DNA of 64,000 nt from Crambe crambe (lineage: Eukaryota; Porifera; Demospongiae; Poecilosclerida; Crambeidae). The stretch spans positions 9,339,338 through 9,403,337 of the forward strand of contig OZ004581.1 in assembly GCA_963924555.1 (NCBI GenBank), in the 5' to 3' direction. The notes below the pieces were generated by a model, which was not told the DNA's origin, did no database searches, and saw nothing but the letters and a program-made list of their open reading frames with translations. The number at the start of each line of letters is the position of its first letter. The stretch's first letter is position 1. The position numbers and the translations under genes were made by a program. Shown piece by piece: positions 1-64,000 of the stretch.

Positions 1-2
1 AT

Positions 3-1159
3 AGTTCAACAGGAGATGAAAATATTTTCAAAACCACTAATGTTTACAGTGAAGATCAGTATCCTATATATTTTATATGTGATCCTCCACATTTATTGAA
101 AACCATTCGAAATTGTTTTGCAAGTTCAACCCGAAATTTATGGGTAAGTTCATTCTGTGTGTCAATTTATGACCACCTTTTATATTCTTTTTATTTTAAA
201 GTGTAAAGGCAGGGACATTAAATGGAGCCATATTATCAGACTCTACTATCAGAATGCTGGTGCAGCCACTGGTTTGTGCTTGATACCGAAATTGAAATAT
301 GAACATGTATATTTAACATCACGGTCTAAAATGCGTGTGGATCTTGCTGCACAGGTTAGACTGAGTTGATGATCATGCATATTAGCTATAGGCATAAGAA
401 ACTTTTTTCAGGTCTTGAATGAAAGTGTATCACTAGCACTTCATCTAACTGGAGGAGAACAAGCTCATGAAACTGCTAACTTCATTAACAAAATAGACAA
501 ATTTTTTGATTCTCTCAATGTTACATCATTTGATGAGGGAAGGCTGAAGAGAAAGCCTTTTTTACAGCCTTACAGAAGTTCAACTGATTTTCGATTGAAG
601 GTATGATGTAACGAGCTGCTATGTATGCATGCTGTTATTTATATACATTATAGTTTCTTAAAGATGAATTTTTGGGATATCTGGATGCATGGGAAGTGAG
701 TGTCAAGAATAGGGAAGGCTTCACTGATGTTGAACGAAGAAACATGATGTTAAGCAGGGAAACTTTGACTGGGATCAAAATTACAAGTATGCTCTATAGT
801 ATTTTTTTCTACCACAATCTATATTAAACATGATAACTGTAGTTTCTTCATTCCTGGAGTTTGTGCCATCAATTTTGAAAGTGCCAGGGGTGACTGTCTT
901 TTTGAGTGTAAAACTTAATCAAGATCCACTTGAGAAGTTTTTTGGCTGCATTAGACAACATGGTCAAGTTAATGATAACCCTACAGTGCTTCAGGCAATG
1001 ACAGCCACACAAACTTTGCGAGTAGCTAACTCCCTAAGATTTGCAACAATCACTGGCAATTGCAGAGGAGCTAGCAAGAAGGAAAGAGTTGATGACAATG
1101 ATACATGTAAGCTCCCAAAGCGAAAACAATCACGGAAAAAGAAACCCAAGAAACATTGA
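3..1159 (+). CDS. P-element/THAP9-like transposase, 3' part (5' end outside window)
   Basis: Five exons join in frame: 3-143, 202-354, 412-600, 654-786 and 843-1159, with GT-AG introns of about 50-60 bases. The product matches the catalytic and C-terminal parts of P-element-type transposases (THAP9 family). Visible motifs are DPPHLLKTIRN at the start, CKGRDIKWSHI after the first intron, a helical GGEQAHETANFINKIDKFFDSLN segment and the family signature KLNQDPLEKFFGCIR near the end, followed by a lysine/arginine-rich tail. Such enzymes cut and paste DNA in the nucleus. The N-terminal THAP DNA-binding domain would lie to the left of the window. All visible exons are open, so this copy may be intact or a domesticated gene; terminal repeats cannot be judged here. 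Family assignment is from recalled signatures, exon borders from reading frame and splice motifs. Confidence 0.85.
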
Positions 1160-1249
1160 GAATTATAATTCCCCATGCATATCTGCTATCGTATTCATTG
1201 AACATAAAATGTAATTGACTGATTAAGGAGTGAGGTATATATAAACTAT

Positions 1250-2314
1250 TCAGATACTTTTTCTTAGAGGCTTTGATTTTGATGTGTTCTTCTTGCTGAC
1301 TTGTTTATAAGTTTCCATAACTGATTTAGTGAAAGAAAATCCACGAATTGTTACATACTTAGCTACTATCAAACTTAAAATCACTCCTTTCTTATCTTCA
1401 TCTATTATTCCTGCTGCAGAGCACCAGTTAAATAAAACATCTGAATCACCTAGAATGCTGTCATGTATTTCTTTCTTATCAAACTCATTTGTAGTTGAAT
1501 GGCAGCGAATACAATACTCGATGGCACTAAGAGTTTGGCAAAAGCTGTCAGTAATATGAATAAGCCCACCTCTATCAACACAGCACACCCATTCATTTGA
1601 AGATGACATAGGAGAAGCTTCATCTTTGATCAGATATTTTGTGCTAGCTGACACGCTCTGATCCTTGGATATTGATTGAATGATATAGCCACCTATGTAG
1701 CGGATAGCATTGATCTCTTCATATGAAAGATCGCTAGGAATGGTACCAACATCCTTTATTATTGGTAGAATAGAACCTATCAAATAAATAGATGATAAAT
1801 ACTGATACAAAGCTGGATCAGCGTTTAATTTTTGACTAGTTAAAAACTCTCTTTGAAATCTTGTGCACTTCGTATCTGGTGAAATGACACCCAGAGTTTC
1901 TCCCTCTTAATTTTTTTTGGTACGTTCTGATTGTGCACCATCAATTATTCTCTTTAGTGATGAATACAGCCAGTTAGAAAAATTTACAGTGCCTTTCTCA
2001 ACTGCACAAAGCTGACTTAGAAGTCTCTCCAAAATTTCCTTTAAAGTTTTGATTTCTTTGGACAAGCACAAAACTCTTCATCTTTTAGGATACTGTCACA
2101 AGCTTCTTTGAAAAATTGAATGGAAATCATATCTAAAAAAAATTATTGTTACAGCACTGTTTTCTTTATCATAGCTAGTTTCATATCTTAAGCTGTAATA
2201 ATGCATAATGCAGTAGCTAGCTAGTAATGATAATATACCATTTTGAAGAGGAGACTCCATCCCTAGCCTTAGCCGCCGATTCGAGCTTGCTACTATTAAA
2301 CTTTCTGTCGTCAA
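1250..2314 (-). pseudogene. Unrecognised conserved protein, C-terminal part, broken
   Basis: A first exon (ATG at 2314 to about 2240) and a second (about 2135-1250) can be joined through a GTATAT donor and a T-rich acceptor, phase consistent. The second exon needs one frame change near 2050 and contains an in-frame TAA near 1908; reading resumes in the same frame after it. The C-terminal part has an AIRYIGGYI motif, a WVCCVDRGGLIHI segment and a terminal VTIRGFSF segment followed by a basic tail. I recall such blocks in uncharacterised, transposon-associated proteins of sponges and corals, but cannot name a family. It converges on the transposase gene, with only 90 bases between their stops. 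The stop and the frame change argue for decay; sequencing error is the alternative. Confidence 0.5.
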
Positions 2315-3411
2315 GAGAGACTCTCGTACGGCGAGGGTTAATTATGATATTACCCTAGGACACGGAGTGCAGGGGTTAATGGGCTAGTTTCCTATCCCGT
2401 GTACGTAGTCTATAGTATCTATGGTTATAGTATCTATGCCTAGATACAGTCGACTCGCGATCGCCAAGGAAACGGAAGTCATTGCACGTAATACAAGCCT
2501 TATTTAATATCAGAGAGTGCGCTAGCACTCTCTAAGTAGGGATGGCGGGTCAAAGGTCATAAGACTGTATAAACTAAAAGCTCTTCTTTCTCTTCTACCC
2601 TTACTCTACAGGTTCTCAGAAGGCTACAGTGAATTATTACATCTACAAAGAAGAGAGGAGAATGTTCAAAAATCAAAAATTCATTCGCTAACATAAGAAA
2701 AAAACGATGTCTAAAATTGACTTTTGTTCTTTTTCTTTATAATAATAATAAGGATAATAAATATAAGATCGACGTACTGACTTACTGGCTATAGTCATCA
2801 AAATTCTGCTTTGGCCATCTGTTAGAGCGGCACCTAGAGGCTGATCTTTTGCTATTAGTTTTGACTAAAGCGCTATTTTATAAATCAGTGATATCGATAG
2901 CACTCGGCTAATCTTTCTACGCCATTTTGAAGCGCACGTCGGTAGGGGGCGGGCCGTATGGGCGGGGCCACGTATAAGTGCACATCTGGCTCAATCAGTT
3001 CAGCTCTAGTTTGATCGTTTAGCTAGCTATTTATTCTTATCTGATGATCTTCCTGACACTCCTTGCTGCATTGCAGTACAGATGCTCATCCTATAGTACG
3101 TAGTAGTGTCAGCTCACTTTACCATGCCATGCATTTACATTGCTGTTGATGTAAAGTTTTATATTAAATAATACACAAAACTTAAACTTAAATCCAGAGA
3201 CTGTGTATGTGCCTACAAAAGAAAAAAGATTGGTTTATGTAGAGCTGGCTTTGTATAGACTATATAGTACTGTTACTGTAGCCTCATGTCAAATATTAAT
3301 AATCACTGCATACTCTCAGTTCAAGTGACGATCAATACTGCCTCCCTTAATTCTTTACTTACACAAACTTATTTTCAACTTCAAGCACTAAAAAAAAGGA
3401 TAGAAACAAGT
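2315..3411. other. Intergenic, no gene recognised
   Basis: Apart from the GC-box/TATA-like stretch I see only short direct repeats (tatagtatctatg twice near 2410-2440) and AT-rich DNA. A 64-codon open frame at 3286-3480 runs into the left arm of the foldback repeat and has no family features. Confidence 0.5.
2936..2985 (+). promoter_or_regulatory. Possible core promoter: GC boxes plus TATA-like motif
   Basis: In an otherwise AT-rich intergenic stretch there are two GC boxes in tandem (gggggcgggcc at about 2946 and gggcggggcc at about 2960), followed at once by a TATA-like cgtataagtg at about 2970. The spacing suits a Sp/KLF-type proximal promoter firing rightwards, but no convincing coding exon follows within 1 kb. 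It could drive a non-coding transcript or be chance. Confidence 0.3.
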
Positions 3412-3660
3412 GAGCATAATAAATTTCTTCTAAATAAAAAGTTAAGTAGGGATAGCCTAAAATCTAACTGGGCTGTATAATGTACTGCAGCCTCGTCGTA
3501 TGAAAACAATCCCTACTTTTACAATGGCCCATAGCTAGCTATAGGTAGTGAATGTAAATGTAGGGATTGTTTTCATACGACGAGGCTGCAGTACATTATA
3601 CAGCCCAATTAGATTTTAGGCTATCCCTACTTAACTTTTTATTTAGAAGAAATTTTTTAT
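3412..3660. repeat. Large foldback (inverted) repeat of about 250 bp
   Basis: The left arm (about 3412-3515) and right arm (about 3561-3660) are near-perfect reverse complements over roughly 100 bases, separated by about 45 bases. Both arms carry gtagggattgttttcatac or its complement and tactgcagcctcgtcgta or its complement. Even the spacer ends (tttaca and tgtaaa) pair. High arm identity implies a recent origin or gene conversion. It fits a foldback MITE or a palindromic amplification; transcribed, it would give a long hairpin RNA. I could not fix a target-site duplication. Confidence 0.85.
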
Positions 3661-4109
3661 GCTCATGCATTAAGCATTACATCATCGAGTATTTTGTCTA
3701 GAAAATGGCCGATTTTTACATGCAAGTTGAGTCGCTATTTTCTCTCTTCATATCTACTATCAAGGCATAATTTTAGTCGGAAAATAGGCTTCCAAGTAGC
3801 TAGGCAGTGTTGCGCTGGTTTCTTACGACCTAATACAAACAGAGTGGGCCTGCTAACCCTTGGAAATATTGATATCTTGAATATCAAACAAATACTACCT
3901 GGACAGCAAGTGTTCAAACATCAGTTCCCAAGATCCTTGTGCTCTATAAACCTGCAGGTAGGTGGATATAGAGTTAATGCAACTATAAATTAGCTATCAA
4001 GTTGTTCTCATGAGCGGTTGTTAGATTTTTGCTGTCCTTAAGTTGTATATCATTAAAGTGTGTTTTCGTAGTAATAAACAGTGTATGTAAGTTTAAAAAA
4101 AGATCATGA
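3661..4109. other. Intergenic, no gene recognised
   Basis: An open frame of 99 codons at 3694-3993 (+) lacks any recognisable motif or splice context. The stretch probably holds the 3' flank of the large minus-strand gene. Confidence 0.4.
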
Positions 4110-7100
4110 TCATATTTCAGGTTCACTATCTAGTTCACTATGTTCCAATTCACCAAATACATCATTCATTATCTCATCGACTTCCATATCTAGATCAGAT
4201 CTACCATCGCTGTCACTTTCATCTTCATCTCCACTATTAATGTCTGAATCACTGTCGATGGGAATTTCGGGGCTTGACATTTGAGAGGCTCTACTCGAAG
4301 CTTCTGGTGGCAAATTTTGGCAATTTTGGCACTTGCAGCCTGGGCCACAGTGGCTATTGGCCTTCTGACACTTGCACCGTCCACTAAGGCAGCCAGTTTT
4401 ACATCCACACCCCTTCTTTATCAGTGCAACTCTCGTTCTCACTTGCCTGAGATGATTATCGTCGTCCCAATCTACCACAAGAGTAGACGGATCAGGCTGC
4501 TTCCAACCATTGCCGTCAAGAACCGGATAAGTCATGTGATGGCAGTTGGCTTGCTTCCACACTGATAATACCCAACAAGACCTCTGCCAGTGTCTTGCAA
4601 GTGCTCCGTCTGAAGGGATCATGTCTTCTTCATATTTGATCCTACTCCAAATTCTCTCCCTCATGATATCCAGCCAACTAATGTGATGGTCTTCAGGGGA
4701 CTGGTTCTGTTTCTTTAGTGAGTTGTATAGGGTAACTGGGCTGGGGTAGGCAGGTAAAAATACTGCTCTATGCTTTCTGAAGTAGGCACACCCCACTAGC
4801 CTAAAGAATGACAACTTTCCCTGATGATTTGTGTCTGCCAATGTACCTGGCATATACTCACTGGCTGCACAAATGAACTTGCAGTACTCAAATAAAGTAG
4901 CTAGGAATGATGCTTTCCCCAGACCATTAAAAAAAGAGATAAAGTCACAACCAGTGCACACAAAGAGAGCTTGCATCACAGATGGCAGAGAAGATGAGGG
5001 TATATGAGCAAGCTCTGGGTCATGAGCAAAAGCATTGATAAGTGCCTGCATGTCCAGAAACCTCTGTTCCACAGAGTGGAAAGTGTTTAATCTCACTAAA
5101 ACATCCAGATCACTCTCGGCAACTATAGGCAAGCCTATATGATAGACATCTGTGTCTGGACTTAGTACTAGTTTTTTCTGACCTGCTGAATTGATGGTAT
5201 GCAACCAAATTCTCGTATCAGCCTCCTCAGCGTTGCATAATAATGCATTATCACTTTGTGGGGCCATGTTCATGCATACAAACATAGCTTCATCCCGCAG
5301 CTCATCATTGAACCCCCCTGCTGTGACAAATTTTTGATTAGGCCTCAACACTTTCTTCATTTTTTCTAGAAAGTAATTTGATAGGAAACAGATGAGGTTC
5401 CTTTTGCAATCCCTACAATTCAGGAGATTTTCCCTCCACTTGAGTGGTATTACCATGTCTGAAGTGAATTCTGAACAGTAATGTTCGTCCAATACTGGAT
5501 TGTGTTGATCTCTGTGTTTCCTTTCAAAAAATTTAGGACTCAGGCCATTACGCTCTGGGTCATCAAAGATTAAGTGAACTTCACTTGAACCATTTCTGTA
5601 GTGAGGGTGGATATGTTGTTTGAGTAGGAAGTTGGCATATTCTCCTAAGTTATTGTGAGCAATCCACGGTTTGATATTGATTAGAAACATTCCCTCCATT
5701 ATTACTGAATTGGGAACCCAGCCTGGTTGTAGTGATGATGTAATTACTTTTGGTGTACACTGTTGATATCTCTTTTCCAAACAGTTGGTAGTACTTGACT
5801 TTGTTCCTTTGATTGGTGTGCCATTACTCATAGCTATTGCCCGAGGCAGCTCTATGACCTGTTCATATCCAGCTTGCAATTGTGCTCCTGTAGTTGTGGA
5901 AAATGCTACTCGTTTTTTCCAACATTCTATTTGAAGCTTCCTTTCCCTTTCCACGGCAGATACCTTTTTCCTCCTTGATCTTCTCTCAGTGAATGTTAAG
6001 AGACGTTTGCGATGTTTTGGTGGTTTTATGCTTGGCTTTCGGATCACATAATACTCCACCCCTGCATCATAGTCACTCTGGCCAATCTCTCTAAAGTTGA
6101 GGAGGTCTTGTGTTTGTTCGGCTGTGAGGTTTTTTCGGCTAAAAAGGTGGCAGAGGTCACTTCCATTTTGTTGGTTAATGAGAGTGCTTGTTGTGAGTTT
6201 ATTCACTTGCTTCCGTACATTTTCTTCAAATTTTTTTGTATCAGGTTCCTTTGTACAGAAGATTTCAGTGGAAACATGGGGCTCCCTTTTTTTATCTGGA
6301 AATATCTCATTTTCAAATTTTTTTAGAGCCTCTGCCCTCACTGGTAAGAAAAGTGCAATGCGATTCATGTACTCTGCTGAAGGCCTTGTGACAAATTCTT
6401 TGCAGTCCTTATTAATACACATTTCATGTGCCTCATCGACACCAATTGAGTGGCATGGACGACCTTTGATGCTAACTGTAAAACCCCCAGACTCCAATTT
6501 TGATAAATCATCCTTTGGAATAGTGAGTAAGTCAGTGATGTGTTGAGGGATAAGTTTCTGGTACTTTTGTCTGTCAAAAGCACTGAATAATGCAGCCATA
6601 GACTTGATGGACGCCATTCTCAATTTCCAGTTCCCACTGCGTACTGCTAGATAGAGGGAAACATATGCATAGCAATCTTGAAGAACAAATTGTCCCCAAA
6701 ATTTGAATATTTCATTCTCTTTCATTTTGGTGTTCATGAATTCTTGAAAATCATCTTGGTAATTGGATTTCTCTGATAGGTCAGTGAACATTTCACAAAG
6801 ATTTCTCTGAGCACTTGCTTGTTCAGTTGATGGAGGGAAGGATGAAATCCAAGCAGCTGTGGATGTCAAGAGATTAGGCTCTCCCTCTCCCTTCTCTGAA
6901 GTGAAGATGGATAGGAAACTACGATAGAGAGCTTCCCATACCTCCATCAAGAAATTGTGAGTTCGCTTAAAATTTGAACAGACTGAATTTGGATGATATC
7001 CACTGGCAAGGGCCAAATCACGTAAACCGGCATCATAGTATATTTTTATTAATACCTCTTGAAAATTCTTGAGAATATGCCAGTCTCCGGGAAACGGAAT

Positions 7101-9386
7101 CATCCAAGACAAGTCTTGGCCATACTCTCGTTTGATACTCTGAAGCCGTTCATATGTAGCTTGATCGCCCTCTAAAAACATTATATTCTTTTTACCAGTA
7201 GCAATGAATTCAGTGTACACTTCATTGATTGAATTTAATAAGGTTTCTTTGTCGTCACACCTCTGATGCAAAATTTTGTAGTATATTATATTAGAACACT
7301 CAGGGGCTTTGAGACCATTTACAATTGTTAAGTATGATTGTAAATTAGTCACAGTTTCATTATGCTCTGTACGTGCAAATTTTAATAGCATGTACTGGGT
7401 GAACACTCCCCCAATCTTCTGAAGTGACTGTTTGTCAATGCTAGATAACTTGAAGTCTACAAGCTTCAAATTTGGTTTTCGTAAATCTGCTGTGTGACCC
7501 ATCATAGTGGCTGTGGTGATAGCTTCATTGTGGGTGGCAGATTTATTTTCCTTTCCTGTTCTCATTCTCCGTTGCTTTTTTGTAACAGGAGAACGAAGAG
7601 AAGACTCCTTGGCGGGACTTGCACATGGTGTGAGTGCTGAATGTAACCGCTTACATTGGGTAAGTGTTGTTGAAGGGTCAGAGGGTGTTGTATCAGTAAG
7701 TGCCAGTGGTTGTGGTTGTACCACTTGAATGGTTGTCCCGTGCCAACTTGATTGTTGTTTACCACAAAAGATGCGAGCAAAACCAAGTAAATAGTCCAGA
7801 TTGTCTACTGATACCAACATGAATGTTTTTTGGGGGTAGTTTGCCATTGGTCCCTCTTTTGATTTTTTTTGCACTCTGTACTGAATGTACCTATCATGCG
7901 TATCAATGCTTGCACAAACTCCTAGATGGTTCAGTAATTTTTTTAGCCTTGCTGATCCACCACAGGTTTCAACAGCATCCGCAATTAACGTATGCATGGG
8001 AAATGAACACCGACTGTCAGTTGAAAACATTAAGGCACAGACACAGAAACAACGTCTAATTTTACGTATATTGTGGGAAGAGCTGGTACCTTTTTTTGCC
8101 TTTTCGGAGGGGGGTTGTGTTAGTAGGCAAATTGCCTTCCAAATACTGGGATCAAGATCCCTTATGAAGGAATCAAGGTCAAAATCTTCAATGTTGTGAG
8201 GACTTAAAGCATCCTGTTTGACCATATCTTTAATGGATGCATGAAATTTGGAGTTTAGTGTTAAGCAGGTCTCAGAGAGCTGTTGTTGAAATTGCTCTTC
8301 ACTAGTTAATTTTTGTGTGAGGTTTCGTACTTGACCAAGAGCTTTATTAAGTGCATGCAACATATCCCCCCCATAGCGATACAAAACTGTACCACATTTT
8401 TTGATTGAGCATCGGTAGGCCATGTGGGGTTCAAGCACTGTTGAAAGCTTACTTCTTAACCAAGTGGGAGTAATTGTGCTGTAGTCCGAGTTCAAAGGAA
8501 TATTGCATTGTTGTATGATTTCCTTCAATTTGGTGTGAAAAAAGTCATTCACTTCTGGCAATAAGATTGCAGTGTGCTTTAATAGAATTTCACCGACATA
8601 CAAAGCTGTTACATTAGAAGTGTATAATATAGCACTCTCAATTGTATGTATGTTACAAGTGGCTTGTATATCTTCTTTGATCTTGTCAAGAAGTTTACCA
8701 AGGTCTGGATTGGCACTATTGTTTGAACTGTTGATTTGTTGTATTGTGACCAGGTGGGATTTGTAGCAAGTGTAGCATGCTCTGTCATCTGGGTTTATTT
8801 CAGCTGAAAAATCAGTATTTTCCTGTAAAAATTGCTGAATTAATTTAGGTTGAGGGTATGGACGACTTTTGTCTGTAAGGTTCTTGCCGCATGTTTTGCA
8901 CCGTTTATGTGGTGGGTTTGAGTGCCTGTACCATGCACCATAGTGTTCAGTACATAATGGTACCCCTTCATCACTAGAATCTGTGTCAGATTCATTTTCA
9001 ATTGAAAAAAATTGCAAAATAGTTGACCTATTTGCTAGTTTTGTGATTTTCTGGGCAGTATTTGCACATTCAGGTATAGCACATGATTTTGTAATACCTT
9101 TGTTTGACTTTCTCCACCTAGGTACAAAGCCGGTGTTGGTGATGTCCTTCACTTCATTCAGTTCGTTCCTACACGGCCTGCATATGCAGCTCTGTGGTTC
9201 GATATCCAGGGAGGGTTCGTACTGCTTGAGGCAGTCTAGTAGTGAAGCATCCTTCCAGGATTTAGGATGGAAGTACTTGGATTGATTATCTTTCTTGCAC
9301 AATATGCAAGGTTGACATGGCTGACCGGGATGGACATGTGATGTCACAAGACGTAAATTTCGGTCTGCTCTGCTTGATCGACTCAT
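4110..9386 (-). CDS. Intronless 1758-residue protein: zinc clusters, PIN/FEN-like nuclease signature, C-terminal CXC domain
   Basis: One uninterrupted frame from ATG at 9386. Residues 24-73 and 102-208 carry CxxC pairs typical of zinc-binding modules. Around 736-790 the segment with PFPGDWHILKNF resembles a block I recall from DUF6589/KDZ-type transposon proteins. Residues 1386-1391 (AEEADT), 1409-1414 (SPDTDV) and 1479-1491 (GCD...GLGK) reproduce the spaced acidic signature of PIN/FEN1-XPG-like nucleases. Nine cysteines at 1660, 1662, 1666, 1671, 1673, 1680, 1684, 1686 and 1689 form a tesmin/TSO1-type CXC DNA-binding module, followed by an acidic Asp/Ser tail. Lack of introns beside intron-rich genes, and the domain mix, suggest transposon origin or a retrogene. 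Function is inference: a nuclear DNA-binding nuclease or transposase. No terminal inverted repeats were found beside it. Confidence 0.8.
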   Translation of the reverse strand: MSRSSRADRNLRLVTSHVHPGQPCQPCILCKKDNQSKYFHPKSWKDASLLDCLKQYEPSLDIEPQSCICRPCRNELNEVKDITNTGFVPRWRKSNKGITKSCAIPECANTAQKITKLANRSTILQFFSIENESDTDSSDEGVPLCTEHYGAWYRHSNPPHKRCKTCGKNLTDKSRPYPQPKLIQQFLQENTDFSAEINPDDRACYTCYKSHLVTIQQINSSNNSANPDLGKLLDKIKEDIQATCNIHTIESAILYTSNVTALYVGEILLKHTAILLPEVNDFFHTKLKEIIQQCNIPLNSDYSTITPTWLRSKLSTVLEPHMAYRCSIKKCGTVLYRYGGDMLHALNKALGQVRNLTQKLTSEEQFQQQLSETCLTLNSKFHASIKDMVKQDALSPHNIEDFDLDSFIRDLDPSIWKAICLLTQPPSEKAKKGTSSSHNIRKIRRCFCVCALMFSTDSRCSFPMHTLIADAVETCGGSARLKKLLNHLGVCASIDTHDRYIQYRVQKKSKEGPMANYPQKTFMLVSVDNLDYLLGFARIFCGKQQSSWHGTTIQVVQPQPLALTDTTPSDPSTTLTQCKRLHSALTPCASPAKESSLRSPVTKKQRRMRTGKENKSATHNEAITTATMMGHTADLRKPNLKLVDFKLSSIDKQSLQKIGGVFTQYMLLKFARTEHNETVTNLQSYLTIVNGLKAPECSNIIYYKILHQRCDDKETLLNSINEVYTEFIATGKKNIMFLEGDQATYERLQSIKREYGQDLSWMIPFPGDWHILKNFQEVLIKIYYDAGLRDLALASGYHPNSVCSNFKRTHNFLMEVWEALYRSFLSIFTSEKGEGEPNLLTSTAAWISSFPPSTEQASAQRNLCEMFTDLSEKSNYQDDFQEFMNTKMKENEIFKFWGQFVLQDCYAYVSLYLAVRSGNWKLRMASIKSMAALFSAFDRQKYQKLIPQHITDLLTIPKDDLSKLESGGFTVSIKGRPCHSIGVDEAHEMCINKDCKEFVTRPSAEYMNRIALFLPVRAEALKKFENEIFPDKKREPHVSTEIFCTKEPDTKKFEENVRKQVNKLTTSTLINQQNGSDLCHLFSRKNLTAEQTQDLLNFREIGQSDYDAGVEYYVIRKPSIKPPKHRKRLLTFTERRSRRKKVSAVERERKLQIECWKKRVAFSTTTGAQLQAGYEQVIELPRAIAMSNGTPIKGTKSSTTNCLEKRYQQCTPKVITSSLQPGWVPNSVIMEGMFLINIKPWIAHNNLGEYANFLLKQHIHPHYRNGSSEVHLIFDDPERNGLSPKFFERKHRDQHNPVLDEHYCSEFTSDMVIPLKWRENLLNCRDCKRNLICFLSNYFLEKMKKVLRPNQKFVTAGGFNDELRDEAMFVCMNMAPQSDNALLCNAEEADTRIWLHTINSAGQKKLVLSPDTDVYHIGLPIVAESDLDVLVRLNTFHSVEQRFLDMQALINAFAHDPELAHIPSSSLPSVMQALFVCTGCDFISFFNGLGKASFLATLFEYCKFICAASEYMPGTLADTNHQGKLSFFRLVGCAYFRKHRAVFLPAYPSPVTLYNSLKKQNQSPEDHHISWLDIMRERIWSRIKYEEDMIPSDGALARHWQRSCWVLSVWKQANCHHMTYPVLDGNGWKQPDPSTLVVDWDDDNHLRQVRTRVALIKKGCGCKTGCLSGRCKCQKANSHCGPGCKCQNCQNLPPEASSRASQMSSPEIPIDSDSDINSGDEDESDSDGRSDLDMEVDEIMNDVFGELEHSELDSEPEI

Positions 9387-9959
9387 GTTAGCTATTGTTT
9401 ATTATGTTATTAGTCTATATTATGAACTTATGCACTCATTTATAACTTACAGGTATCAGAGTAATTGAGTTTATCAATGATAGGTATCAGTTTATCAATG
9501 ATAGGTTCTACTGCAGCTCGCTCGTTCGACACGTGGAATTGGGTTTTTTGGCGGTAAAAAAAAAGTGTATAGGTCATGCAGAACAGTGCAAAACTTGACA
9601 TGCAGTTAGAAGAACTATTACTGTATATGCATTCTCCTTTCCAGGAGGCTTGCTTTTTGGGAACTGCTTTTTGAACGCTGAATACGACGATGGTTATTTT
9701 GATCTTCGTAGAAGTACTTCGATACAAATCCGTGTAAAGAGACACCAGTAAAGATAATATGATCTAAAAAGGTATCTACCTCGTCAGAAAGAAACGGTGA
9801 AGATTATGGAGCAAGTTTTAGCCTCCATAGAACCTCCAAAAGAGAGTTAGGCGGCCGAGAACTTTTTGTAGAAAGTGAGGCCCAAACCGCAGGCTAAACC
9901 GCAAGTTTACCTTTGCTTCCGCTCCAAAATAGGAAACTGACGCTGGCGATTCGACTGGA
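9387..9959. other. Upstream flank of the large minus-strand gene
   Basis: It contains a short tandem duplication (gtttatcaatgatagg twice at about 9467-9507). The minus-strand open frames here show no family features. The promoter of the 1758-residue gene should lie here, but no clear core element is visible. Confidence 0.35.
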
Positions 9960-10290
9960 TAAGTGAATGGTTTTAAGAAAGCATGATGTTTAAGTGAAGA
10001 GATTAGACAACATGATAAGCATTGAGTGATACCTGCACGTGAAAAGGGGAAAGTCATTCAGCCTGCAGTGTGAAATGATGTCACATTGATCTGATCCGTC
10101 CTTCTTCACTTTTCTCTATTTATTACACAGGTGCACATGTCTGCATCCTTCTCAATATAATTATCAGTCTGTAAAGGATGCAGTATATGTATATGTACCT
10201 GTAGCACCTGTGTGATAAATAGAAGTTATTAAAGAGGGATGGATCAGTGTGTCTATTCACAACACAATAACATAGATCTTCATTTATTTA
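9960..10290. mobile_element. Foldback MITE-like repeat, copy 1
   Basis: About 320 bp closely match 29590-29915. The centre is palindromic: gatccgtccttctt, ctatttattacacaggtg and gcatcctt on the left are mirrored by aaggatgc, cacctgtgtgataa and agagggatggatc on the right. Two dispersed copies with internal inverted symmetry and no coding capacity indicate a miniature inverted-repeat transposon or its core. The exact ends and target duplication are not resolved. Confidence 0.7.
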
Positions 10291-10390
10291 CCCATAGATT
10301 GAATAGGGCATAAAATGTAATTTTACCAGTGGACAAACTACTGCTTCTAATCAATGTTGTGAGTTTATATTTCATGATAATTTATCTCAA

Positions 10391-10740
10391 TTGATATCAA
10401 ATTATCTAAATCACTTGATACATCCTACAACTACTTCACCAGACTACTTCACCAGACTACAACAACTCAATCTTCTTCCCCTGATGTACCATTTTGAAAT
10501 AAATGACATCGTGTTTATTGTGTGTCGACTCAAAGAGCCAAAAGGCCACTTTGATCTGTCTAAGCACGTTTCATTCAGTTCAGCTTCTGCTAGGTCATCA
10601 TCCAAGATGTCTCACACAAGAGTAGACACTTCTATTTTAATCACCTGCCACTTCTATGGAACGCCCTTCCTCCTATTGACCTGAACTCATCCTTTCCCTC
10701 TATCAAACGACATTTGTTAGAATATCTGTATAGCTAATCA
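10391..10740 (+). mobile_element. Relic of a non-LTR retrotransposon (reverse transcriptase C-terminus)
   Basis: Conceptual translation across one frame change gives a LINE-type C-terminal pattern: RLQQLNLLPLMYHFEINDI, then KHVSFSSASARSS, then in another frame LPLLWNALPPIDL and a final helical segment ending near 10735. This order is characteristic of the end of LINE open reading frame 2 in corals and sponges. The frame change and the missing upstream polymerase make it a dead 5'-truncated copy. Confidence 0.7.
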
Positions 10741-11224
10741 CTTTTTGATTCATTTTTCAGTCGACAACTCTTGCAGCTATCATTTTATGTGCCCATGAGT
10801 GAACTCCTGATGTCACTTTTTTAATTTAATTGCATGTCATGGCTACCAGTTTACCTGGTTGATCTTCAGTACTTCAGCCATCTTTTTGTCATTCCTTTCT
10901 CCTTTCTGTGCAGGGTAAAATTAATATCAGGTTTGTGACTTTGACGTAATATTCCATATAAAATCATACTAGAGGGATAGATCAGGTACAGCTGCAGAAC
11001 CTCTCTAACTACTAGGTGTACATGGGTGAAAGATTGTAGAAACCAAATTTTATTGCATATTCTACCCTTTACCATACCCCAAATAGGGAAATATGGTAAA
11101 GGGTTGCTACATCAGACTAGGGTTCTGTGTACATGCATACTTATCATGCACCCTTTCAGAAGTTTTCAACCACCATCATCATGTTCCTAACACTGTGATG
11201 GCATTTTTCCTCTCCATTTCCTCT

Positions 11225-11345
11225 TTATACCTCCCCAAACCTCATTCCTAACCCTAGCACAAACCCTCTCCCTCCTCTACCCCACACAAAGCAATTCATC
11301 AAGGAGTCCACCTCTCCCTCACAAGGAGTAAGATGAATATTATTA
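11225..11345 (-). pseudogene. Relic of the 3' end of gene Y
   Basis: The segment translating to CEGEVDS and the flanking proline/threonine context match the last exon of gene Y at 35160-35300 and 53798-54000, and the nucleotide run gagtccacctctccctc is shared. The rest of the exon is absent or diverged. It precedes a SLU7-like last exon in the same order as in the two later blocks, so it marks an older, more decayed copy of the duplicated region. Confidence 0.6.
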
Positions 11346-11548
11346 AATCTACCCCTTTTGTGGTCAGCACAACACAGGAAATAGTGGGTTATCAGTAATG
11401 GCTGGACATTCCAGATCTCCACCCGAGTCCTAGCTATATACACTAACAGAGATGCTCAAAGGTTTACACACATACCATTACAAACTTCAGGATCAACACA
11501 ATAATAAAAAGTGGTGCTCCTAAAATATTGTCAGCATTGTTTTATAAG

Positions 11549-11661
11549 TTGATAGATATGTGGCCATGGGGTCCTCTTGTTGTGCCCTCTTCAGCTTGTA
11601 GGCTTCCATCGCTATTTTGCTGGATTCCCAACACTTCCCTCTCATCCATGACCAGCAGTCT
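11549..11661 (-). pseudogene. SLU7-like last exon, copy A (decayed)
   Basis: The minus strand reads MEAYKLKRAQQEDPMATYL, matching the C-terminus of splicing factor SLU7 (EEMEAYRMKR...DPMASFL in animals, from memory). The upstream REPTEEE part is mutated and the stop codon seen in the 36.7-kb copy is lost here. It is one of at least five copies of this exon in the window and cannot be functional alone. Confidence 0.7.
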
Positions 11662-11835
11662 ATCCATCTTCCTCTCTCGTTCTCTTCAGCCAGTACTACC
11701 TGGGGGGAGGGGAATAGATCAGGTGATTTTTATCAAAGCTGAATGCCTGAATCATGGTCCCCAGTGTGTACTCCCTTAGCTAAATTCGAACCTGTCTTGA
11801 AACAGTCTGACATAATGTCTTATCAAACTTCTATT

Positions 11836-12115
11836 AACAACTATTAGGACCATATTACTATGAACAACTATTAGGACCATATTACTATGAACAACTATTA
11901 GGACCATATTACTATGAACAACTATTAGGACCATATTACTATGAACAACTATTAGGACCATAATACTATGAACAACTATTAGGACCATATTACTATGAAC
12001 AACTATTAGGACCATATTACTATGAACAACTATTAGGACCATATTACTATGAACAACTATTAGGACCATATTACTATGAACTATTAGGACCATATTACTA
12101 TGAACAACTATTAGG
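11836..12115. repeat. 27-bp minisatellite, about 10 copies
   Basis: The unit aacaactattaggaccatat plus tactatg is repeated head to tail with almost no variation; one unit is shortened and one has a single substitution. Because 27 is divisible by three it makes a long minus-strand open frame of nine-residue repeats, which is an artefact. Similar single copies (gagccattaggaccatat) stand near SLU7 relics at 37.0, 43.86 and 58.75 kb, so the repeat grew from sequence of the duplicated block. Confidence 0.95.
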
Positions 12116-15100
12116 TATGAACTGTCATAATCAGAGGGAGAAAATATGTCACTAAGTGACTGAAACCAGGGGAAATGATCATGGCACAGTACAACACTTC
12201 AATATGAACATTCTTGTTTCATTTTTTGTTATTTGTTTGGAGGGAACATGTACAGCTGTTTGCATCTTCTGGGAGTCCAGGGAAACCCCCATGTTATCCA
12301 CACAATCAGAGTTACATGTAGGGACATGCCGGCATAGTTTTGGGCATAATGGGTTGAACCTTAATGCCAGCACAATGCTGGCATAATAGGGGATTTTTAA
12401 TTCCAGGGGTTGGCAAATATGGAGGTATTGATGTCGACTCTTGAGTTCCTTTGTATAAACTGCTGAATTAGAGTAGCCACCTACGTAATTGGTGGTGGTA
12501 ACAAAAAAAAATGTCTTCTGCTGCAGTTTTCTTTACTAAACGTTTCAGCAAACTAACTTGCTGCTGATAAAATTATGATGGATGACTAATAAATTTCCTT
12601 GCCAATTTTTTTAAAAGCATAATTGTTGAGCATAATAGGGCAGGGGTTCTGGCATTGGAGCATAGCATAATAGGGAAGAAAAAAAAGCATAATATGCATG
12701 TCTCTAGTTACATGCTGGGCTGTGGCCTGCCAAATAAGGAAAGTCATAGAAATTGCATTCTGACTGCATTTAATCATAAAAACTGTCCCATGTCCTACAG
12801 TTATCAGGTCACACTAAATTGAAAGGTTATTTCCAATTTGTTAGGCAAATGAGGAAGATTAGAATTTCCAAAAAGTGATATTTGATATGGAGAATGTCTG
12901 TGTACTACACTAATACACTGTCTCCCTCCTTTGCTCAGCATGTGGATCTTCTAGCATGCTCCTCTATTTTAGTGTATCAGTTTTCCTCCCTTGGTTTGTG
13001 TATGGGTGTTTCCCCCTAGGGGTGCACACTTTAGCTAGTACCAGTCCAGTAACCACCAATTAATTCTTAACATAACTCATCAAAGAAATGACAACTTCCT
13101 GGGAAAGGTATTCATGTAGACAGTGATAACCACTTTCTTCCATCACTATTAATTGGTGGGAGCACAGCAGGCTAGCATTTCCAAAAGAGAAGTTTAAAAA
13201 CCACACACTAGATATCTTATTTGTTTGCACACACTGACAGGTGCAGCTAGCATGATAACTGTATAAATAAAAGTTGAGCTTTGAGGTTGACCATTAAGAG
13301 CTTGCTACATGCTCCCTTCACAGTATAGAACGAGAGTTGCCATTGCCTATTGATAGAGAGCATGAGTCTATTCCCACTTGTACCACTAGATGCATCATTA
13401 GCTGATTATCTTGCCAAAACAGGTGCAAGTCACATGACCATATCAGTGGGATAATTACAAACCAGATGCAAGTCACATGACCATATCAGTGGGATAATTA
13501 TAAACCAGATGCAAGTCACATGACCATATCAGTGGGATAATTATAAACCAGATGCAAGTCACATGACCATATCAGTGGGATAATTACAAACCAGATGCAA
13601 GTCACATAACCATATCAGTGGGATAATTACAAACCAGATCACGGACTGGAGCTAGCCACGGTGAGTGGATGGAGAGGAGTGCCCACTACAGGAGAAGGGG
13701 TAGACATTATGTGTTCTCTTATCCATGGTGTGACCTCGCTCCCTAAGAACCAGAACCTGGGTAGACTTAGTGCTGCTAGAGGCCATCAGGATTTCTTTCA
13801 GGGGAGGGGGGTCTGGAATTTCAGTAATGTTGACATAGTTACTAGCTATCCTTCTACTGACCTCGAGTTCCCATACTGTAATACCTGTTGTTACCAAGGG
13901 CAACCAGAAACACATGATATAGCTATGATACATATGAAGTAGGGTCCAACCCCACAATAAATTCTAAATAAATACCACAAGCTTGACCCTTTCAGATTGT
14001 TCAAGCCCTGTGTATAGTAGCAGGGAAGTAACTTAGCAACTGAGAAAGGTGAAACTTAATGAACCAAGTAGATACGAAATTGACTAGTGCCACATACGAG
14101 TAGTTAGAAACTTAGAAGGAAGGAAGTAAGTTAGAACTTAGTAATGTACCCAAGGAAGCATGTGTTGTGGACCAGTTCATTAACAAGATTATTGTTATCA
14201 ATTTTTTTTCACATATAAATATTATTGCGCTGTTTATCTTTGGGATCTTAATGGGGTTATGAAATACAAGTGCTGTCATGTGTACAAGTATTCCCAATTG
14301 CATATTATTATGGGACACGGCTTCTTGTCAAAGTGTGCACTAAGTCTTAGCTGGAATTCTAACCTCTATTTCTCTGAGAGGCGTGGGTTAGGAGAGAGGA
14401 CCCACATTCCAACTTCGAATAACAGGTCAACAATGACTCAGCAATTCTCATTATTGTTTACCCAGGAAGGGCCACCAGCCTGCTACAGGTATTGCCTCAC
14501 ACTACAAGATAATTTTAGTGCTTGTCCAACTGGTATTTTAACCCTAGCAGTTTGCAAGTTGGTTGCATGAGACAGTGGATTGTGTGTGTGGGTTGCAACT
14601 AGTAAACAATTTACCTCCAGAATTTGTATAGAGCACATGGTCTATTTCCTATACCAAAGAAAGATCCTCAGGTACATATCTTAAGATTACACTGTGCAAT
14701 ACAACACTGTTTCCTCCAGTATACTAAATGCAGGGTGGGCCACCCTGTTGGGATATAGAACTTCAAAGAAAGTGGGCTGGGTCTATGGCACTATATTCTC
14801 ATGAATATACTTAAGCACCTTGTTTGAAAGTACAGCTAGGGGAGACTGCGCAGGTAACTGTGTGCTAAACTTACATATTTTAGTGGACGCAATAATAATA
14901 GGTAACCAAAGAGAGTCACGTTCTGCTATCTAAGAATCCACCAATGTGGCAGCTTACAGACAAGGACTATGTTTGTGGGTTACGTGAGGTAGTAGGTGAT
15001 AGGAACTTTCTGATGCTACCGGACTCCATTAGCAGGAGTGGTCCCTCACTTTCCAGGAGCTAGCCATGGGTCAGGAGATTAATGGGACTGAAACTTAGTG

Positions 15101-16160
15101 TTGATCGGATTGGGTTCTCCCCTGATGGCATAAAAGCCTCTAGACCAGCAAACAGGAGTATTTCACAGTTTTATGTGAAATAGGTTCCATCAGGTAATTG
15201 GTCCTAGCCAGTAGAGTGGCGGACAAATACATTTCCAAAAGTCACTTTTTTATTTTTCTCTAAAAACTTTCTCAAACACATACACACACTCCACTGAGTA
15301 TGGTAACCCTTGTGCATGTCCACTGGATCTGTTGTTTTCTTACCACTATTAACAACTTAGGCAATGGCAACTCTCGTTCTGTACTGTGAAGGGAGCATGT
15401 AGCAAGCTCATGATGGTCAACCTCAAAACTCAAGTTTTATTTGAGAGAAAAGGTACTGTACATGTGTGAGAAAGATCACCTTATCATGTGAGCTAGCTAG
15501 CTGCACTTGTGTGCTAACAAATAAGATAGTGTGTAAACAGGTCAACAAGGACTCTGCAATTTCTCATTGTTGTTCATCCACTCTCTCTGCTGAAATTTGG
15601 TTAAAAATTATAGTGAATCAAACCTCCAGGTGAATGTAAGACCACACACATACTTGCACATAACAACTGGTCAACAATGACTCGGCAGTTTTCAGTCAGA
15701 AATGGTAAGCCATTATTGCCCATGCACATTGACTTTCACTTTAATAGTGTACAAATTCCAACAGTTATTTTTAAAGAAACTTATGACCATAGGGATTAAA
15801 GATTTTAGCTTGGCTAATGGCAGGGGCATGTCACATGACTTATTCTACAGAGTTCCCATAGTATAAAAAAGAATGCACAGAGGGGACGGTCCAGATTTGA
15901 TGGATGTCCATGCAACCTTTGTGGACACTATTTGGATCAGCAAACTTAAAGTAAAGTGACCTGCCAAAGGACAATGCACTCAAGCAGTTGCATTGAAGTC
16001 TGAGGTACCTAGTACACTAAGGTGTGCATTATTCAAGGTTTGTTCCACTGTGTTATGAACAAACAGACACACATACACACAGTAGCACCTGGAGATATTC
16101 AGTACCTCCATTAACATTCCAGGATGCTCTGTTTGGTGGGGTCAGCAAGAGGGTGGATGT
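12116..16160. other. Non-coding remains of a duplicated block
   Basis: Besides the 43-bp minisatellite, this stretch shares diffuse similarity with 37-41 kb, 43.8-45 kb and 58.7-60.7 kb (for example gagttcccatagtataaaa and tgggagcacagcag). It looks like old intronic and flanking DNA of the SLU7-like fragments. I see no supportable exon in it. Confidence 0.5.
13422..13637. repeat. 43-bp minisatellite, 5 copies
   Basis: Five near-identical units begin gatgcaagtcacatgaccat (starts about 13422, 13465, 13508, 13551, 13594). Single-base differences are few, so expansion is recent. The motif cacatgaccatatca also occurs singly near 50145. Confidence 0.95.
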
Positions 16161-16185
16161 CATTGCCATGCTCATTTGGAAACAC

Positions 16186-16275
16186 TAGTGGGAGAAGGGA
16201 GGGGTAAGGGGGAGGGGCAGGAGAAGGAAAAGGGGAGGGGAAGGAGGAAAAGGGGAGGGGCAGGAGAGGGATTGA
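16186..16275 (+). repeat. Purine-rich G-run repeat
   Basis: A run of ggag, gggg and aagg motifs with many tracts of four or more G on the plus strand. The related 24-bp repeat at 46840-47050 stands at the same place next to a SLU7-like exon. Potential for triplex or G-quadruplex formation is inference. Confidence 0.8.
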
Positions 16276-16330
16276 GAGATGAAACCCCATATATAGTAGT
16301 AGGTCATCTCGACTTCATTACATTACATAC

Positions 16331-16382
16331 TTTTGAGTCCATCTTTGATGTCCTCACAAAGTTATCACCAGCAAACTCCAAC
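16331..16382 (-). pseudogene. SLU7-like internal exon (AGDNFVR), copy A
   Basis: Between a pyrimidine-CAG acceptor and a GTATGT donor the minus strand reads LEFAGDNFVRTSKMDSK, matching the SLU7 region with AGDNFVRYTG. It lies downstream of the 16.7-16.9 kb exon in the right order, but the exons for the following SLU7 sections are missing before the last exon at 11.5 kb. Confidence 0.7.
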
Positions 16383-16704
16383 CTGCACACATAACACACA
16401 ATAGATGTCTAAGCACTAAGCAGGCACTATGAGCCAGTGCTGGAAATCTCCTAGAGCCCGGGCTAGGAACTCACAGGAGGACTGAGCACCCGAAGTCCCA
16501 CCTGGACCACAACTGATATTGGAGAGAGAGAGAGTCAGTTTGATTTGCACCCCGGAAATTCCAGGTACCCATTTTCAGCTGGGTGGAGGTGTTAGATGGA
16601 TATTCTTGCTGGTGAAAAGGAGGATGGATAAACACCATATGTCACTGGTGGGACTCGAACTCATGGTCTCCTGCTACAAGCCCAGAGTGCATCCCAGTGA
16701 CTCC

Positions 16705-16737
16705 ACAAATACATACATACATACATACATACATACC
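16705..16737. repeat. CATA microsatellite
   Basis: Perfect tetranucleotide run atacatacatacatac, overlapping the donor site of the neighbouring SLU7-like exon. Confidence 0.9.
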
Positions 16738-16949
16738 TTAATGGAGGTCTGAGAGTTTTCCTTTTTCCTTTCATGAGTTCAGATTGGAGTCTATCTGCTT
16801 TGAGTTGCCTCTTGGCCATCTCCATCTTGGCATACTCCTCCACCACAGCCTGGTGAATGTACCCGTTCCAACGATCCCTCTTCCTGTTGTTAGGGTGCAA
16901 GTACTCATCGGGCTTGATGTCCTCAACCATGAACCACTTCATGAGGCCT
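16737..16949 (-). pseudogene. SLU7-like exon (KRDRWNGY region), copy A
   Basis: A TTTGTAG acceptor and GTATGT donor frame an exon reading IKPDEYLHPNN, then RKRDRWNGY, VVEEYAKMEMAKRQLKA and LQSEL. This aligns with the SLU7 section I recall as IAPDEH...KRDRWNGY...IVEEYAKVDLAKRTLKA. The first bases fit only in another frame (RPHEVVHG), and two internal stretches are shorter than in the family. It is therefore a damaged copy of an exon of the spliceosomal second-step factor SLU7. Confidence 0.75.
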
Positions 16950-18039
16950 CTACAAACATACATACAGCATAAATAATTCTGATCATGCTGCCTTGCTTGC
17001 CAGTTGGAACAGACACACTAGAAGTGTCCAAATGGAGTTGCAATTCATCACAGCATACTTGAGATAGTTAATCTTCTAATTCAGCGATTAAAAGAATTTG
17101 TATTTGCTATGCATGATGACTATCATATCATAGGTCCATATGGGGCTAAGGTGGGTTCACTTATAAATAATGCCTTTTGTTTTCTGTTGCCATGGTGCTT
17201 AAGACTGTATCTCAAATCCCCAGTGTCCACTGTAACAGGTAAGGGGTCATCATTGGCAGGACTTACATCCACCTTTCGGAATAGCCCTGCTTTACCTTAC
17301 ATGGACCGATAATTATGAGTTCCATCATAACTTGATGATATGTATGCATGTTGCTACAGAGTGTCTCTATCAGTATTTGAGAGAGCCTCCTTCAGCCATA
17401 ATTGATCAGTGCAACCCTTACATGAATTTGTTCAAGTTGGAGAGTACCAGCACTCCTGGGCCACAACACTTGCTGCTCCATGAACCTTACATAGTGCGGT
17501 GATGTCTGGATAGAGTTTGAAAAAAAAAAAGAATTTTACAGTCAAAGCTGGAATCAACAGTATAGTGAAACCTCAAAATCTTGGGACCCATCCTTTCATC
17601 CTTAGTATAGAGAGGTTGTCCTCTTTTGGAAGTTATTTTGTATAGAGTGTATAATTATAGAAAGGATGGAGAGGTTTGTCCTCTTTCAGACTGTCCTTTA
17701 TTCGGAGGTTCCACTGAAGGCAACCAAATCCTTATACTTCTGTAATGCACTTCACTCAACAAAGTATTAAGAATTAATTACTTCTTTAAAGAATACTTCA
17801 GATTACTCTTAAGTATGAAACCTGTATTAAAAGACCACCCAACACCTCTCTTTAAAGACCACTAGGTTATGTCCCAACATTGATTTTGACCTCTATAAAG
17901 AGACCACCTCCATTAGTGGTTGCTATAGACAGGTTGCACTGTATCAGTATGTCTGATTGCTGGAGCTCTCATTGATTTCTACTCTATGACTCGGTGTTAT
18001 CAATAATACATCTTGGGGAGAACCTTATCGATCACTCAC
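16950..18039. other. Between SLU7-like and eIF3J-like remains; no exon recognised
   Basis: I looked here for the C-terminal exons of eIF3J and did not find them. There are dispersed-repeat fragments (agaccacctcc and aagagacc motifs near 17830-17930) and a poly-A run at 17520. Confidence 0.4.
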
Positions 18040-18852
18040 CTCATACTTGGAGATCTTTTCTGAAAGTGCATCTTTAAATTTGCTGAATTCCTCTTCGGAG
18101 GAGGGGTCCATGGCCTTAATCCCCCCAGACACCCCAAAGGTCTCCATGGCTATTCTCAGGTCTGACTCATGTTGCAGCTTCTCTTTCTTCTCTTTTTTCT
18201 TCTTGCTGACTCAGCACTGGAGTGGTTGCCTTGGCAGCCTCTGCCTCCAGCTCAGCTGCTCTTCTCTTGGCCTTCTTCTCTGCTATTCGCTCCTCTTTAG
18301 TTTTGGTGGGTTTCACTGTGTTTTAGAGAGAGAGAGAGAGAGAGAGAGACTCATACTATTATCACATCCTAACCTTCCTTTTGTTGGTCTGGGACTGGTT
18401 CCTTCACTTCCTGTGTAGGAGGAAGTAATAATAACAACTTCCTTCCTTTCTGTCATCTCATCAGACATGGAACATGCATGTCTCATGCACTGCACTCACA
18501 GCTAAGTCATCTTCCCCTTCCCACTGCTCCCCCTCTCCTGCAAAGCCTTTCTCCACATCAAAGTCATCAGCATCTGAAAATGCCACATAAAACGTAACTC
18601 AAGCTGACCAATCAGAACCCTCACTGCTGATATCACCAACCATTCAGTAAACTGAGGGGGCTTTATTTGCAAGACTATGACTAGGGCCAACCCTCTGGTC
18701 CACACTAAAACAGTTGGGAGATTGAAGATATGTAGCAAACCCATTATGACATGTTAGCGGCAAACTAGTTGGCTGGAGATTTAGCTAGAAGGCAGCTGAT
18801 GTCTAAGGTGAGTGCTAAAAATAGATCAGTATTGCCAGGAGTCTTCTGACAT
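18040..18852 (-). pseudogene. EIF3J: eIF3J-like gene, N-terminal two thirds, probably damaged
   Basis: Exons on the minus strand are 18852 to about 18834 (MSEDSW), 18573-18500, 18410-18374 and 18315-18040. They read ADDFDVEKGF...QWEGEDDL, EVKEPVPDQQKE, KPTKTKEERIAEKKAKRRA and HESDLRIAMETFGV...AMDPSSEEEF...LSEKISKYE, matching the order of eukaryotic initiation factor 3 subunit J, which binds the small ribosomal subunit. Three faults are visible: the first exon lacks a GT donor at the expected point (tcctggcaatac), the long exon needs a one-base frame change in the A-rich run near 18195, and no exon for the C-terminal part follows. It may be a decayed duplicate; base-call errors could explain one fault, not all three. 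Confidence 0.7.
18325..18350. repeat. GA/CT microsatellite
   Basis: A dinucleotide run of about 13 units just upstream of an eIF3J-like acceptor; on the gene strand it is CT and extends the polypyrimidine tract. Confidence 0.9.
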
Positions 18853-19158
18853 CTCTGTAGCCAAGCTAGGTTGTGGTTTTATCAATCGGTAAAGGATCGA
18901 TTTTCGCGCCGATTCTTATTTGGCGCGCGCGCGCATATAAACAATAATGAATCATAATAGAACTGTTGATGCCATGGCCAGTCTGAGACCAAGCACTGGG
19001 GTCCTCTTGCTAGGAGTATGCTATCTTCCTCTCTCGCTCTGGTTCCTGAGGGAGAGGAACACATAATTTAAACAAGATGGAAGTTGATGGAACCTCTGAT
19101 TGAAATGGACTGGAGGTTGTTGAGAGATATACCCATTAAACTTAAATTACCCACCACA

Positions 19159-19466
19159 TCACTCACACATCATATACCAAATATCAGTACAACCTACCAT
19201 ACAGTACTTTTGTTCAATGCTAGATGCAATATCTTTGCGGTTGACCAAAGGATCTCTGAGGGCTGTGCAGAGACTGTTCCAAGATGGTGGTTGACTTCCC
19301 TTCATCTTCAGCCACTGTTTGATGAGTTCTCTCATGCACCCATTGATGTCATTGGGGTTGTTGACTCCTATCTTCTCCACTTCAGCATCTGATAGTCCTA
19401 GGACAACTCCAAGGTCCTCCCATTCCTTTACTATGTCAATCAATGCTGTCCTCACATTGCGATAGG
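19159..19466 (-). other. C-terminal Death-domain exon
   Basis: About 100 codons with the Death-domain pattern VKEWEDLGVVLGLSDAEVEKI, then CMRELIKQWLKM, PSWNSLCTALRD and a last helix with IASSIEQKY. The tryptophans in the first and fourth helices and the PSW motif are typical. The frame ends at a TGA at 19159; an internal GTAGGT after the last helix could act as a donor to an unseen 3' exon. Confidence 0.85.
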
Positions 19467-22400
19467 CTGCATACAGACAAACACCCAATGGCATGACTCA
19501 CAGCTATGTTGCTAGGTAGCTTGCAGTAGCTATAGCTACTAACAAACTATTTACTTACTCAAGGTGTCATCTTTAACCTGACTTGCTTCAAGTCATGGAT
19601 TAAGGGCCCATAAAGTTTCACTCATATAAGGGAGTCTATAGTCCACCCAACCCACTTTGCCAGTGTATGCTTTGAGGTACACACATACATGTACATAATA
19701 CTGTAGCTATGACAACTGTAGTGATAGGCATTCCTGCCTATGATTGCATCTGCACTTGTATTACCAGCACTATATATGAGTCAGAGGCAGTTGCCAGCTC
19801 ATCTAAGGCACTGGAAGAATGGTTCATATCAAAGACTGAGTCAGTGAGATATGTGACTGTGCAGTGAGATGAGAGCATGCACCTAGCTCTCCATTAAAGC
19901 CACTCTATTCCAACCATTTGACCTCCCTAAAGAGACCACCTCCCTATTAAGCCTGGCCCATATTATGTGGTCACAGTAACAGTGCCCTTCAAGTACATGT
20001 TGTGATTCACCAACTGAAATGCCTGCAAACTGCCATTATGAAGTACTAGTTCTACTAACCATTTATATAATCATTCTTCCTAATACTGTATAGCGTGATA
20101 TTTTCGTGGATAAAATTTTTCGTGGATTTCGTGGTTAATACACGAGAATAAAGGTTCACACATTATTTGCAAAATCATGAAAATTTTTGCGCTATATGGT
20201 ACAATTATAGCAACCACCTCTGGGCCACCAAAAGGTGGTCTCTTAATGGAGATGGTCTCTTAATGAAGGTGGTCTCTTAATGGAGATGGTCTCTTAATGG
20301 AGGTGGTCTCTTAATGGAGGTGGTTTCTTAACTTTAAAGAAGTTCAAATCAATGGTACAAGCACTATATATTGGGACATAACCAAGTGATCCTCATTCAT
20401 TGTACTAACAAACATACTATATAGCACTCACTCAAGGTGTCATCTTTAACTTGACTTGCTTTGACTGATTTACTCTATACAAATATACACGATGGAGGTT
20501 ATCTCATTAAAATAACATTCTTTAGTCATAGCTACTTACATCAGGAGCACTACTTGTTCCTAGTGGTTGAGGTTTCCTGGTCAAAGATGTAGACTGAGTA
20601 GAGGGATTAGGTTGAGGTTGAGATACACCCAAGGGCTGTGACTGGTTCAATGCTGAATTAAAATTGGAGTAATGAACTATGGATGTACAAATATGCATGC
20701 ATAATATATATATATATAGTTGTAGAGCTAGCTAGCTACCTTTCTCCAATTCCTGTTTCAACCAATCATTTTCCTTGATCCTTTCATGCATTTCTCTGTC
20801 CTTTTCACATATTTCTCTGTCCTTTTCACGTATTTCTCTGTCCTTTTCACTCAGATGAATCTGCAATAGCTATATACTATAAGTGTATTAATAATCCAGC
20901 TATAAACTTACAGCTGCAGCAAGTATCATAGATGTCACTGCATATGAATGTTGTGGTATAGTAATAATCATCCATTATCAATCGTTATTATGTAACACTG
21001 GCCAGTATTGTTTTATTCACTTCTGTGTAAAAGCTAGTGCATGTGTTATTCATTAGCTATTCAGTGATAAAGTTCTTTTGAGATTACTACAATAGCTAAT
21101 TATTGTAATGGAAGGAGACTTATTGATTTTTAGCTAGTTACTTGAATATGTACCTTTCTTAAACTCTTTTTTCAACTGATCAATTTCTTTGCCCTCTTTG
21201 CTCAGTTGTAGCTGCATCATCATGAGTCAGTTATTGATATGGTTACATGCAGTAAACTCTGCACTTACGGGAGTACTAAGTGATTGCTGATGAGGTGGAC
21301 CAGTTGAAGATGCTGACTGGGTCAGTCCAAGACCTGAATTCTGATGTGAAGTTTGATGCTCTAAATGTAAGAAGGAATGATCTTGATTGAGTATCCATCT
21401 AGCTAAACTACACTTCACCTTTCTTCTTTAACTGATCAATCTCCTTGTTCTTTTCGTGTATTTCTCTGTCCTTTAAACTCTCGTAGTGTTCCTTGTGAGT
21501 CTGTTCAAACTTACGATAAATCAATCTGGAAAAAAAACAACAACCAAATAAACAAAACCCATGCATGGGTATAGTACAAGTTAGCTAATATACAATCATC
21601 ACAAGTACTTTTTCTGCATGTCTTGTATGCCTATGCTGTTCAGATGCTGGAGGAGGTGATGTCTGGATACTATCTCCATCTCTTCCTGCCAGAGGTCTAG
21701 CAGAATCTTGGCATCGTTGTTGATGAACAATAAGTGTTCTGACATCTCCAAGGCTTTTGCCAGTTCCTTCACTTTCTCACACTTCTGAACCTCCATGGCA
21801 ATAACCTCAAGTTCAGAAGAAGAGACAATAGCAATCTCCTGAAAAAAAAAAAAAAAAAAAAAAACAACAACAAAAAAAACATTAAATAACACCCACTTAT
21901 CGTAGTTAGCTACTCACCTGTCGAATACTCAACCAGAAGTTTTGGTCAATATTTAATTTTATCCGAACACTTTTTTCACAAACTAGTGTAGGATTAGAAA
22001 TGGTGGCATCCTCTGGAAGGATGATGAAATGATCTCTCTGTGGACAACCTTCACACTTCAATGCAAAATTGATGACAATCCCTCGCAGCCATTTCTTGAT
22101 TTCTGTGAATGACTGTTGAATGATTTCAAGTATGGCATGACATGAACTTATGAAGGTGGGACATTTATATTTCCTTGAGTCAATACGTTGTACGTCAATT
22201 CTCACACTAAACTTTTCCTCTGTAATGAAAAGTCTGTCCAGTTGCTGTCCAGGAGATCCAAACAAGAATTGGATTTGATTTCGATATATTTTCTTATCGA
22301 CTGGTAGATGACATTTAGGGTGCTTTGACAAGACTGCTGCCAGTTGAGTGAAGAAGCCTGGAGGTAAGTAGTTGGTGCTGAAAACAAGATGCAATGGAAT

Positions 22401-25400
22401 TGTAGAGTTGATGGCAGTGCTAGTTGAGTGTGGATCATCAACTTTCGGTAAATGAGGTAACATGGATGGAACAAAATACTTCAAACCAGGACCCTTATGC
22501 TTTTCAGTACTGATTTTAGCAATAATCAAGAAATGCTCCAATAGATCCACAATCTGTTGAGGTTGCAACTTTTTTTGAGCTCTCAATACTTTTTGGTATA
22601 ATGTTTCTATCAGTATTCCATCCTCACGCAGCAATTTCCAGAGACGACTGTTTCTATATTCTTCTCGCCCTTCCAGTGCCAACAAACGGGCTATTTGTTT
22701 GACAAGCCATTGAGGGTCAGCAATGACACAAGACTTCAAGCTGGGGATGTCAGAGTAGTGAAAGAACACGGCAAGATCGTGATAAAATGTAAGAATGCTA
22801 GTAAGAGTATCTTCAGGGATTAGACATGCTCTACATAATTCCTTCACTTCCTCTAAAGGAACTACTGGCTTCTTTTGAGATCTAGCATATCTCTGGAACA
22901 CTTTCCTGAACAGCAACCAAGTGATTGGAGTACGAATAGCTAAATCTTCTGTTGCAAAGTTATTCACAATCATACGAATGAACTTAAAAGTGTCATCTTC
23001 AAGCTCTCCCATACCAGCTGTTGTGTTATCGACTATTGCTCCATCCAGAACAATGTCAGAAAAGGCTTTACCTGTTAATTCTGAAGAAAGCTTTTCAAGA
23101 ATCTCATGTTTTCTTTCCTTGACAGAAACATCGTCACCATGTGAACCAACAGGCAGAACGAGAGGATACTTGGGGACTTCTTCATCTTCATCACTTTCTT
23201 TATCTATAATGAGCCTCTTATTCAAGAGAGTAGCATGAATGGTGGATATCCACTGCACCATCAAGTCAAGTGTGGATATATCTTCTAGATGCTCAGTGGC
23301 TCTTCCTTTAAAATAGGTAAGACACTGATACTGATCATGGAGATCACGTCTGGCATCGAACATTAAGAGAAACAATGTCCTCGCTGTTAGGAATGCAGGA
23401 AGAATTTTAAGAAAAACTGGCTGGCCTCCACAATCCCACACATGCAGATAAACTTCCTCTTCAATAAATGGGTCAGCAGTGGTTATAACAGAAAGAATCT
23501 CTTTCAAAATCCCCTCAATCAATGGGTGGTCAAATTTGGGGGCAGTTTTACTAGGTTGATTTTTGTCACTGCTCACATCACTTCCTGTGGCAGAAATGGA
23601 ATCTTTGTGATCAAGAATAGTTTGTATCAACTGAGCAAGTCCTTTGATTTCATCAGCATCAGTTATTTTAGTCCAGAACTTTCCTTCCTGGCTGCAGGCC
23701 CAGTAACTCTCAGTGGGGCGGAGGGAGAACGTGTCAGCCACCTGGGTGCTGTAGGCTTCACAGGGAAGGGGCAGATTCATCAAGCCATTGAGTAGACTGC
23801 TCTTGCCCACACCTCCAGGACCAACGATCATCACACGAGCATATGCAACCTTCGTTTCACCCTGCCCCAGGGCATTCAGGTAATCCACTGAAGATCAAGC
23901 ATACAAAATAATTAATATCTATCAAAATAAAAATATTACCTTCAGTCCTTGAGGCTCGAGTCTCAATAAAAAAGAATTCAACATGGAAATTCAACATGGA
24001 AATAAAGTTGATTCACAAGTGAATTATGCACAAAAGACATACACTCACCACCTGAAAATATGAACACCACAACAGTGAAAGTATTGTACAGAGAGAAAGC
24101 TGACTCTCAGGTCATGACTCAATGTACGTGTTATGATTAACAATGCATTAATTTTGGTAGACATCATGTAAATAACAATGCAGAGAGTGAGTACGTTCAG
24201 AATAACTTACTCGCTGAAGGAATGAAATTAAGCATCAAAAGACGACAGTGAAGGTACAACAGGGTAAGAGAATAGACAGCATGTAAGTAACAATGCAGAG
24301 AGTGAGTACGTTCAGAATAACTTACCACCTGAAGGAATGAAATTAAGCATCAATATACGACGACAGGGAAAGAGAATAGACAGCATGTAAGTAACAATGC
24401 AGAGATTGAGTACGTTCAGAATAACTTACATCCTGAAGGAATGGAATTAAGCGTCAAAATACAACAGTGAAGGTACCACAGGGTAAGAGAATAGACAGCA
24501 TGTAAGTAACAATGCAAAGAGTGAGTACGTTCAGAATAACTTACCCCCTGAAGGAATGAATTTAAGCATCAAAATACGACGACAGGGTAAGAGAATAAAC
24601 AGCATGTAAGTAACAATGCAGAGAGTGAGTACGTTCAGAATAACTTACCACCTGAAGGAATGAAATTAAGCATCAATATACGACAACAGGGTAAGAGAAT
24701 AGACAGCATGTAAGTAACAATGCAGAGAGTGAGTACGTTCAGAATAACTTACCTCCTGAAGGAATGAAATTAAGCGTCAAAATACAACAGTGAAGGTACG
24801 GCAGGGTAAGAGAAAAGACAACATGTAAGTAACAATGCAGAGAGTGAGTCAGTTAAGAATAACTTACTCGCTGAAGGATGAAATTAAGCATCAAAATACG
24901 ATGACAGGGTAAGAGAATAGACAGCATGTAAGTAACAATGCAGAGAGTGAGTCAGTTCAGAATAACTTACTCGCTGAAGGAATGAAATTAAGCATCAAAG
25001 TACGACGACAGGGTAAGAGAATAGACAGCATGTAAGTAACAATGCAGAGAGTGAGTACGTTCAGAATAACTTACCAACTGAAGGAATGAAATTAAGCATC
25101 AAAACATGATCATGATAGTGAAGGTAAGAGAATAGACAGCATGTAAGTAACAATGCAGAGAGTGAATATGTTCAGAATAACTTACAAACTGAAGGAATGA
25201 AATTAAGCATCAAAACATGATCATGATAGTGAAGGTAAGACAGGGTAAGAGAATAGACAGCATGTAAGTAACAATGCAGAGAGTGAGTCAGTTCAGAATA
25301 ACTTACCTCCTGAAGGAATGAAATTAAGCGTCAAAATACAACAGTGAAGGTACAGCAGGGTAAGAGAATAGACAGCATGTAAGTAATGCTGCAGAGAGTG

Positions 25401-28400
25401 AGTCAGTTCAGAATAACTTACTGACTAAAGGAATGAAATTAAGCATCAAAAGACGACAGTGAAGGTACAACAGGGTAAGAGAATAGACAGCATGTAAGTA
25501 ACAATGCAGAGAGTGAGTACGTTCAGAATAACTTACCACCTGAAGGAATGAAATTAAGCATCAATATACGACGACAGGGTAAGAGAATAGACAGCATGTA
25601 AGTAACAATGCAGAGAGTGAGTACGTTCAGAATAACTTACCTCCTGAAGGAATGAAATTAAGCGTCAAAATACAACAGTGAAGGTATGGCAGGGTAAGAG
25701 AATAGACAGCATGTAAGTAACAATGCAGAGAGTGAGTACGTTCAGAATAACTTACCCCCTGAAGGAATGAAATTAAGCATCAAAATACGACGACAGGGTA
25801 AGAGAATAGACAGCATGTAAGTAACAATGCAGAGAGTGAGTCAGTTCAGAATAACTTACCTCCTGAAGGAATACAGTGAAGGTACGGCAGGGTAAGAGAA
25901 TAGACAGCATGTAAGTAACAATGCAGAGAGTGAGTCAGTTCAGAATAACTTACTCGCTGAAGGAATGAAATTAAGCATCAAAGTACGACGACAGGGTAAG
26001 AGAATAGACAGCATGTAAGTAACAATGCAGAGAGTGAGTACGTTCAGAATAACTTACCAACTGAAGGAATGAAATTAAGCATCAAAACATATTCATGATA
26101 GTGAAGGTAAGACAGGGTAAGAGAATAGACAGCATGTAAGTAACAATGCAGAGAGTGAGTCAGTTCAGAATAACTTACCTCATGAAGGAATGAAATTAAG
26201 CGTCAAAATACAACAGTGAAGGTACGGCAGGGTAAGAGAATAGACAGCATGTAAGTAACAATGCAGAGAGTGAATATGTTCAGAATAACTTACAAACTGA
26301 AGGAATGAAATTAAGCATCAAAATATGACAGTGAAGGTACAGCAGGGTAAGAGAATAGACAGCATGTAAGTAACAATGCAGAGAGTGAGTCAGTTCAGAA
26401 TAACTTACTCGCTGAAGGAATGAAATTAAGCATCAAAGTACGACGACAGGGTAAGAGAATAGACAGCATGTAAGTAACAATGCAGAGAGTGAGTACGTTC
26501 AGAATAACTTACCAACTGAAGGAATGAAATTAAGCATCAAAACATGATCATGATAGTGAAGGTAAGACAGGGTAAGAGAATAGACAGCATGTAAGTAACA
26601 ATGTAGAGAGTGAGTCAGTTCAGAATAACTTACCTCCTGAAGGAATGAAATTAAGCGTCAAAATACAACAGTGAAGGTACGGCAGGGTAAGAGAATAGAC
26701 AGCATGTAAGTAATGCTGCAGAGAGTGAGTCAGTTCAGAATAACTTACTGGCTAAAGGAATGAAATTAAGCATCAAAAGACGACAGTGAAGGTACAACAG
26801 GGTAAGAGAATAGACAGCATGTAAGTAACAATGCAGAGAGTGAGTACGTTCAGAATAACTTACCACCTGAAGGAATGAAATTAAGCATCAATATACGACG
26901 ACAGGGTAAGAGAATAGACAGCATGTAAGTAACAATGCAGAGAGTGAGTCAGTTCAGAATAACTTACCCCCTGAAGGAATGAAATTAAGCGTCGAAATAC
27001 GACGACAGGGTAAGAGAATAGACAGCATGTAAGTAACAATGCAGAGAGTGAGTCAGTTCAGAATAACTTACCCCCTGAAGGAATGAAATTAAGCGTCCAA
27101 ATACGACGACAGGGTAAGAGAATAGACAGCATGTAAGTAACAATGCAGAGAGTGAGTACGTTCAGAATAACTTACTCGCTGAAGGAATGAAATTAAGCAT
27201 CAAAGTACGACGACATGGTAAGAGAATAGACAGCATGTAAGTAACAATGCAGAGAATGAGTACGTTCAGAATAACTTACCAACTGAAGGAATGAAATTAA
27301 GCATCAAAACATGATCATAATAGTGAAGGTAAGACAGGGTAAGAGAATAGACAGCATGTAAGTAACAATGCAGAGAGTGAGTCAGTTCAGAATAACTTAC
27401 CTCCTGAAGGAATGAAATTAAGCGTCAAAATACAACAGTGAAGGTACGGCAGGGTAAGAGAATAGACAGCATGTAAGTAACAATGCAGAGAGTGAATATG
27501 TTCAGAATAACTTACAAACTGAAGGAATGAAATTAAGCATCAAAATACGACAGTGAAGGTACAGCAGAGTAAGAGAATAGACAGCATGTAAGTAACGATG
27601 CAGAGAGTGAGTCAGTTCAGAATAACTTACTCGCTGAAGGAATGAAATTAAGCATCAAAATACGACAACAGGGTAAAAGAATAGACAGCATGTAAGTAAC
27701 AATGCAGAGAGTGAGTACGTTCAGAATAACTTACCTCCTGAAGGAATGAAATTAAGCATCAAAATACAACAGTGAAGGTACGGCAGGGTAAGAGAATAGA
27801 CAGCATGTAAGTAACAATGCAGAGAGTGAATATGTTCAGAATAACTTACAAACTGAAGGAATGAAATTAAGCATCAAAATACGACAGTGAAGGTACAGCA
27901 GGGTAAGAGAATAGACAGCATGTAAGTAACAATGCAGAGAGTGAGTCAGTTCAGAATAACTTACTCGCTGAAGGAATGAAATTAAGCATCAAAATACGAC
28001 GACAGGGTAAGAGAATAGACAGCATGTAAGTAACAATGCAGAGAGTGAGTACGTTCAGAATAACTTACCAACTGAAGGAATGAAATTAAGCATCAAAATA
28101 CGACGACAGGGTAAGAGAATAGACAGCATGTAAGTAACAATGCAGAGAGTGAGTATGTTCAGAATAACTTACCGACTGAAGGAATGAAATTAAGCATCAA
28201 AATACGACAGTGAAGGTAAGACAGGGTAAGAGAAGAGACAGCATGTAAGTAACAATGCAGAGAGTGAGTACGTTCAGAATAACTTACCTCCTGAAGGAAT
28301 GAAATTAAGCATCAAAATACGACAGTAAAAGTACGGCAAGAGAACAGACAGCATGTAAGTAACAAAATGCAGAGAGTGAGTTTATTCAGAATAACTTACC

Positions 28401-29412
28401 CGCTGAAGGAATAAATTAAGCATCAGTGACAGTATGACAGGGTAAGAGAATAGACAGCATGTGAGTAACAATGTAGAGTGTGAGTTGGTTCAGAATAACT
28501 TACCCCCTGAAGGCATCAAAATACGACAGGGTAAGAGAATAGACAGCATGTAAGTAACAATGCAGAGAGTGAGTTTATTCAGAATAACTTACCCGCTGAA
28601 GAAATGAAATTAAGCATCAAAATACGACAATGAAGGTATGACAGGGTAAGAGAATAGACAGCATGTGAGTAACAATGTAGAGTATGAGTTGGTTCAGAAT
28701 AACTTACCATCTGAAGCATCAAAAACAATGAAGGTACGACAGGGTAAGAGAATAAACAGCATGTAAGTAATAGTGCTGAAAGTTGTCAAGAATAACTCAC
28801 ATCCTGAAGGATCTAAATATGTCAATGAAGGTATGACAGGGTAAGATAATGAGAAGTGATAAAACAATATGTTAATGAAGTATAAGTAATAACTTACCAG
28901 GAGAAGGGGTAATAAGTTCCAACATCAAATTGAGTGTGTATGGTGTGAAAGAACATGATGCCAAATATAATGTCAGTCTTGAATGACTCACCTCCTGAAA
29001 GAAAACATTGATACACATACTAACTAAAGGTCGTGATCATAACATAATTCAGCACTTTCTAATCAATAAATATTCCAGACACAATCTTGAAACCTCCTTC
29101 CTTTTTTGGTAAAGGGTTGACAAGTGAGAATTGGCCCCACCCGTACGTACACATGGGCCACATAGGTACACTGCAGTACAGCACAAGCTGCACTTCAGGT
29201 GAGGAAGGAATGAGCTTCCAAGTCATTACCAGTGGGTTGCATTGGTACACCCTCTATAATCAATACTCCACAACTAAATGAGCTGTCACACCCTAGTCCC
29301 TAGTCCCTAGCTACCTTTTTCATGTGAATACACTCACAAAGTATGGTTCAGCTCTGCTAGAAGTACCCTTCTTCTCTGCTTCTTCATTCTCTTCACCTTT
29401 TTTATCACTCAT
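19159..29412 (-). CDS. Roc-COR GTPase with two Death domains, coiled coil and a microexon array (spliced gene)
   Basis: Twelve ordinary exons: 29412-29338, 23961-23940, 23887-21918, 21838-21609, 21525-21419, 21360-21269, 21211-21154, 20937-20912, 20860-20740, 20652-20540, 20474-20432 and 19466-19159. All junctions are GT-AG, phases agree, and lengths sum to 3165 bases, 1054 codons plus stop. Order: charged N-terminus, Roc domain (GPGGVGKS P-loop, WDCGGQP switch II), COR domain, Death fold, coiled coil, Pro/Gln/Ser linker, Death domain. Such Roco proteins are GTP-dependent signalling scaffolds, and Death domains recruit partners in apoptosis or innate immunity (family knowledge). The first intron holds 46 candidate one-codon exons, each keeping phase. 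Reading on past the 21609 donor gives TGA at 21599, so a shorter form ending after the first Death domain is possible. Ligand and pathway are unknown. Confidence 0.85.
20084..20201. mobile_element. Small Tc1/mariner-like MITE
   Basis: A 118-bp AT-rich segment starts TACTGTATAGCG and ends CGCTATATGGTA, imperfect terminal inverted repeats bounded by TA dinucleotides. Internal ttttcgtgg motifs are typical of this kind of miniature element. It sits in an intron of the Roc-COR-Death gene. Confidence 0.6.
20233..20335. repeat. 18-bp minisatellite, about 6 copies
   Basis: Repeats of ggtggtctcttaatggag with a/g changes, in the intron before the C-terminal Death exon. Related single motifs (agagaccacctcc) occur near 17885 and 19935. 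Confidence 0.9.
20432..21525 (-). other. Coiled-coil and linker exons
   Basis: Seven small exons. Three code charged helices: EHYESLKDREIHEKNKEIDQL, QLSKEGKEIDQLKKEFKK, and a triple repeat of EKDREI. They alternate with Ser/Pro/Gln-rich pieces and an alanine-rich 26-nt exon. All junction phases agree (starts 2,1,0,1,0,1,0; only the joins matter and they fit). The repeating GluLysAspArgGluIle unit suggests a short oligomerising coiled coil that can be lengthened or shortened by exon choice. Confidence 0.7.
21609..21838 (-). other. First Death-fold exon
   Basis: After a long poly-T acceptor, about 76 codons form a helical segment (ELAKALEMSEHLLFINNDA, LLDLWQEEM, LLQHLNSIGIQDM) with the Leu/Trp spacing of Death-fold domains. 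Two donors lie close together (GTACTT at 21608 and GTGATG a few bases further); both give the phase needed by the next exon at 21525. Read-through ends at TGA 21599. Confidence 0.65.
21842..21861. repeat. Poly-A run (poly-T on the gene strand)
   Basis: About 20 adenines form the polypyrimidine tract of the first Death exon acceptor. Length variation here could affect splicing. Confidence 0.9.
21918..23887 (-). other. Roc-COR exon (656 codons)
   Basis: One long exon codes the whole GTPase and COR region. G1 is GPGGVGKS about 23 residues in, G3 is WDCGGQP, and the G4 position reads PVGSHGDD instead of the canonical NKxD. The COR part begins about RTPITWLLFRKVFQRYA and includes IADPQWLVKQIARLLA. 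A CEGCPQRDH cysteine cluster stands near the end. Lys and Ser of the P-loop are present, so nucleotide binding is plausible. Confidence 0.9.
23940..23961 (-). other. 22-nt exon joining the array to the Roc exon
   Basis: Between attcttttttattgag and the donor gtaatatt lie 22 bases coding Thr-Arg-Ala-Ser-Arg-Thr-Glu plus one base. That extra base completes the valine codon with the first two bases of the Roc exon. This is what makes the phase of exon 1 (0), the 3-nt units (0) and the Roc exon (1) compatible. The acceptor ends in GAG rather than CAG. Confidence 0.7.
24041..28998 (-). repeat. Tandem array of 46 candidate 3-nt microexons
   Basis: Units of mostly 104, 115 or 121 bp. Gene-strand consensus: a possible branch site tgcttaat, tttcattccttcag, three variable bases, gtaagttattctgaac. 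Variable triplets (plus-strand left base, sense codon): 24049 GTG; 24211 CGA; 24326 GTG; 24430 GAT; 24545 GGG; 24649 GTG; 24753 GAG; 24868 CGA; 24971 CGA; 25075 TTG; 25186 TTT; 25307 GAG; 25422 TCA; 25537 GTG; 25641 GAG; 25756 GGG; 25860 GAG; 25954 CGA; 26058 TTG; 26179 GAG (acceptor CAT); 26294 TTT; 26409 CGA; 26513 TTG; 26634 GAG; 26749 CCA; 26864 GTG; 26968 GGG; 27072 GGG; 27176 CGA; 27280 TTG; 27401 GAG; 27516 TTT; 27631 CGA; 27735 GAG; 27850 TTT; 27965 CGA; 28069 TTG; 28173 TCG; 28288 GAG; 28400 CGG; 28504 GGG; 28593 CGG; 28708 ATG; 28801 GAT; 28898 CTG (no acceptor AG); 28992 GAG. Use as exons is inference. Confidence 0.85.
29338..29412 (-). other. Exon 1 of the Roc-COR-Death gene
   Basis: ATG at 29412 begins 25 codons of a charged Lys/Glu-rich N-terminus ending in Glu-Pro-Tyr-Phe at a GTGAGT donor (phase 0). 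There is no signal peptide, so the product should be cytosolic. The next splice partner downstream is the microexon array or, by skipping it, the exon at 23961. Confidence 0.75.
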
Positions 29413-29589
29413 GATGTGATCCAGTAAATATTTCTTACCTGATCCAAAAGTCTGTGGGTTCATAGATATAAGAGGTTATATCTATGGTGGGTTCAAAGGT
29501 TATAATGATTCACTACGCATGCGCAAGATGCAAGTGGTTTCTGCACATAAATAAATCTGAAATGGTCTCAAAATTAATGTCTAACCTAG

Positions 29590-29915
29590 ATGAGTGAATG
29601 GTTTTAAGAAAGCATAAATGAAGAGATTAGACAACATGATAAGCATTAAGTGATACCTGCACGTGAAAAGGGGAAAGTCATTCAGCCTGCAGTGTGAAAT
29701 AATGTCACACTGATCCGTCCTTCTTTACTTCTCTCTATTTATTACACAGGTGCACATGTCTGCATCCTTCTCAATATAATTATCAGTCTGTAAAGGATGC
29801 AGTCATGTATATGTATTACCTGTAGCACCTGTGTGATAGAGAGAAGTTATTAAAGAGGGATGGATCAGTGTGTCTATTCACAACACACTAACAAATAACC
29901 TCATTTATTTACTGA
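29590..29915. mobile_element. Foldback MITE-like repeat, copy 2
   Basis: Closely matches 9960-10290 over about 320 bp, including the central palindrome with aaggatgc, cacctgtgtgat and agagggatggatc. It lies about 180 bp upstream of exon 1 of the Roc-COR-Death gene and may overlap its promoter. Confidence 0.7.
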
Positions 29916-29929
29916 GTGAATACATTCAC

Positions 29930-30135
29930 ACACTTCTTCTCTATCTGACCTCTCACCCACTTCTCTCTCATCCACCATCTAACCACTCACCCACTTAATT
30001 CCTTCTTCTCCATTTAACCTCTCACCCACTTCTCCATGCATCCTCCAACTTTTCTCCATCAAATCTCGCACCCACTTCTTCTCCACCTAACCTCTCACCC
30101 ACTTCTTCTATCCTGTCACATACTTCCTCTCCACC
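29930..30135. repeat. Degenerate CT-rich repeat
   Basis: Imperfect repeats of cctctcacccacttct with variable spacers, six or more copies. No coding frame is supported. Confidence 0.7.
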
Positions 30136-30172
30136 TAGCCTGTCCCACAATTTTTAGCCTGCCGCCCACTTG

Positions 30173-30334
30173 ATGGAGGAACTCTTTCAGAGTTCTGACC
30201 GTGACCAAAGATGTCAGTCAACAACATTCAATGCACTGCAATATGAGCACTTTGACAAAGCATGTGACGTATCACTCAAGTCATGTGTTGAGGACAGACT
30301 CCTGTACAATTCAGTAATGTTTCTGCAAGAAAAG
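30173..30334 (+). CDS. Isolated 5' exon of an unrecognised gene
   Basis: ATG at 30173 opens 54 codons (begins Met-Glu-Glu-Leu-Phe-Gln; contains FNALQYEHFDKACDVSLKS) ending LQEK exactly at a GTTAGC donor, phase 0. Residue composition and the donor make it look like a true first exon. Just after it lies a poly-G run and transposon-like DNA, and I find no matching second exon within the next kilobase, so the gene may be interrupted. Family unknown. Confidence 0.45.
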
Positions 30335-30358
30335 GTTAGCTAACTATACAATTATTAT

Positions 30359-30397
<39 letters not shown>

Positions 30398-31463
30398 AGG
30401 GGGGGGTGCACCCCCTCTGATTTCAATAAAAAAAAATAACTAGCAGAATAACACTGAGGCAATGACTTATCCTGTTTTTGCTTCCCAAATACCAGATGCA
30501 ATAATATAAGAAAACTCTAGGGGAGCATACCCTAGTTGGCGGGCCTTGCATGCTGTGTAGCCTACCTTCAATTCCTCAATGGAACCCAGATTTGGTACCC
30601 CCCAATATTTCGTAGTGGATTTTGTACCCATGCGAAATATCATAGTTGATTTTGCACCCCCACACCAAATATCCTTGAATTCTCCATTGGTTTTGGTTTG
30701 ATGGTGCAAAAATCCCTAAGTAGATTCAAAATCCACTACCACATCTCAGACTGTCCAACCATCCCTACTTCAGCGGGATCCTCCCGCTTTAAATAAAAAT
30801 TCCCATTTCCCGACGTACCTAACAGCGGGATGGTATAAGTCCCGGCCGCTCTGCATGCGCAGCTCATGCAATCGTGCATGCGCGCGCAGGCAGACAAACC
30901 CTGCCCACAAGCTAGATGGGTGTGCTCTATTTTGAGGGCGATCGCGCGATGGCATCGAGAATGTTGATGAAAAATGTTATGATTATAATCCACCTGAGGA
31001 ACTATTGAAAGTAAATAAGTCCGCTGTCAGAAAATACAATACTGAACTGAACATGGCAGTTACTCCAAATCAAACTCCAAATCTAATTAGCAAAGCAGAC
31101 TTTATCAGCTAGCTATATGACTTTCATATCATATCAAGGGGGGATGGGTGGGCGGCGCAGTTTATCAAAATTGGTGTGGTTTGGGGGAAATGGGCGTGAT
31201 CACGAAAAATTTTCACTCGATCCCTCTCATCAAGCTTGCTGGGACTATCTATGGTTGGACAGTCTGACATCTTTTCAGTGGATTTGGTATGGGGGTGCAT
31301 AATAATTCACTAGTGGATTAGGTAGGGGGTACGAAAAAAGGGGTGCTGAATTTCCTGTGACACCATACCTGGTCTTACACCTTAAGTTACGGTATACATG
31401 GGCATCATGCCCCCCCCCCCCCCCCCCCCCCCCCCCTTTCAAATTCCTAGATCCACCCCTGCA
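30359..31463. mobile_element. hAT-like non-autonomous element, ends uncertain
   Basis: The right end read on the minus strand is caggggtggatctaggaatt followed by a long G run, the style of hAT miniature elements. The left side has a G run of about 35 and caggggggggtgcac. Internal inverted repeats include cagactgtccaaccat at about 30749 and its complement at about 31252. Homopolymer runs make the ends and the target duplication unreliable. No transposase frame is present. Confidence 0.45.
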
Positions 31464-31646
31464 CATAAGCAAGAAGATTTTTCTGTTGTAAAGGTAATTT
31501 CTATGTCATACATCTATGGTACAGTACATATGTACATGTTAACCTCCTTTTTCTCGAGGGTGGGCATAGACGCCGCCAGACTAGACGTGCAATGTGGTCT
31601 TAATAATAATCATTGTTATGATAATACCATGGATATTACAAAGCAT

Positions 31647-32335
31647 TTAAATACACAACTCCTGATCTGAAATGAAGTGAGACGCTAAAGGCATCTCAGG
31701 AACAATCAGTTCACAAGGTTGTGGCCCAGCCCCACCCATTTCTTTCACAGCTAAATACTGTGAATGTGATGAGCTGTAATCTGGGAGATCTTCATCACTG
31801 AAGGAAACATCAAATTCATTCCCAGAATACTCTTCACTGGAGCTGGCAGTAGAATCTTCATTGGAGTAGATACTCCCCTCGTTTCCACTCATCTCAGGAG
31901 GTACTTCGTGGGACGGCTGGTAAGTGGTGCGAGCACGAAGAGAAAATGGCATTGTGATCACAAACTCATCTCCCTCAACATAAACAGCATTCGCTTCAGG
32001 GAGAAGTGGCATAGCATAGCTGCCATCTTGTGTCTCAGTGGCCTCATCATTCGCATCACCAGCTGCTTCAATAATCACTATGGCATTGTTTGGACCAAGA
32101 CCAAATAAAAAGCATAAATATTTATAAAGACGTGAAAAAAACTGGCCGACAAGGATAGTGATTCTCCATCTGTTCTGATTCAATGGAGCTTGGAATTCAG
32201 ATGATGCAGAATCGACTGAGTAATGAGGTGTAACGTCAGGAGTCTGAAAGTGATGAGTGACGGAAGAGGTGGAGGTATGCAATCTGTCGACTGTGGCTGC
32301 TTGTGGAGGCAGGGGAGGTCGCTGAAGGGGTTGCT
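31647..32335 (-). CDS. Gene X, unrecognised acidic protein, last exon
   Basis: An exon starting after ctatcaacag (about 32335) runs open to the stop at 31647. It is rich in Ser/Glu/Asp at the C-terminus (SNEDSTASSSEEYSGNEFD) and has a hydrophobic stretch RWRITILVGQFFSRLYKYL followed by FLFGLGPNNAIVIIEAAG, perhaps a membrane-associated helix. A second copy at 47553-48194 keeps the frame with mostly conservative changes, which supports real coding. Upstream, 32400-32455 has a triple 21-24 bp repeat (gtgtacagcaaagagaaagt). No family recognised. Confidence 0.6.
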
Positions 32336-32683
32336 GTTGATAGCATAAGGGGAGAATAAAATTAATTTGCATCAAAAAAGTGTACAGCAAAGAGAAAGTG
32401 AAAAAAGTGTACAGCAAAGAGAAAGTGAAAAAGGTGTACAGCAAAGAGAAAAAAAAATGATTGCCTAGATTACCCCTTGCTGCTCTAATCGTGAACAAAC
32501 ACAAGCTTCAGATGGTTAAAGTGAAACTGTTCTTTATTTGCTACTTTTATGGTCTAGAGAGATAGAAAGGTCTTTGTTCTACATGCATGAAAATAGGAGC
32601 TCTACAGAAGAGACTACCTGATTGTAACTAAGAATCCAAGAACTGCATTTATGCTCCTCGTGCCATGAGAATTTTGCTAAAGC

Positions 32684-32821
32684 TCAGACTGGCCAATTAT
32701 GTTGCGGACGCAAAGCAAGCTCAGGGTAAAATCTCTTATCACTAATGAAATCACATTTATGAATTTCTTCATGATGAATGAAGTGTTGAGTTTTAATACT
32801 GTTACTCAGTAGTGACACCTG
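32684..32821 (-). CDS. Conserved exon upstream of gene X
   Basis: After an acceptor near 32822 the minus strand codes VSLLSNSIKTQHFIHHEEIH, then CDFISDKRFYPELALRP and a stop. The same exon at 48562-48699 is virtually identical. It may be the 3' exon of another gene or an alternative exon of gene X; I do not recognise it. Confidence 0.4.
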   Translation of the reverse strand, partial: QVSLLSNSIKTQHFIHHEEIHKCDFISDKRFYPELALRPQHNWPV

Positions 32822-33632
32822 AATATACAATGTAAAACACTCGTGAATTACAAAAACAATTCTATATTGACCCAATATGCTAAAAACAATCGAAAGTGAA
32901 GTTTACCATTGATGCCAAAGTATCCTGAGCTAGCTACAAGCTGAAGTTACAACTCACCAGTCAGCTTCACATTAACATAAGTGACCAAAGTCTTGTTGAA
33001 AATCTAAAATGAATAATGATTATACTATTATTAGCCATCTAGAGCTAGAACTAGGGCTAGGCTAGAGCTACGGTTAGGATAGAGCTACGGTTAGGCTATC
33101 TCTTCCTTAGAGTTAGTGAGTGAGAGATTATGAGGCAGTCAGGCTGTGTCAGGTCACCTGTTAACCACATCCTATTTTTACCACTACTAGTTTCTGAATA
33201 AGGGGTGTGACAATGACCACATGCTACAATAGTAAATACAGAGCAATGTACACCATTTTAACAGGCCATTTTTTAGTCTCGCGCAGATTATTTGATCACA
33301 TAAGCAAGGTAAATTCTGAGTAGAGAGAGAAGGATACTATGTGGCTAGAAGTATACTTTCAATGGAAGAACTGATGTTAGAACACCTCCTGAGGGGTACA
33401 TACAAATTCTAGGTCTTGCTCACATCATTTTGGTCAAAAGACAGCCTGCATGCCGTATTTTCAACCTTGCATAATATGAATGCACTTCATAGGGATCTGC
33501 TGAAGATCGTGATCATTAAGGTTCTGCCTTGAGACGTGGCTACCACCTGGCTTCCATACTGTGTCTCTCAAAGATAACATTTGCTATCTGCTACATGAGG
33601 TAGCTATCCTAGCTATAGCGTGTGGTTTTACA

Positions 33633-34049
33633 TAGTTCCCAACAGTCCCGAAACGTCCGGGACAGTCCCGGATTTATCAGCTCTGTCCCGTCCCGCCACG
33701 GAAGTGTAAACCGCCTATTGTTTGTCCCGGAAGCTTCTTTTTAGCGCTACAGACTACGGTAGTTTGTTTACTTAACAGCATAACCAGTCACTAATGAATG
33801 CACCACACTGACTGCACAGCACTCAGACAATGCAGTGAGCTAAGACAGCTGCATGTATCAGTCAACAGTGCACAAGGTCAAATAACTCAGTGTCGGTTCT
33901 GTTCTGTTCTTCTCCACAGTTCTTGAGTCCTTCTGTCTTCAGTCAGTAGCCAGAATATGGGCGTGGTACAGGGGCGTGACTTCAAAAGTAGGTGTGACTT
34001 GTGGTAGAATTTAGTGTCCCTGAAGTTAGTTTCTCAAAGTTGGGAACTA
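33633..34049. mobile_element. 417-bp MITE with 11-bp TIRs and 10-bp target duplication
   Basis: It begins TAGTTCCCAAC and ends GTTGGGAACTA. It is flanked on both sides by tggttttaca (33623-33632 and 34050-34059). The paralogous block at 52914-52930 has a single tggttttaca and no insert, an empty site. A target duplication of 10 bp points to Mutator-like mobilisation (family knowledge). There is no coding capacity. Confidence 0.9.
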
Positions 34050-34059
34050 TGGTTTTACA

Positions 34060-35159
34060 AAATTAATGTGAAGCATACAAGTTTTGAAATCTTATCTCTA
34101 CCTTCATGAACATTTTCCTGCTACATAGCTTTTAAATTAGATTGCACAAACAATTGACTTCCTAAATTTGTTGTCACATGACTTGTTGCACACTTGGTCA
34201 GGAAGTGGATTTCTTAGATAGTACATCACCTGCGATTAGCCTGAGGTATACAATGGGTTAGGAGAGTGACCTCTATCATGCAAACACCACTTCATTACAC
34301 TACCACCTGCTATTAATGGGGGACATGGCAGACCACAGCTTCTTCCAACATCACCTGTGATTAGCCTGAGGTATACAATGGGTTAGGAGAGGGTTTCACC
34401 AGTGACCTCTCCTGCAAACACCACTTCATTACACTACCACCTGCTATTAATGGGGGACATGGCAGACCACAGCCTCTTCCAAGTGGGCAGACCACAACCT
34501 GGGCTCTTCAAAAACTGTAAATTTCTAGAGTTCACTTTGACTCAGGCCATCTTGATGGTCCACATACAACCTCTTTGAATAAAATTATAGCCCTTCACTG
34601 TCTCACAAGTGCTGGCACACACCTTTTTTTTCTTTCTTTTTTAAGCACACCCTCGCACACTGCACAGGGACGATTTAATAGAAAAATAATATCATATCTT
34701 AAGAGGTGCATTATGTGTAAGTGATTATTGCACACAAAAGAAAAGAAGAGATTGATTGGTGAGGTAATAAGACAGTGTGATAAGTGCATTATGTATAAAC
34801 AATATTAAAATGATTGGTGAGACACTGTGATAAGTGATAGATTGGATTAGCTAAGTGATACAAGTAAATAATAAAAAAAGGGGAAGGGAGGGAAAGTCAT
34901 TTATAAAATATCAGCCTGTGACTCTGCAGTCTTAAATATAATAACTGTATAATAAAAAAATACAAATTAATGAGTTGCAGACAAGACCTCGCAATGTGGA
35001 AACCATAGTTACTTTATGAAGGATTTTTGGGAGGTTTGAGGGTGCGTAGTAGATACATGCTTATACTTACTATGTGCCCGTTCCATACAAGACGACCATC
35101 AATTCACTAGCAGCACCATCTTGGCTTTTTCCTTCTCCACCATTAACTCATTCCAAACC
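34060..35159. other. Duplicated non-coding DNA
   Basis: Matches 52930-53797 with small indels. It contains a local direct repeat (cctgaggtatacaatgggttaggagag at about 34240 and 34365, reduced to a single copy in the other block). No exon is supported. Confidence 0.6.
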
Positions 35160-36536
35160 CTAACACAAACTCCCTCCTCCACCTCTTGTCTCTCTCACGG
35201 CCCTCACAATGCAACCCTCCATGGAGTCCACCTCTCCCTCGCAAGTAGGAGGTGAGGCCTGAGCATGAAAAGATTTCAAGTACACTGGGAAGGATTCCGA
35301 AGTATTGGACAACCAAGAGGATTCAAGTAGCAACTCTTGATCATTTAACGCACCATTTCCACCACCATTCAATCGTGCTAGTTCTCTGTTCAGCCTGTCA
35401 CCCACTTTTTGGCGAGGAACGGAGAAATATTCGTGGTGAGTGGCTTGCATGCTGGCATATCTCTGAAGTAGTTCCTCTACAGGATTGGGAGAGAATTGTG
35501 GAAGATAAGACTGTACATTTCGATAGAGAGGGTTGATGGTTTTTGCACCGAATATGTCGATGATAGTCAAGGCATAGCGATACAAGCACTTGGAGAGGTC
35601 ACGTGATGAGGATCGGTTCGATAGTCGGACTTCTTTGCAATTCTGTAGATGATTCTGCAGGTAGAAAAATGAGTTTATCAAGTGGATGTGTAATCTGCTC
35701 ATATAGTTTCATTGCTGCTGAAACATAGTTTATAGTTCACCCAACAGTGAAAATAAGGATAAAACGCTTCACAGTGAAATCTCTGAACAAGGGGCCAAAT
35801 TCTCTACAACAGCCAAACTGAATGGAATCAAATGACCTTTCCTAACCTCCGGAAAAGGTCAACCTCTCTACAAAGATTTAAAAAAATAAATCTGTCCTGA
35901 ACGTTGAACCTGGCTGTTTTTCAGTATGTGCACATCTGCTCTCAATCCCCTCAGAACCTCCCTTTATACCCTCAATCCCCTCGGAACCTCCCTTTATCCA
36001 CTCTCAATCCCCTCGGAACCTCCCTTTATCCACTCGAGTCTCTTATTGCTTGAGTAATTTGTTTAATGTTTAGATTTCACACTTCATTAATTATTGCTAA
36101 GTAGCTACTTATGATAATTTTATTTGCTCACCTTTAACTGTTGTCTTGGAAGAACCAACTCACACAATGGACACACCACTGGTGGAACCATAGCAACAAA
36201 TCCATTACACCTGGCATAATATGGAAGTTCCAGTACCTGCAGTAAGTGGTTATGTTAACAAGTTAGCTGTACAAGATCTGAACGAGGTCCTAGACATGAC
36301 GTAAGCTTACATGTGTCTGCGACGACTGTGATCTATCGTGCCATGCCTTCCAAGTATCATCTCACACTTTTAGCCATTTAGCTCTAATGACTTACCCTGC
36401 TGGCTACATCATCGAGCAGCCTTTTGTTTCGAGCATTGTGATCAGATAGCTTCTTTCTTTGGCCACGGCTTGTATACGTATTGTTGTAAGAAGATCGGCA
36501 ATGCTGAATTCGAAGTTGCTTAATAATAACTGACAT
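35160..36536 (-). CDS. Gene Y: C2HC zinc-finger protein of unknown role
   Basis: Exons 36536-36396, 36236-36132 and 35654-35160 join in phase 0 with GT-AG sites. I chose the ATG at 36536 (MSVIIKQLRI); in-frame ATGs at 36638 and 36731 would lengthen it. The product has a basic segment (RGQRKKLSDHNARNKRLLDD), then CNGFVAMVPPVVCPLC and QQLKNHLQNC, a C-x2-C...H-x3-C zinc finger, and a helical C-terminal region (NPVEELLQRYASMQATHHEYF, VGDRLNRELARL). No enzyme motif is seen. In the second block the same gene is split by a transposon and its last exon ends in a different frame because of a 20-bp duplication, so this copy is the better one. Confidence 0.7.
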
Positions 36537-36740
36537 GGTTGGAAAGCTAGGTAACTCATAGAAGACTAGACTATCGGATATACTCATTCGAGCATAATTA
36601 TTAATAGTTTTAAATTTTAACCGCGAACCTAGCGCCATTCTAAACCGCAATGTCTTCCGGTACCGGTATGACACAATAGGATATGGTGCTTCAAAATTTG
36701 TTTTAAAATAAATGATATATACAGCAGCCATGGTATGAGG

Positions 36741-36893
36741 CTATAGATATGCAGCCATGGGATCCTCCTGCTGCAACCTCTTCAGCTTGTAGGCTTCCAT
36801 TTCTTCTTCAGTGGGTTCCCGACACTCCCCATCCCATCTGTCTCTCCATCTTCCCCTCTCGTTCCTCCTCAGCCAGTAGTGCCTGAGGATGGG
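36741..36893 (-). pseudogene. SLU7-like last exon, copy B
   Basis: The minus strand reads [19 protein letters not shown] then LQQEDPMAAYL and a TAG at 36741, an excellent match to the SLU7 C-terminus. The upstream part (KRSYNSLK in the 43.7-kb copy) is replaced here. The other SLU7 sections that should precede it are incomplete. Confidence 0.75.
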
Positions 36894-38075
36894 GGAGGGG
36901 AATAGATCAGGTGATTTTATCAAAGCTGAAAGATACTGATTATGGTACAGTAAACTTCCTATGTGGACTCCCTTAATTAATAAAACCTGAACATTTTCTC
37001 CGAATTCCTATTAAGAGCCATTAGGACCATATAGAGAAATTCCTTATTTGCCTAACAAAAATTCTTTCAATTTAGTGTGACTTGATGATAACATAGATGT
37101 CGGTATGCAATTTTTATGACGAGTAGAAATCAAACTTATTCACTCTTTCTACTTTTGGAAAAAGACTCACCAGTGACCTCAGCTACCTAATTAACCCTAC
37201 CAGAGGCGAAGACAGCTCTTGGATCCACAGAAACCTTATACACACAGATAAAGGGAATATTCCCCTGCTATGCCCCTAAAAACCACTAATTCAATGATTG
37301 TTTAATTGGAGTATCAGGACCTAGACACAATAAAAATCTAGCTATCTAGAACCCTCGCCAGAAAACTATTGTGTATTGATACACTGGCCACTATTATTCC
37401 ACACGAATAGTTCAACATGATCCTTATACGACATCCACTTCCTATAGGATTAGACAGCTGCTACTAATAATGACAGGGACAATCACAGGAGGAGGGAGGG
37501 CATGTTAGACTAATAATCACGACCTTGAGTTCCCATAGTATAAAAATGACTAACACTGTGTTGCCTTGGAAACCCCAGGCAGACATTAGCCTTATACCAA
37601 GGACAACGGAATTATGAATATTCCAACTAGAAACAGCATGTTAACAATTTCCTCCATGTGTACATCCCCTGAAGATACGGAGCCAACCCAAATATGGTCG
37701 TGCATACAAATTCTTTCCAAGCCATAATAGATAAAACTTAATTAGTAAACAACTGAGAAAAGTGGAATGCTTAGTGACCATTGCCACAAAAAATGAATTA
37801 ATAAATTTCAATTTATGGCCAAATAAGCCACTTCAAATTCATCAACAGTTAACTTGAGCCACGTGCCAGAACATGCTGTGGACCTGATGATTATTGTCAG
37901 AACACTTGTATGAATAATATAAAATGGTCGAATGGCTCATTGGCTCAAGTTACTCATTGAATTAGATCACTTTTCTCTTCTTCTTCCTACTCATGAGAGA
38001 TCCTTAGTGCAAAGGTCATCATGATATTCACAGTTAGTGGATTTCTCTCCAGTTTTGGCATGAGGTATTCTAGGG

Positions 38076-38079
<4 letters not shown>

Positions 38080-38127
<48 letters not shown>
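38080..38127. repeat. CT microsatellite
   Basis: About 24 uninterrupted CT units, just downstream of a SLU7-like exon. Similar runs at 41950, 61262 and 61357 hold the same position in other copies. Confidence 0.95.
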
Positions 38128-38130
<3 letters not shown>

Positions 38131-38142
38131 TAACTTAATACT

Positions 38143-38268
38143 TACTGAGTATTGAGTGGTTGTTTGGGAAGATGTCTTCTTCATAACATGACTTAGCAAT
38201 GGCTCTCTCATGCCCCTTGATCACATTACCCCCCACATAATTCTCAACAACAGTTTCTTGGGTGGTAC
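38143..38268 (-). pseudogene. SLU7-like exon (VIKGHERA region), copy B'
   Basis: Between a TTTTGTGTAG acceptor and a GTAAGT donor the frame reads TQETVVENY, NVIKGHERAIAKSCYEED and NNHSI, matching SLU7 TEDYVEYSRHG.VIKGQERAVACSKYEED. It is followed directly by the last exon at 36.8 kb, without the WGYxCCHS and KPxxLxE exons that belong between. Confidence 0.75.
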
Positions 38269-40644
38269 CTACACAAAATGACAAATACGCAGACAAATCA
38301 TACCATATAAGGTAGCAGTAACATATCAGAGCTCCAGGAGAAACCAACCAATCAGCAGTAAACAGTCAGAGGCACGGTTAATTTGTTTGTATGGCAAATG
38401 AGGTATGACTATTGCTTCCTGTGTGCCTATGAATCTTCACCATTTTATAGTGGTCATTATCAGTATGAATGATACAATTATGCCATGAAGGAGGTAACTA
38501 TACCTTTGGGTCATGTGTGATAACCAACAAACTTCTGGCCTAGCCCAAGAATCCAATTTCTTTGTCCAGCCAGGAGCATTGGATTGTATTGTACATGTTT
38601 ATTGTATCACACTATTTTTATCTTTGTTTATATTTCCTGATTTGAGCAAGCTAAAATCAATGATTGAATTCCTAGCAGGATTATATTTGGTGGAAATGTC
38701 TTGCCACCTGTACCTAGAGCACACACCACACCACACTTCTGTCAATACCACCACAAAGTGCACCTCCCTAACTGTGCTATTAGAAGCATGTCTAACGAGG
38801 TTAGTGAATTAGAACCATGGAAACAGAGGAGGGGGGAATATTATTATAACAAAGTGGCTTATCACATGACCTGGGAGTCCAGGAAAAGCATGTGTCACCC
38901 ACACCATAATTCTTATTTGCCTAACAAATTATAAATTAGTGTGACCTGAAAACCATAGGACACAGGACAAACATCATCATGACTTCCTACTACACTCATG
39001 CAAATTATAAATTAGTGTGACCTGAAAACCGTAGGACACAGGAGAAACATCATCATGACTTCCTACTACACTTATGCAAATTCTTCGTTCTCATGGTCTT
39101 CTAGCATGGTCTCTCATGTTTGTATCTGTCATGACTGTCTCTCACCCTCTGCATGTAATCCTTGGTTCTAATGATCTTCTAGCATGGTCCTCTATTGGAT
39201 TCTCCTTAGTAAGCAAGTGCAACAGGACTTACAACCACCAGTAACCACCTAAGAAATAGCAACTTCCTGGTTGTAACAGTGTACCTATACAAAATGTCAT
39301 CTCCCCGAGGCAATCCATTACGGCCATAAACATAAGGTCACTTTCAGACATGGGTATACTCTCTTCCATCATTGTTGATGTGTTTAGAGGTATGTGACCT
39401 GGTGGGAGCACAGCAGACAAGATGTACACATGATAAGGTGACCTTTCTCTCACATGTACAGTATCTCTTCTCTCAAAGTGAGCTTGCTATATGCTATACA
39501 TGCTTCCTTCACAGCACAGAATGAGGGAATATGTAGACAGAGTATTAACCAGTAACGAAACAACAGATTCCAATAAAGTGCAATACTCTAATAGGGACTG
39601 CTTTGTGATTCCCTAATATGGTGATTATTAAGGCTCTCTCTGTCTGTCATGTGACAGACCTACCATGCCATACATAACATACACTTGCTATGGAAACTCA
39701 TCAGTTATTTTGGCACAACAATCTTTTAATAAGCAATTATCGATACAAAGCAAGAGTCTATATGCCCACTTAAAAATGATACATCTATTAGCTGTCATTG
39801 TTGTTGTTATTGTTGTTATTGTTCCAAAACAGTGTGGGATACACTAAACTACTGATTACAAACCACCATGGTGAGTGGATGACCCCTCAAAGGGAAGGAG
39901 AGACTCCAAATTAATAACAGGTCAACAGCTGCATCCTATACTCCCTGTATGTAATGTTATTCTTAGAAATGTATATTGCCCAAATGGAATTTTATCACTT
40001 GGATTCAGGCTGATATCCCACGTTAGAAGATAAGACCATTTGAATACCCCATAACAACTGGTCAACAACGACTCATAACATGTGTGTAATGGGAAGAAGC
40101 CTAACACACCAAAGAAAGGGGATCTAAAGCCACTAATTCAATAATTGCTTGGGGGGATCAGCACCTAGACACAACCTATCCAAATTTTTTGATGGGAGCA
40201 CCACTACATTATTCCACTCTTTGGAGCAATATCAGCATGCAATAACCTGATATGTAAGTTGTATGATATAGTCTTTCAACTTCCATGTCCTCAGGAGAGC
40301 CAGTCTTGCTACAGGGACAATCATAGGAGAGAGGGCATGTCTAGAAACACCTGATACAGCATGCTAGCAATTTCCTCCATGTGGTACATTGCCTGAGGAT
40401 ATATATAAAGTAGGGTCCAACCCCACAAGCCTGACATTGTAAGTTGGTAACTGAAACTTTGACAAGTGGATGTAAATAGACTATTGCCACAATGATTTTC
40501 TTAAATAAATAATGAATTTAGCTTCTATAATAAGTGGCCACTTAAAAATTCTTAACTTGAGCCACGTGTCTGTGGACCTCACTTGTATGAATAATATAAA
40601 ATGGTTGAAGGCTTGAGTTACTCGTTGAATTAGACTCACTTTTC

Positions 40645-40800
40645 TAAGTCGTTCTGCTTTCTCTTCTTTCTTTGCTTCCTCTTTTTCTCTCTTTGTGTGA
40701 TTTGGAGCTCCACTAACGACAGGGGCTTCCCCTCCTCTTCCTCCTCATCATCATGATGAATACTTTGCCTCACTTCAAAGGAACTTGGTACAGGGTCCCT
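40645..40800 (-). pseudogene. SLU7-like exon (KPLSLVEL region), copy B
   Basis: The minus strand codes an acidic run, GKPLSLVELQ and a lysine/arginine-rich tail, like SLU7 KPQTLMELHQEKLKEEKKKKK. Compared with copy C it lacks about 20 bases after GTGGAG, which shifts the frame, so it is damaged. Confidence 0.65.
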
Positions 40801-41400
40801 GAAAGAAAAATTCAGTGTTACAATAGTCAGAGAGGAGGTGAAACCTGTCTAACCAGACCATCCGGCCACTCCACCATGTCCCAACAGCACCTATTCCAGC
40901 TACTGTCATCCTGTGATGAGATCAAGGCCACTCCACCATGTCCTACAGCATGGTAATGAATTTTCTCTGTACACGTACTCTAGCAGGTGAGGGCCTGATC
41001 TCACCCCACATACAGGTAGGCAAATGAGAAATAATGTCTTCATTACAGATCAAACACCTAGGTGACCCAAACTTGGTAAGAGCTGGTGCCAAACCCATTA
41101 GCATGTGTGCACACAGATTTACATTCAGTGTCCATTCCAATCACGTACATGGGATCCTACCAGCCATCCAAACACCTGAGGACTAGCTGCTTGATTAGAC
41201 AAGAGGCTTATTGACCCTTGTACAGGTATTGGACACTATCTAAAAGACAAGGTTCTCATAGTCACATGATTATCTCTCATAGTCACATGATTATGGTACA
41301 TATTGTCCTGATATGATAGAGAGAGTTGTCAAATGTTATTTGATGGTAGGGAGATGTTAAAGGTGGTGTATGTGTTAGTGGGTGGCTGGTACTTACCTAA

Positions 41401-41515
41401 TGGTGTTAGTTTTCCAGCTTGTCCCATGCAGTAGGAGCTTTTGATCATGGAGTGACAGCAAGCATAACCCCACACCAGTATGACCCAAACACTCGAAGAT
41501 CACTCTACACAGGGA
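41401..41515 (-). pseudogene. SLU7-like exon (WGYACCHS region), copy B
   Basis: The frame reads WGYACCHSMIKSSYCMG then QAGKLTPL before a GTAAG donor. In SLU7 this is the conserved WGY.CCHS...SYCTGEAGK segment. The first residues (GSYW) lie in another frame, indicating an indel. Confidence 0.75.
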
Positions 41516-41948
41516 AGGGAGAGAGAGATTAGGTCAGTATTATATTACTACTAGGACAACTACATACCCTGCATAGGGAAGATTAGGACAGCATTAATAT
41601 CTACTAGGACCACTAACTAAGAGAGATTAGGACAGCACTAACCACTACTAGGACAACCCCTGGTCCCAGGGTTAGTACATTTTTTGAATGGGGTGTTGCC
41701 CCTTAATTACCCCGCACATGCATGTGCAGCAAGGGGTAAAGTGGTCATGCTTTGTGTGGATATATATAAAATTTCCAAACCAGCAAAACTATTTAATTCG
41801 CTTGTAAATATTATACGGCATGCAAAATTGGCATGGGGTTAGTTGTGTTATGGTATTGTATATATCTACATGGATGAGTGAACCTGCTCAAGACTTTGAG
41901 TCTCTCCTGGGGTTATGAGATTAGCACAATCTTAACTCTTCACATAGG

Positions 41949-41949
<1 letters not shown>

Positions 41950-41985
<36 letters not shown>
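41950..41985. repeat. CT microsatellite
   Basis: About 17 CT units next to the copy B SLU7-like exon. Confidence 0.95.
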
Positions 41986-41987
<2 letters not shown>

Positions 41988-41994
41988 TAACTTA

Positions 41995-42065
41995 AGACTT
42001 ACTGAGTGATTGTTGGGGAAGATGTCCTCTTCATAGCGTGACTTAGCAATGGCCCCCTTGATCAC
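41995..42065 (-). pseudogene. SLU7-like exon (VIKG region), copy B
   Basis: The frame gives GNVIKGAIAKSRYEED and NNHS, lacking the HERA residues seen at 38.2 kb. The upstream part of the exon is lost. Confidence 0.65.
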
Positions 42066-42186
42066 ATTGCCTGACCAAGAATACTCTATTCAGTCTGAGC
42101 CAACAGCAGTTCCTTAGGCAGTGCCTACACATACAAACACACATATCATATCCATATAAGGTAGCATATATCAGAGCTCCAGCCAA

Positions 42187-42187
42187 G

Positions 42188-42222
<35 letters not shown>
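42187..42222. repeat. Poly-A tract
   Basis: About 35 adenines. The other block has only six at the matching place (61587), so the run grew after duplication or is an assembly artefact. Confidence 0.9.
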
Positions 42223-42225
<3 letters not shown>

Positions 42226-42310
42226 TGAGGTGAGTGCTTATCTAAAGAGACACAATGTAAATCTGGGAACATTTCATTTTTTGAATATTTTTCATTGAGT
42301 TATCCTACAT

Positions 42311-43436
42311 CATGGCGTCTGGGAAAGAGGTAATATTGCATCATCACACAGGCATAGTTACTCCTGGACCAGGCAGTGATTCTATGTGGGGAGTGTAGAG
42401 ACCAGCAAGTGGAGATATGAAATCATCAAGCATTTATTGTGTCAAAGAAGATATCCGGTTGGGAGGTTGCTTTGTTGTTTGTCTCTAAGGTCTTGTCTGC
42501 ATTCACCACAGGCTTTCCCAAAAGAGCTGCATATGAAGCCAAACACACGTGCTCCACTGCTCACATGAGCAGTAGCAGTAATATTTTTTGATGCGGTGAC
42601 ATTTTCAATACGTGGGCGGTATACATTCTATTAATAGTGGGCTTATCAAGCTCTGCTACTGTAGTGGACCACAATGTGGACCTGAAACCATACATATACT
42701 TGGTATACAAAAAACATTGCCAAAGCTATAAATTATTTTATAGGTGAAGTTGTACATGAAAAGTCATTAAGAGACTTAAGAAGAGAAACTCTGATTCGCA
42801 AGGGACTTCCTGATAACATATGCGATGCCATCATTCTGCTAGCTGAATTGCTGCTTGTTACCTACAAAGTGAGAGCAACATATCTTGGAGCCAAAAAATC
42901 TTAAAGGAATTCGTGCATCGGTCTTCCAGCAAGCTGAGCTACATCAAGCTGCCTATTCGTTGGACCGCTCAAAATCAATTTGGTATGATGAAGGAAGTAA
43001 CAACTTGGAAATAAACTTGCTATTTGAAAGCAAAAGTAGTGCCGTCATTTTTCGTGTGCTTCTCGTTCAGTGGTATTTGAACAATCCTGTAGTCAAGATT
43101 CGTGATGTATCTGTGGAAAGAGAGATAGAAGAAATTTATCTCTTGAAGAATGAATTTCATTATTTTCATTATGTTCTCTTATCAGATTATGGTGGAAACG
43201 AATATGACTCTCTTGTTCAATCCCTTGAAGAGTACATGGTTGGGCCATCATCAGTACCCTCTACATCTACACTCAGTGTAGCCAGCATGACCTCATCTCT
43301 TGCACAGTTACAGACTGTTGAGCGGCCGGAAGAGTTTATTGCGACCTACACAAAGCCTTATCGTTGTCCTCTAACAAGAGTTAGAAGGCCAGTGATTATA
43401 CTTCTGAATGAATGCAGACATACCTATATTGCATAA
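42311..43436 (+). pseudogene. Gene Z, block-1 copy, frameshifted
   Basis: A possible first exon (ATGGCGTCTGGGAAAGAG then GTAATA at 42311) precedes a main exon from about 42745 to 43436. The main exon reads SLRDLRRETLIRKGLPDNI and VRATYLGAK, then after one extra A (six instead of five near 42895) LKGIRASVFQQAELHQAAY, SIWYDEGSNNLEINLLFES and a Ser/Thr-rich tail. The other block has the intact five-A version. I recognise no family; the conserved wording between copies shows that it was coding. Confidence 0.55.
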
Positions 43437-43605
43437 TAAAGACAAGTGGCTCACATATCCAGGGAAACCCCCACAATCACGTCATACAGTGTATCAAATA
43501 TCAGTTTTGTTCCCCATTTACCTGACAAATAAACCACTTTAGTCAATGACCTTCAGTTTGGTGCAAAGCATGCAGTAGTATACTTGATGATGGTCCTGAT
43601 CTCAA

Positions 43606-43745
43606 ATGTGTGCCGCGACCTCTTCAGCTTGTAGGCTTCCATCTCCTCCTCAGTAGGTTCCCGACATTCTCCATCCCTCTTCAGAGAGTTATATGATCTC
43701 TTCCTCCCATGGCCATCAGTCTCTCCCTCATTCAGTAGTGCCTGA
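43606..43745 (-). pseudogene. SLU7-like last exon, copy C
   Basis: The frame reads DGHGRKRSYNSLKRDGECRE then [13 protein letters not shown] before diverging, the longest match to the SLU7 C-terminal section ([25 protein letters not shown] from memory). The final DPMA segment and stop are lost. Confidence 0.75.
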
Positions 43746-45079
43746 GTTGAAAGATACTGATCATGGTACAGTAAACTCCCTTATGTGGTCTCTCTTACTT
43801 AAATTCAAAACCTGCCTTGAAGTAACAGCCTGCTACATATCCGAATTCCTATTAAGAGCCATTATATAGGACCATATTAATTGGAGGGAGAAAACATGAC
43901 TACATTTCTGAAACCAGGGAGAAATGATCATGCAACACTTTACTTCTTGAAATTCTAATCTTCCTAATTTAGTGTGACCTGATAACATAGATGTCGACAT
44001 GCAATTTTTATGACGATTAACTCCCCCCCCATCATAGAAACAAACACCACTAAGAAACAAAGAGGGTTACTCAAACCACCCCAAGGCAATTGCATTTCAT
44101 TATTATGATGATGGCATAGTCTCTGCCAGACATGTGCAAGCGTGTGATGAATACATTTGCAATGGGAAACCCATGAGGTGACCACACAACATGAAATTTT
44201 TAATATTATTCCGTGTATCGATTCATTCATGATAATTATGGTTTGTTTTGATTACTCAGTCACAATATGTGATGATTCTGGTTACAATATTCTATAAATC
44301 AATGCCAATGGATGACCAATGCTCCTCCCTAGCCCCAGCTTACAGAGAGGGGATCATCAGATGAATGATCTCCTAAGCCATAATTAATCTTAGTGACTCT
44401 ATATATCCACCTTCTAAAGAAAAAAAGGTCACTTTTCTAGGTCTATCCCAATGACCTCTACCTAATTACCCCTATCAGTGAGGCCTCTAGGCTAGACAGC
44501 CTTACAGTGTACACCAGAAAAAGGGAATCTTCTGCTACTAATAATGACAGGGACGATCACAGGAGGGGCATGTTAGAGTTTTGCTACTAATAATGGCAGG
44601 GACAATCAATCACATGACCTTGACTTCCCATAGTATACTAATACTGTGTTGCCTTGAGGCAGACATTAGCCTTATACCTGATGTGTTAGCAATTTCCTCC
44701 ATGTGATACATTGCCTGAGGATACAGAGCTATGAAGTAGGGTCCAACCCAAATATGGGTGTACATAGTCATACAAATTCTTTCATGATTGTTCAAGCCGT
44801 AATGAAATTAGTAACTGAGAAAGGTGAACTTACTAAACAATGGAGAAAAGTGGCAATACTCAAAATGCAAGTGGATACAAATAGACTGTCCCAACTTTAA
44901 TGAATTTTAAATAATAAAATTTAATGACCACTTAAGAATTCATCAACAATTAACTCAGCCACATGTCAGAATCATTCTCTGAACATGCTGTGGACATGAT
45001 TATTGTTCATAACATTTGTATGAATAATATTAAAGGCTCAATCAACAGCATTCTTTACTCTGCTTAATTTGACTCACTT

Positions 45080-45255
45080 TTCTCAGTCTTTCTGCTTTCT
45101 CTTCTTCTTTCTTTCCTTCCTCTTTTTCTCTCTCTTTGCATGATTTGGAGCTCATTTTACCACGATGTTGCTCCACTAACGATAGGGGCTCCCCCTCCTC
45201 CTCCTATCATCATCATCATCACAATGGTTACGAGCACTTCCCCTCACCTCAAAGG
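45080..45255 (-). pseudogene. SLU7-like exon (KPLSLVE region), copy C
   Basis: The frame EPLSLVEQHRGKMSSKSCKE then a Glu/Lys-rich helix fits SLU7 better than copy B, having kept the 20 bases lost there. The acidic run before it is in another frame. Confidence 0.65.
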
Positions 45256-45867
45256 AACCGGGTCCACCCTGAGTGAATTATAGTCTAATGAGACCACCCC
45301 CCTATGAGACCACCTAGCTCTTATTAAGACCAAGTTGAGTTTGTGCCAAATCTACACACACACGCACACATTATTTCCAGTGTCCATTCCATATAACATG
45401 CTGATCACCCCATCCCAACACCTGCTAGAATTGTTTATTTTAAGGGCACTAGCTGGTTGAGTATATGTCTGATCCCTCACATACAACACATGAAAACTGC
45501 CCCAACAATAATATGACAGACAGAAAAGCATTTTGAGAAACAGGGAAATGACATGCAGAGTACAGTTAGCTCCACACATGAGAGATCGTTATCAGTGTGA
45601 ATGATAGGCCCTGAAGGAGGTAACTATAACATCTTAAATACACCTTTGGGTCATGTGTGATAGCACAATGAGTCTGGCCAGGAGCATTGGATTGTGTCGT
45701 ACATGTTTATTGTATCACACTATTATTATCTTTATTTATATTTCCTGTTTGATAACTAATGCAAAAGTGTTGCAAGCTAAAATCAATGATTGCAATACCT
45801 AGCAATGTTTATATCAACATAATTGGTGGAGCTGTCTTGCCACCTGTACTTAGCACAGTTAGAGCAC

Positions 45868-45975
45868 ATGCCACGCCACACCACACCACACCACACCACA
45901 CCACACCACACCCCTATACCACCTGTACCTAGCACAGCTAGAGCACATGCTACGCCACACCACACCACACCCCTG
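45868..45975. repeat. CCACA pentanucleotide repeat
   Basis: Two runs of ccaca units (about 45875-45910 and 45955-45970) inside a duplicated 70-bp segment (cacctgta.cttagcacag). Confidence 0.9.
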
Positions 45976-46152
45976 TCAATACCATACCATTAGCAATCTA
46001 GAAAACAGTCCAGACAGTATGGCTCTATGAATAATCACAATTGCCCAATCCTACACTGAGTGATTGGAACCAAGTTCTCCACAGGTGGCTGGTAAGAAAG
46101 ATCATGTTGCATTGGCATATTCATGTGTACTACACGATTGGGTTTACACACT

Positions 46153-46212
46153 CAAAACTCTTCAGTGAAGTGCCCAGTCTGACAAGTGTCCCACTTGACT
46201 GAAGAGTTTTAT
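46153..46212. repeat. Short inverted repeat (hairpin)
   Basis: aaaactcttcagtgaagtg pairs with cacttgactgaagagtttt across a loop of about 20 bases. It could fold as a stem in RNA; small-RNA use is unproven. Confidence 0.6.
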
Positions 46213-46839
46213 AAGATAATGAGTAAGTCAGTCATAAAATGTGCTTACTCAGCAAGCTATGCAGTGTAGTGTACTAGCTATAACCCTTTATGCTCTGATT
46301 TCCAATTATTCTATTTATTATGCTCCTACGCTTTTTCTTTGTATCCAAAATTTTTAATGACCACTGTATTGCAGCATAGCAGGTGCCCTCCAGGAATTTT
46401 TGTGACTTCAGTTTGTCCAGGGTATAGAGGAATCTGGTTCCTAGACAATTATGACCATGTGTTTGATCAGGTGACCATACCAATATGCCCATTATGCTCC
46501 AAGAAGTGATTATGCCCACAAAGTGCCTATTATGATGGACCTCCCTAACTAATCACGAGTAAATTATTAGAAGCATGTCTAATGATGAATTGTATCAAGA
46601 AGCATGGAAACAGAGGTTAGGTTTGGTCCAGATTAGCTGGATTTTACTCTAGCTAGTGCAACGAACCAGAGGCACACCTTAGTATACTAGGTACCACAAA
46701 TTTCTATTCAATCAATGCAACTGCTTAGGTACATTGTCTATTGGCTAAGTCGCTAAGTCACTTCCTTTAATCAAATAAGCTGCACAGACATATCATCTAC
46801 ATGGAATAGAATAAGTTACTGAATCCACATTGACGAGTT

Positions 46840-47050
46840 CCAGAAGGAGGGAAAGAGGGAAGAGTAGGAGAAGAGAAAGGGGGAGGGGTAGGAGAAGAGA
46901 AAGGGGGAGGGGTAGGAAAAGGGAAAGAGGGAGGGGTAGGAGAAGGGAAAGAGGAAGGGGTAGGAAAAGGGAAAGAGGGAGGGGTAGGAAAAGGGAAAGA
47001 GGGAGGGGTAGGAGAAGGGAAAGGGGGAGGGGTAGGAGAAGGAAAGATGG
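46840..47050 (+). repeat. 24-bp purine-only minisatellite, about 8 copies
   Basis: Units of ggagaagggaaagaggga plus ggggta. With 24-bp units both strands are open, giving false Arg/Gly and Pro/Ser/Phe repeat proteins. It sits beside a SLU7-like exon like the related purine run at 16.2 kb. Confidence 0.95.
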
Positions 47051-47111
47051 GGATTCAGTGGGTTATCCAAACTACATAAAATCATACTTGAGTTCACAAA
47101 ATCTTTGATTT

Positions 47112-47155
47112 CACCTGACGTCCTCACAAAGTTATCACCAGCAAACTCACAACGT
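47112..47155 (-). pseudogene. SLU7-like exon (AGDNFVR), copy C
   Basis: The frame reads CEFAGDNFVRTSGEIKDF, matching the exon at 16.33 kb and SLU7 SYAGDNFVRYTGD. Confidence 0.65.
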
Positions 47156-47210
47156 AACTGGTGAATGACCTTCAGGTGAGCATTAATTAGAATAACACCA
47201 TATGACTTAC

Positions 47211-47304
47211 TGTGAAGGGTCTTTGTTGGTGTTCTTGTAGGGATTGTCCCTCATGGAACAGCAGTGTCTGTTTCTTAGGTCCTCACTATAGTCCGAGTCT
47301 TGGG
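47211..47304 (-). pseudogene. SLU7-like exon (MRENPY region), copy C
   Basis: The frame before a GTAAGT donor reads DSDYSEDLRN and SMRDNPYKNTNKDPS, corresponding to SLU7 AMRENPYANAGKNPDE, directly upstream of AGDNFVR as in the family. Confidence 0.65.
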
Positions 47305-47552
47305 CCGTCCCCACCCAAGTAAGAAGCTTAGGTGCACAACGCGCCAGACTACAGGCGCATGCGCTATGCATAGGCTGCACTGATAGAGAGGTACTAGCAC
47401 CTATTATGCTGCATTAGGTGCTAGGTAGGTGAGCATGTCCAAGAGTGAACTGACCGGTCCCCCCTTAGCTAAATGCTTAAAACTCGAGGGATACATACGC
47501 ATGCAGCATCATAGTAAATTGATATGAAATATTAATGTTCATAATAAAGCAT
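47305..47552. other. Junction between copy C and block 2
   Basis: Contains a single transposon-terminus-like motif cgccagacta at about 47342 without a visible partner. The second block starts at about 47541. Confidence 0.4.
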
Positions 47553-48194
47553 TCAAATACATAACTCCTGATCTGAAGTGATTTGAGATGCTAAAGGCAT
47601 CTCAGGAACAATCAGTTCGCAAGGTTGTGGGCCAGCCCCACCCACTTCTTTAACAGATAAATACTGTGAATGTGATGAGCTGTAATCTGGGAGGTCTTTA
47701 TCACTGAAGGAAACGTCGAATTCATTCCCAGAATACTCTTCACTGGAGCTGGCAGTACAATCTTCATCCTCATGATTGGAAGCGGTTTCAATGGTTGCAC
47801 TCATCTCAGGAGGTACTTCGTGGGACGGCTGGTAAGTGGTGCGAGCACGAAGAGAAAATGGTATTGCGATGACAAACTCGTCTCCCTCAACATAAACAGC
47901 ATTCGCTTCAGGGAGAAGCAGCATAGCGTAGTTGCCATCTTGTGTCTCAGTGGCCTCATCACTCGCATCACCAGCTGCTTCAATAATCGCTATGGCATTG
48001 TTTGGACCAAGACCGAATAAAAAGCGCAAATATTCATAAAGACGTGAAAAAAACTGGCCAACAAGGATAGTGATTCTCCATCTGTTCTGATTCAACGGAG
48101 TTTGGAATTCAGATGATGCAGAATCGACTGAGTAATGAGGTGTAGCATCAGAAGTCTGGAAGTGATGAGTGACGGAAGAGGTGGGGGTATGCAA
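47553..48194 (-). CDS. Gene X', second copy of gene X
   Basis: Parallel to 31647-32335 with the same stop position and only scattered residue changes (for example NEGSIYSNED replaced by ATIETASNHEDED). The 5' side differs by an insertion near 48250. Conservation of frame in both copies is the main support. Function unknown. Confidence 0.6.
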   Translation of the reverse strand: MHTPTSSVTHHFQTSDATPHYSVDSASSEFQTPLNQNRWRITILVGQFFSRLYEYLRFLFGLGPNNAIAIIEAAGDASDEATETQDGNYAMLLLPEANAVYVEGDEFVIAIPFSLRARTTYQPSHEVPPEMSATIETASNHEDEDCTASSSEEYSGNEFDVSFSDKDLPDYSSSHSQYLSVKEVGGAGPQPCELIVPEMPLASQITSDQELCI

Positions 48195-48561
48195 TCTTCC
48201 GACTTGTGGGGGCGGGGGAGGTCGCTGAAGGGGTTGATGTTGATAGCGGGGGTTAATACGTCGAATGATCTATCAAGGAATAAGGGGAGAATAAAATTAA
48301 TTTGCAACAAAAAAGTGTACAGAAAAGAGAAAGTGAAAAAAATGATCGCCTACCCCTTGCTGTTCTAATCGTGAACAAACACAAGCTTCAGATGGTTAAA
48401 GTGAAACTGTTCTTTATTTGCTACTTTTATGGTCTAGAGAGAGAAAAGTCTTTGTTCTACATGCATGAAATAGGAGCTTCTACAGAAGAGACTACCTGAT
48501 TGTTACTAAGAATCCAAGAACTGCATTTATGCTCCTTGTGCCATGAGAATTTTGCTAAAGC

Positions 48562-48699
48562 TCAGACTGGCCAATTATGTTGCGGACGCAAAGCAAGCTC
48601 AGGGTAAAATCTCTTATCACTAATGAAATCACATTTATGAATTTCTTCATGATGAATGAAGTGTTGAGTTTTAATACTGTTACTCAGTAGTGACACCTG
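48562..48699 (-). CDS. Conserved exon upstream of gene X' (copy)
   Basis: Nearly identical to 32684-32821, same acceptor and same stop. See that entry for the sequence features. Confidence 0.4.
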   Translation of the reverse strand, partial: QVSLLSNSIKTQHFIHHEEIHKCDFISDKRFYPELALRPQHNWPV

Positions 48700-49258
48700 A
48701 ATAGACAATGTAAAACACTCTTGAATTACAAAAACAATTCTATATTGACCCAATATGCTAAAAACAATCGAAAGTGAAGTTTACTATTGATGCCAAAGTG
48801 TCCTGAGCTAGCTACAAGCTGAAGTTACAACTCACCAGTATGCAGTCAGCTTCACATTAACATTAAATTTTAATAGTGACCAAAGTGTTGCACACAGCTC
48901 GTTGAAAATCTAAAATGATTATATTATTATTAGCCATCTAGAGCTACGGCTACGGTTAGGCTAGAGCTATGGCTAGGCTAGAGCTACGGCTAGGCTAGGA
49001 CTAAGGCTAGCATTGATACTAGCTACACTTACATTCTCGGTGCTATCTCTATCTCGAGCTTAGCTCCGAGTGAGGTGATAATGATTCACGGGCGTGAAGG
49101 TCCAGCACCTCGAGCACCCATCTTTACATTTTCCCTACACTGTTCTAGAAGCTCCGTGGATCTTGGATTTTATATAGCTATAGAGCAGTGACTGGCATTG
49201 CGCAATTTAGTATGATGCAATTTGTAGCCTTTCCCGAAATTTGGCCTCCTGTCCTGCG

Positions 49259-49390
49259 GATTCCTGCCCTCTTCACTTCAGCTTGTAGGCTTTGTTGGTG
49301 GGTTCCCAACACTCCCCATCCCTCTTCAGAGAGTTCTTCCTCTCATCCATCATGTCCATGGCCAGCAGTGCAGCAGCAGTCTCTATCTGT
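49259..49390 (-). pseudogene. SLU7-like last exon, copy D (badly decayed)
   Basis: The frame DERKNSLKRDGECWEPTNKAY then KLK and a stop retains the order of the C-terminal section but has lost EEEME and the tail. Confidence 0.6.
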
Positions 49391-49927
49391 AATCTAGCTC
49401 ATTAAATAAGAGGATACATCACGTGACCAGTGCAACACTTCGTTTTCACTGATAATAAAGTGGTAGCATTATTTTCTAGGCTTCTTGCTATACGTCCTTC
49501 TCCAGGCCTCTTTGGCTAACTAAGCAAACACTACAAGCACATGTAGCCTAGAGCTCATCATAATAGAAATATCCCCCCCAAGGCAATCACATAAGGTTGA
49601 GCAAGCGATAGCTAACAACCAAATTGATGCTTTTCTATATTGATGTGAGAAGATAATATGTGGTGGGAATATTATTTTACACAGCAGGTTAGTTAGACAA
49701 AGCATTACTCCTCCGATCCCTTTCAGGTTGACCATTATGAGCTTGTAGAGCTAAGCTTCCTTTCATAGTACCTGCTATTGTCCAATCCAAGGCAAAATAC
49801 CTAGTATTGTGTACGAATGCACTTCATAGGAACCTGCTACAGAAGATTTCCTAATATGGTGTCTGTCATGCATAATGAGGTGGTTACACCTGCCAGACAT
49901 GTGCATGCGGCTCTCTCTACTATAAAC

Positions 49928-49977
49928 ATACCATACCATGCCATGCCATGCCATGCCATGCCATGCCATGCCATGAC
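49928..49977. repeat. CCATG pentanucleotide repeat
   Basis: About ten ccatg units in a row. Confidence 0.95.
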
Positions 49978-51044
49978 ACAACATGTACCAGAATACGTAC
50001 ACTTGCTATGTAGCTATTGATATTTGAATTATCCTGCTTGGAAATGATGTTGAATCTTAAAACGAAAGGGCATCTATTAAGAACAGATAATTCTCATTGT
50101 TGTTGTTATTGTTATTGTTGTTTTAAAAACACCAAAACAGGTGTAGAGTCACATGACCATATCATCACTGATATGATAGTATAATATTCATTGTTGATAT
50201 AGTAGTACAATATTCATTGTGTGGATACATGGGACAACTAAACAAAAAATCGTGTTGTTTACTTGCAGTGACCTCCCAAAGAAAAAGGTCACATACCAAC
50301 ACATTTTAAGGTGACCTTTCTAGGTCTCTTCCTGGTCACAGCCCACATAAGTTTACCTCAACACCTGCAAGACTAATGGCATCTACCAGAAAGCCCGAGG
50401 CACAAGTACATAGATTACCCACATCCCCATCAACACTTTGTAGTTCCAATGACCACAGCACCCCTCGATATTTGGAATGTACTTTGAATTTATCTTTGTT
50501 GGTATAATATCCTATTCAGACCACACAGATATCCCACAAAACGGGTTGACAATGACTCACAATTTCCCAGAACCCAGAGAGGGCCCAGAGATAAACCAAC
50601 CTGAGGAGGTATACAATGGGCCAGTGGCCTCAATCATGCAGACACCACTTCATTACTACCATTTCTGCTACCACCCCTCAGGGATGGAGTGAAGTGATCA
50701 GGTAGTACTGGTATTGTGACTACACAGCGTGCAAAGCATGCCATCTAGAGGGTCTGGGGGCATGATGAATCTGGTGCATTTTTCATTTGGTGTGTAGATG
50801 ACTAAAAAATGGTCAGGTAAACCCCCATACCTGACCTAAGACTCCACCCCTGCCCCTAGAGGCAGCCTCTTGGCTAGACAACCCTAGCATGCATTTCAAC
50901 TGACTTAAAAAATATTTTATTGACCATGCATCTTCATTATGATGTATCCCATGTTAGAAGATAGCTAAGACCACACAAAGATAACTAGCTAGACTCAGCA
51001 GTTACCTTTTCCCCATGCACTCACTGGTACAGTGGTTTGCAGGT

Positions 51045-51175
51045 TGCTTGACACATGCACGTCAGTCAGCAAGGTCACATGGACCAATCAGATTCATGCT
51101 GATATCATTGCCTGCAAATCTGATTGGTCCATGTGACCTCGGTGGCTGAAGTACTAGTGTCAAGCAACCTGAAAT
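51045..51175. repeat. Foldback repeat, arms about 55 bp
   Basis: aggttgcttgacac and ggtcacatggaccaatcaga on the left are answered by tctgattggtccatgtgacc and gtgtcaagcaacct on the right with about 25 bases between. The segments between the paired blocks are diverged. Likely a MITE. Confidence 0.75.
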
Positions 51176-52440
51176 CTACTGTAGGAGGATCAAAGCCCAT
51201 TCCATGTATCACAAGCCTTTCACATCAAAGCAGTTAGTCCTACACAGGGGTACATGGGAAACCTTATAAAGTGAAAATTGCTTGGAGGAAAGACAAGTAC
51301 ATCTACAATCTAATTAGAGGATATGATAATGACCTTTTTGAGGACCCATGAGTACCACTATAATTGACATGTCTGTCCCAACTGTAAAGAGTCTAATTGA
51401 AGGGTCCACCCCCACAATGCCACAAGCCTGCTCTGTAGCTATAATTATGTAATACTACGTAACTCTCTGTACAGTCCTATGTGTTGTCAGAGTTTGACAT
51501 CTTTTTTTCCTATTCAATCACAGTTTCAACCACCATACAGTGCATCCTCAGCATAAAATTCAAGGGCTAGTGATTTAACAAAAAAAGTCCAACAGTAACT
51601 CTCCACTAGTATGGCCATGGAATAGCCATAGTAACAAAAAAAAAAAAAAAAAAAAGAAACGACAATATGCCAGACAGACTTTCAGTGTCACAAAAATGTA
51701 TCCCAGGCCCTATTAATGAATTTCAATCAACTCCCATTAAGAATTCAGCTTAAGAATTCATCAACTGTTGACCTCCAGCCACGTGTCAGAGACAAAGATG
51801 ATTATGGTTTGCTTCATAAATAATGAATACATTCACTACCTTAGATGAATTATACTCTAACACTCAGCAGTTTGTCTATCCTCAATCAAAAACACATCGT
51901 GATCAGGTGACTATACTTCTGAATTATTATGGCAGAGTAGAACACTTCCATGCAGACATTAATTTTTTTTTGTTTCCTGCAGCTGTTTTCATAGCTAATA
52001 AAGGCTTCACATACGTATCCAGGGAAACCCCCATGTGTTACCCACAATCACATACTGTACGTGTATCGAATATCAGTTTTCAAATTCTAATCTTTCAAAT
52101 TCTAATCTTCTTCATTTACCTAACAAATAAACCATTTCAGGCAGTGACCTTCAGTTTGGTGCAACTGATGATGGTCCTGATCTCAAATATTAATGTGTGT
52201 AGCTGCCCTTTAGGAGTTGGACTGGAAAATGATGAAAATTGACTGGATGAAGACAAAGTGGCTGTAAAGTATCTTGTGCCTGCATAACAAACACTGATAA
52301 GCTAGCATAGTCGCTCTATATTCACACAGCCCAGGGCTTGCATTGCACAGACTTCCTGTTGTGAACGTTCCCTTTTTTGGCAGAACCACTTCATAATAGA
52401 CAACTCCAATGAGTAAACTAAGGAGGTGCAGCTTAGACAA

Positions 52441-53797
52441 TCCAGTTTTGTGCTGAGGCTGTCTGTCAGGTCACCTGTTAACCACATCCTATTTTTACCA
52501 CTACTAGTTTCTGAATAAGGGGTGTGACAATGACCACATGCTACAATAGTAAATACAGAGCAATGTACACCATTTAAGTCTCGTGCAGATTATTTGATCA
52601 CATAAGCAAGGTAAATTCTGAGAGAAGGATACTATGTGGCTAGAAGTATACTTTCAATGGAAGAACTGATGTTAGAACACCTCCTGAGGGGTACATACAA
52701 ATTCTAGGTCTTGCTCACATCATTTTGGTCAAAAGACAGCCTGCATGCCGTATTTTCAACCTTGCATAATATGAATGCACTTCATAGGGATCTGCTGAAG
52801 ATCGTGATCATTAAGGTTCTGCCTTGAGATGTGGCTACCACCTGGCTTCCATACTGTGTCTCTCAAAGATGACATTTGCTATCTGCTACATGAGGTAGCT
52901 ATCCTAGCTATAGCGTGTGGTTTTACAAAAATTAATGTGAAGCATACAAGTTTTGAAATCTTATCTCTACCTTCATGAACATTTTCCTGCTACATAGCTT
53001 TTAAATTAGATTGCACAAACAATTGACTTCCTAAATTTGTTGTCACATGACTTGTTGCACACTTGGTCAGGAAGTGGATTTCTTAGATAGTACATCACCT
53101 GCGATTAGCCTGAGGTATACAATGGGTTAGGAGAGGGTTTCACCAGTGACCTCTATCATGCAAACACCACTTCATTACACTACCACCTGGCAGACCATAA
53201 CCTCTTGGTTCAAAAACTGTGAATTTCTAGAGTTCACTTTGACTCAGGCCATCTTGATGGTCCACATACAACCTCTTTGAATAAAATATAGCCCTTCACT
53301 GTCTCACAAGTGCTGGCACACATCTTTCTTTTTTTTTTATTCTATTTTTTTTTTAAGCATATACCTCGCACACTGCACAGGGACGATTTAATAGAAAAAT
53401 AATATCATATCATAATGTGTAAGTGATTATTGCACACAAAAGAAGAGATTGATTGGTGAAGTAATAAGACAGTGTGATAAGTGCATTTATGTATAAAGAA
53501 TATGAAAATGATTGGACTGTGATAAGTGATAGATTGGATTAGCTAAGTGATATCATTTAATAATAAAACAGAGGGAAGGTCACATCAGCCTGTGACTCTG
53601 CAGTCTTAAATATAATAACTGTGTAATAAAAAATAGGTATGTTTTTCATAACACAGCTGCTCAAATTAATGAGTTGCAGACAAGACCTCGCAACGTGGAA
53701 ACCATAGTTACTTTATGAAGGATTTTTGGGAGGTTGGAAGGTGCGTAGTAGATACATGCTTATACTTACTATGTGCCCGTTCCATACAAGACGACCA
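52441..53797. other. Duplicated non-coding DNA of block 2
   Basis: Collinear with 33120-35159 but without the 417-bp element. A T-rich run lies at 53328-53356. No exon seen. Confidence 0.6.
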
Positions 53798-55208
53798 TCA
53801 ATTCACTAGCAGCACCATCTTGGCTTTTTCCTTCTCCACCATTAACTCATTCCAAACCCTAACACAAACTCCCTCCTCCACCTCTTGTCTCTCTCCTCCA
53901 CCTCTTGTCTCTCTCACGGCCCTCACAATGCAACCCTCCATGGAGTCCACCTCTCCCTCGCAAGTAGGAGGTGAGGCCTGAGCATGAAAAGATTTCAAGT
54001 ACACTGGGAAGGATTCCGAAGTATTGGACAACCAAGAGGATTCAAGTAGCAACTCTTGATCGTTTAACGCACCATTTCCACCACCATTCAATCGTGCTAG
54101 TTCTCTGTTTAGCCTGTCACCCACTTTTTGGCGAGGAACGGAGAAATATTCATGGTGAGTGGCTTGCATGCTGGCATATCTCTGAAGTAGTTCCTCTACA
54201 GGATTGGGAGAGAATTGTGGAAGATAAGACTGTACATTTTGATGGAGAGGGTTGATGGTTTTTACACCGAATATGTCGATGAGAGTCAAGGCATTGCGAT
54301 ACGAGCACTTGGAGAGGTCACGTGACGAGGATCGGTTCGATAGTCGGACTTCTTTGCAATTCTGTAGATGATTCTGCAGGTAGAAAAATGAGTTTATCAA
54401 GTGGATGTGTAATCTGCTCATATAGTTTCATTGCTGCTGAAACATAGTTTATAGTTCACCCAACAGTGAAAATAAGGATAAAACGCTTCACAGTGAAATC
54501 TCTGAACAAGGGGCCAAATTCTCTACAACAGCCAAACTGAATGGAATCAAATGACCTTTCCTAACCTCCGGAAAGGGTCAACCTCTCTACAAAGATTTAA
54601 AAAAATTAATCTGTCCCGAACGTTGAACCTGGCTGTTTTTCAGTATATGCACATCTGCTCTCAATCCCCTCAGAACCTCCCTTTATACCCTCAATCCCCT
54701 TGGAACCTCCCTTTATCCACTCTCAATCCCCCTCGGAACCTCCTTTTATCCACTAGAGTCTCTTATTGCTTGAGTAATTTGAGAGGTTTAATGTTTAGAT
54801 TTCACACTTCATTAATTATTGCTAAGTAGCTACTTATGATAATTTTATTTGCTCACCTTTAACTGTTGTCTTGGAAGAACCAACTCACACAATGGACACA
54901 CCACTGGTGGAACCATAGCAACAAATCCATTACACCTGGCATAATATGGAAGTTCCAGTACCTGCAGTAAGATAAGCAGTTGTGTTAACAAGTTAGCTGT
55001 ACAAGATCTGAACGAGGTCCTAGACGTAAGCTTACATGTGTCTGCGACGACTGTGATCTATCGTGCCATGCCTTCCAAGTATCATCTCACACTTTTAGCT
55101 ATTTAGCTCTAATGACTTACCCTGCTGGCTACATCATCGAGCAGCCTTTTGTTTAGTCTGGCGGCGCAGCCCCGAGCGCGCGCGAGCGCGAGGGTCTGGA
55201 ATCACATA

Positions 55209-56208
55209 ATTGCAGCGAGCGAGCGAAGCGAGTGAGCTGACTCTCAGGTCATGACTCATTGAAATTTTAAATATATATATCTAGGTCTACACTCCAAAAT
55301 GCCCCAGGCGTACGTACGTACGTACGTACGTACGTACGTGTCGTGCAATAGTAGCGCCCCTGCGCGTGCATTTATGCGCATGCTCCAGTTGCAATTGCTT
55401 GATTGATTTCTACATCGCTTTGTATATAGCATGGTGGATAGTAGGGCTAGGCTTATCTAAGTGGATTGTAGGCACTAGACATATCCAAGTGCTTTGTGGT
55501 AAGTACTTAGCTTTCTATGCATGCAGCTGCCTGCCACTTAGCTACATAACACAACAGCAAAGCAAGCTCAACATTTCTACAGCCTTTTGGGCAGCAGGCA
55601 CAAGAGGCTTATCTAAGCGGCTTGTAGGCACTAGGCTTATCTAAGTGCTTTGAGGTAAGCATGTATGCAGCTGCCTGCCACCACTTACATGACTCTTAGC
55701 GATATTATTGCAGCGAGCGAGCGAAGCGAGTGAGCTGACTCTCAGGTCATGACTCATTGAAATTTTAAATATATATATATATATATCTAGGTCTACACTC
55801 CAAAATGCCCCAGGCGTACGTACGTACGTACGTACGTGTCGTGCAATAGTAGCGCCCCTGCGCGTGCATTTATGCGCATGCTCCAGTTGCAATTGCTTGA
55901 TTGATTTCTACATCGCTTTGTATATAGCATGGTGGATAGTAGGGCTAGGCTAATATCTAAGTGGATTGTAGGCACTAGACATATCCAAGTGCTTTGTGGT
56001 AAGTACTTAATTTCTATGCATGCAGCTGCCTGCCACTTAGCTACATAACACAACAGCAAAGCAAGCTCAACATTTCTACAGCCTTTTGGGCAGCAGGCAC
56101 AAGAGGCTTATCTAAGCGGCTTGTAGGCACTAGGCTTATCTAAGTGCTTTGAGGTAAGCATGTATGCAGCTGCCTGCCACCACTTACATGACTCTTAGCA
56201 ATATCAAG
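55209..56208. repeat. 498-bp tandem duplication inside the element
   Basis: 55209-55706 and 55707-56208 are nearly identical. Differences are mainly in the number of tacg and ta repeat units and a few indels. Each copy starts attgcagcgagcgagcgaag and includes agctgactctcaggtcatg. Confidence 0.9.
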
Positions 56209-56451
56209 CACTTAAGCCTATCAGCTCACTGTCAAATGCTGCACATTGCTATAGATACTCAACAGCTAATGAAAATCATTGAAGAATACTTGCTTGCTCG
56301 CTCGCTGTCAACTGAATGTTGAACATTGCCCTAGTACTTCGAGTTGTTCCTTTATCAGAAAACCTGATAAATGAATGAATATCATTAATTTACGTGTTAT
56401 GAGTCATAATGAGTCACGACATAGAATGACCTATTGACCTTTCTGAACGTT

Positions 56452-57075
56452 ATGGCAACTAACCCAACTAACCTGAAAGAAGCAGCTACCCATGCTGCAG
56501 CGAAGCTGGGATATCAAGGGTTGAAGGAAGAGCAACTAGAGGTTCTGATAGCATTCCTATCTGGGAGAGATGTTTTTGCCGTCCTTCCCACAGGATTCGG
56601 GAAAAGCTTGTGCTATGCATGTCTTCCTCTTGCTTTTGAAGAGATAGAATCTTCACCAGCTGATCAGAAACTTATAGTGATTGTTGTGAGCCCATTAATT
56701 GTTATCATGAAAGATCAGGTAAATACTAGCTGTAAATGAGCAGATTAGTGCAGCCGGTTATGCAGTTTTTAATATTCATACTAAGCAAGTCAAAGATGTG
56801 TTTATCTCTCATGGCACTGCAGGTGGATAGCTTCAGCAAAAGAGGGCTTTCTGTTGCTTGTGTTACTGGAGGTCATGAGGATACTTCAATGAAGAAAGGG
56901 GTGCATGCTGGAGAGTATCAGTTGGTATTCATCACTCCAGAGTTATTGTAGTCTGGCGTCGCCAGCCCAGCTTTTCTTCTTTTTTGGGGGGGACGGGGAA
57001 GAAAAGTGCCAAAAAAAAAAGAAGAAAAGCTGGGCTGGCAACGCCAGACTAGAGTTATTGCTAGATAGCAATGAA
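56452..57075 (+). pseudogene. RecQ-like helicase, N-terminal fragment carried by the transposon
   Basis: Exon 56452-56718 and exon 56823-56948 join in phase 0 (donor GTAAAT, acceptor CTGCAG). The frame reads LGYQGLKEEQLEVLIAFL, DVFAVLPTGFGKSLCYACL (helicase Walker A), VVSPLIVIMKDQV (motif Ia) and GEYQLVFITPELL. The order is that of superfamily 2 RecQ helicases. A 103-bp element interrupts after ELL; beyond it only LDSNE and a stop remain, so the DEAH box and the second RecA lobe are deleted. ATG at 56434 is an alternative start. Confidence 0.8.
56949..57051. mobile_element. 103-bp nested MITE, 9-bp target duplication
   Basis: It starts TAGTCTGGCGTCGCCAGCCC and ends GCCAGACTA, arms pairing over about 40 bases with a G-rich loop. 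gagttattg flanks it at 56940-56948 and 57052-57060. The outer eight or nine bases (TAGTCTGGC) and the 9-bp duplication equal those of the 2.9-kb host element, so both were probably moved by the same transposase. Confidence 0.9.
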
Positions 57076-57895
57076 TGATCTTTGAGATTTTCCTTCCATT
57101 TCTTTACCTTGATGTCATGGTTGGAGCCCAGCTGACTTACGAATCGATGCTTGAGGAGAATAGAGGCACACATGCCAATGACAGCTTTTTCATTAGAACG
57201 TTTGGTTTTTGTTTTGGTGAGGCATTGAAGTAAATTAATAAAGATAGGAGCATATTTGTTTAATTCATTCAGAAGCATATCCCATTTAAAATCTTCCAAT
57301 TTAGAACTCTGAAGAATTGAGTTTGATTCCAGTGAGACCATTGTTTTTATTTCTTTGCATATGATATTACCAAGGTAATTAAGAACAAACTGCCTGGTTT
57401 TGAGATCAGTAAAGCACTCTCTAACTATAGCATATTTGCTCCCCCTGGCAACAGCTTTACCAATCTTTTTCCTAGTTGGAGTCAACATATATACCTACAC
57501 AAAAATATAATGTTATAGCTAATTATGCTTTTCTTTTATTGCAAGATTCATACCCCAACAGCTGGAGAAGAGCTTGCAGAGGAATCAGTTGACAACATAA
57601 CAGGACTGGGGTCAAGTTTGATTCGCTTGGGTGTAGTGCTTTGTTCATCAAAATATTTCACTAAATTATTTTCTATTTTTTTCTGTAGGTCTGCATATCG
57701 TTCAAATGCCAAGAAGCAAGATCTACACATGTACTCAAAGCCTTCACCAAGGTTGCAAGAATAGTCTAAATGGGTTACAAAAGCCTTCCAGAGAGAAAAG
57801 ACATGTTGTGATTTGGAAGAACGTAGCAGTCTCCTGTTTGTCTTCTTATCTGTGACATCATTGCCACAACCACAACAACGGTCACACTGACTCAT
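57061..57895 (-). pseudogene. Zinc-cluster/DUF6589-type protein, N-terminal fragment carried by the transposon
   Basis: Exon 57895-57554 (MSQCDRCCGCGNDV, CRSCFLAFERYADL) joins in phase 0 to 57494-57061 (LTPTRKKIGKAVARGSKYAI, SNSILQSSKLEDFKWDML, IGMCASILLKHRF). The first exon is a C4-type zinc cluster; the second resembles the region that precedes DUF6589 in transposon proteins of corals, fish and sponges (recalled, not searched). The C-terminal half is missing at the same point where the convergent helicase ends, consistent with one internal deletion. Confidence 0.65.
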
Positions 57896-58443
57896 AATTA
57901 ACTCACACCACGATCGACTATCACATTGACCACGTGGTCATGACGTGACGTATATATTGTATCGATATATATCATTTCTGTCATGCTACGTATTCAATTA
58001 ACTTTTGACGCGTGCGCGTAGGGAACAACTCTAAGTATTATGTGATACCAGACCCTCGCGCTTCGCGCTCGGGGCTGCGCCGCCAGACTACCTTTTGTTT
58101 CGAGCATTGTGATCAGATAGCTTCTTTCTTTGGCCACGGCTTGTATACGTATTGTTGTAAGAAGATCGGCAATGCTGAATTCGAAGTTGCTTAATAACTG
58201 ACATGGTTGGAAAGCTAGGTAACTCATAGAAGACTAAACTATCGGATATACTCATTCGAGCGTATTTATAATAGTTTTAAATTTTAACCGCGAACCCAGC
58301 GCCATTCTAAACCGCAATGTCTTCCGGTCAAATTGCAAAAAGTAGTGTTAACTGGTAATAGGATTATGGTGCTCCAAAATTTGTCTATAAATGACAGAAT
58401 GATGATATATACAGCAGCCATGGTCTGAGGCTATAGATATGCA

Positions 58444-58620
58444 GCCATGGGATCCTCCTGCCGCAACCTCTTCAGCTTGTAAGCTTCCGTTTCTTCTTTT
58501 CTTCAGTGGGTTCCCGACACTCCCCATTCCTCTTCAGAGAGTTGTATGGTCTCTTCCTCCCATCCATAGCCATCAGTCTCTCCATCTTCCTGAGTTCTCA
58601 TTCCTCCTCGGCCAGTAGTG
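58444..58620 (-). pseudogene. SLU7-like last exon, copy E
   Basis: The equivalent of 36741-36893: RKRPYNSLKRNGECREPTE-like, with an extra run in the middle (ttcttttcttcagtggg) that shifts the frame. The final Asp-Pro-Met-Ala segment is retained. Confidence 0.65.
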
Positions 58621-58895
58621 CCTGGGGTGGGGGAGGGGGTGATTTCACTATTTGAGAGACACTGATTATGGTACAGTAAACTCCCTATGTGGACTCCCTT
58701 AATTAACAAAACCTGAACAGCCCGTTACATATTCTCCAAATTCCTATTAAGAGCCATTAGGACCATATCAATTGATAGCGAAAACAGGACTACATTTTTG
58801 AGAAATAACAACACTTTACTTTTTGAAATTCCTAACTTTCAATTTAGTGTAACCTGATAACATAGATGTCAATATACAATTCTTATGACGATTAA

Positions 58896-58921
58896 CCCCC
58901 CCCCCCCCCCCCCCCCCCCCT
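58896..58921. repeat. Poly-C tract
   Basis: About 25 cytosines, matching an eight-C run at 44025 in the other copy; length unreliable. Confidence 0.9.
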
Positions 58922-60727
58922 CTCCCAGAATTTCACCAATTTTCATAGCAACAAGCACCACTAAGGGTTATACAACAGAATTACTCAAATCTACCCCAAG
59001 GCAATGCATTTCATTATTATGGTGATGGCATAGGCCACCACCTGCCAGACATGTGCAAGTGTGTGTGTTTCAAGGATGAAATACATTTGCAATGGGAAAC
59101 CCATGAGGTGACCATACAACATGAAATTCATGATAATTATTGTTTCTTTTGATTCAATTAGAGTCGATGGTTCTGGTTACAATATTCATTACAACTACAA
59201 ATCAATGCCAGTGGATGACCAATGCTCCTCCCTTTAATTAAGGGGGCACACAGCCAGAGAGGGATCATCAGATGAATGATCTCCTAAGCCATAATTACTT
59301 AGTGTCTCTAAAAAGGTGACTTCTAGATCCCTTGTGTGGTGACCTCAAACACAGAGCTACCTAATTAACCCTATCAGTGAGGCCTCTAGCTCTTGGATCT
59401 GTCCATTCCATAGAAACCTTACACACTCAGAATCTTTGCCCCTAAAAACCACCAATTCAATTGCTTGACCTAGACACAATAAATCTAGCTATCTAGAACC
59501 CAGTCAGAAAACTATTGTAATAACAACTGATAATTATTGTGTATCCATACACAACAATATTCCACAGCGAATAGTTCAACATTATCCTTATATGACATCG
59601 ATTTCCTATAGGATTAGACAGCTGCTACTAATAATGACAGGGACAATCACAGGAGGAGGGAGGGAGGGCATGTTAGAGTCTTGCTACTAATAATGATAGG
59701 GACAATCACAGGAGGAGGGAGGGAGGGCATGTTAGAGTCTTGCTACTAATAATGGCAAGGGAAAATCAATCACATGACCTTGAGTTCCCATAATATAAAT
59801 ATGACTAACACTGTGTTGCCTTGGAAACCCCGCAGACATTATGATGTTACCAAGGACAACAGAATTATGAATAGAAACAGCATGTTAACAATTTCCTCCA
59901 TGTGGTACATTGCCTGAAGATACAATGGTTGTGCTGATTGTTCAAGCCATAATAAAGATGAAACTTAACTGAGAAAAGTGGTGACTATTGCTACAAAGAA
60001 TAAATGTACCCACTCCAATTTATGGCCAAATAAAATTAATGGCCACTTCAAATTCATCAACAGTTAACTTGAGCCACGTGCCACATGCTGTGGACCTGAT
60101 GATTACAAGATGATTATTGTTCAGAACACTTGTATGAAAATGGTTGAATGGCTCATTGGCTCAAGTTACTCATCATTTTTCTCTTCTTCTTCCTACTCAT
60201 GAGAGATCCTTAGTGCAAAGGTCATCATGATATTCACTTACTCTTGCAGTTAGTGGATTTCTCTCCAGTTTTGGTTTAAGGTTTTTTTTGCATGAGGTGT
60301 TCTAGAGGTTTTTTGCATGAGGTATTCTAGGGGTACTCTCTAGTACTCTAGCAGGTGAGGGATTGTGGCCCACATACAGGTAGGGAAATGAGAAATAATG
60401 TCTTCATTACACATTTCATAGTGTGAGTGTCTAAGACATGCGTGCCCATGTACGCATTCCTAGGTGACCCACATTTGGTAAGAGCTGGTGCCAATCATGT
60501 ACATGGGATCCTACCAGCCCCTGAGGACTAGCTGCTTGATTAGACAAGAGGCTTATTGATTGACCCTTGTATAGGTATTGGACACTCTATCTAAAAGACA
60601 AGGTTCTCATAGTCACATGATTATCTCTCATAGTCACATGATTATCTCTCATAGTCACATGATTATGGTACATATTGTCCTGATATGATAGGGAGTGGTG
60701 TATGTGTTAGTGGGTGGATGGTACTTA

Positions 60728-60842
60728 CCTTTGCTGTTAGTTTTCCAGCTTGTCCCATGCAGTAGGAGCTTTTGATCATGGAGTGACAGCAAGCATAACC
60801 CCACACCAGTATGACCCCCAAATACTCAAAGATCACTCTACA
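60728..60842 (-). pseudogene. SLU7-like exon (WGYACCHS region), copy E
   Basis: Almost identical to 41401-41515; ends QAGKLTAK at the GTAAG donor. The KPLSLVEL exon that should follow downstream is not found in this block. Confidence 0.7.
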
Positions 60843-61259
60843 CAGGGAAGGGAGAGAGAGATTAGGTCAGCATTATATTACTACTAGGACAACTACACAC
60901 CCTGTACAGGGAAGATTAGGACAGCATTAATATCTACTAGGACCACTAACTAAGAGAGATTAGGACAGCATTAACCACTACTAGGACAACCCCTGGTCCC
61001 TCACACACACTTTGTGAATCAGAGTTAGTACATTTTTTGAATGGGGTGCTGCCCTTTAATTACCCCACACGTGGCATGGGGTTAGTTGTGTTATGGTATT
61101 GGTATATCTACATGTGATGAGTGAACCTGCTCAAGATTTTGAGTCTCTCCTGGGGTTATGCAATAATGAGAGACAATTTGATTGGATTAGCACAATCTTC
61201 ACTCTGATGTTTACTCTCACATAGGCTTCAAGTGTGTCAAAGTGGTTTCATTCACTATT

Positions 61260-61261
<2 letters not shown>

Positions 61262-61316
<55 letters not shown>

Positions 61317-61352
61317 TAACTTAAGTGTGTCAAAGTGGTTTCATTCACTATT

Positions 61353-61406
<54 letters not shown>
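61262..61406. repeat. Two CT microsatellites in a tandem duplication
   Basis: A segment gtgtcaaagtggtttcattc plus a CT run occurs twice (runs about 61262-61313 and 61357-61406). Confidence 0.95.
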
Positions 61407-61411
<5 letters not shown>

Positions 61412-61429
61412 ACTTAAGACTTACTGAGT

Positions 61430-61505
61430 GATTGTTGGGAAGATGTCCTCTTCATAGTGTGACTTAGCAATGGCCCCCTTGATCACATTGCCTGACCAAG
61501 AATAC
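61430..61505 (-). pseudogene. SLU7-like exon (VIKG region), copy E
   Basis: Same shortened form as at 42.0 kb (GNVIKGAIAKSHYEED). Confidence 0.6.
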
Positions 61506-61688
61506 TCTATTCAGTCTGAGCCAACAACAGTTCCGTAGGTGGCGCCTACACATACAAACACACAGATAAATCACATTCCATATAAGGAAAAAAAGGGTGA
61601 GGTGAGTGTTTATCTAAAGAGACACGATGTAAATCTGGGAGCATTTTATTCTTTGAATATGTTTTTGTGAGTTATCCTACATGTGTCA

Positions 61689-63025
61689 TGGCGTCATGGC
61701 ATGGGACCTGGGAAAGAGGTAACATTGCATCATACAGGCATAGTTACTCCTGGACCAGGCAGTGATTCTACATGGGGAGTGTAGAGACCAGCAAGTGGAG
61801 ATATGAGATCATCAAGCATTATTGTGTCCAAGAAGACATCCACAAGTGCTGTGGGCAGGAGGTTATTCTATTATTGCTTCATTGTTTGTCTCTAAGGTCC
61901 TGTCTTCATCATTCACCAAGAGCTTTCCCAAAAGAGCTGTATGTGAAGCCAAACGCACGTGCTCTACTGCACACATGAGCAGTAGCAGTAATATTTTTTA
62001 ATGCGGTGACATTTTCAATACGTGGGCGGTGGACAGGAAACAATCGTTCTATTAATAGTGGCCTTATCAAGCTCTGCTACTGAAGTGGACCACATGTGGA
62101 CCTGAAACCATAAAATATACTTGGTATACAAAAAAACATTGCCATAGCTATAAATGTTTTTACAGGTGAAGTTACACATGAATGTGAAAAGTCATTAAGA
62201 GGCTTAACTAGAGAAACTCTGATTCACAAGGGGCTTCCTGATAACATATGCGATGCCATCAATAAGCTAGCTGGATTGCTGCTTATTACCTACGAAGTGA
62301 GAGCAACATATCTTGGAGCCAAAAATCTTAAAGGAATTCGTGCATCGGTCTTCCAGCAAGCTGAGCTACATCAAGCTGCCTATTCGTTGGACCGCTCAAA
62401 ATCAATTTGGTATGATGAAGGAAGTAATAACTTGGAAATAAACTTGCTATTTGAAAGCAAAAGTAGTGCCATCATTTTTCGTGCGTTTCTCGTTCAGTGG
62501 TATTTGAACAATCCTGTAGTCAAGAGTTGTGATGCATCTGTGGAAGAAATTTCCTAAGGTTCTCTTAACAGATTATGATGGGAACGAATATGACTCTCCT
62601 GTTCAATCCCTTCAAGAATACATGGCTGAGCCATCATCAGTAGCCTCTACACCTATACTCAGTGTAGCCAGCATGTCCTCATCTCTTGCACAGTTACAGT
62701 CTGTTGAGCGGCCGGAAGAGTTTATTGCGACCTACACAAGCCTTATCATTGTCCTCTCATAAGCAAGTCAATCATAGAAAAGTCAAAAGATTCAGATAAA
62801 AGCCTTGCTGATGACGATAACAACCTTTTAGCTGCATCCTGGCTCTTCCACCAGTATTTAGATTGCTTAAATATTGTGAATAAATGTACTGGACTGAGTC
62901 TACCACAAATTGCAATAAAACCAGAATTACGTGACTTCAAGGAAGAAATAGTTGGTGATCCTCCCTTCAAGAGAAGCCGAGTGGAACTCTCTGTGCAGTG
63001 TCGTAGTGATAGGCCAGCGGCTTAA
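61689..63025 (+). CDS. Gene Z', second copy of gene Z, partly intact
   Basis: The main exon after tgtttttacag (about 62166) reads open through CEKSLRGLTRETLIHKGLPD, VRATYLGAKNLKGIRASVF and SIWYDEGSNNLEINLLFES to a stop at 62557. A deletion relative to block 1 (after GATGCATCTGTGGAAGAA) causes that stop. A further frame continues DYDGNEYDSPVQSL at 62570 and then SLADDDNNLLAASWLFHQYL to TAA at 63025. Block 1 and block 2 are damaged at different points, so a working ancestor existed. Role unknown. Confidence 0.5.
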
Positions 63026-63245
63026 AAATGGAAGTGAGTCAAAGTCAAAGAAGGAATGGTTCATGTAACAGATCCTCAACTCTTCTGTGACTGTCTGGAG
63101 TGGAAATATGAAGACACAGTCAAAAAGTGGAAGGACGCAGATAGAGCAATTGATGATCTGTAGTTTGTAGCTTACTGAAGTGCAGGTTATAGGCAATCGT
63201 TGCTAGTAACCATGCTAAAAGCTTCTCCCTTTCCACTGCCATGGT

Positions 63246-63545
63246 ACCTAGCCTCGAACCTTTTTTTCCTTTTTGCCAGAAGGAGAAAGCTAAAGAACTC
63301 TGCTTGCATGTGTTCGATTGCATGGTAAAGATCGTCAACATGGAGACAGTAGTACAATTACTGATGATAGTAAAGCTGACTAGATACTCACCTGAATCAC
63401 ATAATGCCTGTACACACTGCTGCTTAGTAGAGTCTCATCTCTGTAAGGCTTGCTGCTACTACAGGATAAAGCTAAAGAACTCTGCTTGCACGTTCTTAAA
63501 TTGTATGGTAAAGATTGTCAACATGGAGACGGTAGTGTAGTACAA
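63246..63545 (+). repeat. Imperfect direct repeat of about 85 bp
   Basis: gctaaagaactctgcttgca, ttgtatggtaaagat and gtcaacatggagac occur at 63288-63345 and 63470-63530. Both copies are open in one frame (KIVNMETVV). It may be the 3' end of gene Z' or a separate repeat. Confidence 0.6.
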
Positions 63546-63832
63546 TTTCTGACCTGATGCGCAGTCTTAAAAAGGTAAACTGCAGTTTTCTGCTTTTTCA
63601 TTGGTCATCCAACCGCCTCTCAGTCCTCTGTATATATATACACTGGTATATGAAGGGAGAGGGGAAGGGCACAGATACTACACTGGCTATTTACATGATA
63701 TGATACTACAAAGCTGCTTGTTGGTTATATGAGAGGCTGGACTGTGATACTTGTTAAAGCCATTTTTGCCCCCCTCATAGACCCAGTCTCTTGCTCATTA
63801 GTGTCTGGCTGTGTTGCTCTATTTTTTTGAGG

Positions 63833-64000
63833 ATGGAATCTATCCAGGATATGTTGGTGGAAATCGGAGCACATTTATTATTATTGTACAAAGTGAAGAA
63901 AAACTTTTGTACATTTACTAGTTTTTCTGATGCATTCATACCAATATCACCTGTGGAGGTTGAGGATTATACTAGACTTTCTTTAGAGTTTAAAACACTC
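63833..64000 (+). CDS. Start of an unrecognised open frame, cut by the window edge
   Basis: ATG at 63833 opens 56 codons to the window end without a stop (begins MESIQDMLVEIGAHLLLLYK; later SFSDAFIPISPVEVEDYTR). Length is short, but the composition is protein-like and there is a TA-rich stretch 170 bases upstream (tatatatata near 63630). Could be a first exon. Confidence 0.4.
   Translation, partial: MESIQDMLVEIGAHLLLLYKVKKNFCTFTSFSDAFIPISPVEVEDYTRLSLEFKTL

Follow-up and report, generated by a model that had tools for sequence, protein, structure and literature searches.

The exons of Dscam are domain-sized and mutually exclusive, and are accompanied by docking and selector sequences. According to PMC10526429, the MEGs of Schistosoma carry tandem, very short exons between longer end exons, and since most of them are multiples of three in length, skipping preserves the reading frame; they are mostly 15 bp long, number 10-20 per gene and measure 6-81 bp in its text (3-81 bp in its abstract), with introns of up to ~5 kb, and MEG proteins are secreted. 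Isolated exons of 3 nt (mouse Ncam, Drosophila TnT) and even of 1 nt (Arabidopsis APC11) can be spliced, and for the APC11 exon intron definition with stepwise splicing is proposed (PMC8042270 and PMC4674806). In Drosophila, ratchet points are described in PMC8605326 as an acceptor and a donor that adjoin, AG and GT with zero bases between them, such that a splicing step regenerates the donor and, as a rule, leaves nothing in the mRNA.

In the sponge Crambe crambe we analysed a stretch of 64,000 nucleotides (the window), on whose minus strand a preliminary description had proposed an array of single-codon exons in a Roc-COR-Death gene. The analysis supports this candidate array, on a far larger scale than the window alone could show. 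The coordinates of its features are collected in Table 1.

Table 1. Features of the candidate one-codon-exon array and its gene, in positions of the window.
Feature	Positions	Strand	Remarks
Exon 1	29338..29412	-	75 nt, MSDKKGEENEEAEKKGTSSRAEPYF; GTGAGT donor in phase 0
Head one-codon exon	28992..28994	-	GAG (E); own, non-repeat flanks
Degenerate unit	28898..28900	-	triplet before donor 28897, without AG three bases ahead of the donor
Main array	24211..28803	-	42 intact units AG-NNN-GT(A/G)AGT; introns of 86-118 nt
Unit with lost acceptor	26179..26181	-	triplet GAG, donor 26178; AG lost (CTTCAT precedes)
Tail one-codon exon	24049..24051	-	GTG (V); own flanks
22-nt exon	23940..23961	-	TRASRTE plus one base; phase 0 at its start, phase 1 at its end
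Roc-COR exon	21918..23887	-	~657 aa; Roc PF08477 and COR-A PF16095
Death domain	19210..19431	-	PF00531, in a downstream open frame

With the exon-1 donor excluded, the minus strand of the interval first named (24041..28998) has 46 donors of the form GT(A/G)AGT, matching the 46 units first claimed, and the AG-NNN spacing is present at 44 of them and absent at two (28897 and 26178). The 44 intact triplets (the main array plus head and tail, with the AG-less GAG unit counted separately) extend from 28994-28992 to 24051-24049 and take 12 values, one fewer than the 13 reported, for the same ten residues (E, R, G, L, V, F, D, M, S and P). The claim that exon 1 ends and the 22-nt exon begins in phase 0 was borne out; the entry phase of the latter, an exon type with 15 exact copies genome-wide, is set by the Roc-COR frame. 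Roc and COR share one exon with the Death domain downstream, and all three domain matches exceed their cut-offs, so that by domain content the predicted gene is of the ROCO type, a Roc-COR protein with a Death domain. These are intracellular domain types, and the charged peptide of exon 1 has no signal peptide by eye.

As in the MEGs of Schistosoma, tandem short exons, here of 3 nt against an upper limit of ~36-81 nt for micro-exons, lie between a 75-nt exon 1 and a ~2-kb Roc-COR exon. Unlike in MEGs, each exon read here is one codon, with up to ~300 per gene, the introns are near-identical and ~110 nt long, the genes are of the Roc-COR or ZU5 kind, and the signal peptide of the secreted MEG proteins has no counterpart in exon 1. 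Ncam, TnT and APC11 have single tiny exons, whereas here they form arrays, and in contrast to ratchet points a codon lies between AG and GT and would stay in the mRNA. Tens of homologous tandem exons within one gene recall Dscam, from which the locus differs in the size of its exons and in that a single choice among them is not the reading we favour. Families of signalling genes in this genome thus appear to encode a protein segment residue by residue, which would be an exon structure far more extreme than any example known to us, and among the matches listed in the open-licence literature no description of one-codon exon arrays was found by title or abstract.

Every unit counted has three bases between its AG and its GT, and exon length was 3 nt in 882 of 888 scored site pairs (519/523 in 200 kb of the same contig, 295/297 at a ZU5 locus and 68/68 on contig 11), while intron lengths range from 57 to 1010 nt. 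Splice sites deviate from AG/GT at 3 of 2,272 positions, compared with 2,829 of 24,992 intron sites (11%). Over 568 units, column diversity (1 minus the sum of squared base frequencies) is ~0 at AG/GT, mostly 0.05-0.3 elsewhere in the unit and 0.74, 0.69 and 0.55 at the triplet. No other part of the unit varies as much, in agreement with the variable triplets in near-constant flanks noted at the outset. An intron dinucleotide ~17 bases past the exon is also variable (0.68 and 0.59). Per site, triplets differ 9.9 times as much as flanks, and in 1,451 of 2,074 pairs of units with identical 61-nt flanks the triplets differ. In one array (8163) the triplet excess is just 2.9-fold. Higher-order repeats are present in which intron and exon have been duplicated together.

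Across the nine gene-linked arrays read, with 1,001 detected units, 41 triplet types occur and none of the units has a stop, where base composition predicts 107 stops in 867 of them. None of 78 single-step triplet changes leads to a stop (log10 P=-2.8), and among the 48 triplets not ending in C the 10 that are absent include all three stops (P=0.007); GAG accounts for 220 of the 1,001. Genome-wide exact patterns gave 27 TRR triplets, all TGG, and no TAR, together with 38 CAA and 12 CAG for CAR. Only 3 of the 27 TGG and 5 of the 12 CAG fall in arrays assignable to a Roc-COR or ZU5 gene, so exact-flank units of unassigned arrays are free of stops too. Part of this avoidance could come from splicing itself, as an overlapping donor would arise from TAA or TGA after CAG, and a tandem acceptor from TAG. 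Avoidance of CAG was considered as proof of acceptor use; it is pronounced at the loci read on contig 1 and at the ZU5 locus (1 CAG vs 45 CAA) but weaker genome-wide, and was kept only as a control for TAG.

The 31-base core of the unit has 1,503 exact occurrences in the genome. A matrix derived from the units of the window gave 567 matches on the gene strand of the 200 kb and none on the opposite strand, and none in the rest of the minus strand of the window or on its plus strand, which is beyond chance. Of 23 Roc-COR loci on contig 1, 18 have an exact copy of exon 1 within 25 kb upstream; seven copies of exon 1 are not accompanied by a Roc-COR exon. Homologues of the 75-nt, phase-0 exon 1 were found at all five Roc-COR genes read there and at a ZU5 gene; on contig 1 this exon precedes the arrays that were read, and the exon following them enters in phase 0. 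The head triplet is GAG in seven of seven arrays looked at. One array of ~300 units, with the same exon 1, leads to the ZU5 gene and not to a Roc-COR gene. A second Roc-COR cluster, on contig 11, has a diverged type of unit with 298 exact copies, and its arrays have phase 0 on both sides; the alignment score of this unit type with contig-1 units is 130 vs 67 ± 6 for shuffles, so the two are homologous and the arrangement is either old or passed on. At two other Roc-COR genes (L030 and L031) no array was seen in the 5 kb upstream of each, with only 3 and 2 loose-pattern matches respectively. The core pattern matched once in bacterial and archaeal genomes (~0.5 expected by chance) and once in viral contigs.

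An orphan array without a Roc-COR gene has one TGA and four lost AGs in 42 units, and its AG/GT loss differs from that of gene-linked arrays (Fisher P=6e-4). Its triplets are still variable, at 4.1 times its flanks, and its AG/GT is kept better than its introns (4/168 vs 262/1,848 deviations). Such arrays with no known gene, the one read retaining variable triplets, speak for a non-coding tandem repeat in intron 1, in which exon 1 would pass directly to the 22-nt exon with no triplet between them and the sites, if used, would be ratchet points or decoys. The two exons are indeed in phase even without any triplet, and constraint at the level of splicing alone could exclude TAA, TGA and TAG. That reading is unlikely in our judgement, because the exons keep strictly to 3 nt, CAG is accepted as a triplet but TAG is not, a ratchet role alone needs no triplet variety, and the homologous contig-11 arrays follow the same 3-nt rule. 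Introns can be gained en masse through introners, and the near-identity of the introns would suit introner-like mobile introns that had entered a formerly continuous linker exon at every codon boundary. This origin is highly improbable, since it predicts varied exon lengths and phases where 3 nt and phase 0 are seen, exact unit copies among the matches listed fall in the contig-1 and contig-11 clusters with none scattered, and the higher-order repeats copy intron and exon as one.

Diverse triplets amid near-identical flanks are also what arrays of alternative exons look like. If one or a few of the exons were chosen per transcript, whether in a mutually exclusive or a stochastic manner, a varied residue or short tag would be placed before the GTPase, and such choice would likewise avoid stops. 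We think this quite unlikely, as many triplets repeat and up to ~300 one-residue options would therefore yield little diversity, while the good acceptor and donor of each unit, at an ordinary intron distance, favour the joining of neighbours. Translated in order, moreover, the arrays give charged, linker-like sequences. Together with the absence of stops and the retention of both splice sites nearly everywhere, these translations make ordered inclusion of many or all codons a better fit than the mutually exclusive single-residue choice which the preliminary description had offered beside it; its interpretation as a whole is partly supported.

On the genomic evidence we regard it as probable that the array consists of functional one-codon exons which are joined in genomic order, each step adding one codon, and that most codons are included together. 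The tandem unit would be an intron of ~100-112 nt plus a 3-nt exon, and unequal exchange between near-identical introns would gain or lose whole units and thus whole codons, never shifting the frame. Introns would be removed by intron definition, probably stepwise starting at exon 1. Once exon 1 and the first triplet were joined, the next GTAAGT would sit three bases past the junction and could pair with the next AG, so that each step would work like a ratchet in recursive splicing, except that one codon would stay behind. What results would be a linker of tens to ~300 residues in genomic order, with a conserved N-terminus of 25 residues before it and the Roc-COR (or ZU5) part after it. A missed step would only shorten the linker, and some variation in mRNA length is therefore expected. 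Some 300 serial introns would demand very efficient splicing, which weighs against ordered inclusion. The chances seem to us about even for the fuller proposal of a codon-by-codon system, in which hundreds of one-codon exons are ratcheted in order, each unit is a heritable one-residue block, unequal exchange lengthens, shortens and rewrites the segment residue by residue across families and graded skipping provides a range of linker lengths per gene.

Should the codons indeed be spliced in, exons would have come down to one codon on a massive scale. The spliceosome would then face acceptor-donor pairs separated by three bases ~300 times per transcript, which would make such arrays a test of how it copes with them and of whether splicing can work as a ratchet along an array. 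They would also offer protein evolution a route through single-residue duplications unable to break the frame. The expanded Death-domain gene families may, at a guess, serve immunity. Aligners and gene predictors that need longer exons would miss these arrays, and similar ones could hide in other genomes.

A protein-library search gave 353 matches, of which 120 were listed and seven read, and no array-like linker was seen in those seven; a second search for the spliced product returned no match. Helix or heptad periodicity was tried as proof of in-order reading and set aside, the Fourier test being nonsignificant in nine of nine arrays (smallest P 0.27) and an i+3/i+4/i+7 statistic giving P=0.01, 0.05, 0.06, 0.10, 0.29, 0.31, 0.39 and 0.88 in eight gene-linked arrays and 0.67 in the orphan. 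Translation of the unspliced repeat as protein was likewise rejected: sense-strand frames reach up to 180 aa at the ZU5 locus, where the commonest unit length is 115 (218 of 298 spacings), and as this is not a multiple of three the unspliced frame is lost from unit to unit.

The minus strand of the window was read from 22800 to 30200 and its splice-like sites were listed. A unit here is an intron of about 100-112 nt followed by a 3-nt candidate exon (the triplet), read AG-NNN-GT(A/G)AGT. The preliminary description had counted 46 units with 13 triplet values; 46 GT(A/G)AGT donors do lie between exon 1 and position 24041, but AG stands exactly 3 bases upstream in 44 of the 46, being lost before the donors at 28897 and 26178, and we count 12 values. 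The phase 0 it had assigned to the end of exon 1 and the start of the 22-nt exon is borne out by our reading of the strand, the latter because the last base of the 22-nt exon begins a GTG codon which is finished by the Roc-COR exon. The domains of the gene region are Roc, COR-A and Death. A matrix built from the window units detected no further unit in the rest of the window, nor any on the opposite strand across a 200-kb stretch of this contig.

Exons flanking the window array, and the array without a Roc-COR gene (orphan array)
Feature	Position	Strand	Description
Exon 1	29412-29338	minus	75 nt, ends phase 0
22-nt exon	23961-23940	minus	enters phase 0
Orphan array (L018)	C1:8226001-8236000, array 8234213-8229280		42 units; exon-1-like stretch and head unit present

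In the genome searched (143 Mb, 119 contigs), a 31-base unit core with free triplet has 1,503 exact copies, 120 on one strand and 1,383 on the other. Roc-COR paralogues of 84-100% identity occupy 23 loci at 8.14-9.36 Mb of the window's contig (contig 1, C1), all on the minus strand, and one of the 23 (C1:9054998-9056839) has an in-frame TGA. The end of exon 1 has 29 exact copies, which lie within 25 kb upstream of 18 of the 23 loci and at 38 and 63 kb for two more; the remaining three have no exact copy before the next Roc-COR locus, one of them (8138530) having a diverged exon 1. Seven of the 27 minus-strand copies (C1:8628907, 8787184, 8794429, 8833286, 8899004, 9175416 and 9278079) are nearest to no Roc-COR exon. 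The plus strand carries two more, at 6.64 and 6.71 Mb, the latter (C1:6706723) likewise with no assigned Roc-COR exon; such copies may be heads of further gene types or decayed genes. At C1:6.636-6.672 Mb, also on the plus strand, the exon 1 and head units (first one-codon exons, with their own non-repeat flanks) of the Roc-COR arrays recur ahead of 299 detected units, after which come coil-like exons and a ZU5 domain (PF00791, E=3.9e-7), and order and phase suggest that exon 1, array, coil-like exons and ZU5 domain form one transcript.

Six arrays in C1:8136001-8336000 hold 94, 85, 44, 42, 135 and 167 detected units, counts which leave out the head units and most of the tail units, and Roc-COR exons follow five of the six. 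Of the 523 site pairs scored there, 519 give an exon of 3 nt; the other four (4, 7, 7 and 9 nt) look by eye like register effects. Nine gene-linked arrays were read, with 1,001 detected units (568 from contig 1, the window's 43 included, 66 from L034, a partial array whose Roc-COR exon carries the TGA, 299 from the ZU5 locus and 68 from contig 11), 41 triplet types and no stop. Thirteen of the 23 absent types have C as their last base, which is the least frequent third base (0.7% of contig-1 units), and three of the other 10 are the stops. Although the paralogue at C1:9054998-9056839 has a TGA, its 66 upstream units have no stop and no lost AG.

Among the 568 contig-1 units AG/GT deviates at 3 of 2,272 sites, against 2,829 of 24,992 at intron positions +7 to +50; the matrix weights AG/GT, but its threshold still detects units with AG lost, as such cases show. 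The triplet columns, in turn, have diversities of 0.74, 0.69 and 0.55, and per-site triplet differences are 9.9 times those of the flanks on a minimum spanning tree of flanks (2.9 to 11.1 times in single gene-linked arrays). Triplets change on 270 of 567 tree edges, 120 by two bases and 72 by three, and 71 of the 78 single-base changes are nonsynonymous. Even pairs with identical 21+40-nt flanks differ in triplet in 1,451 of 2,074 cases. Over 44 syntenic runs within arrays, sites differ by 0.8% in introns and 3.2% in triplets, one run giving 12 of 28 triplet differences and the longest runs none. Our reading is that exchange keeps the introns alike, with codon differences preserved or favoured. 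Some 17 bases downstream of the one-codon exon, an intron dinucleotide (GAAC-NN-AC) is nearly as variable as the codon, and its neighbours hardly vary.

Position-by-position base composition predicts 107 stops in 867 contig-1 and ZU5 units where none is observed, a contrast that is overstated because the units are duplicates. No stop arises among the 78 single-step tree changes (log10 P=-2.8), and the chance that all three stops fall among the 10 absent of the 48 non-C-ending triplets is P=0.007. Splicing alone might avoid stops, since a TAA or TGA following CAG adds a donor that overlaps the existing one, and a TAG gives a tandem acceptor. Against this speaks the tolerance, among exact-flank units genome-wide, of CAG (n=12), likewise a tandem acceptor, and of TGG (n=27), with TAA, TAG and TGA all at zero. 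Arrays assignable to a Roc-COR gene or the ZU5 gene contain just 5 of the 12 CAG units and 3 of the 27 TGG units, so that stops are absent from exact-flank units of unassigned arrays too; either these arrays serve other genes or they weaken the stop argument. The orphan array, with no Roc-COR exon found before the array of the next gene, carries the only stop found, one TGA among its 42 units, along with four lost AGs; AG/GT deviates at 4 of 168 sites against 262 of 1,848 intron sites, and the triplet excess over flanks is 4.1 times.

Read in genomic order, the gene-linked arrays give charged, linker-like sequences of a composition particular to each gene (for example RREEKLEKSKWELWLKELELKEE, DRLESRERLRERLRELLVGSTEE, DDWDEDRSRDNDYDDDDNDYDS and EREQKRLFEKQKRLFELQKEEE); helix periodicity tests of such peptides were mostly negative, and "linker-like" is therefore an impression. 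With medians of 108-112 nt, the unit introns are of ordinary size when set against the 52-nt intron that precedes the Roc-COR exon, which makes intron definition feasible. The acceptor and donor of one exon, only 3 nt apart, could hardly both be occupied at once, and we therefore favour intron definition with stepwise splicing, in which every junction formed would expose the next donor and the skipping of any unit would keep the frame. The same combination has been put forward for Arabidopsis APC11 and its 1-nt exon (PMC4674806). The nearest known systems are Schistosoma MEGs, isolated 3-nt exons and ratchet points, and among the literature hits listed, none dealt by title or abstract with one-codon exon arrays, which we rate as a new and extreme form of micro-exon gene structure; if stepwise ordered inclusion were shown, "categorically new" would be fair.

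A second cluster of Roc-COR genes, of about 45% identity, lies near 7.13-7.28 Mb of contig 11 (C11), with arrays of a different unit that has 298 exact copies, positions being those of the first 100 matches listed. In the one array read there (L029 and L038, C11:7161800-7172299) the exon is 3 nt in 68 of 68 pairs, the next exon begins in phase 0 and no stop occurs, although third positions are T with few exceptions (mostly G or A on contig 1), which by itself excludes stops. Two other Roc-COR genes (L030, L031) showed no array in the 5 kb upstream of each. The introns of the contig-11 and contig-1 units align with a score of 130, where shuffles score 67 plus or minus 6, so that the arrangement either existed before the two families diverged or was transferred from one to the other.

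In genomic order the orphan array gives a tryptophan-rich run. Near 8.38 Mb there are TGG matches with almost identical spacing, and a copy of the orphan array may lie there.
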